Shown: positions 1 through 64,000 of the stretch, piece after piece
Layout: each line of letters starts with the position of its first letter
Position numbering within the stretch: the first letter of the stretch is position 1
Assembly (NCBI RefSeq): GCF_000429125.1
Contig: NZ_KE386849.1
Location: 1 to 64,000, forward strand
DNA from: Aequorivita capsosiphonis DSM 23843
GTDB taxonomy: Bacteria > Bacteroidota > Bacteroidia > Flavobacteriales > Flavobacteriaceae
DNA: 64,000 nucleotides
Direction of reading: 5' to 3'
Translations under genes and position numbers: made by a program
The notes under the pieces: generated by a model
The model's input: only the letters and a program-made list of their open reading frames with translations
Databases searched by the model: none
Told to the model about the DNA's origin: nothing

Positions 1-17
1 ATGGCCAAAACTCTGTT

Positions 18-53
18 TCAATATGTAATTAATGAACGTATTTACTTCCGAAG
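18..53 (-). repeat. rRNA spacer repeat, copy A (boxA-like)
   Basis: Lies between tRNA-Ala and the 23S gene expected beyond the left edge. The + strand segment CAATATGT..ATGAACGTAT..TTCCGA recurs at 251-283 on the other side of tRNA-Ala. On the transcribed strand it reads ACGTTCATT..ACATATTG, which resembles the conserved antitermination/processing (boxA-type) element seen in Bacteroidetes rRNA spacers. The role is inferred; the duplication is seen directly. Confidence 0.45.
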
Positions 54-62
54 AAGAAAAAA

Positions 63-139
63 TGGTGGAGAATATCGGAGTCGAACCGATGACCTCCTGC
101 GTGCAAGGCAGGCGCTCTAGCCAGCTGAGCTAATCCCCC
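63..139 (-). tRNA. tRNA-Ala (anticodon TGC)
   Basis: The reverse complement begins GGGGGATTAGCTCAGC and ends with an encoded CCA (63-65). The acceptor pairs GGGGGAT with ATTCTCC, including two G-U pairs. The anticodon loop CTTGCAC gives TGC, and the T-arm carries GGTTCGACTCC. It sits in the 16S-23S internal spacer after tRNA-Ile, the usual bacterial arrangement, and is co-transcribed with 16S. Unlike its neighbour tRNA-Ile it encodes its own CCA. Confidence 0.97.
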
Positions 140-363
140 ATTTCTTAAATGAAATTCCAAAATTCTAAAATTCCAAATTCCAAAAAGGATAGGTATCCCA
201 ACTTCTAAAATTTCCTCTTCATACACCGGAGCTTTAAGCAAGGTGTAATCCAATATGTGTTTTATGAACGTATATTTCCGAGGAAATATTTGTTAGTATT
301 CAGTAGCAATTGCAGTATGCAGTTAAACTGCGCACTGTAAACTGTGACTGCTTACTTTTTTTG
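140..363. other. Spacer between tRNA-Ala and tRNA-Ile
   Basis: This non-coding rRNA spacer holds three things. At 148-186 there is a tract of degenerate AAATTCC/AAATTCT units, a low-complexity family that recurs elsewhere in the window (compare the insertion in mnmE). At 251-283 lies the second copy of the boxA-like element. At 296-350 there is a run of CAGT/ACTG-rich short motifs. No open frame here is credible. Confidence 0.6.
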
Positions 364-437
364 TAGTCTCAGGCAGACTCGAACTGCCGACCTCTACATT
401 ATCAGTGTAGCGCTCTAACCAGCTGAGCTATGAGACT
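364..437 (-). tRNA. tRNA-Ile (anticodon GAT)
   Basis: The reverse complement starts AGTCTCATAGCTCAGC and ends TGAGACTA. The acceptor AGTCTCA pairs perfectly with TGAGACT. The anticodon loop CTGATAA gives GAT, and the T-arm is GCAGTTCGAGTCTGC. The 3' CCA is not encoded (genomic bases read CAA after the discriminator A). It is the first tRNA in the 16S-23S spacer. The 438-598 stretch between it and 16S is non-coding spacer with repeated TTCAGTG motifs. Confidence 0.97.
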
Positions 438-598
438 TTAAAAAAAGTCTTCAGTGTTCAGTGTTCAGTAATCAGTTGTGACACTGACACTGTACCTGTT
501 GACCATAATATTATAAAATTGACAGCTAAACCAAGCAAGACTCCTTTGTTTTTCAATAAGAGTGTCTCTTTGTTGAATATTCGGTCGTCTTTCTCTAG

Positions 599-2125
<1,527 letters not shown>

Positions 2126-2379
2126 ATAATCTTCAATAATATTGCGACCATACTTCAGTAAGAGCTCGACTCTCAAAAAAATCTCAGAAAATCTTACTTA
2201 GTTTAGTTTCTTTGTTGACCAACATTCTTTCGAATGTTAATCTACGCTGTCAATTTCAATATCTCAATGAACTTTTCCCTATAATTATAAGGAGTCAATT
2301 TGTCGATGGAACGGAGTTGAACCGTTGCTGTTACTGCCTCTCACCGTGTTTTTAAATAACCTGCTTCCCTAAGCGGGTG

Positions 2380-2409
2380 CAAATATACAACTCTTTTTTA
2401 AACCCACAA
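2380..2409 (-). promoter_or_regulatory. rRNA promoter P1 (gene-proximal)
   Basis: On the minus strand there is a TTG (complement of 2407-2409), a 19-base spacer and TATATTTG (complement of 2380-2387). This matches the Bacteroidetes vegetative sigma consensus TTTG-N19-TAnnTTTG. Transcription would begin near 2373, about 250 bases before 16S. Confidence 0.75.
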
Positions 2410-2526
2410 GCTTTTTGTGAAAATAAATTAAAAAAGTTTTTTAAAGATCGTTTTGCTTTTTTCAACAACACTAGCTGTTACCCTAAGCAAACCTTCGCAA
2501 AACGCTTCGGCTTCCGTAGGCGGGTG

Positions 2527-2557
2527 CAAATATAGAACCCTTTTTTTAACCTCACAA
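2527..2557 (-). promoter_or_regulatory. rRNA promoter P2
   Basis: The minus strand carries TTG (complement of 2555-2557), a 20-base spacer and TATATTTG (complement of 2527-2534). It lies in an imperfect duplication of the P1 segment; both are followed by GCACCCGC and preceded by A/T tracts. Confidence 0.7.
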
Positions 2558-2642
2558 TACTTTTTTAATAAAAGTTTAAAAGAATTTTTAAAGAACGTTT
2601 CGCCTTGCTCTACAACCCACAAGCTGTAATCCTAAGCGGCTG

Positions 2643-2673
2643 CAAATATAGAACGCTTTTCAATACCCACAAA
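2643..2673 (-). promoter_or_regulatory. rRNA promoter P3 (distal)
   Basis: The minus strand carries TTTG (complement of 2670-2673), a 19-base spacer and TATATTTG (complement of 2643-2650), followed by GCAGCCGC. It is the third repeat of the promoter segment and has the best consensus match of the three. The 2674-2906 stretch upstream has no gene. Confidence 0.75.
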
Positions 2674-2906
2674 CTATTATAAGCCTTTTTTTTTATTAAT
2701 TCTTGAACGGATATTCAAGTGGCTGAATGAACAATACTTAGAGGAAAAATAAAATGAAAACAATTTATGACTCTTAACTATCCGGTACATTTAACAGTAT
2801 CCGACTATTGCTGTAGTTAATAAGGTCTGTTTAAAACAATCCAAAAAATAAAAGAGCGAACTACAAACATACCATGTTTGTAAATTCTATGCAATAGCCT
2901 GATATA

Positions 2907-3608
2907 TTAGTTATTAACAGTTTTTTTATTCCAGCTAGCCTTCAAATCCAGATAATCTATCGGAAACGCTGGTAGCTGTCGATCAAGCCTACCTTCCTGG
3001 AAAGACCTTTCTAAAATATCCTCAATCAAGTAATCTTCCTTTTCTTCGAATGGGCGATACTCTTCTTTTAATGATATCTCAAAAAAGCTCGCTGTAGTGT
3101 TATACCAAAACGCTCGCCACCCTGTACGTAGTTCTTTTACTAGGTCAAAAGCTGTACGGCCGGTTTGTCTATGGATTAACTTTACCAATATTTGACCTTC
3201 TGTATGCGTGAGCTTTTTTAACTGTTCGGAGAATTCACCTTCAATGTATTTCTGAACGCGTTTGGTGTATATTCTTTGATCTCTTCTCTTATCAAGCGTT
3301 TTTAATCTTTCGGTCATTGTGGTAAGGCGTTCCGAAGCCATTTTGGCATACGGATATACTTTTCGTGTTTTTCTTCTTAATATAATGTAACGCCTTCTAT
3401 CCTGCTCAGATCCAAATTTTAGTTTGTCCAGAAGGATCACTTCATCTAGATCTATCATTTCACGAGCAATGGTATCTCCCGCTATTATATAATACATCAC
3501 TTCGGAAGAATCATTTTTCTTTTTTAGATACTCAGAATCGCTTTGCCCATAGGTTGAAGACAAACCAATAAAAAATAGGACTATATATATAGGTATAAAA
3601 TATTTCAT
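2907..3608 (-). CDS. DUF4294 domain-containing protein
   Basis: 233 residues. The N-terminus MKYFIPIYIVLFFIGLSSTYG is a clear Sec signal peptide, so the protein should be periplasmic or secreted. The mature part is charged and mostly helical, with RRRYIILRRKTRKVYPYAK near residues 71-89 and HRQTGRTAFDLVKELRTGWR near 146-165. This architecture matches the Bacteroidetes family DUF4294, which has no established function. It is monocistronic and divergent from the M42 peptidase at 3734. Family call is from recognition of conserved segments. Confidence 0.85.
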   Translation of the reverse strand: MKYFIPIYIVLFFIGLSSTYGQSDSEYLKKKNDSSEVMYYIIAGDTIAREMIDLDEVILLDKLKFGSEQDRRRYIILRRKTRKVYPYAKMASERLTTMTERLKTLDKRRDQRIYTKRVQKYIEGEFSEQLKKLTHTEGQILVKLIHRQTGRTAFDLVKELRTGWRAFWYNTTASFFEISLKEEYRPFEEKEDYLIEDILERSFQEGRLDRQLPAFPIDYLDLKASWNKKTVNN

Positions 3609-3733
3609 TAGGTTCCTTTATGAAAAGATGTATATCATCCAAAAACGTTCCAAAAATAAGCAAATTGCATTGCCTTGCTTAATAAGAAATTGCTAATTTT
3701 ACCAGACACTACTTTTCAGAATAAAAACAAACT

Positions 3734-4819
3734 ATGACTACTTCAATATTAAACGAAAAATCACTTCAATTTTTAGAGCAATACTTAAACAATGCCGCCC
3801 CGACGGGATATGAATGGGATGGTCAAAAAATATGGATGGAATACCTTAAACCACATGTGGACGAATTTATTACTGACACATACGGAACAGCAGTTGGGGT
3901 TATAAATCCAAAAGCAAAATTTAAAGTAGTCATTGAAGGTCATGCCGATGAAATATCCTGGTATGTAAACTACATCAGTGACGATGGACTGCTCTATGTA
4001 GTTAGAAACGGAGGCAGTGATCACCAGATTGCGCCTTCAAAAATCGTAAACATTCACACCAAAAACGGGATTGTAAAAGGAGTTTTTGGCTGGCCAGCGA
4101 TCCATACACGCAATAAAGCAAAGGAAGAAGCGCCTAAACCGGACAATATTTTTATTGATGTAGGAGCAAAAGATAAGGAAGAGGTTGAAAAAATGGGAAT
4201 TCATGTGGGCTGCGTTATTACCTATCCCGATCCATTTCATATTTTAAATAAAGATAAGTTTGTGTGTCGCGCGCTGGACAACAGAATGGGCGGTTTTATG
4301 ATTGCAGAAGTAGCTAGGTTGCTTCACGAAAACAAACAAGAACTTCCTTTTGGACTTTATATTACGAATTCAGTACAGGAGGAAATTGGACTTCGTGGCG
4401 CCCAGATGATTGCCGAACGCATTAAGCCAAATGTCGCCATAGTTACGGATGTTACCCACGATACCACTACCCCAATGATCGATAAAAAGAAGCAAGGACA
4501 CGCTGAAATTGGTTGCGGGCCGGTAATTGCTTATGCGCCAGCCGTACAGCAAAAACTGCGAGACTTAATAGTTGAAACTGCCGAAAAGAAAATGATTCCT
4601 TTCCAAAGGGCTGCACTTTCGCGAGCAACGGGAACTGATACCGATGCATTTGCTTACAGTAATGAGGGTGTAGCGAGTGCTTTAATCTCTCTTCCGCTTC
4701 GTTATATGCATACTACCGTTGAAATGGTTCATCGCGATGATGTTGAGAATGTGATCAAACTTATTTATGAAACACTTCTAAATATTAAAGACGGCGAAAC
4801 TTTTAGTTATTTTAAATAA
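3734..4819 (+). CDS. M42 family metallopeptidase (FrvX-like aminopeptidase)
   Basis: 361 residues, cytosolic, no signal peptide. All residues of the dinuclear-zinc M42 aminopeptidase site are visible: H70 and D72 in EGHADEISW, D182 in ALDNRMGG, the catalytic pair E216-E217 in QEEIGLRGA, D239 in VTDVTHDT and H326 in RYMHTTVE. Length is typical. M42 enzymes form tetrahedral dodecamers that trim peptides from the N-terminus; the exact specificity is not predictable here. The gene stands alone between a DUF4294 gene and a convergent symporter gene, with 15 bases separating the two stop codons. Confidence 0.93.
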   Translation: MTTSILNEKSLQFLEQYLNNAAPTGYEWDGQKIWMEYLKPHVDEFITDTYGTAVGVINPKAKFKVVIEGHADEISWYVNYISDDGLLYVVRNGGSDHQIAPSKIVNIHTKNGIVKGVFGWPAIHTRNKAKEEAPKPDNIFIDVGAKDKEEVEKMGIHVGCVITYPDPFHILNKDKFVCRALDNRMGGFMIAEVARLLHENKQELPFGLYITNSVQEEIGLRGAQMIAERIKPNVAIVTDVTHDTTTPMIDKKKQGHAEIGCGPVIAYAPAVQQKLRDLIVETAEKKMIPFQRAALSRATGTDTDAFAYSNEGVASALISLPLRYMHTTVEMVHRDDVENVIKLIYETLLNIKDGETFSYFK

Positions 4820-4834
4820 AATTAATAAATGAAT

Positions 4835-6211
4835 CTAGTTTTCGTTTTTTAATTTTTCAAAATAAATCTTTGCTTGCTTAATAACTTTTGGCGCAAGAAT
4901 TATGGTTGCCGTCATGGTAGGTATTGCCATCATCGCAAAGAATGTATCTATCAAGTTAATCATCATACTGAGCGAAGTGGTGGCACCTACTAGAATACTT
5001 ATAATATAGAAGTAGTTATAAATTCCTTTATTTTTGGCGCCAAAGAGAAACGACATACACTTTGTTCCATAATAGGAATAGGAAAAAAGTGAGGAAATAC
5101 TAAATACCAGAATACAAGCCAACAAAGCGTATTTTCCGAAGTAAGGAATGCTCTCTTCAAATGCCGAAGCAGTTAGGCTCACACCATTTGCATCGCTACT
5201 TTGCCAAACGCCCGTAACTAATATTGCCAAAGCTGTAAGCGTACAAATAATCAAAGTATCAATGGCTGGCCCCAACATGGCCACCAAACCTTCCCGAATA
5301 GGCTCACTGGTCTTAGCCGCTCCGTGTGCCATAGGTGCCGTACCAATTCCAGCTTCATTGGAAAATGCACCACGACGGATTCCCAATAAGATAATCCCAC
5401 CAATTGCGCCACCTAGAAAAGCATCACCTTTATAAAAATTCGCAGAAATGGCATCGGTAAAAATCAACCCCAAATATTTTGGGACTACATCTATATGAAT
5501 TCCCAAAATAATCAACACCAAAACAAAATAAAGCGCGACCATTCCAGGCACCAATTTGGAAGCGGTTTTACTAATTCGCGACAAACCTCCTAAAATAACT
5601 ACCACGGTTATACCAGCTAAGACCAAACCTATAACTAAGTCCGTTATAAAACCGCTGTAAAGGCCCGCTGGTTTTAATAGAATATCATTAATGGCCTGCG
5701 TCAATTGGTTTACGTTAAAGACTGGCAAAGCACCAACCAGTCCAGCAATACTAAAAAAAATGGCTAGTGGCATCCATTTTCTTCCTAATCCTTCAATTAT
5801 AAAATACATAGGACCTCCCTGAATTTTTCCTTCGCTATCTTTCCCGCGATAAAGAATTGCTAATGTTGCCGTGAAGAACTTGGTTGACATTCCGATAACC
5901 GCACTCACCCACATCCAAAAAACAGCTCCAGGACCGCCAATGGCAATTGCTACCGCGACTCCGGCAATATTTCCCATCCCCACTGTTGCTGATAATGCTG
6001 TGGTCAAGGCCTGAAAATGGGTTATTTCACCTAAATCACTCTCATTGTCATATTTTCCTCGAAGTACCGCAAGCGCATGTCCCAAATATCGAAACGGTAA
6101 AAATTGAATACGGATTAAAAGGTAGAGCCCACCCCCTATTAATAGTATCAACAACGGTAAACCCCAAGCTGCAGATGCTATCTCTTCAATAAAACTGTCT
6201 ATTTTTTCCAA
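4835..6211 (-). CDS. Alanine or glycine:cation symporter (AGCS family)
   Basis: 458 residues with about ten hydrophobic membrane segments. AGCS hallmarks are present: GMGNIAGVAVAIAIGGPGAV around residues 78-97, TKFFTATLAILYRGKD near 110-125 and RRGAFSNEAGIGTAPMAHGA in the second half (the family signature NEAG.G.AP). Members of this family import alanine or glycine with Na+ or H+. The protein is full length and in the inner membrane. It is convergent with the M42 gene and divergent from the PagL-like gene, so probably a single-gene unit. Confidence 0.93.
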   Translation of the reverse strand: MEKIDSFIEEIASAAWGLPLLILLIGGGLYLLIRIQFLPFRYLGHALAVLRGKYDNESDLGEITHFQALTTALSATVGMGNIAGVAVAIAIGGPGAVFWMWVSAVIGMSTKFFTATLAILYRGKDSEGKIQGGPMYFIIEGLGRKWMPLAIFFSIAGLVGALPVFNVNQLTQAINDILLKPAGLYSGFITDLVIGLVLAGITVVVILGGLSRISKTASKLVPGMVALYFVLVLIILGIHIDVVPKYLGLIFTDAISANFYKGDAFLGGAIGGIILLGIRRGAFSNEAGIGTAPMAHGAAKTSEPIREGLVAMLGPAIDTLIICTLTALAILVTGVWQSSDANGVSLTASAFEESIPYFGKYALLACILVFSISSLFSYSYYGTKCMSFLFGAKNKGIYNYFYIISILVGATTSLSMMINLIDTFFAMMAIPTMTATIILAPKVIKQAKIYFEKLKNEN

Positions 6212-6289
6212 AGCCTTTTTTTAAATATTTCTGTAATGTATGATTAAAATTTTTATAATTAATCGGGAAATTGTTACTTGCAAAACCAA

Positions 6290-7555
6290 ATGAAAAACAA
6301 ATTAACTGTTTTACTACTATTACTGCCAATTTTTATCTTTGGCCAATCAGAATTTGATTGGAAAAAAAGTGCCTTTACTTTTACGCCAGAATTCCTTTTT
6401 GGTAAAACCATGGAAGCTAATGAAGGATTTCCAGAAACTCAATTTCAAAAGCAACTTGTTTTCAGTTTTGGACGCTATCACACTAACAATCCTCAGCAAT
6501 GGGCGCAACAAATAAAGGGTCCTAAGACCGGCTTTTCCATTGGAGTTACTGATTTTGGAAATTTAGACAGTTTGGGAATTGCCATATCGGCATCCCCTTT
6601 TATTGAGTTTAAAGCCTTTGGAAGTGACCGGTTCAAAATACTTACTGCCATGGGGGCTTCATATTTTACAAGGAAATTTCATCCTGAAACAAATCCTCAA
6701 AACATCGCTGTTACAACAGATATTACTTGGGCATTTAGAATGTATTTTTATTATCAAATGTTTTCTACGCGAAATATTGACTGGCGAACTGGGATTGGTT
6801 ATTCACATCACTCCAATGGGCATACCCGTTTGCTGAACCAAGGTTATAATTCATTTTTAGTAAGTATTTCGGCAGATATAAGAAATCCATTTAAACATTC
6901 CGAAACTCTTCCAACAGAACCAATTCCGAAATATAAAAGAACCATCAATCATTATTTTGCGTTTCGCGGAGGAATAGGTCAAAATGTATTCGCCTTGGCT
7001 TTTAACGATAAACAGAATGTTTACACAATCGCTGGCGAATACGGCCGCGTTTACAACATCACCTTTAAGGTTGGGATCGGGTTTTACTACAGGTTCTACC
7101 AACATTATTACGACTATATTAAAGGAAACGAATCTTTGGTGCAGGCCGGAAGGGAATTTGACTATTTCAGAAGTAATCCGTGGTATTACGCTACCAATCT
7201 GGGTTTAAGTATTCACGGTGAAATATTTTTAAATCACGTAGGTATCGATCTTCAATTGGGTTATAATCTTCATAAACCCGCCTATAAAATGGACTATCGG
7301 ATCAATGAAGGCTGGCAGGATGCACCTCGCGAAATTTCAAAAGGCTGGGTTTTGGGTACCATAGATTCGAAATTTAAAAAGAAGTATCGTCTCTCTTCCC
7401 GCTTAGGACTGAAATATTACTTAATAGGAATGGAAAAAGCGCCAAAAAACAATTGGTATGTTGGCGCTCATTTAAATGCAAATTTAGGTCAAGCAGATTT
7501 TAGCGAGTTGAGCTTAGGTTATGTGCATAGTTTTAATTTTAGGGAAAGAAAGTAA
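6290..7555 (+). CDS. PagL-like lipid A deacylase / acyloxyacyl hydrolase family outer-membrane protein
   Basis: 421 residues from the ATG at 6290; a TTG four codons earlier is possible, but the ATG directly precedes the signal peptide KNKLTVLLLLLPIFIFGQ. The mature protein alternates short hydrophobic and polar segments, as in an outer-membrane beta-barrel. The segment GIGYSHHSNGHT (about residues 168-179) carries the H-x-S-N motif of PagL lipid A 3-O-deacylase, where His and Ser are catalytic. The catalytic Glu known from PagL is not obvious at the matching distance, and the C-terminal half is longer than PagL. Function on lipid A is therefore probable, not certain. Confidence 0.7.
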   Translation: MKNKLTVLLLLLPIFIFGQSEFDWKKSAFTFTPEFLFGKTMEANEGFPETQFQKQLVFSFGRYHTNNPQQWAQQIKGPKTGFSIGVTDFGNLDSLGIAISASPFIEFKAFGSDRFKILTAMGASYFTRKFHPETNPQNIAVTTDITWAFRMYFYYQMFSTRNIDWRTGIGYSHHSNGHTRLLNQGYNSFLVSISADIRNPFKHSETLPTEPIPKYKRTINHYFAFRGGIGQNVFALAFNDKQNVYTIAGEYGRVYNITFKVGIGFYYRFYQHYYDYIKGNESLVQAGREFDYFRSNPWYYATNLGLSIHGEIFLNHVGIDLQLGYNLHKPAYKMDYRINEGWQDAPREISKGWVLGTIDSKFKKKYRLSSRLGLKYYLIGMEKAPKNNWYVGAHLNANLGQADFSELSLGYVHSFNFRERK

Positions 7556-7582
7556 AAAACCCCTTCCGAAGAAGAGGTTTTT
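7555..7582. terminator. Bidirectional terminator
   Basis: AAAAACCCCTTC-CGAA-GAAGAGGTTTTT forms a hairpin with an A tract on one side and a T tract on the other. It lies between the PagL-like gene (+) and the convergent 2043-residue gene (-), and could serve both. Confidence 0.65.
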
Positions 7583-7607
7583 AGAATTTAAATTTATTTC
7601 TGAAGAA

Positions 7608-10600
7608 TTATCTAGCCAATATCAACCTATGTGTTGAGCTTGAAATTTCAGAAACTATTTTGATAACATAAACCCCATTAGAATAACTACTGAAGTCCAT
7701 ATCGTTTTCACCATTTGTAGCTCTGTAATTGCGAACTATTTTCCCTGAACCTAATTCCACAATCGTAATTTGCAAATCGTTTCCAAAAGTTGCTGGAATT
7801 TTTGCTGTTGCAAAACCTCTTGATGGGTTTGGATAGATTAGAATTCCGCTTCCGCCTTCTGTAATATCTTCAATAGATAGCAGAATAGTTTGTGCTTCAA
7901 AAGCTCCAATATCACGAATTCCTTCAAAAATAGCTTGTTCAATTTGATCGTTGAATAAATCTGCGGGATCTCCAGCGTTATACGCCAATGAACCTAATAA
8001 AAGCTCGTGGGTTTCCGTAACACCTCCGTTATTCTGAAGTGGGCCAAGCATTGGGTCAACTTCTTCAATATCATTAGCTTGCTCAGAAAAACTACTTGCA
8101 TCATCTGTTCCAATTAAGTTATAATCGTTAGATACTAAAGTTCCACTTACATCCATTCCTGAAGTTGCAGTGTTTAAAGCAACCAAGGTATTTTTAAGCG
8201 AAATAGTTGTTTCACCCTCAATACCTCCACCTGTTGAACCAGCAGTATTCATAGCAACAGTAACAGCATTTAAGTCAAAACTTGCACCATTGTTATAAAC
8301 GGCACCACCAGCACCGTTAGATGAGTTACTAGAAAGTGTGCTTCTCATAACAATCACATCACCTCCACTTGTATTGTGAATCGCTCCACCTGTGCTTGAT
8401 CCAGCAGTTGCATTGTTGTTAGAAATTGTTGTAGTAATCACCTCAACCATTCCTCCGTTGTTGAATACGCCAGCACCACCATCATCTGTAGCAGTTCCGA
8501 ATGTACTGTTTCCGTCAATAGTTGAAGTGTCAATACTCATTACTGTTCCGCTTTGGTTCCAAAGGCCACCACCTTCACGGGCAGCTTCGTTTCCTGAAAC
8601 TATACTTCCTGAAATGGTAATCAACCCACTGTTTCCAGTTACGTGAAGACCACCTCCATTTCCTGGTGCAGCCATTCCAGCCGTTCCATTTACATCATTA
8701 TCCATCATATCTGAATTTGTGAAAGTAAGCGTGCCGTCAATTATTTCAATAGCTCCACCAGCTCTATTTGCTGAATTTCCATTAAATGAAGAGTCTGTGA
8801 TTGTAACATCACCCGCAGTACTTAACAACCCACCACCAGAACCTAAAGTTCCTGTAGAAAGATTGTTTGAAATCACAGTTCCGTTAACAATATTTAGTGT
8901 TCCACCATTGTTGAAAACACCTCCTCCACCGTTGTCGGCATCGGCTCCTTGTGCAGTGTTTGCATCAATCATCATTCCATCTACTGTCATAATTCCTGCA
9001 CCGTTCCAAAGTGCGCCACCTTCGGCAGCAGAAATGTTCCCAGTTGCAGAACCACCTGTGATGTTTGAATCACCAGCACCTGTAATATGAAGTCCTCCTC
9101 CATTTCCTGGGGATGCAGAAGTTGTATTTGAAGTAAAGATTACATTGGTAAGATTCAACTCACTTCCTACAATTGAATTTTCTTCAATTCCACCACCAGC
9201 TCTCATTGAAGTGTTTCCACTTAATTCAGAGTTTGAAACTGTTAAAACTCCAAGATTATTCAAAATACCACCACCAGAACCAGCGGCTCCGTCAGCAATG
9301 TTATTTGAAATTGTAGCATTCATAACAACTAATGTTCCCATTTCGTTAAAAATACCGCCACCACCTTGATCGGCATCGGCTCCACTTGCCGTGTTTCCAT
9401 CAACGATTGTTCCATCAATAGTCATTGTTCCTGCTCCGTTCCAATATGCACCACCTTCAGCTGATGCAGTATTTCCGCTTGCAGTTCCACCAGTTATATT
9501 AGAATCTCCAGCACCTGAAATATGAAGTCCACCACCGTTTCCAGGAGCAGAAGCTGAGCTGTTGTTCATTAAATTAGCATTTGTCAAAGTCAAAAGACTT
9601 CCTGCAACCGATTTTTCTTCAATTGCACCACCGGCACGCATTGAAGTGTTTCCAGTTAAATCTGAATCTGTAACAGTAAGCGTTCCTTCATTGTTAAAAA
9701 TTCCACCACCAGAACCAGCGGCTCCATCAGCGATGTTATTTGAAATTGTAGCATTTAATACATTTAAAGTACCTCCATTGTTGAAGATTCCTGCACCACC
9801 ATCATCGGCCATAGGACCGCTAGCGATGTTTGCATCTATTGTGGTTCCATCAACTGTCATAATACCAGCTCCATTCCAAAGGCCACCACCTTCGCGAGAT
9901 GCCGTGTTTCCACTTAGGTTTCCACCAGTAATGTTTGAATCACCAGCGCCCGAAATATGAAGTCCACCTCCGTTTCCGGGAGCAGAAGCTGTGCTGTTAT
10001 TCATTAAATCTGTATTGGTTATTGTGAGAAGACTTCCTGCAATTGAATTTTCTTCAATAGCACCACCTGCTCTCATTGACGTATTTCCTGTTAATTCAGA
10101 ATCGGTAACTGTTAAACTTCCTAGGTTGTTCAAAATACCTCCACCAGAACCTGCGCTTCCGTTAGCAATATTATTACTGATCGTTGTTCCATTTTGAACA
10201 ATTAAAGTACCACCTTCATTGAAAACACCTCCACCACCTTGGTCTACATCGTTTCCGCTTGCGGTGTTTCCATCTATTTCTACATTATCAACAGTCATCG
10301 TTCCGCTTCCGTTCCATAAGCCTCCACCTTCAGCAGTTGCTATGTTTCCGTTTACGGTACCATTTGTAATATTCGCTATTCCGGGACCAGTAATATGAAG
10401 TCCACCACCGTTTCCAGGAGCACTTTCAGCAGTATTGTTATCTAAGTTTGTATTTAAAAGTGTAATGTTTCCAGGAGTTACTGAAGAATTGTCTTCAATT
10501 CCACCACCAGCTCTTTTTGCTGAATTATTTGAAATATTAGAGTCGTTTACAGTTAAAGAACCTCCATCCACATTTTGAATTCCACCACCAGAACCAGCAG

Positions 10601-13600
10601 TCCCTATTGCAGAGTTATTAGTTATAGTTGAAGAATTCTGTACGAGCAATGTACCTCCATTATTGAAGATGCCTCCACCTCCATTTGTGGCGTCATCACC
10701 TTGAGCCTTGTTGCTATCCAATAAAGAATTGTCAACTGTCATTGTGCTTCCAACTTGGTTCCAAAGACCTCCACCTTCGCTTGCTGCGTCGTTATTGGTT
10801 ATTGTGCTTCCAAAAATATTTATCATAGAAACACCCGAAATGTGTATTCCACCACCGTTTCCAGGGTTTGCGGTACCTGCAGTTCCGTTTACATCATTAA
10901 ACGTCAGCGTAGTTCCGTTTAAATTTAATGCACCATCAATAACTTCAATTCCCCCTCCTGCGCGATTTGCGTAGTTTTCCATTATTGAAATTGCTGCGAT
11001 AGTTACATTACCTGCAGTAGATAATATTCCACCACCAGAACCCGAAGTTCCGTTAGCCATATTATTATTTATAGAAGTTCCCGCAAGGATATCTAGGGTT
11101 CCACCATCGTTGTAGATTCCACCACCACCATTGTCGGCATTTGCACCGCTTGCGATGTTATTGGTTATTGATACTCCATTCACGGTCATTGTTCCTCCAC
11201 CATTCCAAAGACCACCACCTTCGGCAGCTGCTAAGTTTGCATCAACGGTTCCACCTGTGATAGTTGCATTTCCAGTTCCACCAACGTGAAGTCCACCACC
11301 GTTTCCAGGAGCGGCAACAGCTGGTGCAACACCAACGTTATTTGTATTTAGTGTTGTTCCTGACATTGTTAGTGTTCCGCCAGCAATTTCAATTCCACCA
11401 CCTGCGCGATTTGCAATATTGCTTGTAATAATTGCATCGCTTACAGTTACATCGCCACCAGTACTGTGAATTCCTCCACCAGAACCAGCGGTTCCGTTGG
11501 CTTTATTGTCTGTTATTTCTGTTCCAGTAAAAACATTTAATGTTCCTCCATTGTTGAATAAAGCTCCTCCACCATCATCGGCTAGATCTCCACTCGCTGA
11601 ATTGCCAGTTAAAACTGTTGCTTCAACAGTCATAATTCCTAAATTGTTCCAAAGACCACCACCTTCTTGGGCAGCTTGGTTATTTTCGATGGTAGAATTT
11701 ATAACATCTGCATTTGTAGTTCCTGAAAGGTGAATTGCACCACCGTTTCCTGGATTTGCCATAGTTCCTAAACCTATATCTACCCCAGCAGAGTTTCCGC
11801 TTAAAGTAACTGCCTCTAAATTTAGCGTGTTACCCGAAGCATCTTCAATAGCACCACCAGCGCGACTTGCGTAGTTTCCAGAAATTGTACTTCCGGGTGC
11901 AACATTCAACGTTCCTCCTGTATTATTGAATAAAGCACCACCTCGTCCTCCAGGAGTTGCTCCCATTGCAACATTAGCGCTAAGATTTGTAGTAGAATCA
12001 ACATTTAGAGTTCCTCCATTGTTGAAAATTCCACCGCCACCGGTTGCATCACCAGTTGCTTTGTTTCCTGTGATTGTTGTTCCAGAAACAGTCATAGTTC
12101 CTGATCCATTCCAAAGTCCGCCACCTTCAAAAGCGACGTTGTCTGTTACACTTCCACCGTTAAAGTTTACATTTCCTGGACCGCTAATGTGAAGTCCTCC
12201 TCCATTTCCAGGAGCTGGAGCATTAGCTGTATTTTGATTTAAAACAACATCACTAAATGTATAAGTTTCTCCAGATGCTGAAAGAATTTCAATACCTCCA
12301 CCAGCTCTATTGGCTGAATTTCCAGAAATAGTAATTCCATCTATATTCAAAGTTCCAGGACTGAGGCTAAAAATTCCTCCTCCAGAACCAGCAGTTCCAT
12401 TTGCAGAATTATCAGAGATAGTTGTTGAAGAAACCATTAAGGCTCCGCCATTGTTAAATATTCCACCACCTCCATCGTCTGCCATATTTCCAGAAGCCAT
12501 ATTTCCTGAAATACTTGAACCAGTTATTGACATCATTCCCGCATTATTCCATAGTCCACCACCTTCTTGTGCGGCTTGGTTATTTCTTATTGTACTGTTC
12601 GAAATGGTAACCGAAGTAGTTCCAGATAAATGCAAAGCACCTCCGTTTCCAGGATTTGCCATTGAACCTAAACCGATATCAGAACCTGCGGAATTTCCTT
12701 GTAAAGTAATTCCGGTTAACGTTAAATTTCCGCCAGAAGCATCTTCAATAGCTCCACCTGCTCTACTAGCATAGTTTCCATTAATATTAAGACCAGAAGC
12801 CAAAGTAAGGGTTCCTCCAGTATTGTTAAATATTGCACCACCACGTCCGCCAGGGGTTGCTCCCATTGCGATATTTTGAGAAAGTGTTGTTGTTGCGTTT
12901 ATAGAAAGTTTTCCACCGTTATTAAAAAGTGCGCCACCGCCTGTATTTGATCCTAATGCAGAATTACCTGTAAATGAAACTCCGTTAATGGTCATTGTTC
13001 CAGTTCCGTTCCAAAACGCTCCACCTTCATTTGTTGCAGAATTATCACTAGCCATACCATCGGAAATGGTAGAATTTGCATTTCCTGTAATATGAAAAGC
13101 ACCACCGTTTCCTGGAGGTCCTGTTGCCGAATTACCAGTAAAATTTGTATCGCTCAGTGTTACTTGTCCTGAAGATTGCGTCTCTATAGCGCCACCTGCA
13201 CGAGTTGCAGTATTCGCATTAAAAGTACAAGTATAAATATCCAAAGGATCTGCTCCTTCAATATAAATAGCTCCACCACTTCCGGGTGAACCCATTGCTG
13301 TATTATTTGAATAAGTACTGTTCAATAAAAACAAAGCCATGGAAGAAGCACGTATGGCTCCACCATCTGTGGCTGAAGTATTATTTATAAAATGAAGACC
13401 ATTAATACTTAATGTCTGTGGCAATGTAGTACCAACGGCGGTAATTGCCCTTTCAGAATTTAATGAACCATCTACCGTACTTCCGTTACCTAAAATAAAA
13501 ATTGTACTAGTTACATCTAAGGTACCTTCCGTTAAGGTTATTGTTAAACCCGGATCTACCGTTATAAAAGAGAGTCCTATAAAATTTGCATTTGCATCCT

Positions 13601-13739
13601 GAATAGCTGCTCTTAAACTACCGGACGGTGCCGGTGTGCCGTCTGTACCGTTAGTAACGGTAAATTGGCCGTAAGAAATAATACTTACCAGAACAAAAGA
13701 AAGGGTAAGTATGAGTTCTCGTGTAAATGTGTTTCTCAT
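7608..13739 (-). CDS. Giant repetitive beta-helix adhesin-like protein with PMP-type repeats and T9SS sorting domain
   Basis: 2043 residues. A signal peptide (residues 1-25, ending SIISYGQ) is followed by a short unique region. Then come 11 long modules of about 144-153 residues, each marked by the motif RAGG(A/G)IE. Every module repeats the same series of short strands: GNGGGLHISG, EGGGLWN, GGGGIFNNGGTL, GSGGGI, RAGGGIE. These GGAI/GGGL-type strands resemble chlamydial polymorphic outer-membrane protein repeats and predict a right-handed parallel beta-helix. Near the C-terminus GIRDIGAFEA is typical of choice-of-anchor Q proteins. The last 80 residues (YPNPSRG onward, ending HRLILAR) are a type A T9SS sorting domain. 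It is therefore a surface-exposed or secreted protein, possibly an adhesin; the ligand is unknown. The gene appears intact. Confidence 0.88.
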   Translation of the reverse strand: MRNTFTRELILTLSFVLVSIISYGQFTVTNGTDGTPAPSGSLRAAIQDANANFIGLSFITVDPGLTITLTEGTLDVTSTIFILGNGSTVDGSLNSERAITAVGTTLPQTLSINGLHFINNTSATDGGAIRASSMALFLLNSTYSNNTAMGSPGSGGAIYIEGADPLDIYTCTFNANTATRAGGAIETQSSGQVTLSDTNFTGNSATGPPGNGGAFHITGNANSTISDGMASDNSATNEGGAFWNGTGTMTINGVSFTGNSALGSNTGGGALFNNGGKLSINATTTLSQNIAMGATPGGRGGAIFNNTGGTLTLASGLNINGNYASRAGGAIEDASGGNLTLTGITLQGNSAGSDIGLGSMANPGNGGALHLSGTTSVTISNSTIRNNQAAQEGGGLWNNAGMMSITGSSISGNMASGNMADDGGGGIFNNGGALMVSSTTISDNSANGTAGSGGGIFSLSPGTLNIDGITISGNSANRAGGGIEILSASGETYTFSDVVLNQNTANAPAPGNGGGLHISGPGNVNFNGGSVTDNVAFEGGGLWNGSGTMTVSGTTITGNKATGDATGGGGIFNNGGTLNVDSTTNLSANVAMGATPGGRGGALFNNTGGTLNVAPGSTISGNYASRAGGAIEDASGNTLNLEAVTLSGNSAGVDIGLGTMANPGNGGAIHLSGTTNADVINSTIENNQAAQEGGGLWNNLGIMTVEATVLTGNSASGDLADDGGGALFNNGGTLNVFTGTEITDNKANGTAGSGGGIHSTGGDVTVSDAIITSNIANRAGGGIEIAGGTLTMSGTTLNTNNVGVAPAVAAPGNGGGLHVGGTGNATITGGTVDANLAAAEGGGLWNGGGTMTVNGVSITNNIASGANADNGGGGIYNDGGTLDILAGTSINNNMANGTSGSGGGILSTAGNVTIAAISIMENYANRAGGGIEVIDGALNLNGTTLTFNDVNGTAGTANPGNGGGIHISGVSMINIFGSTITNNDAASEGGGLWNQVGSTMTVDNSLLDSNKAQGDDATNGGGGIFNNGGTLLVQNSSTITNNSAIGTAGSGGGIQNVDGGSLTVNDSNISNNSAKRAGGGIEDNSSVTPGNITLLNTNLDNNTAESAPGNGGGLHITGPGIANITNGTVNGNIATAEGGGLWNGSGTMTVDNVEIDGNTASGNDVDQGGGGVFNEGGTLIVQNGTTISNNIANGSAGSGGGILNNLGSLTVTDSELTGNTSMRAGGAIEENSIAGSLLTITNTDLMNNSTASAPGNGGGLHISGAGDSNITGGNLSGNTASREGGGLWNGAGIMTVDGTTIDANIASGPMADDGGAGIFNNGGTLNVLNATISNNIADGAAGSGGGIFNNEGTLTVTDSDLTGNTSMRAGGAIEEKSVAGSLLTLTNANLMNNSSASAPGNGGGLHISGAGDSNITGGTASGNTASAEGGAYWNGAGTMTIDGTIVDGNTASGADADQGGGGIFNEMGTLVVMNATISNNIADGAAGSGGGILNNLGVLTVSNSELSGNTSMRAGGGIEENSIVGSELNLTNVIFTSNTTSASPGNGGGLHITGAGDSNITGGSATGNISAAEGGALWNGAGIMTVDGMMIDANTAQGADADNGGGGVFNNGGTLNIVNGTVISNNLSTGTLGSGGGLLSTAGDVTITDSSFNGNSANRAGGAIEIIDGTLTFTNSDMMDNDVNGTAGMAAPGNGGGLHVTGNSGLITISGSIVSGNEAAREGGGLWNQSGTVMSIDTSTIDGNSTFGTATDDGGAGVFNNGGMVEVITTTISNNNATAGSSTGGAIHNTSGGDVIVMRSTLSSNSSNGAGGAVYNNGASFDLNAVTVAMNTAGSTGGGIEGETTISLKNTLVALNTATSGMDVSGTLVSNDYNLIGTDDASSFSEQANDIEEVDPMLGPLQNNGGVTETHELLLGSLAYNAGDPADLFNDQIEQAIFEGIRDIGAFEAQTILLSIEDITEGGSGILIYPNPSRGFATAKIPATFGNDLQITIVELGSGKIVRNYRATNGENDMDFSSYSNGVYVIKIVSEISSSTHRLILAR

Positions 13740-13805
13740 AATTTTAAAATTAGGGTTAGTAATAAATTTTTGAATTTTCAGAAAACCACTTTACGACAAA
13801 AAATA

Positions 13806-13839
13806 AAACGTGCAACAGGCCGAAGCTTTGTGCACGTTT
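13806..13839 (-). promoter_or_regulatory. Hairpin in the leader of the giant gene
   Basis: AAACGTGCA (13806-13814) and TGCACGTTT (13831-13839) form a 9-bp stem. On the minus strand the stem is followed by TTATTTTTTG, so it could act as a terminator or attenuator about 65 bases upstream of the start codon. The 13740-14127 stretch otherwise holds only AT-rich DNA and the terminator at 14079. Confidence 0.4.
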
Positions 13840-14078
13840 ATATAATTCTTATAATGATCCGTAAAGTTGTTTCCATTTAATTCTGGTTAATCCTTTAGAA
13901 TTCTCTTTGGGATTTATATTACTTACGAAGGAAACACTAGTTCGGTTTTATTTAATTATCAATTAAGCAGTTAAAGCATATAATCTAAACAATAATTACA
14001 GGAAATCAAGGGCTTAGATGGTAAAGAATTATTTTTAAGATTTAATGATATTCGTGATTTCTATAAAATTTTGCAAAA

Positions 14079-14104
14079 AAAAAGCCTCTGAGAAGAGACT
14101 TTTT
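14079..14104 (-). terminator. Terminator of purC
   Basis: AAAAAGCCTCT-GAGA-AGAGACTTTTT forms a hairpin with one internal mismatch and T/A tails. It starts 24 bases after the purC stop codon on the minus strand. Confidence 0.6.
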
Positions 14105-14127
14105 GATTTTATGAATATAAATCCAGT

Positions 14128-15075
14128 TTATTTTAAATATTCCAAAACGTTACTTTCAATACGTTCTTGAATGTTTGAAACATCGGCTTTTACGAACTTT
14201 TCACCTGTAATATTTTCGTAAAGCTCGATATATCTTTCCGAAACGGTCTGAATATATTCATCAGACATTTCGGGGACATCTTGCCCTTCCAATCCCTGAA
14301 AATCATTTTGAATTAACCATTGCCGTACAAATTCTTTTGAAAGTTGCTTCTGTGTTTCGTTATTCTTTTGTCGCTCTTCGTAACCTTCAGCATAAAAATA
14401 GCGAGACGAATCTGGAGTGTGAATTTCATCAATCAAAACAATTTTTCCATCTTTCGTTTTTCCAAATTCATATTTAGTATCTACCAAAATCAAACCTCTT
14501 TTGGCTGCAATTTCACTTCCTCTTTTAAAAAGTTTTCGCGTGTAATCCTCAAGTTGAAGATAATCTTCTTCAGAAACGATTCCTCTTTTTAAAATTTCTT
14601 CACGAGAAATATCTTCATCGTGATCCCCCATTTCGGCTTTGGTAGCTGGAGTAATAATTGGCTCTGGAAATTTATCATTCTCCTTCATTCCTACAGGCAT
14701 TACGACACCACAGAGCATTCGTTTTCCTAATTTGTATTCACGTGCGGCATGACCACTCATATAACCGCGAATTACCATTTCAACTTTATAGGGTTCGCAG
14801 GCTTCCCCAATAGCAACATTTGGATCTGGGACGGCGATTAACCAATTGGGAACTAAATCTTCCGTATCGCGCATCATTTTAGTGGCAATCTGGTTCAGAA
14901 TTTGACCTTTATATGGTATTCCTTTCGGCATTACAACATCAAAAGCACTAAGCCTATCTGTGGCAACCATTAAAAGCAGGTTGTTTTTTAATGTATAAAC
15001 CTCTCGAACTTTTCCGTGGTAAACACTTTTTTGACCTGGAAAGTTGAAGTTGGTTGAAGTTATGGTATTTTTCAT
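14128..15075 (-). CDS. purC: Phosphoribosylaminoimidazole-succinocarboxamide synthase
   Basis: 315 residues, the long eukaryote/Bacteroidetes-like form of SAICAR synthetase. It joins aspartate to CAIR with ATP in de novo purine synthesis. Visible signatures are GKVREVYTL near residue 21, [17 protein letters not shown] near 35-51, the substrate-binding [17 protein letters not shown] near 97-113 and LVDTKYEFG followed by [13 protein letters not shown] in the C-terminal half. No other pur gene is adjacent. phoH lies upstream on the same strand after a 105-base gap. Confidence 0.96.
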
Positions 15076-15180
15076 TTTAAATTATTTCTTAATAAATTAG
15101 ACCTACAAGGACGCCGGCAGCAATTCCTTCCAGTAAAAACATTCAGTTACTGAATACTGCCCCTGCTACTATAAACTCTA

Positions 15181-16134
15181 TCAGTCTGTGTTTTCAATGT
15201 TTCGGTAAGCGGCGATCACTTCTTTTACTAAGCGATGGCGAATTACATCCTTATCATCTAGGAACATCATTCCAACACCTTTTACATCTTTTAAAACTAA
15301 TAGTGCTTCCTTAAGTCCAGAAGTCACGCGGCGCGGTAAATCTATCTGTCCCGGATCTCCGGTAATCATAAACTTGGCGTTTTTCCCCATTCGGGTTAAA
15401 AACATTTTCATTTGGGCGTGGGTTGTGTTTTGTGCTTCATCCAAAATAACAAATGCATTGTCTAGGGTTCGTCCGCGCATAAAAGCCAATGGAGCAATCT
15501 GAATCACGCCTGTCTCAATATGTGATGCCAACTTTTCTGCAGGTATCATATCGCGTAATGCGTCATAAAGCGGTTGCATATAAGGATCCAGTTTTTCCTT
15601 TAAATCACCAGGAAGAAAGCCCAGATTCTCACCAGCTTCCACAGCAGGCCGCGTTAAGATGATTCGTTTTACCTCCTTTTCTTTTAATGCCTTTACGGCC
15701 AAAGCAACACCAGTATAGGTTTTTCCGGTTCCTGCGGGCCCTACTGCAAAAACCATATCGTTTTTGGTCATCAGTGCCACCAGTTTTCGCTGATTGGCAG
15801 TTAATGCCTTAATTGGTTTTCCACTTACACCGTGGATAATAGCCTCTCCACTACCCGCTGGTGCTTCATAATCTTCTCTTGTACGACTCAGCAAAACCCG
15901 CTCGATGACGTTTTCATCAATCTTGTTGTATTTTACAAACTGATCTAAGAGCATCGTAATTCGACGGTCAAATTCCTCTAAAACCTCTTCATCGCCATAA
16001 GCTTTGATTTTGTTGCCACGAGCTACAATTTTAAGTTTTGGAAAATATTTTTTAAGTAAATCAATATTAGCGTTTTCTAGTCCGAAGAAATCCCTTGGAT
16101 TAATTTCTGTGAGTTCAATGATAAGTTCGTTCAA
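15181..16134 (-). CDS. PhoH family ATPase
   Basis: 317 residues. Walker A is GPAGTGKTY at residues 132-140 and Walker B is VILDEAQNTT near 228-237. A KH-like N-terminal region precedes the ATPase domain, as in bacterial PhoH-like (YbeZ-type) proteins, which are linked to RNA metabolism. The best start is TTG (MNELIIELTE), because no suitable in-frame ATG is near the conserved N-terminus. It is divergent from the SAM hydrolase gene. In many bacteria the neighbour is ybeY, which is not seen here. Confidence 0.92.
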   Translation of the reverse strand: MNELIIELTEINPRDFFGLENANIDLLKKYFPKLKIVARGNKIKAYGDEEVLEEFDRRITMLLDQFVKYNKIDENVIERVLLSRTREDYEAPAGSGEAIIHGVSGKPIKALTANQRKLVALMTKNDMVFAVGPAGTGKTYTGVALAVKALKEKEVKRIILTRPAVEAGENLGFLPGDLKEKLDPYMQPLYDALRDMIPAEKLASHIETGVIQIAPLAFMRGRTLDNAFVILDEAQNTTHAQMKMFLTRMGKNAKFMITGDPGQIDLPRRVTSGLKEALLVLKDVKGVGMMFLDDKDVIRHRLVKEVIAAYRNIENTD

Positions 16135-16285
16135 AAGGCTTTTTGTTTTAGACGTTAGATATGAGACATTAGAATTGAGACCATAAATCTATGATAAAAT
16201 TTGCAGGACACAGGCCATAAATCTCGATAAAATAGCTGTAGCATTTCTTACTGTCGAAAATTTATTTTATTCAGCAAAAATAGTT

Positions 16286-16314
16286 TTGCTACTAACAAAA
16301 GTAACTTATTTTTG
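16286..16314 (+). promoter_or_regulatory. Candidate promoter of the SAM hydrolase gene
   Basis: TTTG (16285-16288), an 18-base spacer and TATTTTTG (16307-16314) match the Bacteroidetes TTTG-N19-TAnnTTTG pattern. The -7 element lies about 35 bases before the start codon. A divergent TATTTTTG also occurs on the minus strand (complement of 16275-16282), toward phoH, but without a clear -33 element. Confidence 0.55.
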
Positions 16315-16349
16315 TGGTACTTGATTTAAGAAAATATCAACAATAATTT

Positions 16350-17183
16350 ATGGCTATAATCACACTTACGACTGACTTTGGAGAAAAGGATCACTTTGTT
16401 GGTGCTGTGAAAGGAGCTATTTACACCGAAATCATTGATGCGAAGGTTGTTGATATCTCTCATAACATTTCACCCTTCCACCTTCATGAAGCGGCTTATA
16501 TTATCCAAAACGCGTATAGGAGTTTTCCTGAAGGAAGTATCCATGTTATCGGAGTAGATTCAGAATTGAATCCAGAAAATAGACATATTGGCGTGTTTAT
16601 GGACGGACATTACTTTATATGTGCGGATAATGGAATTATATCCATGCTCACTTCGGAAATTAGGCCAGAAAAAATCGTGGAAATCAATATTCACGATAGA
16701 ATAACAAGCAATTTTCCAGTTTTGGATGTTTTTGTAAAGGTGGCAAGTCACATTGCTAGAGGTGGCACCTTGGAGGTTATTGGCAAGACTATTACCGAGA
16801 TAAAGGAGTTAACAGGTATCCGCCCCGTAATAAGTAATAAGGAGAGCCAAATTAGCGGAAATATTATCTATATTGATAATTACGGTAATGTGATCAGCAA
16901 TATCACGAAAAAAATGTTTGAAGAGGTTGGTCGGGGTAGAAAGTTTGAAATCCTTGCTAGAACGGCTAAGTTTGATAAAATACACGCGCATTATAGTGAG
17001 GCCATAAATTTTGACCTTCCACCGGAACGACGCGAAGAAGACGGAAAAAAACTGGCAATCTGGAATTCCTCAAATTATCTGGAACTGGCAATTTATAAAA
17101 GCAGTTCTAAAACAATAGGTGGAGCATCCTCGCTGTTTGGCTTGGATTATAGAGATGCTGTTATGGTGTGTTTTATCGATTAG
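16350..17183 (+). CDS. SAM hydrolase (SAM hydroxide adenosyltransferase, DUF62 family)
   Basis: 277 residues. The N-terminus IITLTTDFGEKDHFVGAVKG is the signature of the SAM-dependent halogenase-like family, with VVDISHNISPFHLHEAAY near residues 33-50 and the nucleotide-site segments CADNGIISML and IDNYGNVISNI. Most bacterial members without the fluorinase loop hydrolyse S-adenosylmethionine to adenosine and methionine. A halogenase cannot be excluded from the sequence alone but is much less likely. The gene appears monocistronic. Confidence 0.9.
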   Translation: MAIITLTTDFGEKDHFVGAVKGAIYTEIIDAKVVDISHNISPFHLHEAAYIIQNAYRSFPEGSIHVIGVDSELNPENRHIGVFMDGHYFICADNGIISMLTSEIRPEKIVEINIHDRITSNFPVLDVFVKVASHIARGGTLEVIGKTITEIKELTGIRPVISNKESQISGNIIYIDNYGNVISNITKKMFEEVGRGRKFEILARTAKFDKIHAHYSEAINFDLPPERREEDGKKLAIWNSSNYLELAIYKSSSKTIGGASSLFGLDYRDAVMVCFID

Positions 17184-17293
17184 GACTAGGGTAACGCCTG
17201 ACTCTGGTTTTAATTTTCTTTTTCTGAAAACGAAAACAAAAATTAGATTGAAACTGACCTTAATCATTGAAATGATGTTTAGGAGCTTGTAAA

Positions 17294-17549
17294 ATGTGTG
17301 TCGACGAATACAACAACCTCAAAAAAGTAATATAATATTATGTTTACAGGAATATTGAAAATGTGCTTCGACAAGCTCAGCAACCTTAAAACAGTAAGAC
17401 AATGTTTACACGTATAGTCAAAATGTGCTTCGACAAGCTCAGCAACCTTAAAATAGTAAGACAATGTTTACCCGTATAGTGAAAATGTGCTTCGACAGGC
17501 TCAGCAACCTTAAAACAGTAAGACAATGTTTACACGTATAGTCAAAATG
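17294..17549 (+). repeat. 62-bp tandem repeat carrying copies of a gene start
   Basis: ATG codons at 17340, 17402, 17464 and 17526 are spaced by exactly 62 bases. Each begins ATGTTTACA or ATGTTTACC and continues with the same eight codons as the downstream monooxygenase (MFTRIVKM; the first copy reads MFTGILKM). In the first three copies the ninth codon enters a REP-like sequence (TGCTTCGACAAGCTCAGCAA) and the frame closes after 25 codons. An older, diverged REP copy lies at 17294. The rest of the 17184-17525 gap is AT-rich. Confidence 0.85.
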
Positions 17550-17879
17550 GAGTTTGAGAAGGAAAACATTCCTGTTTTTCTGGCTAATTTTGAAGTTATA
17601 AAAGAAAAAATTCGAAATTTTCCGGGTTGCAGCTTTTTGGAACTCTATCAAGATAAAAGTGACAAAGCAATCTTTTTCACATACAGCCGTTGGAATGCTG
17701 AAAGCGATTTGGAAAACTACCGAAACAGCGATCTGTTTAAAAAGGTATGGAGCGAAACCAAACCATTATTTAGAGCGAGAGCTGCCGCTTGGAGTGTTGA
17801 TACGGTTGTGAGTTTAGGAGCTTGCCCGTCGGAGAAGAGTTTAGGAGCTTGCCCGCCGGAGGAGGGTTTAGGAGTTTAG
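17526..17879 (+). CDS. Antibiotic biosynthesis monooxygenase (ABM) domain protein, repeat-extended C-terminus
   Basis: 117 residues. Residues 1-94 form a ferredoxin-like ABM domain: N-terminal MFTRIVKMEF, central FLELYQDKSDKAIFFTYSRW and DLENYRNSDLFKKVWSETKP. Such small dimeric proteins include quinol monooxygenases and haem-degrading enzymes; substrate unknown. The last 20 or so residues (SLGACPSEKSLGACPPEEGL) are encoded by a duplicated GC-rich 25-bp element followed by an 8-bp microsatellite, so the natural C-terminus was probably nearer VDTVV. The start codon has three upstream decoy copies. It is followed 91 bases later by gldF but is probably not part of that operon's core function. Confidence 0.75.
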   Translation: MFTRIVKMEFEKENIPVFLANFEVIKEKIRNFPGCSFLELYQDKSDKAIFFTYSRWNAESDLENYRNSDLFKKVWSETKPLFRARAAAWSVDTVVSLGACPSEKSLGACPPEEGLGV

Positions 17880-17914
17880 GAGTTTAGGAGTTTAGGAGTT
17901 TAGGAGTTTAGGAG
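17867..17914 (+). repeat. 8-bp microsatellite (TTTAGGAG)6
   Basis: Six perfect copies of TTTAGGAG run across the stop codon of the monooxygenase gene. The same GTTTAGGAGCTTG motif precedes the start-codon repeats (17278-17290) and occurs twice at 17814-17851, joined to GC-rich CCCGYCGGAG. Confidence 0.9.
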
Positions 17915-17970
17915 TTAGGAAAAATTAAAGAAATATTAGCAGCTTTGTGCCCTTGCGAGATAAAAAATAA

Positions 17971-18678
17971 ATGTTTACAATAATAAAACGAGAAATAAAT
18001 TCCTTCTTTTCAAGTACCATTGGCTATTTGGTGATTGGGGTGTTTCTGGTTATAAACGGTCTCTTCCTTTGGGTTTTCAGTGGAAACTACAACATACTGG
18101 ATGCTGGATTTACGGATCTTTCTCCTTTCTTTGAACTTGCACCTTGGGTTTTGCTCTTCTTGATTCCAGCAGTATGTATGCGCGCTTTTAGCGACGAAAT
18201 GAAAATGGGTACTTTAGAGCTACTACTTACCAAACCTATTTCATTAAAGCAAATAGTTCTAGGAAAATATTTTGGTGCAGTCATCCTCATTCTCATTGCG
18301 CTAATCCCCACAATTCTTTACGTATTTACAATCTCAGAATTGGGTAATCCTGCTGGAAACTGGGATGTGGGAAGTACAATTGGCTCTTATATAGGATTAT
18401 TATTTTTGGTTTTCGCATATACTTCCATCGGAATCTTTTCCTCCACATTTTCTCAAAACCAAATTGTGGCTTTTATAATTTCCGTGTTTTTATGTTTTGT
18501 TCTGTACTATGGCTTTGACGGCTTTTCTTCGTCATCGTTTAATATTTCAGATCTTGGGATGAAAGCACATTTCGACAGTGTGGCACGGGGCGTTTTAGAT
18601 ACGCGAGATTTGATTTACTTTATTAGCATTACCGTGTTTTTTATCGCCTTAACCGTTTTAAAACTGAAGCAGAAATGA
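17971..18678 (+). CDS. gldF: Gliding-motility ABC transporter permease GldF
   Basis: 235 residues with six hydrophobic segments. It begins MFTIIKREINSFFSSTIGYL, and RAFSDEMKMGTLELLLTKPI near residues 71-90 is the conserved cytoplasmic loop of ABC-2 permeases of this type. GldF forms an inner-membrane complex with GldA (ATPase) and GldG that supports gliding in Flavobacterium johnsoniae. The stop codon overlaps the gldG start (ATGATG/TGA), so the pair is translationally coupled. gldA is not in the window. Confidence 0.94.
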   Translation: MFTIIKREINSFFSSTIGYLVIGVFLVINGLFLWVFSGNYNILDAGFTDLSPFFELAPWVLLFLIPAVCMRAFSDEMKMGTLELLLTKPISLKQIVLGKYFGAVILILIALIPTILYVFTISELGNPAGNWDVGSTIGSYIGLLFLVFAYTSIGIFSSTFSQNQIVAFIISVFLCFVLYYGFDGFSSSSFNISDLGMKAHFDSVARGVLDTRDLIYFISITVFFIALTVLKLKQK

Positions 18679-20372
18679 TGAAGACTTCAGTTAAAAAAAA
18701 TATCGTTTCCATAGCCATGCTAATCCTTGGCTTACTGCTTTTGAATCTCTTGGGAAGCTATTTCTATCAGCGATTTGATCTGACGCAAGACAAGCGGTTT
18801 ACGCTTTCAGAAGAAGCCAAAGAAATAATTGATCCCATAAATTCTCCTGTAATTGTAGATGTTTTTTTAAAAGGTGAATTTCCTCCTGAATTCCGAAGGC
18901 TTCAGAGTGAAACGGAGCAGCTTTTGGACGAATTTTCTTCCTATAATTCAAACATCAAGTTTAAGTTTATAAATCCAACGGACAAAGATTCGGAACAGTT
19001 TCAGCCGCAATTTGAAAAATTTGGATTGACGCCCGCCCAAGTTTCGGTTTCTGAAAAGGGAAAGCAAAGCACCGAACTGGTTTATCCATGGGCTCTCGCA
19101 CATCACAACGGGAAATCAGTTAAAATTCCTTTACTGAAAAATCAACTGGGAGCCACTTCCGAAGAAAGAGTGAACAGTTCCTTGCAAAATCTACAATATG
19201 CTTTTGCTGACGGATTTAAAAAATTGACCTCAGAAAAGTCTAAAAAAGTGGCCGTTTTAAAAGGAAACGGTGAATATGACGATCGCTATATAGCCGATTT
19301 TTTTGCGACTTTAAGAGATTATTATTTTATAGCTCCTTTCACCTTAGATTCGGTTACCTCCAATCCTGAAAAAACTTTAAAAGCATTAAATAGCTTCGAC
19401 CTGATTGTTGTAGCCCAGCCCACTCAGGCTTTTACTGATGCTGAAAAATATGTCCTGGATCAATATATAATGAAAGGCGGCAAATCGCTTTGGTTGTTAG
19501 ATGCCACGCAAATGCAGGCCGATCCAACAACAGGAGAAACCTTTGCTTTTGGTAAAGATTTAAACCTCAACGACTTCTTCTTTAAATACGGTATTCGCAT
19601 CAATCCCAATTTGGTGAAAGATGTGTATTCTGCGCCTATTGTTTTGGCTAATGGCGAAGAAAACGAGTCGCAGTACAACAAATACCCCTGGTTTTTCAGT
19701 CCGCTCAGCAGCAGCGCCAACAACCACCCCATCGTTTCCAATATTGAAGCGGTGAAATTTGATTATGCAAGTGCTATCGATACGCTTCCAAACAACATAA
19801 AGAAAACGATTTTATTATCGTCTTCCCCCATTTCAAAAATTGTCGGACTCCCCGCTCCTATTGACTTTGATGTGGAAATTCCCAACAATCTTCAAGTAGT
19901 GAATGAAGGGCCAGATCCACGGGAGTTTAATGCTGGTGAAATTCCTCTGGCAGTTTTACTAGAGGGAAACTTTACTTCAGTTTTTAAAAATAGAGTAAAG
20001 CCAATAAAACTGAATGGAGATCTAAGGAATATAGATGATGGAAAGGCTTCAAAAATGGTGGTAATAAGCGATGGCGATGTTATAAAAAACCAAATGCAGG
20101 GCAACCGTCCTTTGGAACTGGGTTTCGATAAAATGACCAATACCTTCTATGGAAACAAGGAGTTTCTGCTGAATACGGTCAATTACCTTCTTGATGACAG
20201 CGGACTTATAAACATTAGAACACGGCATATTGCGGTACCTTTTTTGGATCCACAAAAAATTGCATTACAACGTACAAAGTGGCAAACACTCAATCTATTG
20301 CTACCCTTAGGTTTACTGTTGGTTTTCGGAATCGTCTTTAACTACTATCGCAGACGTAAATACACCCGCTAA
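18675..20372 (+). CDS. gldG: Gliding-motility ABC transporter substrate-binding protein GldG
   Basis: 565 residues. An N-terminal membrane anchor (about residues 9-31) and a C-terminal membrane segment (LNLLLPLGLLLVFGIVFNYY, about 538-557) flank a large periplasmic domain of the ABC-type uncharacterised transport auxiliary family. It begins with FDLTQDKRFTLSEEAKEIID, which is strongly conserved in GldG. It overlaps gldF by four bases. The gldF-gldG-dnaN order is common in Flavobacteriaceae, which supports both the gene calls and the taxonomic placement. Confidence 0.94.
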   Translation: MMKTSVKKNIVSIAMLILGLLLLNLLGSYFYQRFDLTQDKRFTLSEEAKEIIDPINSPVIVDVFLKGEFPPEFRRLQSETEQLLDEFSSYNSNIKFKFINPTDKDSEQFQPQFEKFGLTPAQVSVSEKGKQSTELVYPWALAHHNGKSVKIPLLKNQLGATSEERVNSSLQNLQYAFADGFKKLTSEKSKKVAVLKGNGEYDDRYIADFFATLRDYYFIAPFTLDSVTSNPEKTLKALNSFDLIVVAQPTQAFTDAEKYVLDQYIMKGGKSLWLLDATQMQADPTTGETFAFGKDLNLNDFFFKYGIRINPNLVKDVYSAPIVLANGEENESQYNKYPWFFSPLSSSANNHPIVSNIEAVKFDYASAIDTLPNNIKKTILLSSSPISKIVGLPAPIDFDVEIPNNLQVVNEGPDPREFNAGEIPLAVLLEGNFTSVFKNRVKPIKLNGDLRNIDDGKASKMVVISDGDVIKNQMQGNRPLELGFDKMTNTFYGNKEFLLNTVNYLLDDSGLINIRTRHIAVPFLDPQKIALQRTKWQTLNLLLPLGLLLVFGIVFNYYRRRKYTR

Positions 20373-20438
20373 ATGTTAATAAGTTTGTTTTATCAAACAC
20401 ATCAATTGAAATATATTTGTACTTCGGCTTCGCTCAGT

Positions 20439-20700
20439 AACCTGAATGAATCTTTTAAATAACAAATGTTTGGGAAAGCTCACCAACCTTAAATTATTGA
20501 AATAGATTAAAAATTTGGAAGAGTTTATAGTAAGCTAAGTCAAAATACTAAGTAACCTGAATGAATCTTTTAAATAACAAAAGTTTGGGCAAGCTCACCC
20601 ACCTTAAATTATCGAAATAGATTAAAAATTTGGAAGAGTTTATAGTAATCTAAGTTGAAATGTTCATTAACTTGAATGAATCTCCTTAATTTATCAAGAA
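20439..20700 (+). repeat. 115-bp tandem repeat between gldG and dnaN
   Basis: The unit begins AACCTGAATGAATCTTTTAA and recurs at 20439, 20554 and, diverged and truncated, at 20669 (spacing 115 each time). Each unit contains AAGCTCACC.ACCTTAAATTA, related to the REP-like TTCGACAAGCTCAGCAACCTTAAA sequences near 17.4 kb. A further relative (CTTCGGCTTCGCTCAGTAACC) precedes the first unit. The gap 20373-20790 holds no gene. Confidence 0.85.
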
Positions 20701-20790
20701 GATTAAAAAGCTCACCAAGCTTTTATTTCACTTAAATTAAAAGTTCCCGAGAAGCAATTATTGAGAATTATTTCATAAAAAATATACATA

Positions 20791-21909
20791 ATGAAATTCA
20801 TCGTATCGAGTTCCTATTTATTAAAACAACTGCAAGTATTGGGTGGTATTATCAATAGCAATAATACATTGCCTATTTTAGATAATTTCCTTTTCGATTT
20901 AGACAATAAAAGTCTTACCGTTTCGGCTTCCGATTTGGAAACTACCATTTCCTCAAAACTGGAAGTGGAAAGTACCGAAAAAGGAATGATCTGTGTTCCC
21001 GCAAAACTTCTGCTTGAAACACTAAAAACCTTTCCAGAGCAGCCACTGACTTTTACTGTTGAAGATAACAGTACCATAGAAATTAGCTCTAACCACGGTA
21101 AATACGCATTGGCTTATGCTAGTGGGGAAGAATTCCCAAATGCTGTTGAATTGAAGGATCCTTCCTCTACCGTTGTTCAAGGTGATGTGCTAGCAACTGC
21201 CATCAGTAAAACTATTTTTGCTTCTGGAAATGATGATTTGAGACCTGTGATGAGCGGTGTTTTCTTTCAGTTTTCTACAGATAATTTAGTTTTTGTTGCT
21301 ACAGACGCACATAAATTGGTAAAATATACCCGTGATGATATCAGTGCTTCGCAAACGGCGGAATTTATTATGCCGAAAAAACCGCTGAATCTTTTAAAGA
21401 GTATTCTTGGAGGTAGCGAAGATGACGTAATCATCGAATACAACGAAAGTAACGCCAAATTCATTTTTGAAAATACCGAAATGATCTGCCGATTGATTGA
21501 CGGAAAGTATCCTAATTACGAAGCTGTTATTCCGAAGGAAAATCCAAATAAATTAGTTATTGACAGAAATCAATTTCTAAACTCTGTTCGAAGAGTTTCT
21601 ATCTTCTCTAGCAAAACAACGCATCAAATTCGTTTGAAGATTGCTGGTGCAGAGTTGAATATTTCAGCTGAAGACATTGACTATAGCAACAAAGCTGAAG
21701 AACGTTTAACCTGTGACTATCAAGGTGACGATATGCAAATAGGTTTCAACAGCCGTTTTCTAACAGAAATGCTGAACAACCTTACCAGCGACGAAGTTTC
21801 TCTGGAAATGAGCCTTCCCAACAGAGCTGGAATTCTAACGCCTGTAGATGGTCTTGATGAAGGCGAAACGGTTACTATGCTTGTAATGCCGGTAATGTTG
21901 AATAACTAA
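20791..21909 (+). CDS. dnaN: DNA polymerase III sliding clamp, beta subunit
   Basis: 372 residues, normal clamp length, with three repeated clamp domains. Recognisable segments are MKFIVSSSYLLKQLQVLGGI at the N-terminus, SNNTLPILDNFLFDL, VFVATDAHKLVKY in domain 2 and the C-terminus TMLVMPVMLNN, which contains the M-P-(M/V)-(R/L) pocket-edge motif. The clamp encircles DNA and tethers polymerase and repair proteins. It follows gldG after a repeat-rich gap and ends in a hairpin terminator, so it is probably transcribed alone. A broken copy of its 3' end lies at 23356. Confidence 0.97.
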   Translation: MKFIVSSSYLLKQLQVLGGIINSNNTLPILDNFLFDLDNKSLTVSASDLETTISSKLEVESTEKGMICVPAKLLLETLKTFPEQPLTFTVEDNSTIEISSNHGKYALAYASGEEFPNAVELKDPSSTVVQGDVLATAISKTIFASGNDDLRPVMSGVFFQFSTDNLVFVATDAHKLVKYTRDDISASQTAEFIMPKKPLNLLKSILGGSEDDVIIEYNESNAKFIFENTEMICRLIDGKYPNYEAVIPKENPNKLVIDRNQFLNSVRRVSIFSSKTTHQIRLKIAGAELNISAEDIDYSNKAEERLTCDYQGDDMQIGFNSRFLTEMLNNLTSDEVSLEMSLPNRAGILTPVDGLDEGETVTMLVMPVMLNN

Positions 21910-22057
21910 GCTTGGGCCATTAACAGACATTTTAATTCAGGGGAAACCGATTGATACTAATAAAATATTTAGATGTCGCGTAAAGTTAGTTTACTTTTAA
22001 GAAGACAATTAAAAATCTAATGGGGATAATCAAATTGATCTATCCAGAATTTTAAAG

Positions 22058-22094
22058 AATAAACCCTTTTTATCATTGATGAAAAGGGTTTATT
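22058..22094. terminator. Bidirectional terminator after dnaN
   Basis: AATAAACCCTTTT (22058-22070) and AAAAGGGTTTATT (22082-22094) form a perfect 13-bp stem with an 11-base loop. It lies between dnaN (+) and the convergent surface-protein gene (-). Confidence 0.75.
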
Positions 22095-22112
22095 CTTATA
22101 TACTGTTTGCGT

Positions 22113-23129
22113 TTAATGACACACCCAATTGCTGCCATCATAAAATACAGGGCATTTTACAGTACCGCCGCCAACTACGGGAGCTAAATAACTTGGAACG
22201 CTTGCATCGGTTACATACGCCATAGCGCCTTGGATTCCGGCCGGTAAGTTGGCCACTTTATACCCCATGGTTCTTATCATACCGTTTACTTCAAAATTGA
22301 CCTTTGGCGTATTAGTACCTATTCCCACGTATCCATTATTTTTAATAACCATACGTTGAACAAGAGATGTAGTTCCATCTTGAGTTGTGCGAAAAGAAAT
22401 TCTACCGGGCATATCCTCCGGTCCCGATGCACCAGGAAGGCCATCAATTCCCATTGAAAACGATGCTGCATTAAAATAATTAGTGCCATCATAGCCTTTT
22501 GCCTCAATGCTAAAAAAATTAGACGTATTTCTAGTAGAAACAGCGGTAGGTTCTGATATTGTTCCTCCAGCCGAATGTATGTGAAATACAGTAACATCAT
22601 TCCCGTGGGAATACATATCTAAATCTGCATCCATCGCAACTACTTCTATGCTTTCTTTAGGCGTCTCTGTTCCAATCCCAACTTTCCCGTCGTCTGTAAC
22701 AACCATTTCTGCTCCAACAGGTCTTAATGTAGTACCATCACTAAGTGTACCTAACTCTATACGGTTCTTTTCCGGATTATTTATCCAAGCATCATCTGTA
22801 AGATCTGCTAGTGCCCTGTTTAATACTCTTATCCAATTTGTTCCATCGTTATAGTAAAACCCAGGAGTAACTGCATTTGCACCCGACCCATCTGATGCTG
22901 TGTTATAAACTAGCATTCCCGCCACGCTAGTTGAAAGTGGTGCTGAAAGATCAGTTGCAGTTAATTGCACGCGAGGAATCAACAATCCTTTGTCATTAGA
23001 AGATAATTCCAATAAAGCATCTCCATCAGGATCTGTGGTGCCAATACCTACTTGGGCATAGCATGCTGTTGCAATAAGGAAGATAAATGTAAAAACCACC
23101 ATTTCTGAAATAAACCTATACTTTTTCAT
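22113..23129 (-). CDS. Secreted 'VGIGT' repeat protein of unknown function
   Basis: 338 residues. A hydrophobic N-terminus ending ATACYAQ is a signal peptide. The mature protein starts VGIGTTDPDGDALLELSS and repeats the motif twice more (GKVGIGTETPKESIEV, GYVGIGTNTPKVNFEVNG). NDGTNWIRV and the C-terminal FYDGSNWVCH are also typical. Proteins of this kind are common on Bacteroidetes surfaces and resemble tail-fibre head regions; no function is established. There is no T9SS domain. The gene sits between dnaN and a remnant of a second dnaN, so it may have arrived with, or caused, that duplication. Confidence 0.75.
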   Translation of the reverse strand: MKKYRFISEMVVFTFIFLIATACYAQVGIGTTDPDGDALLELSSNDKGLLIPRVQLTATDLSAPLSTSVAGMLVYNTASDGSGANAVTPGFYYNDGTNWIRVLNRALADLTDDAWINNPEKNRIELGTLSDGTTLRPVGAEMVVTDDGKVGIGTETPKESIEVVAMDADLDMYSHGNDVTVFHIHSAGGTISEPTAVSTRNTSNFFSIEAKGYDGTNYFNAASFSMGIDGLPGASGPEDMPGRISFRTTQDGTTSLVQRMVIKNNGYVGIGTNTPKVNFEVNGMIRTMGYKVANLPAGIQGAMAYVTDASVPSYLAPVVGGGTVKCPVFYDGSNWVCH

Positions 23130-23355
23130 AATTATTACCTTGAAAATAATTTATATTAAAGCTAAGAAAGTGGAGAGTTATGATAAAGATACAATAATTT
23201 GAAAAATGATAGAAATATAAAAACTTTAAGAACTCTTACTTAGTCATTTGTATTATATGATGTTCAAAAGATACTATTTTTCATTTTGCGATAAAACCCT
23301 AATTTAATAATCCTGGTTGAAATGAATTTCGAAAGAATATTATGAAAGAATAATT

Positions 23356-23448
23356 CCAAACCGAGGCGGAGTCCTTACTTCAGTTGATGACCTTGACGAA
23401 GGTGAAACTGTTACTATGCTTGTAATGCCAGTGATGTTAAACAATTAA
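23356..23448 (+). pseudogene. Remnant of a second dnaN (3' end only)
   Basis: This fragment translates as PNRGGVLTSVDDLDEGETV followed by TMLVMPVMLNN and a TAA stop, aligned without gaps to the last 30 residues of the intact DnaN (PNRAGILTPVDGLDEGETV, then the same C-terminus). Third-position changes (for example ATGCCAGTG against ATGCCGGTA) show that it is a diverged copy, not a recent duplication. Upstream of 23350 the similarity stops. It is followed by its own hairpin. The 23130-23355 gap otherwise shows nothing. Confidence 0.88.
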
Positions 23449-23471
23449 TTATATCGGTAACTTTCAAGAAC

Positions 23472-23510
23472 AAAAAAACCTCTTACAAAAAATTGCAAGA
23501 AGTTTTTTTA
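23472..23510 (-). terminator. Hairpin terminator
   Basis: AAAAAACCTCTT and AAGAAGTTTTTT form an imperfect stem around 23473-23510. It lies between the dnaN remnant (+) and the DUF1573 gene (-) and could terminate either. Confidence 0.5.
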
Positions 23511-23528
23511 TGGAATAATACTATTGTA

Positions 23529-23981
23529 TTATTTGCCGTTATGGGTTTCAGTAGCAGCTGGCTCATCTGCCAAAACATTTCCCTTGATTTTAAGAACAAC
23601 AGTACCTTCACTTGCATTTGAAGTAACTGTTACTGTTTTAGTGAAAGCGCCAACTCTATTGGTAGCATATTTAACGCCAATTTCAGCGCTTTCGCCTGGC
23701 ATAATAGCTCCGTCTGGTTTTGTAGGGACCGTACAGCCACAACTTCCTTTTACTTTGGTAATTACGATAGGAGCATTTCCCACATTTTTAAATTTAAAGG
23801 CACGAACTCCGTCTGCATTATGCGCTATGGTTCCGTAATCTATTACTGAAGATTCAAATTTAAATACACCTTTTTCCGCTTGCGTTGCTTCTTGCGCAAA
23901 TAAAGCTGTGCAAAAAAGAAAGCTTGCCATAAAAAATAGATTGCGGAAAAAATTAGTTCCTTTTACTGTTTTTGTTACCAT
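23529..23981 (-). CDS. DUF1573 domain-containing protein
   Basis: 150 residues. A signal peptide (FFMASFLFCTALFAQ, about residues 15-29) is followed by one immunoglobulin-like domain with the family core GVRAFKFKNVGNAPIVITKV and the conserved SCGCTVP motif at about residues 80-86, then TVTSNASEGTVVLKIKGNV. DUF1573 proteins are common exported proteins in Bacteroidetes; the function is unknown. Single-gene unit. Confidence 0.9.
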   Translation of the reverse strand: MVTKTVKGTNFFRNLFFMASFLFCTALFAQEATQAEKGVFKFESSVIDYGTIAHNADGVRAFKFKNVGNAPIVITKVKGSCGCTVPTKPDGAIMPGESAEIGVKYATNRVGAFTKTVTVTSNASEGTVVLKIKGNVLADEPAATETHNGK

Positions 23982-24356
23982 GTTATGAGAGTTTTAAATA
24001 AGATTAAAATGATATTTAGAATACAAATTTCGGAAAAAAATTAAAAAAAGAACCGAAATCAAGAATAAATCTATGTTTTTATGTTTTCATAGAAACAAGC
24101 AAGGTTTATCATCTTTTCATTAATATTTCCCCGATACTGCTTATGGAAACCCTATGCCGTTTACATTTTACTTCAATAATCTCAAAATTCATAAACGCAA
24201 TAAATTCTGTAACTTATTAATTATCAATACTAAACACTTGCTGTCAGAAAACAAGATTTCTACTGTTTTTATTATGGCAAGATAGATTTATGAAAGTCTG
24301 TTTTGTGATGAATTATTTTATTTAATTTTATCATTTTCAATCTTTACAAACGTACT
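23982..24356. other. Gene-free AT-rich gap
   Basis: No frame, RNA gene or convincing repeat is visible. The stretch presumably holds the divergent promoters of the DUF1573 and UPF0158 genes, but no full TTG-N19-TAnnTTTG match was found. Confidence 0.5.
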
Positions 24357-24779
24357 ATGAAAACCCAAAATAATATAATAAAGGAAATAGCTGACAGTCT
24401 ATTGTGCGGTATGATCTGTTTTTATGAGAAAGCCACAAATAGTTTTATCGAATACCCAAAAGAGGTAGAAGACTACCTAATGTTCGATGAGGAAAATCCA
24501 TGGCAGGAAGTAATTGATAAGGTTGAGGATAATGTGGATGATTATCTTTTGATAGACCCAATGCCCTCTTCCGAGGCTTTTAAACTTATGGAGCAATTTG
24601 CCAGAGAAATAGATTCTCTAGGTTTTTCGGCCAAACTTCTGGATGCACTTGACAAACGCAAGCCATTCCAGAATTTCAATCATTTAATAGAAAATGATTT
24701 TGATAACCGACAACTCTGGTTCGATTTCAGGCTTGAAAAAAATATGGAATGGGTAAAAAGACAAATTGAATTTGGGTAG
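24357..24779 (+). CDS. UPF0158 family protein
   Basis: 140 residues, acidic and cytosolic. The N-terminal half IIKEIADSLLCGMICFYEKA and EYPKEVEDYLMFDEENPWQ, and the C-terminal RKPFQNFNHLIEND..RQLWFDFR, fit the UPF0158 family, which has no assigned function. It ends 68 bases before mnmE on the same strand and could be co-transcribed with it. Confidence 0.8.
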   Translation: MKTQNNIIKEIADSLLCGMICFYEKATNSFIEYPKEVEDYLMFDEENPWQEVIDKVEDNVDDYLLIDPMPSSEAFKLMEQFAREIDSLGFSAKLLDALDKRKPFQNFNHLIENDFDNRQLWFDFRLEKNMEWVKRQIEFG

Positions 24780-24847
24780 CATATTTGCCATCCCCGACTT
24801 TGATAAAATTTAAAACTTTGTCAAACTAAATCTTACCTTTGCTCCCA

Positions 24848-26236
24848 ATGATACACACAGATACTATAGTTGCCATGGCAACTCCAGCAGGTGCTGGCGC
24901 AATCGCAGTTTTAAGGCTTTCGGGGCCAGAGGCTATTTCTATTGCTTCCTCTATATTCACCTCAACTTCAGGAAAGGATCTAGCTAAACAAAAAACCCAT
25001 ACGGTACATTTGGGTAATATTAAAGACGGCGAAAAGATAATAGATGAAGTACTCCTATCTATTTTCAAAAACCCAAACTCTTATACAGGTGAAGATGTAG
25101 TTGAAATCTCTTGCCACGGCAGTAGTTACATCCAACAGGAAATTATACAATTATGTCTTCGGAAAGGCTGTAGAATGGCTCAGGCTGGCGAGTTTACCTT
25201 AAGGACATTTCTCCACGGAAAAATTGATTTGAGTCAAGCGGAAGCCGTGGCAGACCTAATAGCGAGTGATAGTGCTGCAAGCCATCAACTGGCAATACAA
25301 CAAATGCGCGGTGGATTTTCTTCAGAAATAAAAAATCTTCGCGAAGAACTTTTAAACTTTGCGTCATTAATAGAACTGGAACTGGACTTTGCTGAAGAAG
25401 ATGTAGAGTTTGCAAATAGAGATGATTTCCAGAAACTCATCTCAAAAATAACAACTGTTCTTAAACGCCTGATAGATTCTTTCGCAACAGGTAATGTATT
25501 GAAAAATGGAATTCCAGTTGCCATTGTTGGGGAACCCAATGTTGGAAAATCTACCTTACTCAATGCATTGTTAAATGAAGATCGCGCTATAGTAAGCGAC
25601 ATCGCTGGTACAACAAGAGACTCCATTGAAGATGAAATAATAATCGGGGGCATCGGTTTCCGGTTTATAGATACCGCTGGTATTCGCGAAACGGTGGACG
25701 TTATTGAAGGGTTAGGAATAAAGAAAACATTTGAAAAAATTGAAGCTGCCCAGGTAGTGATCTATCTTTTTGATGCGGGAAAATTTAAAGTTCAAGGTTC
25801 AAAATTCAAAGTTGAGATTGAAACTATTAAAAACAAGTATCCACTTAAAAATTTAGTTATAGTTGCTAACAAGGTTGACAAACTTTCATTAGAAGAAATC
25901 AATAAGCTACAAGCAGCAATCGGCCATCTCCATCTGCTTTCTGCCAAAACGGGACAAGGCGTGGAAGAACTTCAAAATAAATTACTGGATTTTGTAAACA
26001 CGGGCGCCCTTCGAAATAATGAAACCATTGTTACTAACAGTCGGCATTATGACGCCATGTTAAAAGCTTTGGAAGAAATCATCAAAGTACAGGAAGGAAT
26101 TGATAGTGGTTTAAGTGGAGATCTATTGGCAATAGATATTCGACAGGCACTTTACTATTTTGGTGAGATTACGGGTGAAATTTCTAATGATGAATTGCTT
26201 GGGAATATATTTGCTAATTTTTGTATTGGGAAGTAA
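24848..26236 (+). CDS. mnmE: tRNA modification GTPase MnmE
   Basis: 462 residues from the ATG at 24848. A TTG three codons earlier is possible, but the conserved N-terminus is DTIVAMATPAGAGAIAVLR. The N-terminal folate-binding domain is followed by a helical domain with the G domain inserted: G1 GEPNVGKST (about 228-236), G3 DTAGI and G4 NKVD. The C-terminus is the essential FCIGK, where the cysteine is conserved. With MnmG it makes the 5-carboxymethylaminomethyl modification at wobble U34. Odd feature: KFKVQGSKFKVE in the G domain matches a repeat-derived insertion (see findings). The gene is otherwise normal. Confidence 0.97.
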   Translation: MIHTDTIVAMATPAGAGAIAVLRLSGPEAISIASSIFTSTSGKDLAKQKTHTVHLGNIKDGEKIIDEVLLSIFKNPNSYTGEDVVEISCHGSSYIQQEIIQLCLRKGCRMAQAGEFTLRTFLHGKIDLSQAEAVADLIASDSAASHQLAIQQMRGGFSSEIKNLREELLNFASLIELELDFAEEDVEFANRDDFQKLISKITTVLKRLIDSFATGNVLKNGIPVAIVGEPNVGKSTLLNALLNEDRAIVSDIAGTTRDSIEDEIIIGGIGFRFIDTAGIRETVDVIEGLGIKKTFEKIEAAQVVIYLFDAGKFKVQGSKFKVEIETIKNKYPLKNLVIVANKVDKLSLEEINKLQAAIGHLHLLSAKTGQGVEELQNKLLDFVNTGALRNNETIVTNSRHYDAMLKALEEIIKVQEGIDSGLSGDLLAIDIRQALYYFGEITGEISNDELLGNIFANFCIGK

Positions 26237-26372
26237 AATTGGTTTCCGATGTATTGATATTATCTTCTCTTGATTGATATACAGCAGGTTATATTGTTAA
26301 AGTTTTCCTTTCTATTTCTAGTACCACATATGAACTACATTTTTAAATTATGGAGTACAAACGTACCACATA

Positions 26373-26733
26373 ATGAAAATAAAATTAAAAGAACGAAAAC
26401 AGCTTGCTAATAGAGTACTATAAGGGATTGGAGATATACCCAGAAGGCAAGAGAAAACACATTCGAGACTATGAAAATCTGAAAATGTATTTACATAGTG
26501 AACCTAAGAATGCTATTGAAAGAAAAGAGAACAAAGAAACAATGGCGCTTGCAAAAAAGATTCTTGCTATTAGGGAAGCAGAATATTATCAGGGCAAGTT
26601 CGATCTTAAAACCACAACAAAAGGTATAAGACGGTTTTTAGAGTTCTTTCGCGAAAAAGCGGAAGAGCGCTTTGACAGTCCTAAAAACTATGGGAACTGG
26701 ACTGCCGCACTCATACATTTTGAGCGCTGTATT
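26373..26733 (+). pseudogene. Truncated tyrosine recombinase (integrase N-terminal part)
   Basis: The ATG at 26373 starts MKIKLKERKQLAN, the usual opening of Bacteroidetes integrases. The frame then shifts, and the continuation LIEYYKGLEIYPEGKRKHIR.. plus ALAKKILAIREAEYYQGKFD is the arm-binding and SAM-like core-binding region. After YGNWTAALIHFERC similarity ends near 26730, so the catalytic domain (R..HxxR..Y) is lost. Two copies of GTACCACATA (26321-26330 and 26363-26372) precede it. It is the relic of a mobile element, probably inactive. Confidence 0.82.
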
Positions 26734-27341
26734 TCTCCAAATGGTGCTATAAGTTGCCTTCCGAAGGCATAAAAATCTTCATTCGTTTTTCCATCATTTT
26801 CATAGCTCTTGTCTTGTGGGTTGGTAATCACAAAATCAAAAGCATTTTTTTGTGCTTTGTCAATTACATGATAATTCACTTCTTTGGTGTCTCCTCCCTA
26901 AATTACAGTCCACTCTTCATCAAAAGGAGGCCTTAATTTAGAAATATTACGGGTAAGTTCTGGCAATTTTTCTTCCATATAAGGTTTTACCATTAATCCG
27001 TTAATGTTAGAATTTTCATCTACAGAAATATAAAGAGCAACTACAATACGTTCAAAGTTTGTTTTGTACAAGGCAACGTTTGCTCGGGCATATTTTACAA
27101 AAGATTTGGATTTAATATCACCAGCTTCTGATTTTAATCCTCGTAAGAACGCTAACGCCCTTTCGTGTGGCATAAAGTTTTTCATTTCATTGGCAAACAT
27201 CGAATAAATGCCTTCATAATCCTTGGCATTGTACTTATGTTGAAAATTATTTGATACAGTTTTTGAAATCTCACTTTCTGCTTGGGCAAAAGTGTTATTG
27301 ATAAATAAAAAGGCTATTAGTATAAATAAGATATGTTTCAT
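26728..27341 (-). pseudogene. Broken DUF3887 / M23-type peptidase gene
   Basis: The first 147 codons encode a signal peptide (ending NNTFAQ) and a DUF3887-like domain with FANEMKNFMPHERALAFLRG. The frame stops at a TAG (26898-26900) directly after EEWTVI. Past it the same frame continues GGDTKEVNYHVIDKAQ..FDFVITNP..GKTNEDFYAFGRQLIAP. In related proteins this linker joins DUF3887 to a LytM/M23 peptidoglycan hydrolase domain with tryptophan at the stop position. The peptidase domain itself is missing; the gene ends at the integrase relic near 26730. The 147-residue product could still be made. It is the last gene of the sigma-factor operon. Confidence 0.75.
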
Positions 27342-27346
27342 GGTTG

Positions 27347-27979
27347 TTATTTTATTTGTTTCTGCATTGTTTCAATGCTCTTTATCATAGGATTTACATC
27401 CTTGTTTAAAGCTCTTTTATTTACCCAAAAAGTAAATGCATAAAACAATGCTAAACCTATTATTGTTATTGTTTTTAAATTAGAAGTAAGTGGTAATATG
27501 CTTTCTGCAATACTATTGGTCCAATTATAATCGACTGGATTTTCTAACCCTAAAATGAATATAAAATTCATAATAAAAGGGGGAATAGCGTACCAATACA
27601 GAGCAGTGTCCAATAAATTTGCCTGCTGGGCAATCATTCTTTTTTGATGATTAAGTTGTTCTGTTAGCGGCAATGAAAAATCAGTTTTAATGTTCTGTGT
27701 TTTTGATTTTTTGAACTTTTGGATAACAAATACAAACCATAGGATTGCCAACCCACAAGCCACTTTGGTAATTGGGAAGGGGATTTCGTATAATAAAAAA
27801 CCAAAAATGAGTATTCCAAAGATTGAAGCAGCAATCTCTCTAATATCTCTTTTTCTTATCTTTTTCTGCATACCATTTATTCTTGTATTTAATTCTTCAA
27901 TTAGCAGGTTTGTTTCAATTGATATTTGTGCTGTTTGAGAAGAATTATTCCAAATATCTTTTAATTCTTTTTCTAACAT
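27347..27979 (-). CDS. Membrane protein downstream of a sigma factor, possible anti-sigma factor
   Basis: 210 residues from the ATG at 27979 (MLEKELKDIWNN). A TTG 30 bases upstream would overlap the sigma gene and is less likely. An N-terminal helical cytosolic segment (residues 1-50) is followed by two membrane segments (ASIFGILIFGFLLYEIPF and VACGLAILWFVFVIQKF), a charged loop, and two more (WYAIPPFIMNFIFILGL and TITIIGLALFYAFTFWV). No named domain is recognised. Position directly after the sigma gene and membrane topology suggest a sigma regulator, by inference only. Confidence 0.75.
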   Translation of the reverse strand: MLEKELKDIWNNSSQTAQISIETNLLIEELNTRINGMQKKIRKRDIREIAASIFGILIFGFLLYEIPFPITKVACGLAILWFVFVIQKFKKSKTQNIKTDFSLPLTEQLNHQKRMIAQQANLLDTALYWYAIPPFIMNFIFILGLENPVDYNWTNSIAESILPLTSNLKTITIIGLALFYAFTFWVNKRALNKDVNPMIKSIETMQKQIK

Positions 27980-28005
27980 TTTAGCTGATTTTTGGAGTGA
28001 TACAT

Positions 28006-28491
28006 TCAAATAATTTTTTTTCTAATTCGCTTCATTTTAACAGCGATATGATTTTCTGATAATCCTGTAATTTCTGCAATTTCTCTATAAGATAGATCAT
28101 CTAAATAAAGAACAATAAGTGAAGTGTCCGTTTCATTTAGGGTTGAAATGCATTCTTTTAAATACTTAAATCTTTCTTGTTCAGAAGTGTTAATTTCTTT
28201 ATCTATGAGCGTAAAATGAATAGATTCAAATCGGTTCATTTTACTATTGCTTTTATCAAATTTCATTTTTTTACGCAAGCAAACATTAACAGTAATCTTG
28301 TATATCCACGTATCAATAGATGATTTACCTTTGAAGTTTTTAAGAGATTCCCAAATTTCAAAAATAACTTCTTGAAAGAGGTCTTGTGGTTCTATTGGAG
28401 AAACAGCATAAATATTACAAATCCTGTATATTTTGTACTTATTCCTTTCAAGAATTTCTTCAAAAAATATATCATCGTTTTGTTTCCCCAT
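28006..28491 (-). CDS. ECF-type RNA polymerase sigma factor
   Basis: 161 residues with the two-domain ECF layout. Region 2 includes EPQDLFQEVIFEIWESLKNF and SSIDTWIYKITVNVCLRKKM (residues about 33-75). Region 4 includes LNETDTSLIVLYLDDLSYRE and IAEITGLSENHIAVKMKRIR at the C-terminus, a helix-turn-helix. It should direct a small regulon, probably including its own operon: the small membrane protein upstream, the four-helix membrane protein and the truncated DUF3887 gene downstream. Confidence 0.92.
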   Translation of the reverse strand: MGKQNDDIFFEEILERNKYKIYRICNIYAVSPIEPQDLFQEVIFEIWESLKNFKGKSSIDTWIYKITVNVCLRKKMKFDKSNSKMNRFESIHFTLIDKEINTSEQERFKYLKECISTLNETDTSLIVLYLDDLSYREIAEITGLSENHIAVKMKRIRKKII

Positions 28492-28529
28492 TGGATTAGG
28501 TGTTACAGAATATCAATACTATCATTTGA

Positions 28530-28742
28530 TTATACTTTTTCGTTTTTCACCTTTTTCAACTTGTTTTTAGATGAACTTATAAGTAAAAATTCAATAAAGA
28601 AACCGCAGATTAAAATAAGGCTAATCTCTTTATACGGCTCCCCCAATACTTGGTAGCAAGTGATTAGTAGAATAGCCCAAACAATGCTACTGATTATTTG
28701 AATCCTTGTTAAAATTTGAATTAATTTTTTTGTGTTTTCCAT
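28530..28742 (-). CDS. Small two-helix membrane protein
   Basis: 70 residues. Two hydrophobic segments (IIWAILLITCYQVL-like at about 17-32, and ISLILICGFFIEFLLISS at about 40-57) are followed by a lysine-rich tail, so the C-terminus is probably cytosolic. It lies 38 bases upstream of the sigma gene on the same strand, so it is probably the first gene of that operon. No family is recognised. Confidence 0.6.
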   Translation of the reverse strand: MENTKKLIQILTRIQIISSIVWAILLITCYQVLGEPYKEISLILICGFFIEFLLISSSKNKLKKVKNEKV

Positions 28743-28893
28743 TTTCTTAAAATTTAAATTATTGATTTTTAATGTCTCTATTATAGTTAGTGACAGGTTT
28801 TACGAAAATATGACAGGAATGAGTGATTTTTTGTTTTGGATAGTTTTTTTAAATTCTGACTAACATCAAATTATGTTGTTGATAATCAGTTAA

Positions 28894-29840
28894 TCACTTA
28901 TTCTCATACCAATCAAGTGTTATTTTTAATGCTGTTTCCAACGTTGTTTCATTAATTTCCGGATATCTATTTTTTAAAGAATCGTCAACGAGCAGTATGC
29001 TATTCTCAAATTGATAAAAGTTTTCCTTCAATTCCCTTACTTCGGGGTCAAACAAAGCAATCAAATGGAGCAGAAATTTGGGTGCTACTTTTACCTTCTT
29101 TGGGTTTCCTTGGATTACGCTGATCTTTTCACCTAAATTTTTTATGCTACTGACTGTAATTCCGCTATAATTAACCAAAAAGAAATTGGGCAGATCGGTT
29201 TCAAGGGTCAACCGATGGAAATATTTTGAAATATCCGGCGTAAAGGCAAATTGATGCGGAATAGCAGCATTCATCAACCACTTTATAGGTTTGTTATGTA
29301 TCGCTTCTTCAAAAATTGGTTTTATTAAGGCATTGGTAACGTTGGGTCCGAAAAAATTCGGAAGACGCATTATTATAACCTTACAATCATTGCGCTCGGT
29401 TGCTTTTTTCAAACTATTTACCAATCTCAACCTGAGTTTTCCCTTTTTTTGCTTGGTTGCGGAACTGTACTTTCGGTTATGGGGTTATCAATATTTCCAA
29501 ATACATAATTATTTTCGGGAAACAATATGGTGGCTTTATGTTGTTTTGCCGCGATGATTACATTCGAAATAATAGGCTCCATTTGCGTTTCCCATAATTG
29601 ATACGGGACATTGATACCGAGAAATATAAATTCCTTGTTTGCCGAAATTTCTTTTAATTGCGTGAGATTGTTTACATCTCCTACTATAACTTCCAATAGT
29701 GGATTGTTTTTAAACAGCTTTATTGCTTTTTCTTTATCCCTTACGAGAATTGTCGTTTTAATGTTGTGGGACAGCAATTCCGCGGTATATGAAAAACCAA
29801 TGCCTCCGGTTGCTCCCAACACTAAATGTTTTGTGTCCAT
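28894..29840 (-). pseudogene. NAD(P)-dependent epimerase/oxidoreductase, frameshifted
   Basis: Two frames together encode one extended short-chain dehydrogenase. The first (29427-29840) has the Rossmann motif LGATGGIGFSYTAELL and ends abnormally at QPSKKRENSG. The second (28894-29430) resumes KLRLRLVNSLKKATERND.. with MRLPNFFGPN, typical of atypical SDR proteins. The switch falls in a run of seven A (complement of 29444-29450); one more A would restore a frame of about 315 codons. It is either a real mutation, phase variation or a sequencing error. The YxxxK region falls in EnNYVFGN, so catalytic status is unclear. Confidence 0.8.
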
Positions 29841-29923
29841 AATTCTTTTTTAAAGTATCACAAAGGCTATTTTTTCTTTTAAGTTTTATAAGTTCTGAAG
29901 TCATTTTATAATTCGACCCATTA

Positions 29924-30961
29924 TTACTTGTGGCTATTTCTTTTGATTATTTTAATGACACGACTATATTCTACATCTGCCAAATTCCAGTAATACAATT
30001 TAGGATCGGTGGTGCTGGTAAACTGAACAACCACGGCATCTATGTCTTTGTGGTATTTGGCAATGCTTTGATAGCCGGGAACCCACCCCTTATGTTCATA
30101 TTCATATATTGATGAATAAATTTTCTTTTCTTCTCCATCAAATAGGCTTCCATCATTTAATGCCCTTAAAAATATGCCCACATCTTCTGCGGTGGCCACC
30201 ATTCCGATATCATCGGTTTTCAAATCAAAAGGATATCCTTTATGATATCCGCTCATCACTTTATCAATATTGACCTCGTGAATTGATGGAAACGTGTTTT
30301 TTAAATTCAGTCGATCCAAGATTTCTTTCTGAATGAATTCAAAATGGGGGTAGCCCAAAACCCTATCCATGATTTCGGAAAGCAATAAATAATTCGTGTT
30401 GCAATATTCATACTTTTTCCCGGGCTTGAAATCGGCAGGATGATCCAGGACCAATGCGAGTTTTTCCTTGTTGTTTTCTTTGGGGTGTGCCCAATAATCT
30501 TTTGTATCGGTATAATTCGGAATGCCACTTCGATGCTGCACCATCATTTTTAAGGTGATTTTATCTGCATTTTCAATTCTCTCTAATAATTCCGGAAGAT
30601 AATCGGCTAAGGTCTTGTCTAAAGATAGTTGGCCACCATTGACCAGTTTCGCGATCGCAACCGCCGTATAGAGCTTACTTATACTGCCAATCTTGAAAAA
30701 CGCATGCGGATCGGCCGGTATTTTTTTCTTTTTGTTGTGCCAACCCGCGGCATAAAATTCAGCCGGTTTGTTCGCTTTATCCACATAAATGAGTATTCCA
30801 GCAAATCCATTTTCAACGGCTTCATTGGCCTGCTCTTGAATTGTATGGGGCAGGGGCAATATCCATGCTTTGACAACGATCCATGGCACAAACCACAACG
30901 AAGCAAGGCTCGCAACAATAAGTACTATTCTGAACATTTTTTTTGTTTGTTTCTTTTTCAT
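29924..30961 (-). CDS. Serine hydrolase, beta-lactamase class C family
   Basis: 345 residues. An N-terminal membrane segment (about 10-30) suggests anchoring or export. The penicillin-binding-type site is present: S93-I-S-K96 in KIGSISKLYTA, a Y-x-N motif in YCNTNYLLLSEIMDR, and a C-terminal HKGWVPGYQSI in place of the KTG box. Such proteins include esterases, D-aminopeptidases and non-lactamase hydrolases; the substrate is unknown. It sits in the minus-strand accessory block divergent from the AraC/TPR regulator. Confidence 0.88.
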   Translation of the reverse strand: MKKKQTKKMFRIVLIVASLASLWFVPWIVVKAWILPLPHTIQEQANEAVENGFAGILIYVDKANKPAEFYAAGWHNKKKKIPADPHAFFKIGSISKLYTAVAIAKLVNGGQLSLDKTLADYLPELLERIENADKITLKMMVQHRSGIPNYTDTKDYWAHPKENNKEKLALVLDHPADFKPGKKYEYCNTNYLLLSEIMDRVLGYPHFEFIQKEILDRLNLKNTFPSIHEVNIDKVMSGYHKGYPFDLKTDDIGMVATAEDVGIFLRALNDGSLFDGEEKKIYSSIYEYEHKGWVPGYQSIAKYHKDIDAVVVQFTSTTDPKLYYWNLADVEYSRVIKIIKRNSHK

Positions 30962-31050
30962 AACATACTGATTTACAATCTTTGCAATTTACCTTTTCCA
31001 TTTTAATTTATAGCAATCAAAAAACTTCTGAATAGAAATTAATATCCTGA

Positions 31051-31815
31051 TCACTCGGTAATTACATTTATTTCTTTAATAACCTCTCGGCCTATTTTCT
31101 TTAATTCACCGTACTGATAAACTATTGCGTCAAATTGAAAGGCTGCTAAACCAATGACATTGCGATAGGGAGGGGATGCCGTATATTTGGCAAAATCCTC
31201 ATAATATCTCGCTTGTGGTGTGGCTCTAATTTTCAGGGAATCTTGAGGTAAAAACGCATAAGCAAGAATTAAGGACCGGTCGAATTGCGTAGAAAGATAA
31301 TTCTCTTGGCTGTTCACATAATCATTATAACTGTTTTCGGTTTGCGCAATATCATCCACTAATCTGTAATAAGTGGTCAAAAGCGAATCAAGGTGTGTGT
31401 TGTTGATTTTGCCAAAATATTTTGAAGTTTTAAGGGCTTCGTATCCACTTGTGTTCGGTTTAAAATAATAATCCATGAACGCACCCCCACAAGACATAAA
31501 TAAGGGAAGATTTTGCTTTTCTGTTTTGTCCAATATACTTTCTCTGGCCATTTTGCACTTCCTGCCCATCTCTGTTCTATAAACAGTTAAAGTATCAAGC
31601 CACTGAATATCCATTAAAGTGTGGGATTTAATTTTTCCCAAATATTCCTTCAGGGCTTCCGTATCTTTTCTGGTTTGGTTCCAATTGTTGATCTGCAATG
31701 CAATTAAGATTCCGATAACCACCAGTACGATTTCGCCAATGGCATATTTAAGATATTGATTGGTTTTACCTTTAGAAAGTAAATCCACTTTTATATTTTT
31801 AAAAATCCTGATCAT
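31051..31815 (-). CDS. DUF6090 family membrane-anchored protein
   Basis: 254 residues. The N-terminus MIRIFKNIKVDLLSKGKTNQ with YLKYAIGEIVLVVIGILIAL and QINNWNQ (a single membrane helix, about residues 23-44) is the hallmark of DUF6090, a large Bacteroidetes family usually present in many paralogues. The rest is helical and presumably periplasmic. Function is unknown. Confidence 0.85.
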   Translation of the reverse strand: MIRIFKNIKVDLLSKGKTNQYLKYAIGEIVLVVIGILIALQINNWNQTRKDTEALKEYLGKIKSHTLMDIQWLDTLTVYRTEMGRKCKMARESILDKTEKQNLPLFMSCGGAFMDYYFKPNTSGYEALKTSKYFGKINNTHLDSLLTTYYRLVDDIAQTENSYNDYVNSQENYLSTQFDRSLILAYAFLPQDSLKIRATPQARYYEDFAKYTASPPYRNVIGLAAFQFDAIVYQYGELKKIGREVIKEINVITE

Positions 31816-31884
31816 CGGTTGAGATAGTTGGTTTTTTTAGGTTTCGATACTTTCTTATAAAAGTGAAATAATTTAGGTTGATAG

Positions 31885-32616
31885 TTAATCGAGAGAATCT
31901 TTAGAATAAATTACAGGCATTCGCCCTTTCCACGTATTCCACAAATCATCATCGCTAATTAGATTAGCCATATAGTGTCCAACATTTATACGGCTAACTT
32001 TACCTGCATTAAAAATAGCGCTTCTAGTAGGTGAAGGGTGTATTTCATAATCAGAAACTTCGTTTTCATTCATTAGTCCATCAGGGCGAACAGCAACCCA
32101 CTCTATGAATTGATTGTTTTGTCCGATTTTAGTTCGTAGGTAATCTGCAGCTTTTTCGTTATCTAAATGAGGGGGTAAAAGAAAACGAAGCAGGAAAATA
32201 ACACATTTTTGAGCAAATGATATCGGTTCATTCAAGTCCCGATTACGATTGCCTGTAGTGTTCATCAAAATAAATCTGACAGGCTGTTCTGGATCATTTG
32301 CCTTTATGGCATCACATAGTCTGCGCGTAGCATCTGTAACTAATTTCCTGGGCTGCCCATAAATCCCTTTCCAGGTAAGATTGTGGCCCAAGCAAGATAC
32401 TATAGCCTGGCAACCATTACAGTATTCTTTCATTTCTTGGTCACCTAGTTTTAAAATGCTTGCAGAGATGATTTGAAGATTGTTATTATTTCTCCATGAT
32501 TCTGGCAACCTTTCCGGAGTCCTTACAATGACTTTTACTTTGTGCTTTTGAAGGAGTAGTTGTTCAACTAAATGATTTCCTGTTGCTCCACTGGCACCTA
32601 CTACTAAAACTGTCAT
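31885..32616 (-). CDS. NAD(P)-binding oxidoreductase (atypical SDR, NmrA-like)
   Basis: 243 residues. The N-terminus TVLVVGASGATGNHLVEQLL is an atypical-SDR glycine motif (GxxGxxG); IVSCLGHNLTWKGIYGQPRK and RFILMNTTGNRN follow. No classical YxxxK pair is clear, which is common in NmrA-like proteins that bind NAD(P) without catalysis. It ends seven bases after the acyltransferase stop side, so the two are probably co-transcribed (32616/32623). Confidence 0.85.
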   Translation of the reverse strand: MTVLVVGASGATGNHLVEQLLLQKHKVKVIVRTPERLPESWRNNNNLQIISASILKLGDQEMKEYCNGCQAIVSCLGHNLTWKGIYGQPRKLVTDATRRLCDAIKANDPEQPVRFILMNTTGNRNRDLNEPISFAQKCVIFLLRFLLPPHLDNEKAADYLRTKIGQNNQFIEWVAVRPDGLMNENEVSDYEIHPSPTRSAIFNAGKVSRINVGHYMANLISDDDLWNTWKGRMPVIYSKDSLD

Positions 32617-32622
32617 ATAGAT

Positions 32623-33720
32623 TTAATTTATTTGATTTTTAAAAATACGAATTGGCGTTTTAACTTTGTTTGACTTCCGTTTTAAACCAAACAAGGGTCT
32701 TAGCATATTTATTCTTCTCAGAATAAATTCGTAAATGAGAAAACAAAAAAGAAAAGTAAATAAGATAACGCCTACAAATTTTAGAAACGGATGGATCTCC
32801 AAAGGCAGAATAATAAATGCGCCTACAAACAATACAACCATGTGTATAATGTAAACTGGATAGGCCGCTTGACTTAAATAGCTTAATAGTTTGCTTGGTT
32901 TATTAAGATACCGATATCCTAAACCAAAAACCCCAAATATCCAGCAATTGGACTCCATAGTAGTGAGGTACATATTTGAAATATCCCCAAATCCCGTAAG
33001 CCTGATTGTAAACAAAACTGTCGCTATTCCTATATAAAGCCATTTCCATTTCGACACCGTTTTCCAAAAAGTTTCACCACTGTAAACGAATAGGAAACCA
33101 TAAAAGAAAGCCAGAAAACCTATAAAAAAGCCATGCCACGTCTGGGCGTATAATTCAAATAATTGTGGTTTCACAACACTCACTTCCAACATAAAAAAGA
33201 TAGACATTGATAATGGCCCCACGGCATAGCTCATGAGTTTGGTAAGTGCTTTTTTGAATTTTCCATTGTCATGTTTTTTCAAATAGAAGAAAAGAGGCGA
33301 TAACAATAGCACGTAACAAAAAATATTGCCCAAAAACCATAAATGGCCACTGCTTTCATGGTAACTTAAAGGCATGTTGTAGTACTGCTGGAATATGTAA
33401 ATATGCAAAGGTGCAATAGCTACAAACCCAAAGACAAATGGCAAGAGAATTCGTGTGCTACGTTCTTTGAGCAGTTGGTTCCAGTTTCGTTTTTTCATTG
33501 CGAAAAACAAGCCCATTCCCGATACATAAAATAACAGTGGGATTCGCCATACATTGAGCATCCTCATTGGCGCCCAAAGTCCTTCTAAGGAGTCATCACT
33601 TCTAATAAACCCTATGAACATCGCCCAAGGTTGGAATATTATAGCGATATGATAAATGAGCAATAGACCAATGGCAATGACCCGTAACCAATCAATATCG
33701 TATCTTCTTTGTGTCTTCAT
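32623..33720 (-). CDS. Acyltransferase family 3 membrane protein (OpgC-like)
   Basis: 365 residues with about ten membrane segments. The N-terminus RRYDIDWLRVIAIGLLLIYH carries the R/D-WLR..H pattern of acyltransferase-3 proteins, followed by WRIPLLFYVSGMGLFFAM. C-terminal YLSQAAYPVYIIHMVVLF is the conserved (S..P.Y..H) end. Members O-acylate extracytoplasmic sugars. The acceptor is not predictable. The ankyrin gene lies 12 bases upstream, so the two are probably in one operon. Confidence 0.9.
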   Translation of the reverse strand: MKTQRRYDIDWLRVIAIGLLLIYHIAIIFQPWAMFIGFIRSDDSLEGLWAPMRMLNVWRIPLLFYVSGMGLFFAMKKRNWNQLLKERSTRILLPFVFGFVAIAPLHIYIFQQYYNMPLSYHESSGHLWFLGNIFCYVLLLSPLFFYLKKHDNGKFKKALTKLMSYAVGPLSMSIFFMLEVSVVKPQLFELYAQTWHGFFIGFLAFFYGFLFVYSGETFWKTVSKWKWLYIGIATVLFTIRLTGFGDISNMYLTTMESNCWIFGVFGLGYRYLNKPSKLLSYLSQAAYPVYIIHMVVLFVGAFIILPLEIHPFLKFVGVILFTFLFCFLIYEFILRRINMLRPLFGLKRKSNKVKTPIRIFKNQIN

Positions 33721-33732
33721 CTCGATTTCTAT

Positions 33733-34326
33733 TTACTGCAACATCATTGCAATTACGGGACGTGCTTTTTGTAACTCTTCCAAGTTTAATTTGAAGCCCA
33801 TTGGTTTTAGCTGTTGCATAATCATCTCGTAAAACGGCTTGATTTCGGCAAAGTCTCCCATTACAGTTTCCCTGGGCGTCGCTCCATAATTGTTGCGTAT
33901 GCTTTTGTCGGCTTTGGCATCGATAAGCATTTGCACCATTTCTATTCGACCAAAGAATGCTGCGTTATGTAGCGCGGTGGAGCCGTCATTATTTTTTATG
34001 GAGAGGTCTGCACTGGCCGCAAGGAGCAGTTTGGCTATTTCTGGTTTATTAAAGGTTATTGCGGTCATTAAGGAGGTTGCTCCGCTCATTGCTTCCTTTT
34101 GGTTAATATCGGTCCCTGCTTCAATATGCTGTCTAACCGCTTCAATATTTCCGGATATTATTGCAGTTTGAATATCTACACTGGGTTTTTCTATTGTTTT
34201 TGCCGCTTCGTTGGTATTACTTGCAGTTGTTTTTTTATTGGATTGCGCACATGCGCTTGTTAAAAAAATAGCCATTAATAGCATTGGGATTGTCATTTTA
34301 AACGAGTTGATTTTTAGTGTTTTCAT
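33733..34326 (-). CDS. Ankyrin-repeat protein, probable lipoprotein
   Basis: 197 residues from the ATG at 34326, which directly precedes a signal sequence ending LLMAIFLTSAC, a lipobox-like site with Cys 23; a start 14 codons earlier is less plausible. The mature part has about three ankyrin repeats: VRQHIEAGTDINQKEAMSGA, IAKLLLAASADLSIKNNDGS and MVQMLIDAKADKSIRNNYGA. They probably mediate protein-protein contacts in the periplasm. It is the first gene of the minus-strand block, 223 bases from the divergent regulator gene. Confidence 0.82.
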   Translation of the reverse strand: MKTLKINSFKMTIPMLLMAIFLTSACAQSNKKTTASNTNEAAKTIEKPSVDIQTAIISGNIEAVRQHIEAGTDINQKEAMSGATSLMTAITFNKPEIAKLLLAASADLSIKNNDGSTALHNAAFFGRIEMVQMLIDAKADKSIRNNYGATPRETVMGDFAEIKPFYEMIMQQLKPMGFKLNLEELQKARPVIAMMLQ

Positions 34327-34549
34327 AATGTAATTTGTAATGATTAATAATTTTATTTTTGTTGTCACAAATATCCGGCAATATGCCAGTTGCCCGCAAA
34401 CCCCTATGCGGACTTATGTATCAAGTTTGTTGTAGGGATGAAAATTATGGCGCAGGAGTATAAATTATGATGCAAGTCCCGGTTTTCGCAATCAGAATTT
34501 CAGATGGGAAACCGTAAAGCATTAAAATAAAATTCACTACTTTCGATAA

Positions 34550-36655
34550 GTGCAAAACGAGCTGTCCAACATCCCGTACCAAGGAAAATTTATCGAGCAA
34601 GTTGAAGCTGCTATCTTAGGGAATATCTCTAATGAACAATTTGGCGTTTCAGAATTGGCCGACCTTATGAATATGAGCCGTTCCAGCTTGTTAAGGAAGA
34701 TCAAGAAACAAACGAGGCTTAGTGCAAGCCAATTTATTCGTCAAGTGCGCCTTAAAAAAGGGATGGAGCTGTTGGAAGAAACGGAGCTTACTGTTTCTGA
34801 AATTTCGTATCAAGTCGGATTTGGAAATAATTCCTATTTCATCAAATGTTTTCGAGAGTATTATGGGCATTCCCCCGGGGAAGTGAGAAAAAATGGTTTT
34901 GAAGAAGCCGTTATTTCAGAAAGAAACGAAGTAGAAAGTAAAGTAGATGCCCAAAAAAGTTTTCTGAAACAGTACCGCTTGCACCTCCTTGTAACAATTT
35001 TCGTGGTTCTCGGCATTGCGGCATTCCTGATTTTTCAAAATAGCACTCCCAATTCTGAAATAACGAATAGCCACATTACAAAGTCTTTAGCCGTATTACC
35101 TTTTAAAAATATGAGTAGTGATTCTACTAATCTCTATTTTGTAAATGGACTTATGGAGGCGTCATTGAACAACTTGCAAAAAATAAAGGATTTGCGGGTA
35201 ATTAGCAGAACATCAGTAGAAAAATATAGAAATACACACAAGACCGTTAGGGAGATAGCAGAAGAATTGAATGTCAATTATTTGGTTGAAGGAAGCGGGC
35301 AACGCGTGGGCGATCAGGTTTTATTGAATATTCAATTGATTGACGCATCACAGGATACACCCGTGTGGGCCGAACAATATAACCATAAAGTGGTAAATGT
35401 ATTTTCCCTTGAGAATGCCGTTGCCAAAAAAATTGCAGATGCCATACAGGCCAAAGTTACACCTGCGGAATTGGAACGTATTGAGAAAAAACCAACTAAA
35501 AACTTAGTCGCGTATGATTATTACTTAAAAGCTTTAGAACCCTTTCAAACAGAAACCAAAGAGGGTTTGGAAGCAGCTATTCCTTTATTTAAAAAAGCTA
35601 TAGAACAGGATCCTCACTTTGCTCTTGCGTATTCCAAAATTGCCATAGCATATTATTACCTAGATATTAACCAAGTTGAAAAACAGTATGTAGATGCCAT
35701 TAATTACAATGCAGACAAAGCCTTGCTTTATGACCCAAAATCTGCGGAGAGTCTTATTGCAAAAGCACTTTATTATATGGATATCAATGAGTTTCGATAT
35801 GCAATACCCCATTTGGAAAAAGCCTTGGAGTATAATCCCAATTCATCGGCAGTGGTCAATATGCTTTCAAGTTTATATGCCAACGCTATCCCGAATACGG
35901 CAAAGTCTTTGGAATATGCCTTGAAAGGGGTTCAACTTGATATTGCCGCGAACGATTCAATCGGCAAAAGCTATATCTATTTGAACCTAAGCAATGCCTT
36001 TATCCAAAATGGATTTACGGAGGAAGCACTTAAATACATCGATTTATCTTTAGATTATAACCCACAGAATTATTATGCGCCTTATTTAAAAATATATATT
36101 CAATATGCTAAGCACCAAAACCTGGATAAAACCAAGAAGTTGTTGGTAAGGGAATGGAAAAAAGATACTACGCGTTTGGATATTATGCAAGAAGTGGCAA
36201 AGCTTTATTATTTTCAGGAGAAGTATGACAGTGCCTTCAACTATTATAAAAAATTTGTAAAAATAAAGGAGGAAAATGGATTGAATATTTATCCACAGGA
36301 AAACCTAAAGATAGGAATGGTTTATGAAAAAATGGGTATGAAAAAAAGAGCTGAAGACTTTTATAAAGCGTATACCGATTACTGCGAAAATGACCAATCC
36401 TTATACCAGCCAGCCAGTTTGGCAATGAAATACTTGCACGAAGACAAACCCGATCTTGCCATTGAACAACTAAAACTATTTGCGTCCAAAAACAATTACC
36501 AATATTGGATCTTGTTGTTTCTTGAAAAAGACCCACTAATGAAGACCTTGAAAAACCATCCTGAATATGATGTGGTTGTTCAAAAAATTAAAGATAGATT
36601 CTGGGAAAACAATAGGCAATTAAAAAAATCCTTAAAGCAGAAAGGGCTTATATAA
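34550..36655 (+). CDS. AraC-type regulator fused to a membrane-anchored TPR sensor
   Basis: 701 residues. An AraC helix-turn-helix pair lies at residues 25-115 (ELADLMNMSRSSLLRKIKKQ and SEISYQVGFGNNSYFIKCFR). A single membrane helix (about 144-162, LHLLVTIFVVLGIAAFLIF) follows. Next is a FlgO/adenylate-cyclase-associated type domain (KSLAVLPFKNMSSDSTNLYF to about 310), then at least five TPR units to the C-terminus. The start is GTG at 34550; an in-frame TAA directly precedes it and the next ATG is inside the DNA-binding domain. The topology implies a periplasmic or surface-side sensor directly driving a cytosolic DNA-binding domain. The divergent gene block is the obvious target. Confidence 0.88.
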   Translation: MQNELSNIPYQGKFIEQVEAAILGNISNEQFGVSELADLMNMSRSSLLRKIKKQTRLSASQFIRQVRLKKGMELLEETELTVSEISYQVGFGNNSYFIKCFREYYGHSPGEVRKNGFEEAVISERNEVESKVDAQKSFLKQYRLHLLVTIFVVLGIAAFLIFQNSTPNSEITNSHITKSLAVLPFKNMSSDSTNLYFVNGLMEASLNNLQKIKDLRVISRTSVEKYRNTHKTVREIAEELNVNYLVEGSGQRVGDQVLLNIQLIDASQDTPVWAEQYNHKVVNVFSLENAVAKKIADAIQAKVTPAELERIEKKPTKNLVAYDYYLKALEPFQTETKEGLEAAIPLFKKAIEQDPHFALAYSKIAIAYYYLDINQVEKQYVDAINYNADKALLYDPKSAESLIAKALYYMDINEFRYAIPHLEKALEYNPNSSAVVNMLSSLYANAIPNTAKSLEYALKGVQLDIAANDSIGKSYIYLNLSNAFIQNGFTEEALKYIDLSLDYNPQNYYAPYLKIYIQYAKHQNLDKTKKLLVREWKKDTTRLDIMQEVAKLYYFQEKYDSAFNYYKKFVKIKEENGLNIYPQENLKIGMVYEKMGMKKRAEDFYKAYTDYCENDQSLYQPASLAMKYLHEDKPDLAIEQLKLFASKNNYQYWILLFLEKDPLMKTLKNHPEYDVVVQKIKDRFWENNRQLKKSLKQKGLI

Positions 36656-38000
36656 TTTAAATTATAGTATTGAGCAAACACAATTAGAATGCTTTTTTGT
36701 CTTCAAAATAAAGTCTGGCTGGTAGTGAAGCGGCTTTTTAGTAGTTAATTTTAAATACTCAAGTACACCTATCTCTAAAAATAAAAACTTGTGAGTCAAG
36801 AGGCTCAAAATCATCATACTAAAATGCCTAAATCCAATAATATTTATTCCACTCAGAAGCTCCTGAGCATCCCGCCTCGATTACTAATGAAATTCTTAGG
36901 GATGTATCGAAGGAAAAGTTCATCTGTAATAATCCCCGTTGTCAAAGCTTTATGAAAACAGTCAACGTCACGAAATGTGGGCAAACCATTAGCCTCACGG
37001 AAGACAGGTAAAGCGGTGTTCGTCAGTCGCTCCGCTTTGTTCCGCAAAAACATATCTGCAAGGGTAAAATGAACTCCCTGCGGTCGCCCTTGCATATACC
37101 GTTCACTTACCAGTTGGTTTGCGCTCCAGTGGGTGCTCACCAACTGCCGTTCACTTGTTTTGCTACAGACGCTACTCTTCTTCCTCACCCGTGGCTACTT
37201 CATCTCCCCAAACGGTGCGCAAGGCGAACGCAAAGCTCAGCTCGCTGAAGCTTTGCTGAGCCGCAGCCAACGTTGCGCACCGCAAACCCCAATAAGGTGT
37301 CCGCTATCGCTCACCACTTAATTATTGGGGGTCTGCCGCCACTTGTTAATTGTGCGAGCCTGCGGGTCGCTGCGGGCTGATCGGGCTGTCACGATTTTTG
37401 CATTCAGCCATTTGCCTACAGTCGCTTCGTTTCCCTCATTCGTGCCTCATTCACTCAACAAAGCCACTTTCGGCACCCCTCGCAAGAGTAGCTCATTCCC
37501 TTCACTACACGAACCGTCGCAACTCCATTCCGCAATACCAATCCCACAACTTCAATACCCATCCACTATCCCAGAAAAAATAGAGAATACAACAATAATT
37601 CAGCACACCCAGGTATCCTAAAACTCATAAGTTCTTATAAATCAACATAAGCTACATATTGCATCGGAAAGTGATTGAGATAGGATTTTTAACCAGAACC
37701 CGGAATCAAATTTATGGTGAGCGCAATCCAATTATCTCCAAGTGAGCTTTACCTATCTGGCAATTTTCACTATTATCCTATGCTTTCCGTAAACCTAAAC
37801 GAGTTATATAATTGCTCTGGCGCAGAATTGATGAAATTACTAGCAGTCCAGATCTCATAAAAAGAAAGAACTTTTTTAATATAAAGTGGTAATTCTTTCC
37901 CGTTCACTATCAATAAAGTAAAAAACTTAGGCTAGGTTCTTTATGGCGTCATAATTGTTTTTTTTACAAAAGGGTTCGATGTGAAAAGTCTAAATTGCAA
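36656..38000. other. Gene-free GC-rich region of unknown origin
   Basis: About 1.3 kb without a supportable gene. From about 36860 to 37530 base composition is much richer in GC and strongly C-biased on the + strand compared with the flanks. Open frames here on both strands overlap each other and encode no recognisable protein. Three strong inverted repeats lie at 37111-37330. From 37620 onward the DNA is AT-rich again and shows nothing. Confidence 0.6.
37111..37330. repeat. Cluster of three large inverted repeats
   Basis: Three stems follow one another. CAGTTGGT (37111) pairs with ACCAACTG (to 37146). CGGTGCGCAA (37213-37222) pairs with TTGCGCACCG (37273-37282), enclosing CAAAGCT..AGCTTTG and GCTCAGC..GCTGAGC. 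CCCCAATAA (37287-37295) pairs with TTATTGGGG (37322-37330), enclosing GGTG..CACC. A direct repeat CCGTTCACTT flanks the first stem. This could be a structured RNA, a recombination site or a relic of a mobile element. Confidence 0.8.
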
Positions 38001-38031
38001 TTTTGATACTTAAACATATTTCTTATCTTTA
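38001..38031 (+). promoter_or_regulatory. Candidate promoter of the T9SS protein gene
   Basis: TTTTG (38001-38005), an 18-base spacer and TATCTTTA (38024-38031) fit the Bacteroidetes pattern except for the last base. The start codon is 42 bases downstream. Confidence 0.4.
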
Positions 38032-38073
38032 ACAAAATTTTATAACAATACTAACTTTGTAATCCCCAAAAAA

Positions 38074-38985
38074 ATGAAAAAAATTACTTTTTTATTATTG
38101 CTCTCTTACTGTATTATTGGTTTTAGTCAAGAGGAAGGAATCGCATTAACAACTCCAATAATTAATCCTGTAGATCCTACCAACGAAACAGAAAATCTCG
38201 CTGATTGTAAATTTGAACATCCAATTACAGGTGCTTTCGGTGGTCAGGGAAGTTCCATATCATCACAATTTAAATCTGCTGCAGATATTACTGTTGAAAC
38301 TGGTGAAACCTTCACCCTTGAAGAAATCATAATTCCGATCCTCACCTTTGCGCCAGAAGATCCACCAATGACGGCATATATAGTTTATTATAAGGATGAC
38401 AATGGTATCCCTGGTGAAATTATTGGGGCAGAGGAAATGGAAGCGATAGTTCTCAATACAGAGGTTTGGGAAGACCCTGCACTTAATCAATTTATAACGA
38501 AATTTGAATTGACCCCATTCACTTTCGAAGGTGATCAAGACAATCCGGTAACTTATTGGATTGAAATAGGCTTAGATTCCATGAACCACAGCACAACCAT
38601 ATATTGGGAATATACTGAAGGTACCGGAATAGAAGGTGCGCCCTTCATGATTTATAGTGGACATACCCAATCATGGGTTATTGTGGAAGAAACCAGAGAA
38701 GCCGTATATGAATTTTTGGGAGAGTGCGATTTTTTAGGAGTTTCTGAAAACGCACATGATGGATTCACTTTTTACCCGAATCCAACATCAAACAAACTCT
38801 CTTTGAATTCAGTAAATAATATAGATAGTGTAGTTATCTATAATATGTTAGGTCAAAAGGTATTAAACACCAAAATAGGTGCTACTTCTTCAGAGATAAA
38901 TATATCAAACCTTGTAACAGGACCTTATCTTATGAAAGTTAGTGTTGAAGGTGAAATAGGTAGTTATAAAATTATAAAGAACTAA
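38074..38985 (+). CDS. Secreted protein with T9SS type A sorting domain
   Basis: 303 residues. The signal peptide is MKKITFLLLLSYCIIGFSQ. The central region (about 40-220) is a beta-rich domain with ITVETGETFTLEEIIIPIL and no assigned family. The C-terminal 75 residues, from FTFYPNPTSNKLSLNS through VVIYNMLGQKVLN to SYKIIKN, are a type A T9SS sorting domain. The protein is therefore secreted or surface-attached through the type IX system. It is monocistronic, with a strong terminator. Confidence 0.9.
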   Translation: MKKITFLLLLSYCIIGFSQEEGIALTTPIINPVDPTNETENLADCKFEHPITGAFGGQGSSISSQFKSAADITVETGETFTLEEIIIPILTFAPEDPPMTAYIVYYKDDNGIPGEIIGAEEMEAIVLNTEVWEDPALNQFITKFELTPFTFEGDQDNPVTYWIEIGLDSMNHSTTIYWEYTEGTGIEGAPFMIYSGHTQSWVIVEETREAVYEFLGECDFLGVSENAHDGFTFYPNPTSNKLSLNSVNNIDSVVIYNMLGQKVLNTKIGATSSEINISNLVTGPYLMKVSVEGEIGSYKIIKN

Positions 38986-39046
38986 GTGATTTTTTCTTTA
39001 CATCATCTGTAATAAATACTAAAAACATTTACAGGTTTATGGATTA

Positions 39047-39083
39047 AAGCTGAAAAGTGATATCACTTTTCAGCTTTTTTAAT
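39047..39083 (+). terminator. Rho-independent terminator
   Basis: AAGCTGAAAAGTGA is followed directly by its reverse complement TCACTTTTCAGCTT with only TA between, then TTTT. The strong palindrome lies 61 bases after the T9SS gene stop codon. Confidence 0.8.
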
Positions 39084-39476
39084 TGGAATTATTTACTTTT
39101 ATTTTTTTTATATCTGCATATCGCCGAAGCGTTTATAACGAAAGTATAGATAGGAATTTTTAATAATTCGGGAAAGGATGCCAATCCTATTGGTTCGCAA
39201 ATTCTCTCGCGTTCTTTTCATTTAGCAAACAACGTAATGCTCTCCGCTCAATTCAAAGATACTGCGAAAAAAAATTATTATATTTTCCATTTAATTAATA
39301 CTTTAACATTGCCAAAGGTGTATTAAAATGTTTGCTAGATAAATTTTACGTAAACCAAAACTTTGCGCAGCAAAGAATTATAAATGTAATTAGCTAGATA
39401 TAATAGAATAAAAGAGTTTTTAAAAAACTAGAAACCAAAGGAAATTTCGATTACATCGCAAATTAATACTTCAATT
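39084..39476. other. Gene-free AT-rich gap
   Basis: No gene, RNA or clear repeat is visible. The last 80 bases presumably contain the promoter of the small basic protein gene. Confidence 0.45.
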
Positions 39477-39650
39477 ATGTCAAAAAAAGGAAGCGCCAAG
39501 AACACAAAAAATAAAGCAAAGCATTCAAAATTGATGGCGCAGAAGAAAAATAAGCTTAAGAAAGAAACTGAATTAAGGAAAATGAGGTTAAAAGAAATCA
39601 GTGATAATAGTAAGATTACCAATGATTCTATGAATAATAAAGAACTATAA
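39477..39650 (+). CDS. Small, very basic protein (57 residues)
   Basis: ATG at 39477, TAA at 39648. The product starts MSKKGSAKNTKNKAKHSKLM, is rich in Lys, Asn and Ser with no hydrophobic segment, and continues AQKKNKLKKETELRKMRLKE, a probable charged helix. No family is named with confidence. Composition suggests a nucleic-acid- or ribosome-associated protein. Support for a real gene is the strong lysine bias on this frame and the absence of a better overlapping frame; the opposite-strand frame over the same bases is a shadow of the A-rich codons. The following gap 39651-39978 holds only a short GTAAGAC-type repeat (39728-39757). Confidence 0.6.
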   Translation: MSKKGSAKNTKNKAKHSKLMAQKKNKLKKETELRKMRLKEISDNSKITNDSMNNKEL

Positions 39651-39978
39651 ATGCTTCAATATATAAATCTGTTCAATCTAAGAAGTACAAATTTTTTAAA
39701 TGCTTATCCGTTAACAAACCTAAAATGGACGTAAGACTGTAAGACGTAGGACAAAAGACAAAATATTTTCGAACCTACTCTTTTAATGAGAACTACAATA
39801 GTCCTATGTCATAATAGAACCTTAGGTGATTTTACGGACAATCATTAATTATTATAGATTTATCTCCAAATCAATCAAATATTTATTGTAAGACAACGAA
39901 TAAGTATTTGAACCACACTTTAGATAATAATCTCTTCAGAAATAAAGTATATCTGCCACAAAATAATACTGTAACAAA

Positions 39979-40779
39979 CTACTCATGAATCAATGCAGCA
40001 GCATCACGATCTAGAATATACTCTACATGTGATAATGTTTGAAGTATTGAAGCGGGGACTTGAGTAGATATTTCACCTTTAAGCGCTTTACTAATAATTT
40101 CAGATTTTTTTTCTCCCAATGCCAGTAACAAGATTTTTTTGGCTTGGGTTATGGTATGAATCCCAATGCTTATTGCTTGTTGGGGAACCTTGTCGATAGT
40201 CCCGAAATCCGTATGCGCATCTTCTCTTGTAAGGGAATGTAAATTGACCAAACGAGTAGTAGATTCAAAGCTAGAACCGGGTTCGTTGAAGCCAATATGA
40301 CCATTGCGACCAATTCCCAACAACTGTAAATCTAAACCTCCAAAACTCGATATTCTATCTTCGTAATATTTACAGTAATCCTCTATACGGTCTGGAGAAC
40401 ACACTGTATGAGGTATGTAAATATTCTCCGGCTTAATATCTATATGTTTGAATAAATACTCACGCATAAAGAAGGTATAGCTCCGAATGTGTTCTGGGCC
40501 AATTGGATAGTATTCATCAAGGTTAAAGCTGATGACATTATGAAAACTCAAACCTTCGTTTTGATGTAAACGAATCAGTTCTTGATAGACCACTTTAGGA
40601 GTATTTCCAGTGGCTAACCCCAAAACTGCAGGCTTAGCCTGTTTTTGTTGCTCAATTATAAGTTCCGCTATTTGCTTTGCTGTGTAAATAGAAGCCTGCT
40701 CAGCATCATCAAAATAAGTGAGGCTATTGACTCTAGTATGTTTGTTAAAAGTGTTTGACATATATATTAAAAAACTCAT
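39979..40779 (-). CDS. nagB: Glucosamine-6-phosphate deaminase
   Basis: 266 residues (or 260 from a second ATG at 40761, MSNTFNKHTRV). The family signatures are LGLATGNTPKVVYQELIRLH near the N-terminus, FNLDEYYPI with the catalytic Asp, and GIGRNGHIGFNEPGSSF with the active-site His and the phosphate-binding loop. It converts glucosamine-6-phosphate to fructose-6-phosphate and ammonia in amino-sugar catabolism. Length equals single-domain NagB, not the fused Bacteroidetes NagB-LmbE form. No other nag genes are nearby. Confidence 0.92.
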   Translation of the reverse strand: MSFLIYMSNTFNKHTRVNSLTYFDDAEQASIYTAKQIAELIIEQQKQAKPAVLGLATGNTPKVVYQELIRLHQNEGLSFHNVISFNLDEYYPIGPEHIRSYTFFMREYLFKHIDIKPENIYIPHTVCSPDRIEDYCKYYEDRISSFGGLDLQLLGIGRNGHIGFNEPGSSFESTTRLVNLHSLTREDAHTDFGTIDKVPQQAISIGIHTITQAKKILLLALGEKKSEIISKALKGEISTQVPASILQTLSHVEYILDRDAAALIHE

Positions 40780-41266
40780 TTTAAATCAGTAAAATCCGAT
40801 TTAACTTAATAAAAGTGGGTATTCTTAAATGAATTTTCCCTTCGCTTATATCTTGATTCTTACCCCAAAATAAAAAGTGTACAAAAGTAATAACTTTAGC
40901 ATACAGTCCACTATCAATCAACTATAAAAAATGCTTGCTCTTTCCACCTCCAATTACTCCAACAATAACCTCATAAAACGGTAATAGATGTTACGCAAAG
41001 TTTTAATCATTTGGTATTTTGGTAAAGATGTTCCTTTTCAAAAACAAATCTATCAAACTATTGGTCTTAAATAACCTAACTAGTTTCAAATCAAGTTTCC
41101 ATTTCATATAGGATCGAGGAAATAGATTTAATTTCTACGGATAGCTTGCGATGTTCTTAGACTACAATCATATTTTAGAGACGAAGCAACTGTTTGATAT
41201 TCTCGAAGCGTTCAAAATAAGAGTTCGTTATATTTGCCAGTCAAAAATTATTAATAACGCGATTAT
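40780..41266. other. Gene-free gap between nagB and a serine hydrolase gene
   Basis: AT-rich, with no supportable frame. A TATATTTG at 41229-41236 is a good Bacteroidetes -7 element for the serine hydrolase start at 41267, though the -33 region is poor. On the minus strand TACTTTTG (complement of 40882-40889) may serve nagB. Confidence 0.4.
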
Positions 41267-42484
41267 ATGACCTCAATAAAAAACCTTTTATTTTTCCTCT
41301 TTCTAACGCTGGGAACGCTTAGCATAAAAGCGCAGGATTATCAAAATATTGACACTGCGTTTGCTAATAAAGAAAGAGAGAATATTCCCGGCGAAACTAT
41401 GGGGCAGAAACTTGAAAGCCTGCTCTTTTGGTCGCAAGAAGAAAAGGAGAGACGTTTCCCTATTATGCAAGATATTTTTCCGAGCATTCAAATTTCCACC
41501 GGCTCACAAAGTGCTCCATTCGAAAAAACCAAAGAGATCACTCCTCAATGGGAAGACAAAACTACTTTAACTTCCTATATGAATGACAATCACGTTAAAG
41601 GTGTCATCGTGTTACAAGACAATAAAATAAGGTTGGAAGAATATGCAGACGGAATCGATCAAGAAACTCTTTGGACTTCATTTTCAGTAGCAAAATCAAT
41701 TTCTTCTATGTTGCTAGGTGTCGCTTTAAAAGAAGGTGCAATTGAAGACTTAGACGATGTTTTACAAAAATATATTCCGGAGCTAAAAGGATATGATTAC
41801 GGACAAGTGACCGTACGTCAATTACTAACTATGACTTCCGGAATTGACTGGAACGAAGATTATGAAGACCCAAACTCTGATGTAGCGCAAATGTACAAGG
41901 CTCCTTGTGAAAATACGGAGTCGCATATTTTGACCTATATGAAACCCCTGAAATTTGTACATAAACCCGGAACCCATTGGAATTACAGTACGGGGGAAAC
42001 CGATTTAGTGGGGATTTTGATACAAAAAGCGACTGGGAAAACCTTGGCCGAATATCTTTCTGAAAAAATCTGGAAACCTTGGGGAATGGAGCACTGTGCC
42101 TATTGGCTTGCCGATGAGTGCAGTAACTTAAACATGGGCGGCAGTGGTCTTTCGGCAAGTTTAAGAGATTACGCCCGTTTGGGAACGTTAATGTTAAACA
42201 AGGGAAAACTCGGTGATAAAAACCTCCTTGCTGAGGAATGGTTAGATAATGCCACTTCCCTATTATATGTAACTAACGATCAAGGTGGCGGCTATGGGTA
42301 TTTATGGTGGCGTTTTAACGACGGAAGCTATGCAGCTGTAGGAATTTTTGGGCAGATGCTTTATATAGATCCGCATAAAAACCTTGTGATTGCCCAAATG
42401 GCAGCTTGGCCCAGAGCGAGTTCAAAAAATCTCACCGAAGGGCGACATGCTTTTATTGATGCCGTTCAACGAGTGATAGATTAA
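41267..42484 (+). CDS. Exported serine hydrolase, beta-lactamase class C family
   Basis: 405 residues with a signal peptide (LLFFLFLTLGTLSIKA, cleavage near residue 22). The active-site motif S140-V-A-K143 lies in SFSVAKSISSMLLGVAL. YSTGETDLVGILIQKATGK is the second motif, with Ser-Thr where Y-x-N is usual. GGGYGYLWWRFNDG near residue 340 is typical of the esterase-like branch. It is exported and the substrate is unknown. It is not closely similar to the serine hydrolase at 29924. It precedes the ABC/aminopeptidase pair by 144 bases on the same strand. Confidence 0.88.
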   Translation: MTSIKNLLFFLFLTLGTLSIKAQDYQNIDTAFANKERENIPGETMGQKLESLLFWSQEEKERRFPIMQDIFPSIQISTGSQSAPFEKTKEITPQWEDKTTLTSYMNDNHVKGVIVLQDNKIRLEEYADGIDQETLWTSFSVAKSISSMLLGVALKEGAIEDLDDVLQKYIPELKGYDYGQVTVRQLLTMTSGIDWNEDYEDPNSDVAQMYKAPCENTESHILTYMKPLKFVHKPGTHWNYSTGETDLVGILIQKATGKTLAEYLSEKIWKPWGMEHCAYWLADECSNLNMGGSGLSASLRDYARLGTLMLNKGKLGDKNLLAEEWLDNATSLLYVTNDQGGGYGYLWWRFNDGSYAAVGIFGQMLYIDPHKNLVIAQMAAWPRASSKNLTEGRHAFIDAVQRVID

Positions 42485-42628
42485 GGAAAAGACGTGTTAC
42501 TTCAATTCATCAAAAAACAACTACCACATCACTTCACATGGATAAAGCTTTTAAAAAACCTTTGTTGTAACAATTTTAACAAAACGGCTACTAACAGCAT
42601 TAAATGAACAACCTTCTAAAAAAACAAT

Positions 42629-43510
42629 ATGCTTTCCATCAAAAACCTGAATAAAACCTATCCAAACGGAACCCAGGCTTTAAACAATGTAAATCTTGAA
42701 ATCGATAAAGGAATGTTTGGACTTTTAGGGCCAAACGGCGCAGGGAAATCTACCTTGATGCGTACTATTGCCACTTTACAAGTTGCCGATAGAGGCACGA
42801 TTGCGTTCAATGACATTGATGTGTTTAATCAACCTGAAGAACTACGAAAAGTATTGGGTTATTTACCTCAGGATTTTGGAGTTTACCCAAAGGTGTCCGC
42901 AGAAATGATGCTTAATCATATTGCAAAAATTAAGGGAATTCACAATACCAGTGACCGGAAAGCCTATGTAAATGATCTTTTGGATAAAGTGAATCTATAC
43001 AAATTCAGAAAAAGAAACTTAGGAGATTATTCTGGTGGAATGCGCCAGCGTTTTGGAATTGCCCAAGCCTTGATAGGAAATCCTAAATTAATTATTGTGG
43101 ATGAACCTACGGCTGGTTTAGATCCGTTGGAGCGTAATCGTTTTCATAATTTATTAAGTGAATTGGGCGAAGATGCAGTTGTTATTCTATCTACGCATAT
43201 TGTAGATGATGTTGTAAATTTATGTACCAATATGGCCGTCTTTAATGAAGGAGAAGTTGTGGTGCAAGGAAACCCACAAGACTTATCCAATTCTTTAAAT
43301 GAAAAAGTATTCCGAAAACGAATTGAAAAGAATGAAATTGAAAAATACCAAGCGGAATATAATGTGCTTTCTACCTATTTACGCAGTGGAAATATGAACG
43401 TTAATGTATTTAGTGATGTTCATCCCGGAGAAGGTTTTGAAGTAGTAAATAACGATCTAGAAGATTTTTATTTCTATAGCATTAACCAACCTCAAACCGT
43501 ATCATTATGA
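42629..43510 (+). CDS. ABC transporter ATP-binding protein (ABC-2 type exporter)
   Basis: 293 residues. Walker A GPNGAGKST lies at residues 34-42, the Q-loop in YLPQDFGVYP, the signature YSGGMRQRFG near 136-145, Walker B LIIVDEPTAGLDP, and the H-loop STHIVDDV. A C-terminal extension of about 75 residues follows. The stop codon overlaps the start of the permease/peptidase gene (43507-43510), so the two proteins are translationally coupled and surely act together. Confidence 0.94.
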   Translation: MLSIKNLNKTYPNGTQALNNVNLEIDKGMFGLLGPNGAGKSTLMRTIATLQVADRGTIAFNDIDVFNQPEELRKVLGYLPQDFGVYPKVSAEMMLNHIAKIKGIHNTSDRKAYVNDLLDKVNLYKFRKRNLGDYSGGMRQRFGIAQALIGNPKLIIVDEPTAGLDPLERNRFHNLLSELGEDAVVILSTHIVDDVVNLCTNMAVFNEGEVVVQGNPQDLSNSLNEKVFRKRIEKNEIEKYQAEYNVLSTYLRSGNMNVNVFSDVHPGEGFEVVNNDLEDFYFYSINQPQTVSL

Positions 43511-46500
43511 TAGAGATTTTCCTATTCGAACTGAAATATCGGTTAAGAAGACCAGCGACCTACATTTACATCTTTTTGATGTTTATTGTCCCACTTTTAT
43601 TAAGTGTTTTTGCAGATTCTGCTACGGCTCAATACACCAATAGTCCAAACGCTATTGTGGGTATTTTGGGTGGCATGAGTATCATAAGCTTGTTTTTTTA
43701 TGCTGCTATCATGGGGGTTGCGGTATATCGGGATCAGGAACATAAAACCGCGCAAACCTATTTTACTTTCCCCGTTTCTGAAAAAAATTATATCCTCGGT
43801 CGCTTTTGGGGCAGTTTTACTATTGTAACTGTTATGAATATCGCAGCCGTTATTGGTGCGATGATAGGTTTCGGAATTGGTGCCTTTTTGGAGAGACCAG
43901 ATTATGGAACTTATACTTCCTTCAATTTTGCCTCCTATGTCTTACCCTTCCTATATTTATTAATGTTTAATGCTTTTTTTATAGGAAGCTTATTCTTCTG
44001 TTTGATGACTTTTTTCAAACGCATGTCCATTTTATATCTGGGAGGAATCGTCATTCTTATTTTAACTACCGCATCCGGACAATTATTATCGAGTTTAGAT
44101 ACCGAATGGATGAGTGTGTTTTTAGATCCGTTTGGAGAAGCAGCTCAAGGATTTCTAACCAAATACTGGACTATTGATGAGTTGAACAACACGCAGTTGT
44201 CACTATCGGGTAAATTCGCGCTCAACAGATTATTGTGGCTGGGAATTGGCGTATTGATTTTTATATTCACCTTATTTAAATTTTCTTATAAAGGTTTTTT
44301 AAGTACTTCAAAAAAGAAATCGACCAAGGATTCAAAAGACGATTATGTTCCTTCTTCTTTTATTCCGAATGTAATTCAGCAATTTAATTCAAAAGCGAGA
44401 ATAGAAAATCTATTATCCTTAAGTAAAATCGAATTTCTTTCCATTGTAAAAGAAACTGTTTTTGTTATTTTGATTGTAATAGGAATCATAGTTGCAGGAT
44501 TTGTTACCTACCAATCCAATCAAATTTACGATACAGCTTCCCTACCCTTAACGCGGTATATGGTAGCTCAAATTTCAGGTGGGCTATCTCTATTTTCCGT
44601 CATCATCTTAGTGATTTACGCAGGAGAAGCAGTACATAGAACCAGACAGAATAAAACTTTTGAATTTTACGATGCTTTACCTGTTAGCAATATCACTTTA
44701 TATCTATCTAAAATTATTGCGCTCATCGGTGTTTCAGTGGTATTAACCTTGCTTAATATAGTGGTTGGTATTTTGTATCAAACCTTTAATGGCTATTTCA
44801 ATTATGAATTGGGCATGTATTTCACCTATAATTTCACGACCATTTTTCCTAGATATTTAATGACCGTGCTTTTGGCGTTTTTTATTCACGTTTTGGTGAA
44901 CAATAAGTTCCTAGGGCATTTTATTGTTATTATTATTTATATCGGCTTGCCTATACTTTTTGCTTTAGCGTTTAAAACATCAAATCCTTTGGTGATTTTC
45001 GGCGAAACTCCAAGCGGATTCTTAAGTGATTTAAATGGCTTTGGTCATTATTTATACGGTAAATTCTGGTTAAACCTATACTGGATTTTATTCACCTGTA
45101 TTCTAGCAACAATTGGAATTGCTTTTTGGAATCGCGGTTTCTTTTCTTCAGCTAAAGAGCGTTTACATATTGCGAAACAACGCTTTAGCGGAAAAACCTT
45201 AGGCTTACTAGTCTTCTTTACATTGACATTCGTTTCGGTTGGTGCTTATAGCTACTACAATTTAAAAGTGCTAAACCAATTGGAAGATGGTAATTACAGT
45301 GAAAAGTTAAGTGCAGATGCTGAAAAAAAGTATGGTAAGTATATTGACAAACCACATATTCAAGTAATCGATCTAAAAGCATTTATCGATATTTTTCCTG
45401 AAGAGAGAGGCGTTGTGGCGAAAGGTGAATTTAAGGTGATCAATAATTTTGAGACGCCTATTGATACGCTTTTAATGGAGGTGAAATTTCCCATTGCAGA
45501 TACCAAAATCACCAAAGTGGTTTATAATGGCACGGAACTAAAACCTTTTTCAGAAGATGATGAGTATAGGTTATTTATCTATAAGTTACCAACCAGCTTG
45601 CAACCCGAAGAGACTGCATCTTTAGTGATTGAAACAAAAGCCACTACACATGGTTTTTCTTCAGATGCTGAAACTGCTATCTTAACGAACGGAAGTTTCT
45701 TTAGGGATGCTATTTTTCCATCATTCCATTTTGAGCGCTCTATAGTGGATAATGGGGTTCGTAAAAAATATGGTTTAGAGGAACTTGATTTCTTGTATCC
45801 ATCGAGATCAGATAGTACTGCATTAAAGAAAAACCTTTTTAATGAAGATGGAGATTATCTAAATTTTGAAGCTGTTTTAAGTACTTCAAAAGGGCAAACT
45901 GCCATTGCTCCAGGAACCCTCATTAAACAATGGGAAGAAAATGACAGAAGTTACTTTCACTATAAACTAGAAGAAAAAACGGATTATTTTTTCAGTTTTG
46001 TTTCCGCAACTTACGATATTGAAAAAGACAATTGGACCGCACCGAGTGGAAAAAAAGTTGCTATAGAAATATACCATTCGCCTAAACATAGAAAGAATCT
46101 TAAGTATTTTATCAACGGGATAAAAGTTGCATTAGACTACAATTCCAAAAACTTTTTAGAATATCCACATTCAGTAATTCGAATTATCGAATTCCCCGCA
46201 TATTCAACTTTTGCGCAATCATTTGCTACCACGATCCCTTATTCTGAAAACTTTGGGTTTGCAGCTGACTTTTCAAAAGCAGATAGTTATAATTATGCTT
46301 TTAGGATTACTTCTCACGAAGTGGCACATCAATGGTGGGGACATATTGTTACACCGAGTAATACATCAGGTGCCAATATTATTTCAGAAACTTTGGCAGA
46401 ATATTCTTCCTTGATGACCATGAAACAAGAGTATGGTGAAAATGGAATTAAATCCTTCTTAAAAAGCTCCCTAGACACCTACCTTAATGGACGAAAGTTT

Positions 46501-47112
46501 AGTTTTAAACCAGAACGTTCCTTAATGGACGTTGAATTTGGGCAATATATATGGTATGAAAAAGGTTCCATGATTATGTATGATTTGCAAGATGTTATGG
46601 GAGAGAATGTTGTGAATAGCGGTTTAAAAAACTTTATGGAAGAATTTAAATACAACAAAAAGGGTTATTACCCAACCTCAGAAGACTTGTATAAAGCCAT
46701 CTATGCCGTAACGCCCGACTCTTTAAAGTATAAGGTCGACGATGGGTTTAAGGAGATTGTTTTATATGAAAATAGAGTGCTGGATGCTAAAACAAAAGCG
46801 CTGGATAATGGGAAATGGGAAACCACTTTTACTGTAAACACAAAAAAAACCTATCACGATAATACAGGAAAAGAAGATAAGATTGACACCAAGAAAAACT
46901 TAGTCGATATTGGCCTGTTTGGAGAAGATGTAACAGGTGACGATGGAGTAACTATTAAAAACCCGCTGTATTTTAAGCTAAAATGGCTAAATCCCGGTGA
47001 TAATACCTTTACCGTCACTACAGATGAAAAACCTCTAAAAGCGGGAATTGATCCCTACAATAAATTGATTGACCGAAACTCTGATGATAATCTTAAAACT
47101 GTGGAAGAGTAA
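43507..47112 (+). CDS. ABC-2 permease fused to M1 family zinc aminopeptidase
   Basis: 1201 residues. Residues 1-260 and about 310-590 hold two sets of six or so membrane segments each, an ABC-2 permease duplicated in tandem. The C-terminal half, after about residue 610, is an M1 (gluzincin) aminopeptidase: H937-E-V-A-H941 in SHEVAHQWWGH and the third zinc ligand in SETLAEYSSLM 20 residues on. The usual GxMEN exopeptidase motif is not obvious. The peptidase should be placed by the last membrane helix (about 569-588) on the outer face. The family is known in Bacteroidetes as 'ABC transporter permease/M1 aminopeptidase', substrate unknown. It works with the ATPase encoded just upstream. Confidence 0.92.
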   Translation: MIEIFLFELKYRLRRPATYIYIFLMFIVPLLLSVFADSATAQYTNSPNAIVGILGGMSIISLFFYAAIMGVAVYRDQEHKTAQTYFTFPVSEKNYILGRFWGSFTIVTVMNIAAVIGAMIGFGIGAFLERPDYGTYTSFNFASYVLPFLYLLMFNAFFIGSLFFCLMTFFKRMSILYLGGIVILILTTASGQLLSSLDTEWMSVFLDPFGEAAQGFLTKYWTIDELNNTQLSLSGKFALNRLLWLGIGVLIFIFTLFKFSYKGFLSTSKKKSTKDSKDDYVPSSFIPNVIQQFNSKARIENLLSLSKIEFLSIVKETVFVILIVIGIIVAGFVTYQSNQIYDTASLPLTRYMVAQISGGLSLFSVIILVIYAGEAVHRTRQNKTFEFYDALPVSNITLYLSKIIALIGVSVVLTLLNIVVGILYQTFNGYFNYELGMYFTYNFTTIFPRYLMTVLLAFFIHVLVNNKFLGHFIVIIIYIGLPILFALAFKTSNPLVIFGETPSGFLSDLNGFGHYLYGKFWLNLYWILFTCILATIGIAFWNRGFFSSAKERLHIAKQRFSGKTLGLLVFFTLTFVSVGAYSYYNLKVLNQLEDGNYSEKLSADAEKKYGKYIDKPHIQVIDLKAFIDIFPEERGVVAKGEFKVINNFETPIDTLLMEVKFPIADTKITKVVYNGTELKPFSEDDEYRLFIYKLPTSLQPEETASLVIETKATTHGFSSDAETAILTNGSFFRDAIFPSFHFERSIVDNGVRKKYGLEELDFLYPSRSDSTALKKNLFNEDGDYLNFEAVLSTSKGQTAIAPGTLIKQWEENDRSYFHYKLEEKTDYFFSFVSATYDIEKDNWTAPSGKKVAIEIYHSPKHRKNLKYFINGIKVALDYNSKNFLEYPHSVIRIIEFPAYSTFAQSFATTIPYSENFGFAADFSKADSYNYAFRITSHEVAHQWWGHIVTPSNTSGANIISETLAEYSSLMTMKQEYGENGIKSFLKSSLDTYLNGRKFSFKPERSLMDVEFGQYIWYEKGSMIMYDLQDVMGENVVNSGLKNFMEEFKYNKKGYYPTSEDLYKAIYAVTPDSLKYKVDDGFKEIVLYENRVLDAKTKALDNGKWETTFTVNTKKTYHDNTGKEDKIDTKKNLVDIGLFGEDVTGDDGVTIKNPLYFKLKWLNPGDNTFTVTTDEKPLKAGIDPYNKLIDRNSDDNLKTVEE

Positions 47113-47146
47113 AGGAAAATCTCCCTATAATTAAAATTTTAAAATA

Positions 47147-47180
47147 TAAAAGCGAGGTAAATCCTCGCTTTTATGTTTTA
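47147..47180 (+). terminator. Rho-independent terminator
   Basis: TAAAAGCGAGG (47147-47157) and CCTCGCTTTTA (47163-47173) form a perfect 11-bp stem with a 5-base loop and a T-rich tail. It lies 34 bases after the permease/peptidase gene. Confidence 0.85.
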
Positions 47181-47231
47181 GGATATTGAAGTTAGTTTGA
47201 ATCTAACTGACCCAAAGTGTAATCTTCATGC

Positions 47232-47453
47232 TTAAATCTTCCAATTCTTTGAAGCTATAGCTAGCAACCAACCTTCTGGAATTAATCCTTCAAAAAAAGG
47301 AAAAAGACGTTTATCGCTATATGCTGAACTCCGGACGGGCATCGTAAAAGTTATATACTGGTTTGGATAATTTAATACGTAATCATCGTCATACGTAAAG
47401 GTAAATTACCCCCTATTAGTTTCGGTCAATACACCACAAAACAAATTGTCATA
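47232..47453 (-). pseudogene. HipA N-terminal domain (HipS-like) remnant
   Basis: Read on the minus strand from 47453, the frame gives YDNLFCGVLTETNRG, a TAA (47406-47408), then FTFTYDDDYVLNYPNQYITF and LFPFFEGLIPEGWLLAIASK, ending NWKI at a second TAA (47232-47234). This is the N-subdomain of HipA kinases, encoded as a separate ~110-residue protein (HipS) in HipBST-type systems. The first stop falls where such proteins have Gly-(Lys/Glu)-(Phe/Tyr), and the last third is gone. It overlaps the 3' end of the hipB-like gene, as expected for the operon. No kinase gene (HipA/HipT) follows. Confidence 0.82.
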
Positions 47454-47682
47454 TAATATTTTGGTTTGTCTCATCTTGTTGTAATACTTTTACACTTATA
47501 GGTACGAGTTTATGACCAAACATTTTTAAAACTTGATTGACTTTCTCGAGATTCAAATTTGTTTTGTTCTGTTCTATTTTTCGGATTACAGTTAATGCCA
47601 CTCCTGCTCTATCGGCAAACTCTTCTTGAGTTAAATTAACGGCTTTCCTACGGGATTTTACAAAATCAGCTAACTCCTCCAT
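47449..47682 (-). CDS. HipB-like antitoxin / XRE-family repressor
   Basis: 77 residues. The helix-turn-helix occupies about residues 8-60 (RRKAVNLTQEEFADRAGVAL and VIRKIEQNKTNLNLEKVNQV), ending MFGHKLVPIS like HipB. It would repress its own operon through the two palindromes upstream (47723-47740, 47763-47780). Its partner genes are decayed or absent: HipS-like is broken and HipT/HipA is missing. It therefore appears to be an orphan regulator. Confidence 0.88.
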   Translation of the reverse strand: MEELADFVKSRRKAVNLTQEEFADRAGVALTVIRKIEQNKTNLNLEKVNQVLKMFGHKLVPISVKVLQQDETNQNII

Positions 47683-47722
47683 TATGTGTTATTGGATATA
47701 ATTATAAACAAAAACACAATTT

Positions 47723-47740
47723 TATATGTAATTACATATA
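47723..47740. promoter_or_regulatory. Operator 1 of the hipB-like gene
   Basis: TATATGTAATTACATATA is a perfect 18-bp palindrome, 41 bases upstream of the hipB-like start codon. Confidence 0.7.
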
Positions 47741-47762
47741 TATTTAAAGATGTATTGTATTT

Positions 47763-47780
47763 TATATGCTATTGCATATA
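47763..47780. promoter_or_regulatory. Operator 2 of the hipB-like gene
   Basis: TATATGCTATTGCATATA repeats the operator-1 palindrome with the same TATATG/CATATA half-sites. Its centre is exactly 40 bp from the first, about four helical turns, so two dimers would bind the same DNA face. Confidence 0.7.
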
Positions 47781-47911
47781 GTAAAATAAATTGAATACAT
47801 AGTTAATAGAGAAGATCTAAAAAAAATGTTTTCATTTATCTTTGTATTCTTGAGGCAATTTTATTTTATGTCGCTTTTATAATTGCTAGCTCCTTATAAT
47901 CTTTCTAAAAA

Positions 47912-48252
47912 ATGATAACATCTGAAAAGGAATACAATGCCATTGTTAAACGAATGGATGAACTTTTATTAATGTCAGACAACATCGAAACACAGATGCG
48001 AATGGCTATATTGAATTAAATCTTCTATCCGATATTGTTGCAGACTATGAAACACGCACCTATCCTGTAAAAATGCCTTCTCTTGTTGAGGTAATAAAAT
48101 TACGAATGGTAGAAATGGGGTTAAACCAAAAACGATTATCCGGGCTATATCTCAACGGTAAAAGTGAACCCACTTTAAAAGTGGTAAGGGATATAAGCCA
48201 AAAATTGAATATTGATGCGGCAATTGTTCTAGGGGTAACGCTAAATAAATGA
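47912..48252 (+). pseudogene. HigA-type antitoxin, frameshifted and with an HTH deletion
   Basis: The frame opens MITSEKEYNAIVKRMDELLL and is HigA-like to NIET. A shift near 47990 moves the continuation (DANGYIELNLLSDIVADYET..KMPSLVEVIKLRMVEMGLNQ) into another frame. Further on, KRLSGLYLNGKSEPTLKVVR lacks about ten residues that intact HigA proteins have between KRLS and YLNGKSEP, which removes part of the recognition helix. The 341-base length is not a multiple of three. No HigB toxin frame was found upstream. It is a dead antitoxin gene. Confidence 0.82.
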
Positions 48253-48333
48253 TTAAATGCGTCTGCTAAATATTTGCGCCCTTTTTTTTGTAAATAATGT
48301 AGGTTGAAAAACTCTCAAAACCACAAAACCTCA

Positions 48334-50040
48334 TCAAGCTTCTTTATGATATATTTCGTTGAATTTATTTTTCATTTCAATAGTTCCAAGCATGACTATT
48401 TCCGCACCATGGGGAAGCAAGGTGTCTGCAGATAATTGCGTAACAACTTCGGTATTTTCTTTTATGGCAATAACCGATAGCCCTGTTTTACCACCTATCC
48501 CCGATTCTGCTAGTGATTTACCCTCTAATGACTTTGGTATCGGGATAATAAATAAGGTAATACCCTCACCAAGAACGGTTAGCTCCTGGTTTTTAAAAAT
48601 GGATAAAACAGCTTCAGAACCTAATGTGGCATAACTCAACACAAAATTAGCCCCAGCCTTATGAATAATATCAATGTTTCGAAATTCGGATATCCGGCTC
48701 ACTATTCTCAATTCCTTGTTCAATTGACGGCAATAGGAGGCGAGATAAATATTCATGGTGTCATCATGGGTAGTAAGTAATACCGAAGGTGCTTCCAGAA
48801 TTCCAGCTCTTTTCAATAATTCGTAATCTGCAGCGTCTCCGGCGAATAACTGATTGCAAAAAGGACGTACTTTTTTGCATACCTCTGGATCCTTTTCAAT
48901 TACATTCACTAGAACGCCATTTCTATGTAAAGATTTCGCAGCCTCCAATCCTACTCTTCCCCCTCCAATTAACAGTACTGGATTAGGGTTTACATTGTAA
49001 TCATGAAACAGCTCATCGATGTTTTGGAGCTGTTTTTTATTTCCTATAATGACTAATACGCTATCGTGTGTTAATTTTTCACTTCCGGTTATAGGCTGCA
49101 AAACGCCTCGCTCCCAAATTCCGACAATGCTAACCCCAAATTTTTGTCTTAGGTCCATTTCTCGGATAATTTTAGAGACCAATGGAGTGTTGTGAATGGG
49201 TAACTCTGCAATTAATAAATCTTCATATTGCCCTATGGCATGAGATTCTGCATGTTGCGTATTAACTCTATTTGCCAATTGTTCCCCAAGCCATTTTTTT
49301 AAGGGCAGCACATGGTCAGCACCACTTAGTTGTTGTACATCTACCGATTCAACATCTGTGGCTATGGCAACAATGGATACTGCGGGAGCAATTTCGCGTA
49401 TCGTGAGAATGATCTTTGTATTTATAATGTCATCCCTATTGACTAAAATTAATTTCGCATCCTTAATATTCGCCTGAATAAAGGTTTTCTCGTTATCTAA
49501 TTCCCCATAAATTACTGGAACTTCATCATCATGATATTGAAGTGCTTTTTCTAAATCACTTTCAATGATATAATAAGGAGTATTCTCCTGTTTCAGTCGC
49601 TCCGTAAGGTCTCTAGCAATAACGTCATAAGAACATATCAAAATGTGATCTTTTGTTTTAGCTGGAATTTGCCGGGGAACCTTGTTTTTCTTTTTTGACT
49701 CTAAAAGAGGTACATAAAAGTGTCTAATAAAGGCAAAAGGTAAAACGATCAACAACATAAAAATACCCGAAAGAAGCACCACTATGCTGAACAATCGACC
49801 AAGATCCGAATGAAAGGTGATATCTCCGAAACCAAGGGTGCTCATAACGGTAAGCGTCCAGTAGAAGCCTGTAATCCATGAATGCTCTTGGCCCTCATGC
49901 CCCATTATAATATGGAAAAGAATGGAATAAATAATAATGACAATTCCTAAAAGAACCAAATATTTAACTAATACCTTAGAGTTTCTTTTAAAATCCCTAT
50001 CACTCGTATAATAGGCTAACTGACTCCCAACAAATTTCAT
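48334..50040 (-). CDS. Voltage-independent K+ channel with two RCK (TrkA) modules
   Basis: 568 residues. Two membrane helices (about 25-46 and 82-106) flank a pore with the filter T68-L-G-F-G-D73 (GFG instead of the commoner GYG). The cytosolic part carries two tandem RCK modules: a TrkA-N domain starting KDHILICSYDV (about 130), a TrkA-C domain near 265-345, a second TrkA-N starting PVLLIGGGRVGLEAA (about 353) and a second TrkA-C to the end. Having both RCK modules in one chain resembles eukaryotic BK-type gating rings and GsuK-type bacterial channels; four subunits would form the ring. Ligand is unknown. Single-gene unit. Confidence 0.92.
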   Translation of the reverse strand: MKFVGSQLAYYTSDRDFKRNSKVLVKYLVLLGIVIIIYSILFHIIMGHEGQEHSWITGFYWTLTVMSTLGFGDITFHSDLGRLFSIVVLLSGIFMLLIVLPFAFIRHFYVPLLESKKKNKVPRQIPAKTKDHILICSYDVIARDLTERLKQENTPYYIIESDLEKALQYHDDEVPVIYGELDNEKTFIQANIKDAKLILVNRDDIINTKIILTIREIAPAVSIVAIATDVESVDVQQLSGADHVLPLKKWLGEQLANRVNTQHAESHAIGQYEDLLIAELPIHNTPLVSKIIREMDLRQKFGVSIVGIWERGVLQPITGSEKLTHDSVLVIIGNKKQLQNIDELFHDYNVNPNPVLLIGGGRVGLEAAKSLHRNGVLVNVIEKDPEVCKKVRPFCNQLFAGDAADYELLKRAGILEAPSVLLTTHDDTMNIYLASYCRQLNKELRIVSRISEFRNIDIIHKAGANFVLSYATLGSEAVLSIFKNQELTVLGEGITLFIIPIPKSLEGKSLAESGIGGKTGLSVIAIKENTEVVTQLSADTLLPHGAEIVMLGTIEMKNKFNEIYHKEA

Positions 50041-50325
50041 ATTCTGTATTTTTAAATAGGGTTTAGAATCTGGATATATAACATTCTTTATTTACCAAGT
50101 TACATCTTGTTTTCTTTTTTTGAAAAAGGAAATTTCTACTGCGCTATTCTAATCAGATATCAATATAATGTATCTAGTAGAAAAAGGAATTTTAAGAAAA
50201 CTTGAGAAGATTGGGCATAGCAGAACATTAGCATAGGATTTTTAGCACTTCCACATGGCTCAAAACACATTATTCATAAGAATTTATTTTAAGACAGCTA
50301 CATTATATATTTACCGAACTTAATC

Positions 50326-51534
50326 TTAAACCCCAAAAGGATTCTCAATGCTATGTGCTGGTTTGGTAAACCATTGTGGACCGTCCTTGGTCATATAGAT
50401 ATGATCTTCCAAACGAATTCCAAATTCATCGGGTACTACAATCATAGGTTCAATACTAAAAGCCATTCCTGCTTGTATCTTAATATCATTGCCTCTTAAA
50501 ATAAACGGATGTTCGTGAATTTCAAGGCCAATGCCGTGGCCAGTTCTATGGGGTAATCCTGGGAGATTATAATCAGGACCTAAACCGTCTTTTTCTAATT
50601 GTACTCGAACTTGATCATCAATATGTCCACAAGGCTTTCCGAGTTGAGTTGCATCAAAAGCGGCCAATTGAGCGGCTTTTTCGTTCGCCCAGATTTTCTT
50701 TTCTTTAGCTGAGGCTTCTCCATAAATATAAGTTCTGGTGATATCTGAAATATAACCATTATACTGCGTGCCCGTATCCACTAAAACAATATCATTTTCT
50801 TCCAATGGCTTCGGTGACTTTACCCCGTGCGGAAAACTGGAGTCTTTGCCGAAGAGAACAATACAGAAATAGGAACCACTTGCAATCCCCAACTTTTGAT
50901 GTGCTTTATGAATAAAAGTTTCCACTTCAGCAGTGGTGATTCCCGGTTTTAAAATTTTTGCCACCGCCTGATGTACTTGCATGGTTAAGTTCATCGGGTA
51001 TTGAATATGAGCTATTTCAGCTTCACTTTTAAGCATTCTGATATCTCTGATCAATATTTCCGCACTGCTAATTTCAAATTTTTGGTGTTCCTGAAAACGG
51101 GAAACCATGGTGAAAGACGTAGCATCATCAACAGCTAGACGCGTATTTTCTTTTACCGTCTCAGCAATTTTCTGTACAGGCGATTCGTGTTCCTTCCAAG
51201 GAATTAACTCACCTTCAACACCAATAAAATCATTAAAAGTACCAATTTCAAATTCTGGGACTACATATTTTAGGCTTCCATCAGCAAAAAGAAGTGCGCC
51301 CACCAACCGTTCAGACGGATTCCATTGGGTATTGGTAAAGTAATATAAGTTGGTGCCTGCATTGATATATAATGCATCCAATTCCTTTGCTTTTAAAGCT
51401 ACGCATGCTTTATCGATTCTATTTTGGAACTCTTTATCACTAATGGGAGCGGGTTTAGCAGATGGCTCAATTAACGTTGAAAGTTCTTCTTCTACGGTGC
51501 TGCCACCAATTCCGTATTTTCTATTGCTATTCAT
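50326..51534 (-). CDS. M24 family metallopeptidase (Xaa-Pro aminopeptidase-like)
   Basis: 402 residues. An N-terminal creatinase-like domain (about 30-165) precedes the pita-bread catalytic domain. Metal ligands are D253 and D264 in VDTGTQYNGYISDITRTY, H333 in RTGHGIGLE, E362 in SIEPMI and E376 in GIRLEDH. H236 (SSFPHG) is the usual substrate-side histidine. It probably removes N-terminal residues next to proline in the cytosol; no signal peptide. Monocistronic. Confidence 0.93.
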   Translation of the reverse strand: MNSNRKYGIGGSTVEEELSTLIEPSAKPAPISDKEFQNRIDKACVALKAKELDALYINAGTNLYYFTNTQWNPSERLVGALLFADGSLKYVVPEFEIGTFNDFIGVEGELIPWKEHESPVQKIAETVKENTRLAVDDATSFTMVSRFQEHQKFEISSAEILIRDIRMLKSEAEIAHIQYPMNLTMQVHQAVAKILKPGITTAEVETFIHKAHQKLGIASGSYFCIVLFGKDSSFPHGVKSPKPLEENDIVLVDTGTQYNGYISDITRTYIYGEASAKEKKIWANEKAAQLAAFDATQLGKPCGHIDDQVRVQLEKDGLGPDYNLPGLPHRTGHGIGLEIHEHPFILRGNDIKIQAGMAFSIEPMIVVPDEFGIRLEDHIYMTKDGPQWFTKPAHSIENPFGV

Positions 51535-51736
51535 GCTTATTGATTTTTAAAAATTAGTACTGATATTTTCAGCAATTATGAAATTTCATAAGTCTATAAA
51601 ATCTCAGATGGTCAGGCTACCAGCAAATACTGGTTGAACCAAACGCATTTTAAACTTAGTCAAATTATAATGACATGTTCTTAAAATTTAGACAAATTTA
51701 CGAATACCAAAAGAACCTTCTGAGTCTTCCTTAAAC

Positions 51737-51767
51737 AAAAAGCACCTCTTGTCAAGAAGTGCTTTTT
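51737..51767 (-). terminator. Terminator
   Basis: AAAAAGCACCTCTT-GTC-AAGAAGTGCTTTTT folds into a strong hairpin with A and T tails. It lies 144 bases past the DUF4494 gene on the minus strand. The rest of 51535-51910 is gene-free, with a TAAGACTTATGAC-type short repeat near 51845. Confidence 0.65.
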
Positions 51768-51910
51768 AATATTAGGTTTTGACTAAGGTTTTGAATATTA
51801 CTCGAGATTATCATCACGATGTTCTCTAAAATCAATTTAAAACATAAGACTTATGACTTTTATTTTTGGTCTTAGGTCCTACATCATTCAGTCCTACATC
51901 AAAAGTTATT

Positions 51911-52408
51911 CTAACCTTCCTCTTCTACAAGTTCAGGTGTTTCCAATACCTTAAATTTCTCTAATTGATCTTCTTCTCCAGTGAAATATGGAAATACGTC
52001 CAAAATTGGCGATTCTGTAATGGAAGGGATTGTATAGTCACCCATGGTTTCTTCCATTGCTTTGGTGCTATTCTCGAAAGCCTCTTTTACATCATTGGCC
52101 TGCACCAGCAAATAAATATTTGTCTTTCTTTCCTTTCCACTCTCTTCATCTAGGGCTATCAAAGAAACCTTTGCCTTAAACCAACGATCGGAATTCTCAA
52201 AAGGATGTACTTCTGAAAAGTTAGCGACTTTTATATTCATGATTCTAAAATCCTCTTCTGTAAAAGTCTTCATCTCCTCGGTAATCCTTGCTTCTGCTTC
52301 GGTATAAGATACTGCATCCAATAAATAAGTATCTGTAGTTACTTTCTGCTCTCCTGTTTCGTGTGTTTTTTTGTATTTCACCTTACATTCATACCATATT
52401 ACGCTCAT
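51911..52408 (-). CDS. DUF4494 domain-containing protein
   Basis: 165 residues. It begins MSVIWYECKVKYKKTHETGE, then TDTYLLDAVSYTEAEARITE and IMNIKVANFSEVHPF, the standard pattern of DUF4494. A central repeat of the same theme (WFKAKVSLIALDEESGKERK, TNIYLLVQANDVKEAFEN) suggests an internal duplication of about 70 residues. It is cytosolic and of unknown function, restricted to Bacteroidetes. Confidence 0.9.
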   Translation of the reverse strand: MSVIWYECKVKYKKTHETGEQKVTTDTYLLDAVSYTEAEARITEEMKTFTEEDFRIMNIKVANFSEVHPFENSDRWFKAKVSLIALDEESGKERKTNIYLLVQANDVKEAFENSTKAMEETMGDYTIPSITESPILDVFPYFTGEEDQLEKFKVLETPELVEEEG

Positions 52409-52604
52409 AACTATAATTTTTTTAGGAAGCCAAAAATATGACTTATAATACCTCTGCCCTTAAAAATAAGGAATAGATATTCACAATTTTTTCTAAGTAC
52501 CTGTTGTATTTTTCTATTGTCCTCGTGTCCAACAATTAATTTAAAATTATTCTAAAGAGAATTTTCGTATCTTAATACCGCAATCAACTTAAAGCAAAGA
52601 AATT

Positions 52605-53129
52605 ATGAAAACACAGAAAAAACTAATAACACTTTTTTCCGCAATTGGAATTTTAATGATGGTACTTGGCTTATATGCTTTCACGACTAATCCCATTGCA
52701 GACGAAAGCTACTCGCCACAACCGCCTTGGGAAAACCTTAAAGTGCTTCCTAAAGATATTTCGAAGGATAGTCTCGACCACCTTATGAAAGGCTACACGC
52801 TTGCCCTTGGGGTAAAGTGCAATCATTGTCATGCGCCCAGCAAAACCGATCCAACCAAATTGGATTTTCCGAGCGATGCCAAAATTGAAAAGGAAATTGC
52901 ACGTGGAATGATAACCATGACGGATGAGATTAATGAGAAAAGCTTTAAACCTTACTTCCCTAAACCAATTCCTCATCAGGTATACGTTGTAAACTGTGTA
53001 ATGTGTCACCGAGGAAACGTCAATCCAGAAAAGTATTTGTCACAAATGGGAGATATGTACAAAACCTATGACCCCAATAGAGATAACAGAAAGGAGAAGA
53101 TCTTGGAAAGTGGTGAATGGAAGGAATAA
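52605..53129 (+). CDS. Di-haem c-type cytochrome (reaction-centre cytochrome subunit-like)
   Basis: 174 residues. One N-terminal membrane segment (about 8-26) is an uncleaved anchor or signal peptide. Two haem c motifs are present: C72-N-H-C-H76 and C131-V-M-C-H135. The spacing and the segments PWENLKVLPKDISKDSLDHL and NPEKYLSQMG resemble the cytochrome subunit fold of photosynthetic reaction centres, but with only two haems. Non-phototrophic Bacteroidetes carry such proteins; they probably transfer electrons in the periplasm. No partner is encoded next to it. Confidence 0.87.
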   Translation: MKTQKKLITLFSAIGILMMVLGLYAFTTNPIADESYSPQPPWENLKVLPKDISKDSLDHLMKGYTLALGVKCNHCHAPSKTDPTKLDFPSDAKIEKEIARGMITMTDEINEKSFKPYFPKPIPHQVYVVNCVMCHRGNVNPEKYLSQMGDMYKTYDPNRDNRKEKILESGEWKE

Positions 53130-53174
53130 TGAATAGATGATTTATGGTTTAGCGATAAGCATCGTATTAATTTA

Positions 53175-53224
53175 GGTGCATAACCTTAAAAGCTTTTATT
53201 GACAAGCTTTTAAGGTTATGCACC
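53175..53224. terminator. 21-bp perfect hairpin
   Basis: GGTGCATAACC..AAGCTT (53175-53195) is followed, after the loop TTATTGAC, by its exact reverse complement (53204-53224). It lies 46 bases after the cytochrome gene. There is no T tract directly after the stem, so it may be a 3'-end stabiliser or repeat relic as much as a classic terminator. Confidence 0.6.
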
Positions 53225-53359
53225 AAATAGATGGAACATTACCGCAGTTATGACAAACTGAATAATATCGTTAAAATAAGACCTAGGGAAAATTAATATC
53301 GCTGAAAACACTTTGATATTTAAATTGCTACGTCAAAAAGATCCACTCAAATCTTAAAC

Positions 53360-54628
53360 TCATTCTTTACCCGCTTTTCCTAGACTAGACCAAATATCAG
53401 CCAACATTTCCCAAGGTATTTGTCCACGTTTTTTGCTTTCAGAAGTCATTTCCTTCATAATATTTTCCAGAATTGGGCCGTCTGAAATTCCCATGGCAGC
53501 ACCAATTGTTTTAACGACCATTTGGGCCAACTCTACAGGTTCTTGCGTTGCCCAAGATTTTCCATAGGCCTCCCAATCTGTACTCGCAGTGGGGGTTTTT
53601 ACTTCTTGATGAGTTTCTATTGCAGTGCTTTGTAAACTAACTTTTTCAGCAGGTATTATTTCACTGTAGGTTATAAGTATTTCCCCTTCTTCAAAATCAG
53701 CAAAAGATTGGCTCAATGAACGGTTGTCCCATTTCAGCTGCATTTTACCGTCTGCTGGATGATAAATGGAAGTATAGACAGTTCCAAATCCCTCATTGTA
53801 CTTTCTGTTGAATAATGGACTTTTTGAAAATGCATTGATTATAGTTTTTGGCTCTTGCTCCTTTTCCGAAATCATTTTATTTATAAATGCCTCTCGCTCC
53901 AAAGTTTTTGAGAACTGGGCATGTTGGGGCCAATCAACCTTTCCTTGATGATTCGTGGAAAGCGGCATTTCCGTCACTATCGGCTTTCGGTCTGGAGCCA
54001 ACTGTACTAATTTATGGTTGCCCGTTTTGTCTAAAACCATTACATTATATGCCATATGGGATGGAATCTGTTGCAAAACTTCCGTCGCTTCTTCCACATT
54101 TGAACAAAATTCAAGCACATAGCGGATTATAAAAGGAATTCCAAACCCCTCACCCACTACTTTCCTTCCTCCAAAAGTCAACGAAACCACTAAGCCATCG
54201 GAATTCATTCCATCTACAAGACCCCAAAGACAGTCGTTGATTCCTATAACCCGCTTTCCGTTCCAAGAAGTATTTAACAAAGTACCTTCCGAAAGGTGGG
54301 GATGATAGTCATAATTCCGCACAAGCATTGGAGGATTTTGTGTTATAACTTGGGAACATCCGCTGATGTATGCCGGGGGCTGAAATCCAGTCAAAAACCG
54401 TTCAGCGATGGGATCATTACCACCCAATTTGCACAGTTTTTCATAAGTAGGTACAAATTTTGGCATATATTCCTGAAGCTTCGCTTTGGCTACGGACAAG
54501 GGCGGATTATTCACCGCTCCTTTGCTTTGAAACCAAGCTTTGTAAGCAGGCCAATGTTTTTGAAATAATTGTTGCCATTTTTCTCCGGGCTTTGCCTCAG
54601 AGATTGAATGAAAATTTAATTGTAGCAT
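53360..54628 (-). CDS. C45 family N-terminal-nucleophile acyltransferase/hydrolase
   Basis: 422 residues. The likely autocatalytic nucleophile is C91 in YISGCSQV, followed by the oxyanion-type RNYDYHP at residues 104-110, as in the C45 (isopenicillin-N acyltransferase-like) family of Ntn hydrolases. WGLVDGMNSDGLVVSLTFGG is also typical. If processed, residues 1-90 would be the small fragment. The last 80 residues (about 340-422) are not part of the core. C45-like enzymes form or hydrolyse amide bonds. It is last in the co-directional set that starts at gabT; participation in that pathway is inferred. Confidence 0.82.
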   Translation of the reverse strand: MLQLNFHSISEAKPGEKWQQLFQKHWPAYKAWFQSKGAVNNPPLSVAKAKLQEYMPKFVPTYEKLCKLGGNDPIAERFLTGFQPPAYISGCSQVITQNPPMLVRNYDYHPHLSEGTLLNTSWNGKRVIGINDCLWGLVDGMNSDGLVVSLTFGGRKVVGEGFGIPFIIRYVLEFCSNVEEATEVLQQIPSHMAYNVMVLDKTGNHKLVQLAPDRKPIVTEMPLSTNHQGKVDWPQHAQFSKTLEREAFINKMISEKEQEPKTIINAFSKSPLFNRKYNEGFGTVYTSIYHPADGKMQLKWDNRSLSQSFADFEEGEILITYSEIIPAEKVSLQSTAIETHQEVKTPTASTDWEAYGKSWATQEPVELAQMVVKTIGAAMGISDGPILENIMKEMTSESKKRGQIPWEMLADIWSSLGKAGKE

Positions 54629-54837
54629 TTTTTTTGTTTTTTTAAATAAGTATCTAGCAATGTAAAGTCTTAGTTCTTAGACTTTTTAAAAAGTAAAAAA
54701 TGGTTGGTTATTTAGTTTAACACTTCAGGTAACTCTCAGAAAAAACTAGTTGCTATTCAGCATTACCAATTCTCGGTACAAGAGCTATCGAAGACTTTTG
54801 AAATGAAATTAGAATTTTATTTATATATAGACATCGC

Positions 54838-56193
54838 TTATTTCACATAAACCGTCTTGCTATTCACAAACTCCATCATTCCGTTTTTTGCGAGTTCGCG
54901 ACCGTAACCCGAACGCTTTTCACCTCCAAATGGAAGCCTGGGATCGCTCTTGACCAGTTCGTTTATAAAATAGGCGCCATCACTCACTTCACCAGCATAT
55001 TCGAGGGCTTTTTCAATATTGGTGGTGCAAACCGTGACCCCAAGTCCATAGCGTGATTGTTCTGAGAGTGCGAATGCCTCTTCAATAGTCTTCACTTTTA
55101 TCATCGCTGCCAAAGGTCCAAATGTTTCCTCGTCAAATGCAGGCATTCCAGGTTTTACATTTCCTAAAATAGTGGGTTCGTGATAGGCTCCTTGCTGTTT
55201 TCCGCCCAACAGAAGTTCTGCGCCTATTTCAAGAGATTTTCTTACCTGATCTTGAAGCTGGTCTGCCAAATCTTTTCGTGCCATTGGTCCAACTTGCGTG
55301 CTTTCTTCCAAAGGATCTCCAGATTTTAAATTTTTGACGGCCGTTGTAAATTTTGAAACAAATTCTTCATAGATACCTTCCATCAAAATAAAGCGTTTAG
55401 CGGCAATACAACTTTGCCCGCAATTTAGCATTCTAGCGGTAAGGGCGGTTGCAACTGCTTGGTCTATATTGGCGTCGTTCCAAACGATGAAGGCGTTGTT
55501 GCCTCCCAGTTCCAATAGCGTTTTTTTGATATATTTTCCTGATATCTGAGCTACTGCCGCACCTGCCCTTTCACTTCCCGTAAGTGTTACAGCTTTTACG
55601 GCATCGTGTGCAATAATAATTTCGGTTTTATCGTGATGGACAATTAGATTTTGAAAAACTCCATCCGGAAATCCCGCCCTTAAAAAAACTTCCTCAATTT
55701 GTTTTGCACATCCAAAAACGTTGGGGGCGTGTTTTAAAAGTCCCACGTTTCCTGCCATAAGCGTAGGTGCTGCAAAACGGAATACTTGCCAGAAAGGAAA
55801 GTTCCAAGGCATAATGGCGAGAACAGAACCAATTGGATCGTGGCGCACAAAGCTTTTTTGGGCGTCTGTTTCAATGATTTCATCTGATAGAAATTCAGCT
55901 GCTTTTTCAGCAAAATACTCGCAGACCCAAGCGCATTTATGCACCTCAGCACGGGATTCGGCAATGGGTTTCCCCATTTCCAAGCTTATCATTTTAGCGT
56001 ATTCTTTTACGTCTTCCCGTAAAATTTCTCCCGCTTTAGTCATTAATTTAGCGCGATCTTTCAACGAAACTTTTCGCCAGGATTTAAATGCGGTTTCCGA
56101 TTTTTCTAATTTTTGTGAAATTGCCTCTTCCGTTTCAGGATTATAGGTTTCTACAATTTGATCATTGTAAGGGTTTATACTTTTAAATTCCAT
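54838..56193 (-). CDS. NAD(P)-dependent succinate-semialdehyde dehydrogenase-type aldehyde dehydrogenase
   Basis: 451 residues from the ATG at 56193. Numbering from that ATG, the catalytic Cys is C262 in CGQSCIAAKRF, the general base is E228 in LLELGGNN and the oxyanion Asn is N131 in IMPWNFPFWQ. The form lacking the first 30 or so residues of GabD and starting FKSINPYNDQIVETY belongs to the Sad/YneI branch, which oxidises succinate semialdehyde and related C4-C5 semialdehydes. It lies in a set with gabT and a decarboxylase, which fits GABA-type catabolism. Separated from the upstream ATP-grasp gene by 354 bases of palindromes. Confidence 0.9.
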   Translation of the reverse strand: MEFKSINPYNDQIVETYNPETEEAISQKLEKSETAFKSWRKVSLKDRAKLMTKAGEILREDVKEYAKMISLEMGKPIAESRAEVHKCAWVCEYFAEKAAEFLSDEIIETDAQKSFVRHDPIGSVLAIMPWNFPFWQVFRFAAPTLMAGNVGLLKHAPNVFGCAKQIEEVFLRAGFPDGVFQNLIVHHDKTEIIIAHDAVKAVTLTGSERAGAAVAQISGKYIKKTLLELGGNNAFIVWNDANIDQAVATALTARMLNCGQSCIAAKRFILMEGIYEEFVSKFTTAVKNLKSGDPLEESTQVGPMARKDLADQLQDQVRKSLEIGAELLLGGKQQGAYHEPTILGNVKPGMPAFDEETFGPLAAMIKVKTIEEAFALSEQSRYGLGVTVCTTNIEKALEYAGEVSDGAYFINELVKSDPRLPFGGEKRSGYGRELAKNGMMEFVNSKTVYVK

Positions 56194-56251
56194 CAAAAAT
56201 TTATTTATTTTGGCTTTAATTTAAACTAGTATTATAGTTTCAATATCCAAG

Positions 56252-56502
56252 TTTCGACATTTTGTCGCCCTGCCGGCAGGCAAGGCCTTAGACCCGATAA
56301 TTATCGGGAGGGGGCAGAAACAAAAGGTCGAAAATTCAATCATTTTTACCCTGGCCCTAAAGGGAATAATTGAATTTTCTTAGTTCGGACCAACTTGAAA
56401 CCTTTTCAATATCAATTTAAATCGAAATATCAACGTGGAGCTTAACTAGAGCCTTTATATTCTATTTAAATCATACCTCAAAGGTTTTAAAAACCTTCGA
56501 GG
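56252..56502. repeat. Nested palindromes between the ALDH and ATP-grasp genes
   Basis: TTTCGAC (56252) and GTCGAAA (56327) enclose two perfect palindromes, CCTGCCGGCAGG (56269-56280) and CCCGATAATTATCGGG (56293-56308). Then GAAAATTCAAT (56330-56340) pairs with ATTGAATTTTC (56369-56379), enclosing CCCT..AGGG. Finally CCTCAAAGGTTTT pairs with AAAACCTTCGAGG (56476-56502). The last could terminate the ATP-grasp transcript. The gap holds no gene. Confidence 0.75.
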
Positions 56503-56547
56503 TTTAGCATGATTGTTTTTTCGGAACGTTCCGGATTGAGGCTTTAA

Positions 56548-58185
56548 TTATTTGGCAAGACTACCAATAATTTCAGGTAGTTCGGCTTTATCTTCCAAAA
56601 CGGTAGATGCATAATTTCCCTTAATTGCATTTATCCAAGTTTTAGCGCGTTGGGTAAGTTGGAAATTATCGGTCATCATCCTACCTCGTGTCACCAAAAT
56701 ACCCAGATCTGCACCTTCATACAGATAATGATCTTTGTTTGCTATCCGAAGAAAAAATGCCTCGCTTTCACTTTCCACTGCACGACGGTGGGTGTCCATA
56801 CGGTTGAACTGGATATGGCCATTGTCAAAAATTCGCCAAATGCCCGACTGTGGAGCTTCCGTTACTTTTTCAATGGTTTTTTTGGTGTGCTTAATGACTA
56901 ATTGGCTCCAACTATCAGTATTTTCTTGCTTAGCCCATCTGTTGTTGATGGCGTCAACGTTAAGGTCGTAATCCACCTCCATCCATTCCAAAATATGGAA
57001 AAGGTGAAGTGGGGCGTCAGCCAAGGCAAAAACGGCATGATTGGTAATGGAGCTGGCACCCGTAACCCTAGGATTTAATTCGCCGAGATAGATCTCACCA
57101 TTGTCTTCATCTATTAAAAAGTCGAGTTCAAAATAGCCTTTGTAACCTTCTTTTCGTAATTGGTCTCCAAAGAGACGAGTGTATTCCCGTGCTTTTTTCC
57201 GAAGGATTGGATTAAAAGAATCGGGGTAAATCTCGTTGCCACACCAACCACCTTTATAAGGTGTAAGTTCCTTAAACCCTACTAATTCAGTCATTAGTGG
57301 AGCAACTATGGTTCCGTGGCGTGTAACACAAGCTTCAATTGCAGAACCGCGACAGTTAATGCGCTTCATTATTTTCACTTCTTTTTCAGCTTCAATTTCT
57401 TCAGCATGCTCTTTGTATTCTTCCTCATTTGAAATAAAGAAAGTAGTATGTCCAGAATCGCCAAAAGGAGTTTGAATTACCAAATCATGACCTAGTTTCT
57501 TAGAAACTTTTTCAAGGTGTTCGTAATTGTTCACTTTTGACAATACATAGGGAACACAAGCAACACCAGCTTTTTCTGCAAGACGATTGGTGTTTACCTT
57601 GTTATCCATTGCGGTTCGCATTTTGGCCGAAGGGAACATAACTTCAAGTCCCAGTTTTTTGGCAAGATTTTCGGTTTTTTCCGTAAACATTAGAAACATT
57701 ACCTTTCCAGCATTTTTGCCTTTTTTTCTAGACTTTATATATTCTTGAACTTCGGGATGCTGCAATAGATAATTGTTGATATCCTCTATGCTCTCAAACT
57801 CGTCGTGCGGAATTTCTTCTTTAGGCGAAAAGACGTTGGGATGTAACCCATCAAAACATTCGATGTAGGTGATGAATTTAAATCCTTTTATCCATTCATC
57901 GGCACCCAAAAGGTTAAAGTTGGTGGCACTTATAAAATAAATAGGGGTTTCATTTTTATAAAAGAAACGCCGAATATCTGGAATTCCGTTGAGCACTGGT
58001 TTTGGTTTATCCGCTTTTTTCTTAGCGACCGTTTTTTTCGCCTTCGCTTTCGTAGTGGGTTTCACCTTTTTTCCAATCGATTTTTCTTCAGCTACAGCCT
58101 TGTTCTTATCCATAACTCCCGACTTCGATTTTGTTTTCACATTCGATTTGGACTCAGATTTGGTTTTTGGTTTATCAGTGCTCAT
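56548..58185 (-). CDS. ATP-grasp ligase with lysine-rich N-terminal tail
   Basis: 545 residues. Residues 1-65 are a low-complexity Lys/Ser/Ala tail (KPKTKSESKSNVKTKSKS, KPTTKAKAKKTVAKKKADK), like histone H1 tails. The rest is a biotin-carboxylase-type ATP-grasp fold: RLAEKAGVACVPYV, the ATP-binding KLGHDLVIQTPFGDSGHTTF and the Mg-binding end YKGYFELDFLID..IYLGELNPRVTG. It lacks a biotin-carboxyl-carrier partner nearby, so carboxylation is unlikely; ATP-dependent amide or peptide ligation is more plausible. The gene follows the decarboxylase after 27 bases and must be co-transcribed with it. Confidence 0.85.
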   Translation of the reverse strand: MSTDKPKTKSESKSNVKTKSKSGVMDKNKAVAEEKSIGKKVKPTTKAKAKKTVAKKKADKPKPVLNGIPDIRRFFYKNETPIYFISATNFNLLGADEWIKGFKFITYIECFDGLHPNVFSPKEEIPHDEFESIEDINNYLLQHPEVQEYIKSRKKGKNAGKVMFLMFTEKTENLAKKLGLEVMFPSAKMRTAMDNKVNTNRLAEKAGVACVPYVLSKVNNYEHLEKVSKKLGHDLVIQTPFGDSGHTTFFISNEEEYKEHAEEIEAEKEVKIMKRINCRGSAIEACVTRHGTIVAPLMTELVGFKELTPYKGGWCGNEIYPDSFNPILRKKAREYTRLFGDQLRKEGYKGYFELDFLIDEDNGEIYLGELNPRVTGASSITNHAVFALADAPLHLFHILEWMEVDYDLNVDAINNRWAKQENTDSWSQLVIKHTKKTIEKVTEAPQSGIWRIFDNGHIQFNRMDTHRRAVESESEAFFLRIANKDHYLYEGADLGILVTRGRMMTDNFQLTQRAKTWINAIKGNYASTVLEDKAELPEIIGSLAK

Positions 58186-58212
58186 ACTAATTGTGTTTTA
58201 AATTAAATTAAT

Positions 58213-60963
58213 CTATTTTTTCTTTTTTGAATTTCCCATCCCCATTGCGCCTAGGGCGGTTGCGGTTTTTTGACGGTTCAATACGCTGTCTCGGAAAATA
58301 CGCAAACCAAGATCTGCCCTATAACCGTGAATTTCCTTTACGTCCAGTGCCAACATAAAGTTAATAATATCTTCACTTACAACTTGTCCTGGAACTAAAA
58401 CAGGAAAGCCCGGTGGATACGGAATTACAAAGGAGGAAGCAACTAGGTCCCGATCATTGGTCATTGCTTTTTTGCAATCGCCAAGGGAGATATACTCGTA
58501 ATTGTCCTCATTATATGCCATAAAATATGCGTCGCGGATACTTCCACCCGGAACAGTGGGAACCGCCCGGAAGGAACTATGGAAGTAACTGAAATCAGGC
58601 AAGGGCGGGACTTCATTTATCAAAGAATGAATTCGTTGTTGCGAAATTTCGCTTTCCCGGCTATTTAAGGAGCGGAATTCCTCGTCTAACTGCTCCGAGA
58701 TTTTTAACAGGGCATTGGTTAAATATGCAACACTCCCTCGTGTAGTACCAATATTGGTCATAAACAAAACGGTATTTCTAGAGGTTTTATTTATTTGTAT
58801 ATTAAACTGGTCCATCAAATATTTGTTTTTGAAGGTATCGCCATCAACGCCTGTTCTACCTATAAACAAGGTTATTTTTGTGGGATCCAACATAAACTCG
58901 TCTTTTTCCCAAGCGGTTTCCATTCTATTCCATCCAGTGCTGGGGTCATAATATTCTACCAGCCCAGTTTCCCTGTATTGGTCCGGGATAAAATCCTTTA
59001 CCGTCAGCACATCAAAATATTTGTTCAACTGAGGATTGTTGGTTATTTTGGCACGAAGCACCATGGCCATTTCGATGCTTTTTTCTACCATTTCAAATCC
59101 TTCAAACTCCACTTGCCTTCTCCCTACATCCAGTGAAGCTAGCATTTGGTAATTTGGAGAAGTGGACGTATGCGTCATATATGCTTCCAAAAAGGTATTT
59201 TCAGATTTTTTTCTGAAATCCTCATCCCATATATGAATCATGGAACCTTGACGGAAACTACTCAAGGTTTTATGTGTACTTTGTGTGGCATAAACCCTGA
59301 TACATACTTTTTCAGGATCTGGTAAAGTGGGCTCCTCTCCAGCGGAAAGATTCTTTATATGATTTTTATATTCCTTTTTATAAGCCTCACTTCGGTATTT
59401 GTCAAAAAGTTTCTTGGCAGTGAACATGGCCGTTCGTTGCTTATATATATAGGTGAAACCTGCAAAGGCAAACCAAGCTTCGTCCCAAAGAAAAATCATA
59501 TCCGGTTTTATGGCTAAAATTTCCTGCATAACTTTTTCAACGTTATAGACCAAGCCGTCAAAAGTACAATTGGTAAGGAGGAGCATTTTCACTTTGTCCA
59601 ACCTCCCGGCCTCACGTAGTTGCAACATTTTTTCTTTAATACTATTTAAAGGTACAGCGCCGTACATAGAATACTCCTGAATAGGATACGAATCAAGATA
59701 TACCGGATAGGCACCTGACAGAACCATGCCATAGTGATGGCTCTTATGGCAGTCACGGTCAATAAGCACTAAATCACCGGGTTCTATTATTGCCTGGAGT
59801 ACAATTTTATTGGCAGTGGAAGTTCCGTTGGTAACGAAAAAAGTACGTTGGGCACCATAAGTTTCGGCAGCCATTTCCTGCGCCTTTTTAAGCGGTCCTG
59901 TGGGTTGTAGTAGAGAATCCAAGCCACCAGTGGTGGAGGATGTTTCGGCCAAAAACATATTGCGGCCGTAAAATTCTCCAAAGTCTTTTATCCATCGGGA
60001 CTTAAAAACTGAATTTCCCCGTGAGATGGGCATCGCGTGAAATATTCCCGTGGGTTTTTGACTATATTCCTTCAAGGCACTAAAAAACGGAGTGTCAAAT
60101 CGTTCCCGAACTCCCCGAATAATACCGAGATGAAGTTCCTGCAAATCCTCTTTACGATAATAAATACGGCTGAATTGACGTAAGGTACTGTCCTTTAAAT
60201 CTGTGAGGGAAGTGTCAGTAACATAATAAGTGTCCAACTCTGGCCGAAATTGTTTTACAAGTTTGCCCAAAAGTGGTCCAAGTTCGTATTCCGGTGTTCC
60301 TTCCAGATCAATTTTAAGAACGTTCTGAATATAAGGCTTTAATAAATCTGAGATATTTTCTGAAGCATAAGGCGGGGCATAACGAATTACCGCAGCCTGC
60401 AAGTTTGGGTTAAAAAGCAAGGCAATCAAAGAATCCTGAAATGAACGCTGCACCAAAAAATCGTAAGTAAACTGTTCGTTCGGTTCGCGTAATTCGTCCA
60501 GTTTTTCGTGAAGTGCAACCTCTTCAATGGCCGAACGGTCTTCCACAAATAGCACTTCAAAATAATTTTTCTTTTGGGCGGAAGAAAGCTCTCGAATATC
60601 TTCGGGTCTAGCCTGATCATTTTCTTCAGTATGGGTAGAAGTGGGATGGTTCAAGTATTCATCGCTTACCAATTGCCTGTTTATTTCTGTAATATTGTGC
60701 GCCAAAGACATATATTCTTCTTTATGGAGCGCTTGGCAGAGTTTTTCCAGTCTGGTTTTTCCGGGATAGACAAAATACAATTCAATGGTCTTTATATCCT
60801 TCAAAAAACCCTTTAAGGTATCCAAAGAATCCTGCTCGCATTTAGAACCTTTTTTAGAATTTGCAAGAACAGTACTAATCCTTTTCAGATCTCGCCAAAT
60901 AGAAATGCGTAATTGGCCGATACTGTAATAAGGGGAACTTATATTCTTTTTTTTGTTGGTCAT
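58213..60963 (-). CDS. Orn/Lys/Arg decarboxylase-fold PLP enzyme with long N-terminal extension
   Basis: 916 residues. The PLP domain starts near residue 300: FVTNGTSTANKIVLQA (376-391), DRDCHKSHHYGM (402-413), the cofactor Asp in FLWDEAWFAF (D494) and the Schiff-base lysine K565 in YATQSTHKTLSSF. A C-terminal domain with VLVPGQVVSEDIINFMLAL follows. These are the marks of the bacterial inducible arginine/lysine/ornithine decarboxylase fold. About 300 residues precede the core, against about 130 in AdiA or CadA, and they show no receiver-like motif. It may decarboxylate a basic amino acid; which one is not readable. The VOC gene ends 3 bases upstream. Confidence 0.85.
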   Translation of the reverse strand: MTNKKKNISSPYYSIGQLRISIWRDLKRISTVLANSKKGSKCEQDSLDTLKGFLKDIKTIELYFVYPGKTRLEKLCQALHKEEYMSLAHNITEINRQLVSDEYLNHPTSTHTEENDQARPEDIRELSSAQKKNYFEVLFVEDRSAIEEVALHEKLDELREPNEQFTYDFLVQRSFQDSLIALLFNPNLQAAVIRYAPPYASENISDLLKPYIQNVLKIDLEGTPEYELGPLLGKLVKQFRPELDTYYVTDTSLTDLKDSTLRQFSRIYYRKEDLQELHLGIIRGVRERFDTPFFSALKEYSQKPTGIFHAMPISRGNSVFKSRWIKDFGEFYGRNMFLAETSSTTGGLDSLLQPTGPLKKAQEMAAETYGAQRTFFVTNGTSTANKIVLQAIIEPGDLVLIDRDCHKSHHYGMVLSGAYPVYLDSYPIQEYSMYGAVPLNSIKEKMLQLREAGRLDKVKMLLLTNCTFDGLVYNVEKVMQEILAIKPDMIFLWDEAWFAFAGFTYIYKQRTAMFTAKKLFDKYRSEAYKKEYKNHIKNLSAGEEPTLPDPEKVCIRVYATQSTHKTLSSFRQGSMIHIWDEDFRKKSENTFLEAYMTHTSTSPNYQMLASLDVGRRQVEFEGFEMVEKSIEMAMVLRAKITNNPQLNKYFDVLTVKDFIPDQYRETGLVEYYDPSTGWNRMETAWEKDEFMLDPTKITLFIGRTGVDGDTFKNKYLMDQFNIQINKTSRNTVLFMTNIGTTRGSVAYLTNALLKISEQLDEEFRSLNSRESEISQQRIHSLINEVPPLPDFSYFHSSFRAVPTVPGGSIRDAYFMAYNEDNYEYISLGDCKKAMTNDRDLVASSFVIPYPPGFPVLVPGQVVSEDIINFMLALDVKEIHGYRADLGLRIFRDSVLNRQKTATALGAMGMGNSKKKK

Positions 60964-60966
60964 TAT

Positions 60967-61374
60967 TTAGTTTTTGGAATTAATAGCAAGCTTGTTGCCT
61001 TCGCTATCTATAAAAAGGGCAAAATATCCAGCCTCATCACTTATTTTTGTTTTTTGCATTATAATACGTCCTCCTAAATCTTCCACTTTATCGAGTATGG
61101 GTTGAAGATTTTTGCCCCCATTCAAATAAATTAAAGAGCCAGTTTCGCTGGGTACACAACCCGATCCCTTTACCAAGGCTCCGCCGATGCCAGTGGTTAC
61201 TGGAAAAACTGCCATCTCGTAATCGTTCATCTCCGTGGTTTCCATCTTGATATTATAAATATGGTTGTAAAAATCGGTTGCCCGTTCCATATTTAAAACG
61301 GGGATTTCAAACCAAGTGATAAAATCCTTCATCTTGTTGTTGGTTTGTTTCGGTTTTTTGGACATTATTCCCAT
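60967..61374 (-). CDS. VOC (glyoxalase/bleomycin-resistance) superfamily protein
   Basis: 135 residues; internal starts at 61365 or 61332 (MKDFITWFEIPV) are possible, the last matching the usual domain start. The paired beta-alpha-beta-beta-beta units are visible: FITWFEIPVLNMERATDFYN and LIYLNGG.NLQPILDKVEDL, with DSEGNKLAINSKN at the end. The N-terminal His ligand is replaced (ITWFE) but a terminal acidic residue is in place. Members bind metals and act as lyases, isomerases or binding proteins. Only 3 bases separate it from the decarboxylase gene. Confidence 0.87.
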   Translation of the reverse strand: MGIMSKKPKQTNNKMKDFITWFEIPVLNMERATDFYNHIYNIKMETTEMNDYEMAVFPVTTGIGGALVKGSGCVPSETGSLIYLNGGKNLQPILDKVEDLGGRIIMQKTKISDEAGYFALFIDSEGNKLAINSKN

Positions 61375-61552
61375 AATTATTTATTTAATAGTTGCTGAAA
61401 TATGTTTTCTTTCAATATCGTTGTTTGAAAATTCAACACTTAGTTTACTCATTGTCTTTAAGCTGTTCCATCCGAAACATGTTTGGCTTACTGGCTAATA
61501 AACTAACTCAACCTTCAAGTTGATTTTCACATTTAAAATATCTATAAGCTCC

Positions 61553-62491
61553 TTATTCTTCATAGCCATCGCCTTTATAACTCATCACACTGACGGGGAG
61601 TTCAATTTCGCTCTCCATTTTCTTGAGTTGCTCTAGTTTGTCAACTTTTGTAGGTTTAATAAGAGGCCCCAAGGCCTCGAGATATGGATGTTTTGCTCCA
61701 GGTGCGTATATACTGAAATCGCCAAGATTGTCACGAAAGCTTTTGAGGGGTTGACCCAAACGCATTACACCAAGTTCACGGCTGCGTTTAACTCTGGCCA
61801 TATCTATTTCAATGGGGAATATTTCCTCCGTGGCTCCGGCTTTGTACATTATTCTTCCATCGGGCCCGCAAACAGTAGAGCGGCCAATACCTCCAGTTTC
61901 GAGACCGTTAATATCAAAAAAGAAACATTGGTTTACTGCAGCCATGGTTTGCGCGATGGAATGTTCTATTTCACGATCCATAGTACCTGTCATCGTTGGG
62001 TGAAGAATTACTTCAGCCCCCATAACAGCCAGGGTTCGGACGGTTTCAGGAAACCACATGTCATAACAAATAGACACTCCAAAAATACCCACATTCGGAA
62101 TTTCAAACGTGCAAAATTCATTGCCCGGAGTTATTCCAACTTCAAAAGGATAAAAAGGGAACATTTTTCGGTAACGAGTAACTATTTCTCCCTGTGGATT
62201 AATGACCGTGGCGGTGTTGTAAATTTTATCACCATCCTTTTCAAAAATAGAACCTGGCAAAAGCCAAATACCATATTTTTTAGCCATAGCCTGCATTTCT
62301 GTTTCAAATTCGCCAGGAATCTCCTGAGCGTAATAGGTTAATGGGCCATAAGCACAAAGTTCACTAAATAGCACCAACTGCACAGATGGATAAAGGTGCA
62401 TAGTGATATCCAGTTTCAGTTTCATCATTTTCAGATTACTCTGGGTGGCAGAAACTCGCATTTGAATTCCCGCAATGGTAAATGGTTTCAT
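61553..62491 (-). CDS. Carbon-nitrogen hydrolase (nitrilase superfamily amidase)
   Basis: 312 residues. The catalytic triad is E44 in LFSELCAYG, K109 in RYRKMFPF and C142 in VSICYDMWFPE. The protein starts FTIAGIQMRVSATQSN and has the C-terminal extension typical of amidase branches. It should hydrolyse a linear amide, carbamoyl or nitrile substrate in the cytosol. Because it lies with gabT, a decarboxylase and an ATP-grasp ligase, a candidate substrate is an acylated or carbamoylated amine such as N-carbamoylputrescine; that is inference. Confidence 0.88.
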   Translation of the reverse strand: MKPFTIAGIQMRVSATQSNLKMMKLKLDITMHLYPSVQLVLFSELCAYGPLTYYAQEIPGEFETEMQAMAKKYGIWLLPGSIFEKDGDKIYNTATVINPQGEIVTRYRKMFPFYPFEVGITPGNEFCTFEIPNVGIFGVSICYDMWFPETVRTLAVMGAEVILHPTMTGTMDREIEHSIAQTMAAVNQCFFFDINGLETGGIGRSTVCGPDGRIMYKAGATEEIFPIEIDMARVKRSRELGVMRLGQPLKSFRDNLGDFSIYAPGAKHPYLEALGPLIKPTKVDKLEQLKKMESEIELPVSVMSYKGDGYEE

Positions 62492-62606
62492 ATATTTATT
62501 TATTTTTTTAGAGAAAGACTATTTCCTGCGCGCTAAGCAGGCTGACGACATATCCCGATAATTCTTATTTTTTTAAATTGTATTATGTAATTTAAATGAA
62601 GCGTTT

Positions 62607-63923
62607 TTATTCCTCTCGGGTTACCTTTTCAATAACCTCTTCAAGAATATCAAGGCCTTTTTCTAATTGTTCATTAGTTATAACCAATGGACAAAGTACT
62701 CGTATAATATTTTTAGATGTTCCTGCATTTATGATTATCAGACCACGGTCGGCACAATTACCAACAATTTGACCACAAAGCTTTCCGTCTGGCTTTAAGG
62801 GGTCACCATCTTTTACAAATTCCATCGCCATCATGGCTCCCATGCCACGTACATCACCGATTTGTGGATATTTAGCTTGCATTTTTTTAAAACGTTCCTC
62901 AATAATATTTCCTACCTCAATACCGCGCTGGTTTAGGTTTTCATCTTTCATCATTTGAATAGTTGCAAGTGCTGCTGCACAACAAACAGGGTTTCCAATA
63001 TAGGTGCCACCAATGCTACTGGGGGCTGCAGCATCCATTATTTCGGCTCTTCCAAGAATTGCTGCGATCGGCATTCCTGAACCCAATGATTTGGCGTAGG
63101 TGCTTATATCAGGAGTTACGTTGTAGTTCTGCCAACTGGCCCAATTTCCGGTACGGCCAAAACCACTCTGAATCTCGTCTGCAATAAGCATAATTCCGTA
63201 GGTATCGCAGAATTTACGAAGGCCTTCAAAATATTTTTGTGGCACTGGATTAAAACCACCTTCCCCTTGAATAGGTTCCAAAATTACTGCCGCCAAGCTG
63301 TTGGGATCCACCAAATTTTTTGCACTTTCGTAGAGACGTTTTAATTCCATATCAACAAATTGATTCATTTCCAAAGAACCGTGATACCGATAAAAATTAG
63401 GAAATGGAAGTCTATAAACTTCAGGAGCATAGGGTCCTGAATTCATTTTATAGTCAATTTTACTGGTAAGAGTCATGGCCATCAGGGTACGGCCGTGGAA
63501 AGCATCGGTAAAGCAAAGTACGCCTGGCCTTTTAGTAGCCTGACGAGCTATTTTTACTGCATTCTCAACTGCCTCGGCACCTGTACTAACGAGCATCGCC
63601 TTCGTGTGCCCGCCATGAGGAAGTAACTCCACCAGTTTCTCGCAAAGTTCAAGATAAGGTTCATAAGTAACCACATTAAAGCTGGTGTGGATATATTTTG
63701 CGGCCTGCTCTTGAATGGCCTTTACTACTGGCTCGGGACAATGGCCAGCATTTACAACCCCAATTCCACCGGCAAAGTCAATCAATTCGCGACCATCTTC
63801 GTCTATGATAATGGCTCCTTTTGCGGCTCGTGCGGTGGCAGTGTTAAAAACGCCCACGCCATTGGCTACAACATTTTTTCTTCTTTCCAGAAGCTTCTCA
63901 GATTTTGTCAATTGTTTTAACAT
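62607..63923 (-). CDS. gabT: 4-aminobutyrate aminotransferase (class III)
   Basis: 438 residues, similar along the whole length to E. coli GabT: RKNVVANGVGVFNTATARAA, LIDFAGGIGVVNAGHCPEPV, VSTGAEAVENAVKIARQATK, ILEPIQGEGGF, cofactor Asp D249 in LIADEIQSGFGRTG and PLP lysine K278 in TYAKSLGSGMP. It moves the omega-amino group of GABA, or a related omega-amino acid, to 2-oxoglutarate and yields succinate semialdehyde. It is the first gene of the co-directional set; the SSADH-type gene lies further on. The 63924-64000 stretch upstream is AT-rich, with no full consensus promoter seen. Confidence 0.9.
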   Translation of the reverse strand: MLKQLTKSEKLLERRKNVVANGVGVFNTATARAAKGAIIIDEDGRELIDFAGGIGVVNAGHCPEPVVKAIQEQAAKYIHTSFNVVTYEPYLELCEKLVELLPHGGHTKAMLVSTGAEAVENAVKIARQATKRPGVLCFTDAFHGRTLMAMTLTSKIDYKMNSGPYAPEVYRLPFPNFYRYHGSLEMNQFVDMELKRLYESAKNLVDPNSLAAVILEPIQGEGGFNPVPQKYFEGLRKFCDTYGIMLIADEIQSGFGRTGNWASWQNYNVTPDISTYAKSLGSGMPIAAILGRAEIMDAAAPSSIGGTYIGNPVCCAAALATIQMMKDENLNQRGIEVGNIIEERFKKMQAKYPQIGDVRGMGAMMAMEFVKDGDPLKPDGKLCGQIVGNCADRGLIIINAGTSKNIIRVLCPLVITNEQLEKGLDILEEVIEKVTREE

Positions 63924-64000
63924 ATAGGTTATGAATTATTTTATAATATACTTAAAATTGAAAAAACTAATATAGCGTTTAGTAATAATTTAATAGTTAT

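What the first reader, a model, noticed from the sequence alone, without database searches (positions are those of the whole stretch)
53360..63923. Seven-gene set for conversion of a basic amino acid or polyamine toward succinate, with unexplained ligase and hydrolases
Order on the minus strand: GABA aminotransferase, nitrilase-type amidase, VOC protein, large Orn/Lys/Arg-decarboxylase-fold enzyme, ATP-grasp ligase, SSADH-type dehydrogenase, C45 Ntn hydrolase. The middle three genes are separated by 3 and 27 bases. GabT plus SSADH is a known GABA-to-succinate route; a decarboxylase could supply a diamine. The ATP-grasp enzyme could attach a protecting amide (as glutamylation does in the Puu pathway), and the nitrilase or C45 enzyme could release it. 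No amine oxidase and no GlnA-like PuuA or class-I amidotransferase PuuD is present, so this is not the known Puu route. It may be a new polyamine or arginine/lysine catabolic or signalling system.
Basis: inference. Interest (0 to 1): 0.8.

Follow-up and report, generated by a model that had tools for sequence, protein, structure and literature searches.

The report
Conserved operon linking decarboxylase to GABA
A set of seven neighbouring genes, kept together in bacteria of several phyla, probably makes the small molecule GABA through an amide-linked intermediate and burns it to succinate, using a decarboxylase that lacks two marks of its lysine- and ornithine-cutting relatives; no substrate has been tested.

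Summary
All seven genes lie at the stated coordinates. Linkage is strong: of 80 named loci with the ATP-grasp gene (best 80 of 188), 63 reach far enough upstream, and all 63 have GabT, nitrilase and decarboxylase. In 20 chosen genomes, ATP-grasp, decarboxylase, nitrilase and a true GabT are together in 9 and missing in 11. C45 is optional (7 of 9).

The 'Orn/Lys/Arg decarboxylase' label is probably wrong for substrate: Glu526 of lysine decarboxylase and a PGE glutamate are Asn and Gln in 86 of 86 long-form relatives. The closest solved relative, Rv2531c, has no assigned activity.

Best reading (inferred): ATP-grasp joins glutamate to an amine, the decarboxylase turns the conjugate into a 4-aminobutyryl amide, amidases release GABA, and GabT plus dehydrogenase make succinate. 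A Puu-like route for conjugated ornithine or lysine is the main rival. Three paper searches listed no description of the set.

The parts
62607..63923 (-). GabT: class-III aminotransferase, 4-aminobutyrate transaminase type, 438 aa
   Evidence: Aminotran_3 7e-120; PRK06918 521 bits; 41% to PuuE; next best in its own genome 31%
61553..62491 (-). NIT: nitrilase-superfamily amidase, 312 aa; E44, K109, E117, C142 invariant in 33 aligned sequences
   Evidence: CN_hydrolase; alignment A3; best solved match 'nitrilase homolog 2' 85.9 bits
60967..61374 (-). VOC-like small protein, 135 aa; present in 57 of 63 testable loci
   Evidence: PF00903 16.4 bits, under cut-off
58213..60963 (-). Long-form Orn/Lys/Arg-decarboxylase-fold PLP enzyme, 916 aa; PLP lysine K565; N725 and Q860 where E. 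coli lysine and ornithine enzymes have glutamates
   Evidence: OKR_DC_1 4e-82; 787 bits to Rv2531c structures 9n0o/9n0n; residue comparison
56548..58185 (-). ATP-grasp ligase of the PRK06524/NF005096 family, 545 aa; residues 1-54 a lysine-rich low-confidence tail
54838..56196 (-). Aldehyde dehydrogenase, closest to succinic-semialdehyde type, 452 aa (TTG start as listed)
   Evidence: Aldedh 438 bits; PRK09406 519 bits, PRK13968 461 bits, both under cut-off
53360..54628 (-). C45 Ntn hydrolase, 422 aa; conserved Gly-Cys91 proposed as self-cleavage site
   Evidence: C45_proenzyme 165.8 bits; C91 invariant in 20 aligned sequences; optional in the unit

Best explanation
An accessory GABA-forming and GABA-burning operon. 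Shown: the genes form a conserved unit, and in the 9 operon genomes examined it carries the only transaminase of true GabT identity. Inferred, in order: (1) the ATP-grasp ligase spends ATP to join the gamma-carboxyl of glutamate to an amine X; (2) the long-form PLP decarboxylase removes the alpha-carboxyl of that glutamate, turning gamma-glutamyl-X into 4-aminobutyryl-X; (3) the nitrilase-type amidase, with C45 as a second or alternative amidase, cuts it to GABA and X; (4) GabT converts GABA to succinic semialdehyde and the aldehyde dehydrogenase makes succinate. X is unknown. The logic copies the butirosin side-chain route, where BtrK decarboxylates a glutamyl group held on a carrier.
For: Unit; joint presence of ATP-grasp, OKR, NIT and GabT in 9 and absence in 11 genomes. 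GABA end: best named models are GABA transaminase and SSADH; an ALDH of 27-30% identity holds the same place in five loci (four scanned), so an aldehyde step is kept. Substrate not free basic: Glu526 to Asn and PGE to PGQ in 86 of 86, with Arg gained at 315 and 571. Glutamate context: glutamate dehydrogenase within the stretch of 3 of 6 rhizobial loci, FMN glutamate synthase in Roseobacter, DctA/GltP-type carrier in Cupriavidus oxalaticus, aspT beside 3 of 5 long-form relatives examined away from the ligase. Amidase context: a rhizobial locus adds hydrolases closest to 6-aminohexanoate-dimer and cyclic-dimer hydrolases, enzymes for omega-amino-acid amides. Precedent: BtrK, seen in passages of PMC7857480.
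Against: No substrate was tested. If X is released unchanged, the cycle spends ATP for no obvious gain. In 4 of 13 plasmid loci examined the ligase and C45 have no OKR beside them; in Shinella and Roseateles XES5 (and by spacing Sinorhizobium RAC02) they sit with NIT in an arginine-to-GABA operon, which fits free GABA as the shared metabolite better than gamma-glutamyl-X, although XES5 carries an OKR gene elsewhere on the same plasmid. PuuR-like regulators in both Rhodobacterales loci and arginase near that XES5 OKR point to polyamine or arginine. AdiA also lacks Glu526, so arginine is not excluded by that position. The aspT relatives are a long-branch side clade, and AspT is known to pair with a different, 4-decarboxylating enzyme (passages of PMC9508256). 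The roles of positions 526, 663, 315 and 571 rest on recall or inference.
Confidence: 0.33

Rival explanations
1. Puu-like route for a conjugated basic amino acid: ATP-grasp acylates the side-chain amine of ornithine or lysine, the decarboxylase acts on the conjugate (as FigC does on N-citrylornithine), GabT and ALDH oxidise the free amine end to an acid, and an amidase releases GABA or 5-aminovalerate.
For: Uses every enzyme; explains a pocket that binds an amide instead of an amine; PuuR-like regulators, about 135 bits and 35-36% to PuuR, in 2 of 2 Rhodobacterales ligase loci examined; arginine and arginase contexts; FigC precedent in passages of PMC7857480.
Against: Long-form relatives seen without an adjacent ligase (aspT-linked) and Rv2531c share the same letters, so the letters are hard to explain by the conjugate alone. 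GabT and ALDH score best as GABA transaminase and SSADH; the aminobutyraldehyde dehydrogenase model PRK13473 gets 277 bits against 519 for SSADH. PuuR bits lie under the cut-off of 211.
Confidence: 0.25
2. GABA-amide make-and-break cycle: the decarboxylase makes free GABA from glutamate, ATP-grasp couples GABA to an amine (as carnosine synthase does), and C45 and NIT hydrolyse the amide, for storage or osmotic use; GabT and ALDH dispose of GABA.
For: In 2 annotated (3 by spacing) of the 4 plasmid loci where OKR is not beside ATP-grasp and C45, an arginine-to-GABA route stands in the operon. Carnosine synthase makes homocarnosine from GABA and is an ATP-grasp protein (passages and a reference title in PMC7367687). 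C45 member Tan cuts beta-alanyl amides (recalled).
Against: Making and breaking an amide in one unit looks futile; NIT is present with OKR in 63 of 63 testable named loci while C45 is optional. The fourth locus without OKR, Cupriavidus necator, shows no arginine route that I recognised.
Confidence: 0.18
3. Arginine carboxamide route: the PLP enzyme is an O2-using decarboxylase that makes 4-guanidinobutyramide, NIT hydrolyses it, an arginase-family enzyme elsewhere makes GABA.
For: NIT relatives lie near a gene annotated 5-guanidino-2-oxopentanoate decarboxylase in 3 loci; carboxamide-forming PLP monooxygenase-decarboxylases exist (recalled; search listing only).
Against: Leaves ATP-grasp and C45 without a role; arginase-family genes are in 20 of 20 genomes and do not track the operon.
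Confidence: 0.1
4. Several unrelated steps bundled by chance of history, with ATP-grasp and C45 acting on something outside the GABA route.
For: C45 also occurs without the rest (Sulfitobacter plasmid; genome G010).
Against: Order and membership are kept across phyla.
Confidence: 0.1

Closest known systems
Puu putrescine pathway of E. coli (PuuA, B, C, D, E)
   Same: ATP-dependent conjugation, amidase release, GABA transaminase, aldehyde dehydrogenase, ending in succinate (pathway from passages of PMC10135574)
   Different: Ligase is ATP-grasp, not PuuA-type; no PuuB or PuuD relative; a decarboxylase is part of the unit
Butirosin side-chain route BtrI/BtrJ/BtrK
   Same: Ligase plus PLP decarboxylase that turns a held glutamyl group into a 4-aminobutyryl group (BtrK from passages of PMC7857480; BtrJ as ATP-grasp is recalled)
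   Different: BtrK is alanine-racemase fold and the glutamate is held on a carrier protein; no carrier gene seen among the seven
GABA shunt with glutamate decarboxylase GadB
   Same: GabT and SSADH-type dehydrogenase
   Different: Decarboxylase is OKR fold, not PF00282; ligase and amidases added
Rv2531c of Mycobacterium tuberculosis
   Same: Closest solved structure, nearly full-length match of 787 bits, same Asn and Gln letters in the printed alignments
   Different: Activity unassigned (passage of PMC12910592); its neighbourhood was not examined
CATCH-N arginine network of Sinorhizobium meliloti
   Same: Arginine to GABA to succinate enzymes, symbiotic setting
   Different: The passages seen name AspC, IlvB1, OdcA, OdcB, GabD and GabT enzymes; 'biotin carboxylase' and 'C45' occur 0 times in the main text. 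Whether the strain studied there holds the cluster was not checked

Membership tests
Basic amino acid decarboxylases (Lys/Orn/Arg, OKR type) | OKR_DC_1 fold with PLP lysine in S-x-H-K | tested here: met
   276.6 bits; K565 in 86 of 86
Basic amino acid decarboxylases (Lys/Orn/Arg, OKR type) | Acidic positions Glu526 (lysine and ornithine enzymes) and the PGE glutamate | tested here: not met
   Asn and Gln in 86 of 86; at 526 the E. coli set has E in CadA, LdcC and SpeF and T in AdiA, and at PGE it has E in 4 of 4; functional role of the positions recalled
Basic amino acid decarboxylases (Lys/Orn/Arg, OKR type) | Decarboxylates free Lys, Orn or Arg | not testable with these tools
   needs enzyme assay
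Puu pathway | PuuA, PuuB and PuuD relatives in the cluster | tested here: not met
   blastp of six E. coli Puu proteins against window ORFs of 100 aa or more: only PuuC and PuuE match at E 1e-3
GABA catabolism (GabT plus SSADH) | GABA transaminase and SSADH family membership | tested here: inconclusive
   Best named models are GABA transaminase (521 of 676 bits) and SSADH (519 of 730 bits), both under the equivalog cut-off
PRK06524 ATP-grasp family | Score over NCBIfam cut-off | tested here: met
   801.2 against 684 bits
Biotin carboxylase (as the family is named) | Catalytic Glu (E296 in AccC, recalled) four residues after the active-site Arg; Biotin_carb_C domain | tested here: not met
   Printed alignment puts A377 at that place; no Biotin_carb_C match at E 0.001
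C45 proenzymes | Family score and Cys nucleophile after a cleavage site | tested here: met
   165.8 against 85 bits; C91 invariant; self-cleavage itself not tested
N-carbamoylputrescine amidase (AguB) | NCBIfam equivalog cut-off | tested here: not met
   81.8 against 410 bits

The most novel reading that the evidence does not exclude
A new primary-metabolism route from glutamate to GABA in which the glutamate is decarboxylated while held as an amide, by a decarboxylase subfamily that looks like a lysine/ornithine enzyme but has switched to acidic or amide substrates. It would also suggest a substrate class for unassigned relatives, and a natural setting for enzymes that resemble nylon-oligomer hydrolases.
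Probability: 0.25. Interest if true: 0.85.

Novelty: new variant of a known kind. Interest (0 to 1): 0.6.

Why it matters
If right, a group of proteins annotated as Orn/Lys/Arg or 'amino acid' decarboxylases is mislabelled, including one solved structure without an assigned activity. An undescribed GABA pathway would be spread across several phyla, and parts of it also sit beside nitrogenase genes on two Rhizobium leguminosarum plasmids, where arginine, GABA and succinate exchange is under study. The predictions are simple to test with purified enzymes.

Tried and rejected

Weak points: the 80 loci are the best 80 of 188, so they lean to close relatives, and they are not independent. Of 32 plasmid records with the ATP-grasp gene I looked at 13 loci in 12 records, chosen by me for spread and annotation. 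Over the family cut-off, the ATP-grasp gene is in only 4 of 296 phylum genomes, own genome included. Genome G014 holds a 46-residue piece of the ATP-grasp gene at a contig end and was left out of the 9-against-11 table; G005 and G016 of the 11 have weak ATP-grasp matches (4e-4) to a 1154-aa frame, taken as another enzyme. Two contigs were fetched twice under different ids (L024/L033, L027/L034); the counts use only the 80 named loci.
Full report
What is there. Family scans agree with six of the seven names; the VOC label is under its Pfam cut-off (16.4 against 20.6 bits). The window comes from a genome of 4.04 Mb in 26 contigs; the best named match of its ATP-grasp protein is Aequorivita todarodis, 92%, a Flavobacteriaceae member.

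Is it a unit? One pattern scan of the genome-contig collection with the ATP-grasp protein gave 188 stretches that encode a relative, of which the best 80 were kept. I translated the flanks and labelled ORFs by blastp and clustering and counted on those 80. Where at least 3 kb lie upstream, the decarboxylase precedes the ligase on the same strand in 72 of 72, median gap 16 bases (range -35 to 224). Where at least 6.5 kb lie upstream, GabT, nitrilase and decarboxylase are all there in 63 of 63, and the VOC-like gene in 57 of 63. Where at least 4.5 kb lie downstream, the aldehyde dehydrogenase is there in 58 of 66 and C45 in 43 of 66. Of 56 loci with both flanks, 34 show the order GabT, NIT, VOC, OKR, ATP-grasp, C45, ALDH; the other 22 lack one to three of the genes or have C45 twice. 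The window has the last two genes swapped. Record titles of the 80 name Flavobacteria, Algoriphagus, Saprospiraceae, Ignavibacteria, a Balneolaceae bin, a Calditrichaeota bin and an Acidobacteria bin, among others.

Presence and absence. Within the genus the unit is patchy: strong ATP-grasp matches in 5 of the 24 genus members searched. It is rare in the phylum: 4 of 296 genomes over the cut-off, own genome included. In 20 genomes, 9 with and 11 without the ATP-grasp gene (chosen), the decarboxylase, the nitrilase and a GabT of 71% identity or more are in 9 of 9 and 0 of 11. The next best transaminases are at 37% or less. C45 is in 7 of 9 (in G001 away from the operon, in G208 with one stop in frame) and in 1 of 11, so it is optional. 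Arginase-family and GadB-family genes do not track it. In these 9 genomes the unit holds the only transaminase of true GabT identity.

Beyond Bacteroidota. tblastn on plasmid records found the ATP-grasp gene in 32 records. I examined 13 loci in 12 of them. C45 or its remnants follow the ligase in 13 of 13 (broken in L118 and L123), OKR is adjacent in 9 of 13 (in pieces in L118 and L123), and NIT is within about 9 kb in 7 of 13. Three settings stand out. (a) Cupriavidus oxalaticus, Roseobacter ponti and Pseudorhodobacter: NIT-OKR-ligase-C45, with, respectively, a DctA/GltP-type carrier; GabT and an FMN glutamate synthase; a TRAP permease. (b) Six Rhizobium and Sinorhizobium plasmid loci: OKR-ligase-C45 without NIT; most of them continue with a peptide-type ABC transporter, amidase, RpiR regulator and serine hydrolase; two lie next to nifHDK. 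In S. meliloti RU11/001 the amidase and the serine hydrolase match 6-aminohexanoate-cyclic-dimer hydrolase (260.6 bits) and 6-aminohexanoate-dimer hydrolase (212.5 bits) best among solved structures. (c) Shinella and Roseateles XES5: NIT, ligase and C45 inside an arginine-to-GABA gene set (agmatinase family, 5-guanidino-2-oxopentanoate decarboxylase, ALDH, D-amino acid dehydrogenase, racemase, RidA, as annotated) without OKR beside them; Sinorhizobium RAC02 has the same spacing but no annotation; XES5 carries an OKR gene elsewhere on that plasmid. The 13th, Cupriavidus necator, has peptide-transporter genes, NIT, ligase and C45 and no OKR. NIT relatives (E up to 1e-50) are in 8 plasmid records, 7 of which also carry the ligase.

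The decarboxylase. It is an OKR-fold PLP enzyme with the catalytic residues kept (K565, H564, D494, H406), closest to Rv2531c structures (787 bits), whose activity is not assigned (passage of PMC12910592). Aligned with E. coli CadA, LdcC, AdiA and SpeF, position CadA 526 is Glu in three and Thr in AdiA, but Asn in 86 of 86 long-form rows. The PGE glutamate (CadA 663) is Glu in four of four but Gln in 86 of 86. Arg is gained at 315 and 571 in 86 of 86 (the same scan lists other changed positions whose place in the fold I cannot judge). The 86 rows are the window, 73 of the 80 named loci, 7 proteobacterial operon copies, 2 others and 3 aspT-linked copies. That CadA Glu526 binds the lysine side-chain amine is recalled, not tested; the paper search for it found nothing relevant. 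Of five relatives examined away from the ligase, three lie beside aspartate-alanine antiporters, one of them also with aspartate 4-decarboxylase and HdeA; the other two lie near an ectB-type transaminase and in the XES5 region with arginase about 7 kb downstream. The aspT-linked copies form a long-branch side clade among proteobacterial copies. I take this as evidence against free basic substrates and, more weakly, for acidic or amide ones. A passage of PMC8503589 (section 11 also read) says that a considerable number of SpeA-type homologues are unlikely to be basic amino acid decarboxylases.

The ends. GabT and ALDH score best as GABA transaminase and succinic-semialdehyde dehydrogenase, both below equivalog cut-offs. 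In five loci the ALDH place is held by an ALDH of 27-30% identity; the four scanned score best with a lactaldehyde dehydrogenase model, also under its cut-off. The aldehyde step is thus kept although the enzyme changes.

Mechanism. What unites the settings is GABA and amide bonds: a decarboxylase or an arginine route that could make the 4-aminobutyryl unit, an amide-forming ligase, one or two amidases, and in the Bacteroidota-type unit GABA oxidation. The linear scheme that uses each enzyme once is Glu + X to gamma-Glu-X (ligase), to 4-aminobutyryl-X (decarboxylase), to GABA + X (NIT, C45), to succinate (GabT, ALDH). BtrK is a precedent for decarboxylating a held glutamyl group (passages of PMC7857480). 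The Puu-like rival, in which a conjugated ornithine or lysine is decarboxylated, is nearly as likely. It gains from PuuR-like regulators (about 135 bits, cut-off 211; 35-36% to PuuR) and from FigC. The make-and-break GABA-amide rival gains from setting (c). I cannot tell these apart by sequence. The VOC-like protein has no role in any scheme.

Novelty. Searches of the paper library for combinations of ATP-grasp, decarboxylase, nitrilase, GABA and gene cluster (2, 0 and 9 papers) listed no title or abstract start that describes this set; of those I looked at passages of two (PMC7367687, PMC10135574). The main text of the CATCH-N paper holds 0 occurrences of 'biotin carboxylase' and 'C45' (passages seen). 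Most subscription papers are not in the library, and the cryoEM paper on Rv2531c was not held.

Noticed in passing
L116:21591-23042 and 24013-25203: Amidase and serine hydrolase on S. meliloti RU11/001 pSymA match nylon-oligomer hydrolases (6-aminohexanoate-cyclic-dimer and -dimer hydrolase) best among solved structures; genes annotated amidase and serine hydrolase also sit in R. leguminosarum copies.
   Followed up: partly
L037:11493-12191, L057:2088-2795, L078:11551-12261, L079:11500-12201, L096:11455-12156, L083:14894-15595, L085:14948-15649: A 233-aa protein family, between ligase and ALDH (five loci) or downstream of ALDH (two), in seven loci with no C45 in the fetched stretch; no Pfam or NCBIfam match for L079 and no Pfam match for L083.
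   Followed up: partly
window 58024-58185: The ATP-grasp protein starts with a lysine-rich tail of about 54 residues, low confidence in the model.
   Followed up: no
L126:680-3267: In E. coli the lysine decarboxylase gene ldcC is also followed by a VOC-domain gene (yaeR), so a VOC neighbour of an OKR enzyme is not unique to this unit.
   Followed up: no
L047:14528-16012 and the gene after ALDH in ten other loci: A pyridine-nucleotide-disulphide oxidoreductase (Pfam scan of L047 only), by look a dihydrolipoyl dehydrogenase, follows the operon in 11 loci; of interest because the GABA route bypasses 2-oxoglutarate dehydrogenase (recalled).
   Followed up: no
L115:15798-17585: A 595-aa protein annotated alanine racemase carries an Ala_racemase_N domain plus an arginase domain.
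   Followed up: no
window 52605-53129: Small c-type cytochrome that matches the photosynthetic reaction-centre cytochrome Pfam family and, over cut-off, the NCBIfam model c_type_nonphoto.
   Followed up: no
G208:C9:5632-6612: The C45 copy of genome G208 has one stop codon inside its frame.
   Followed up: no
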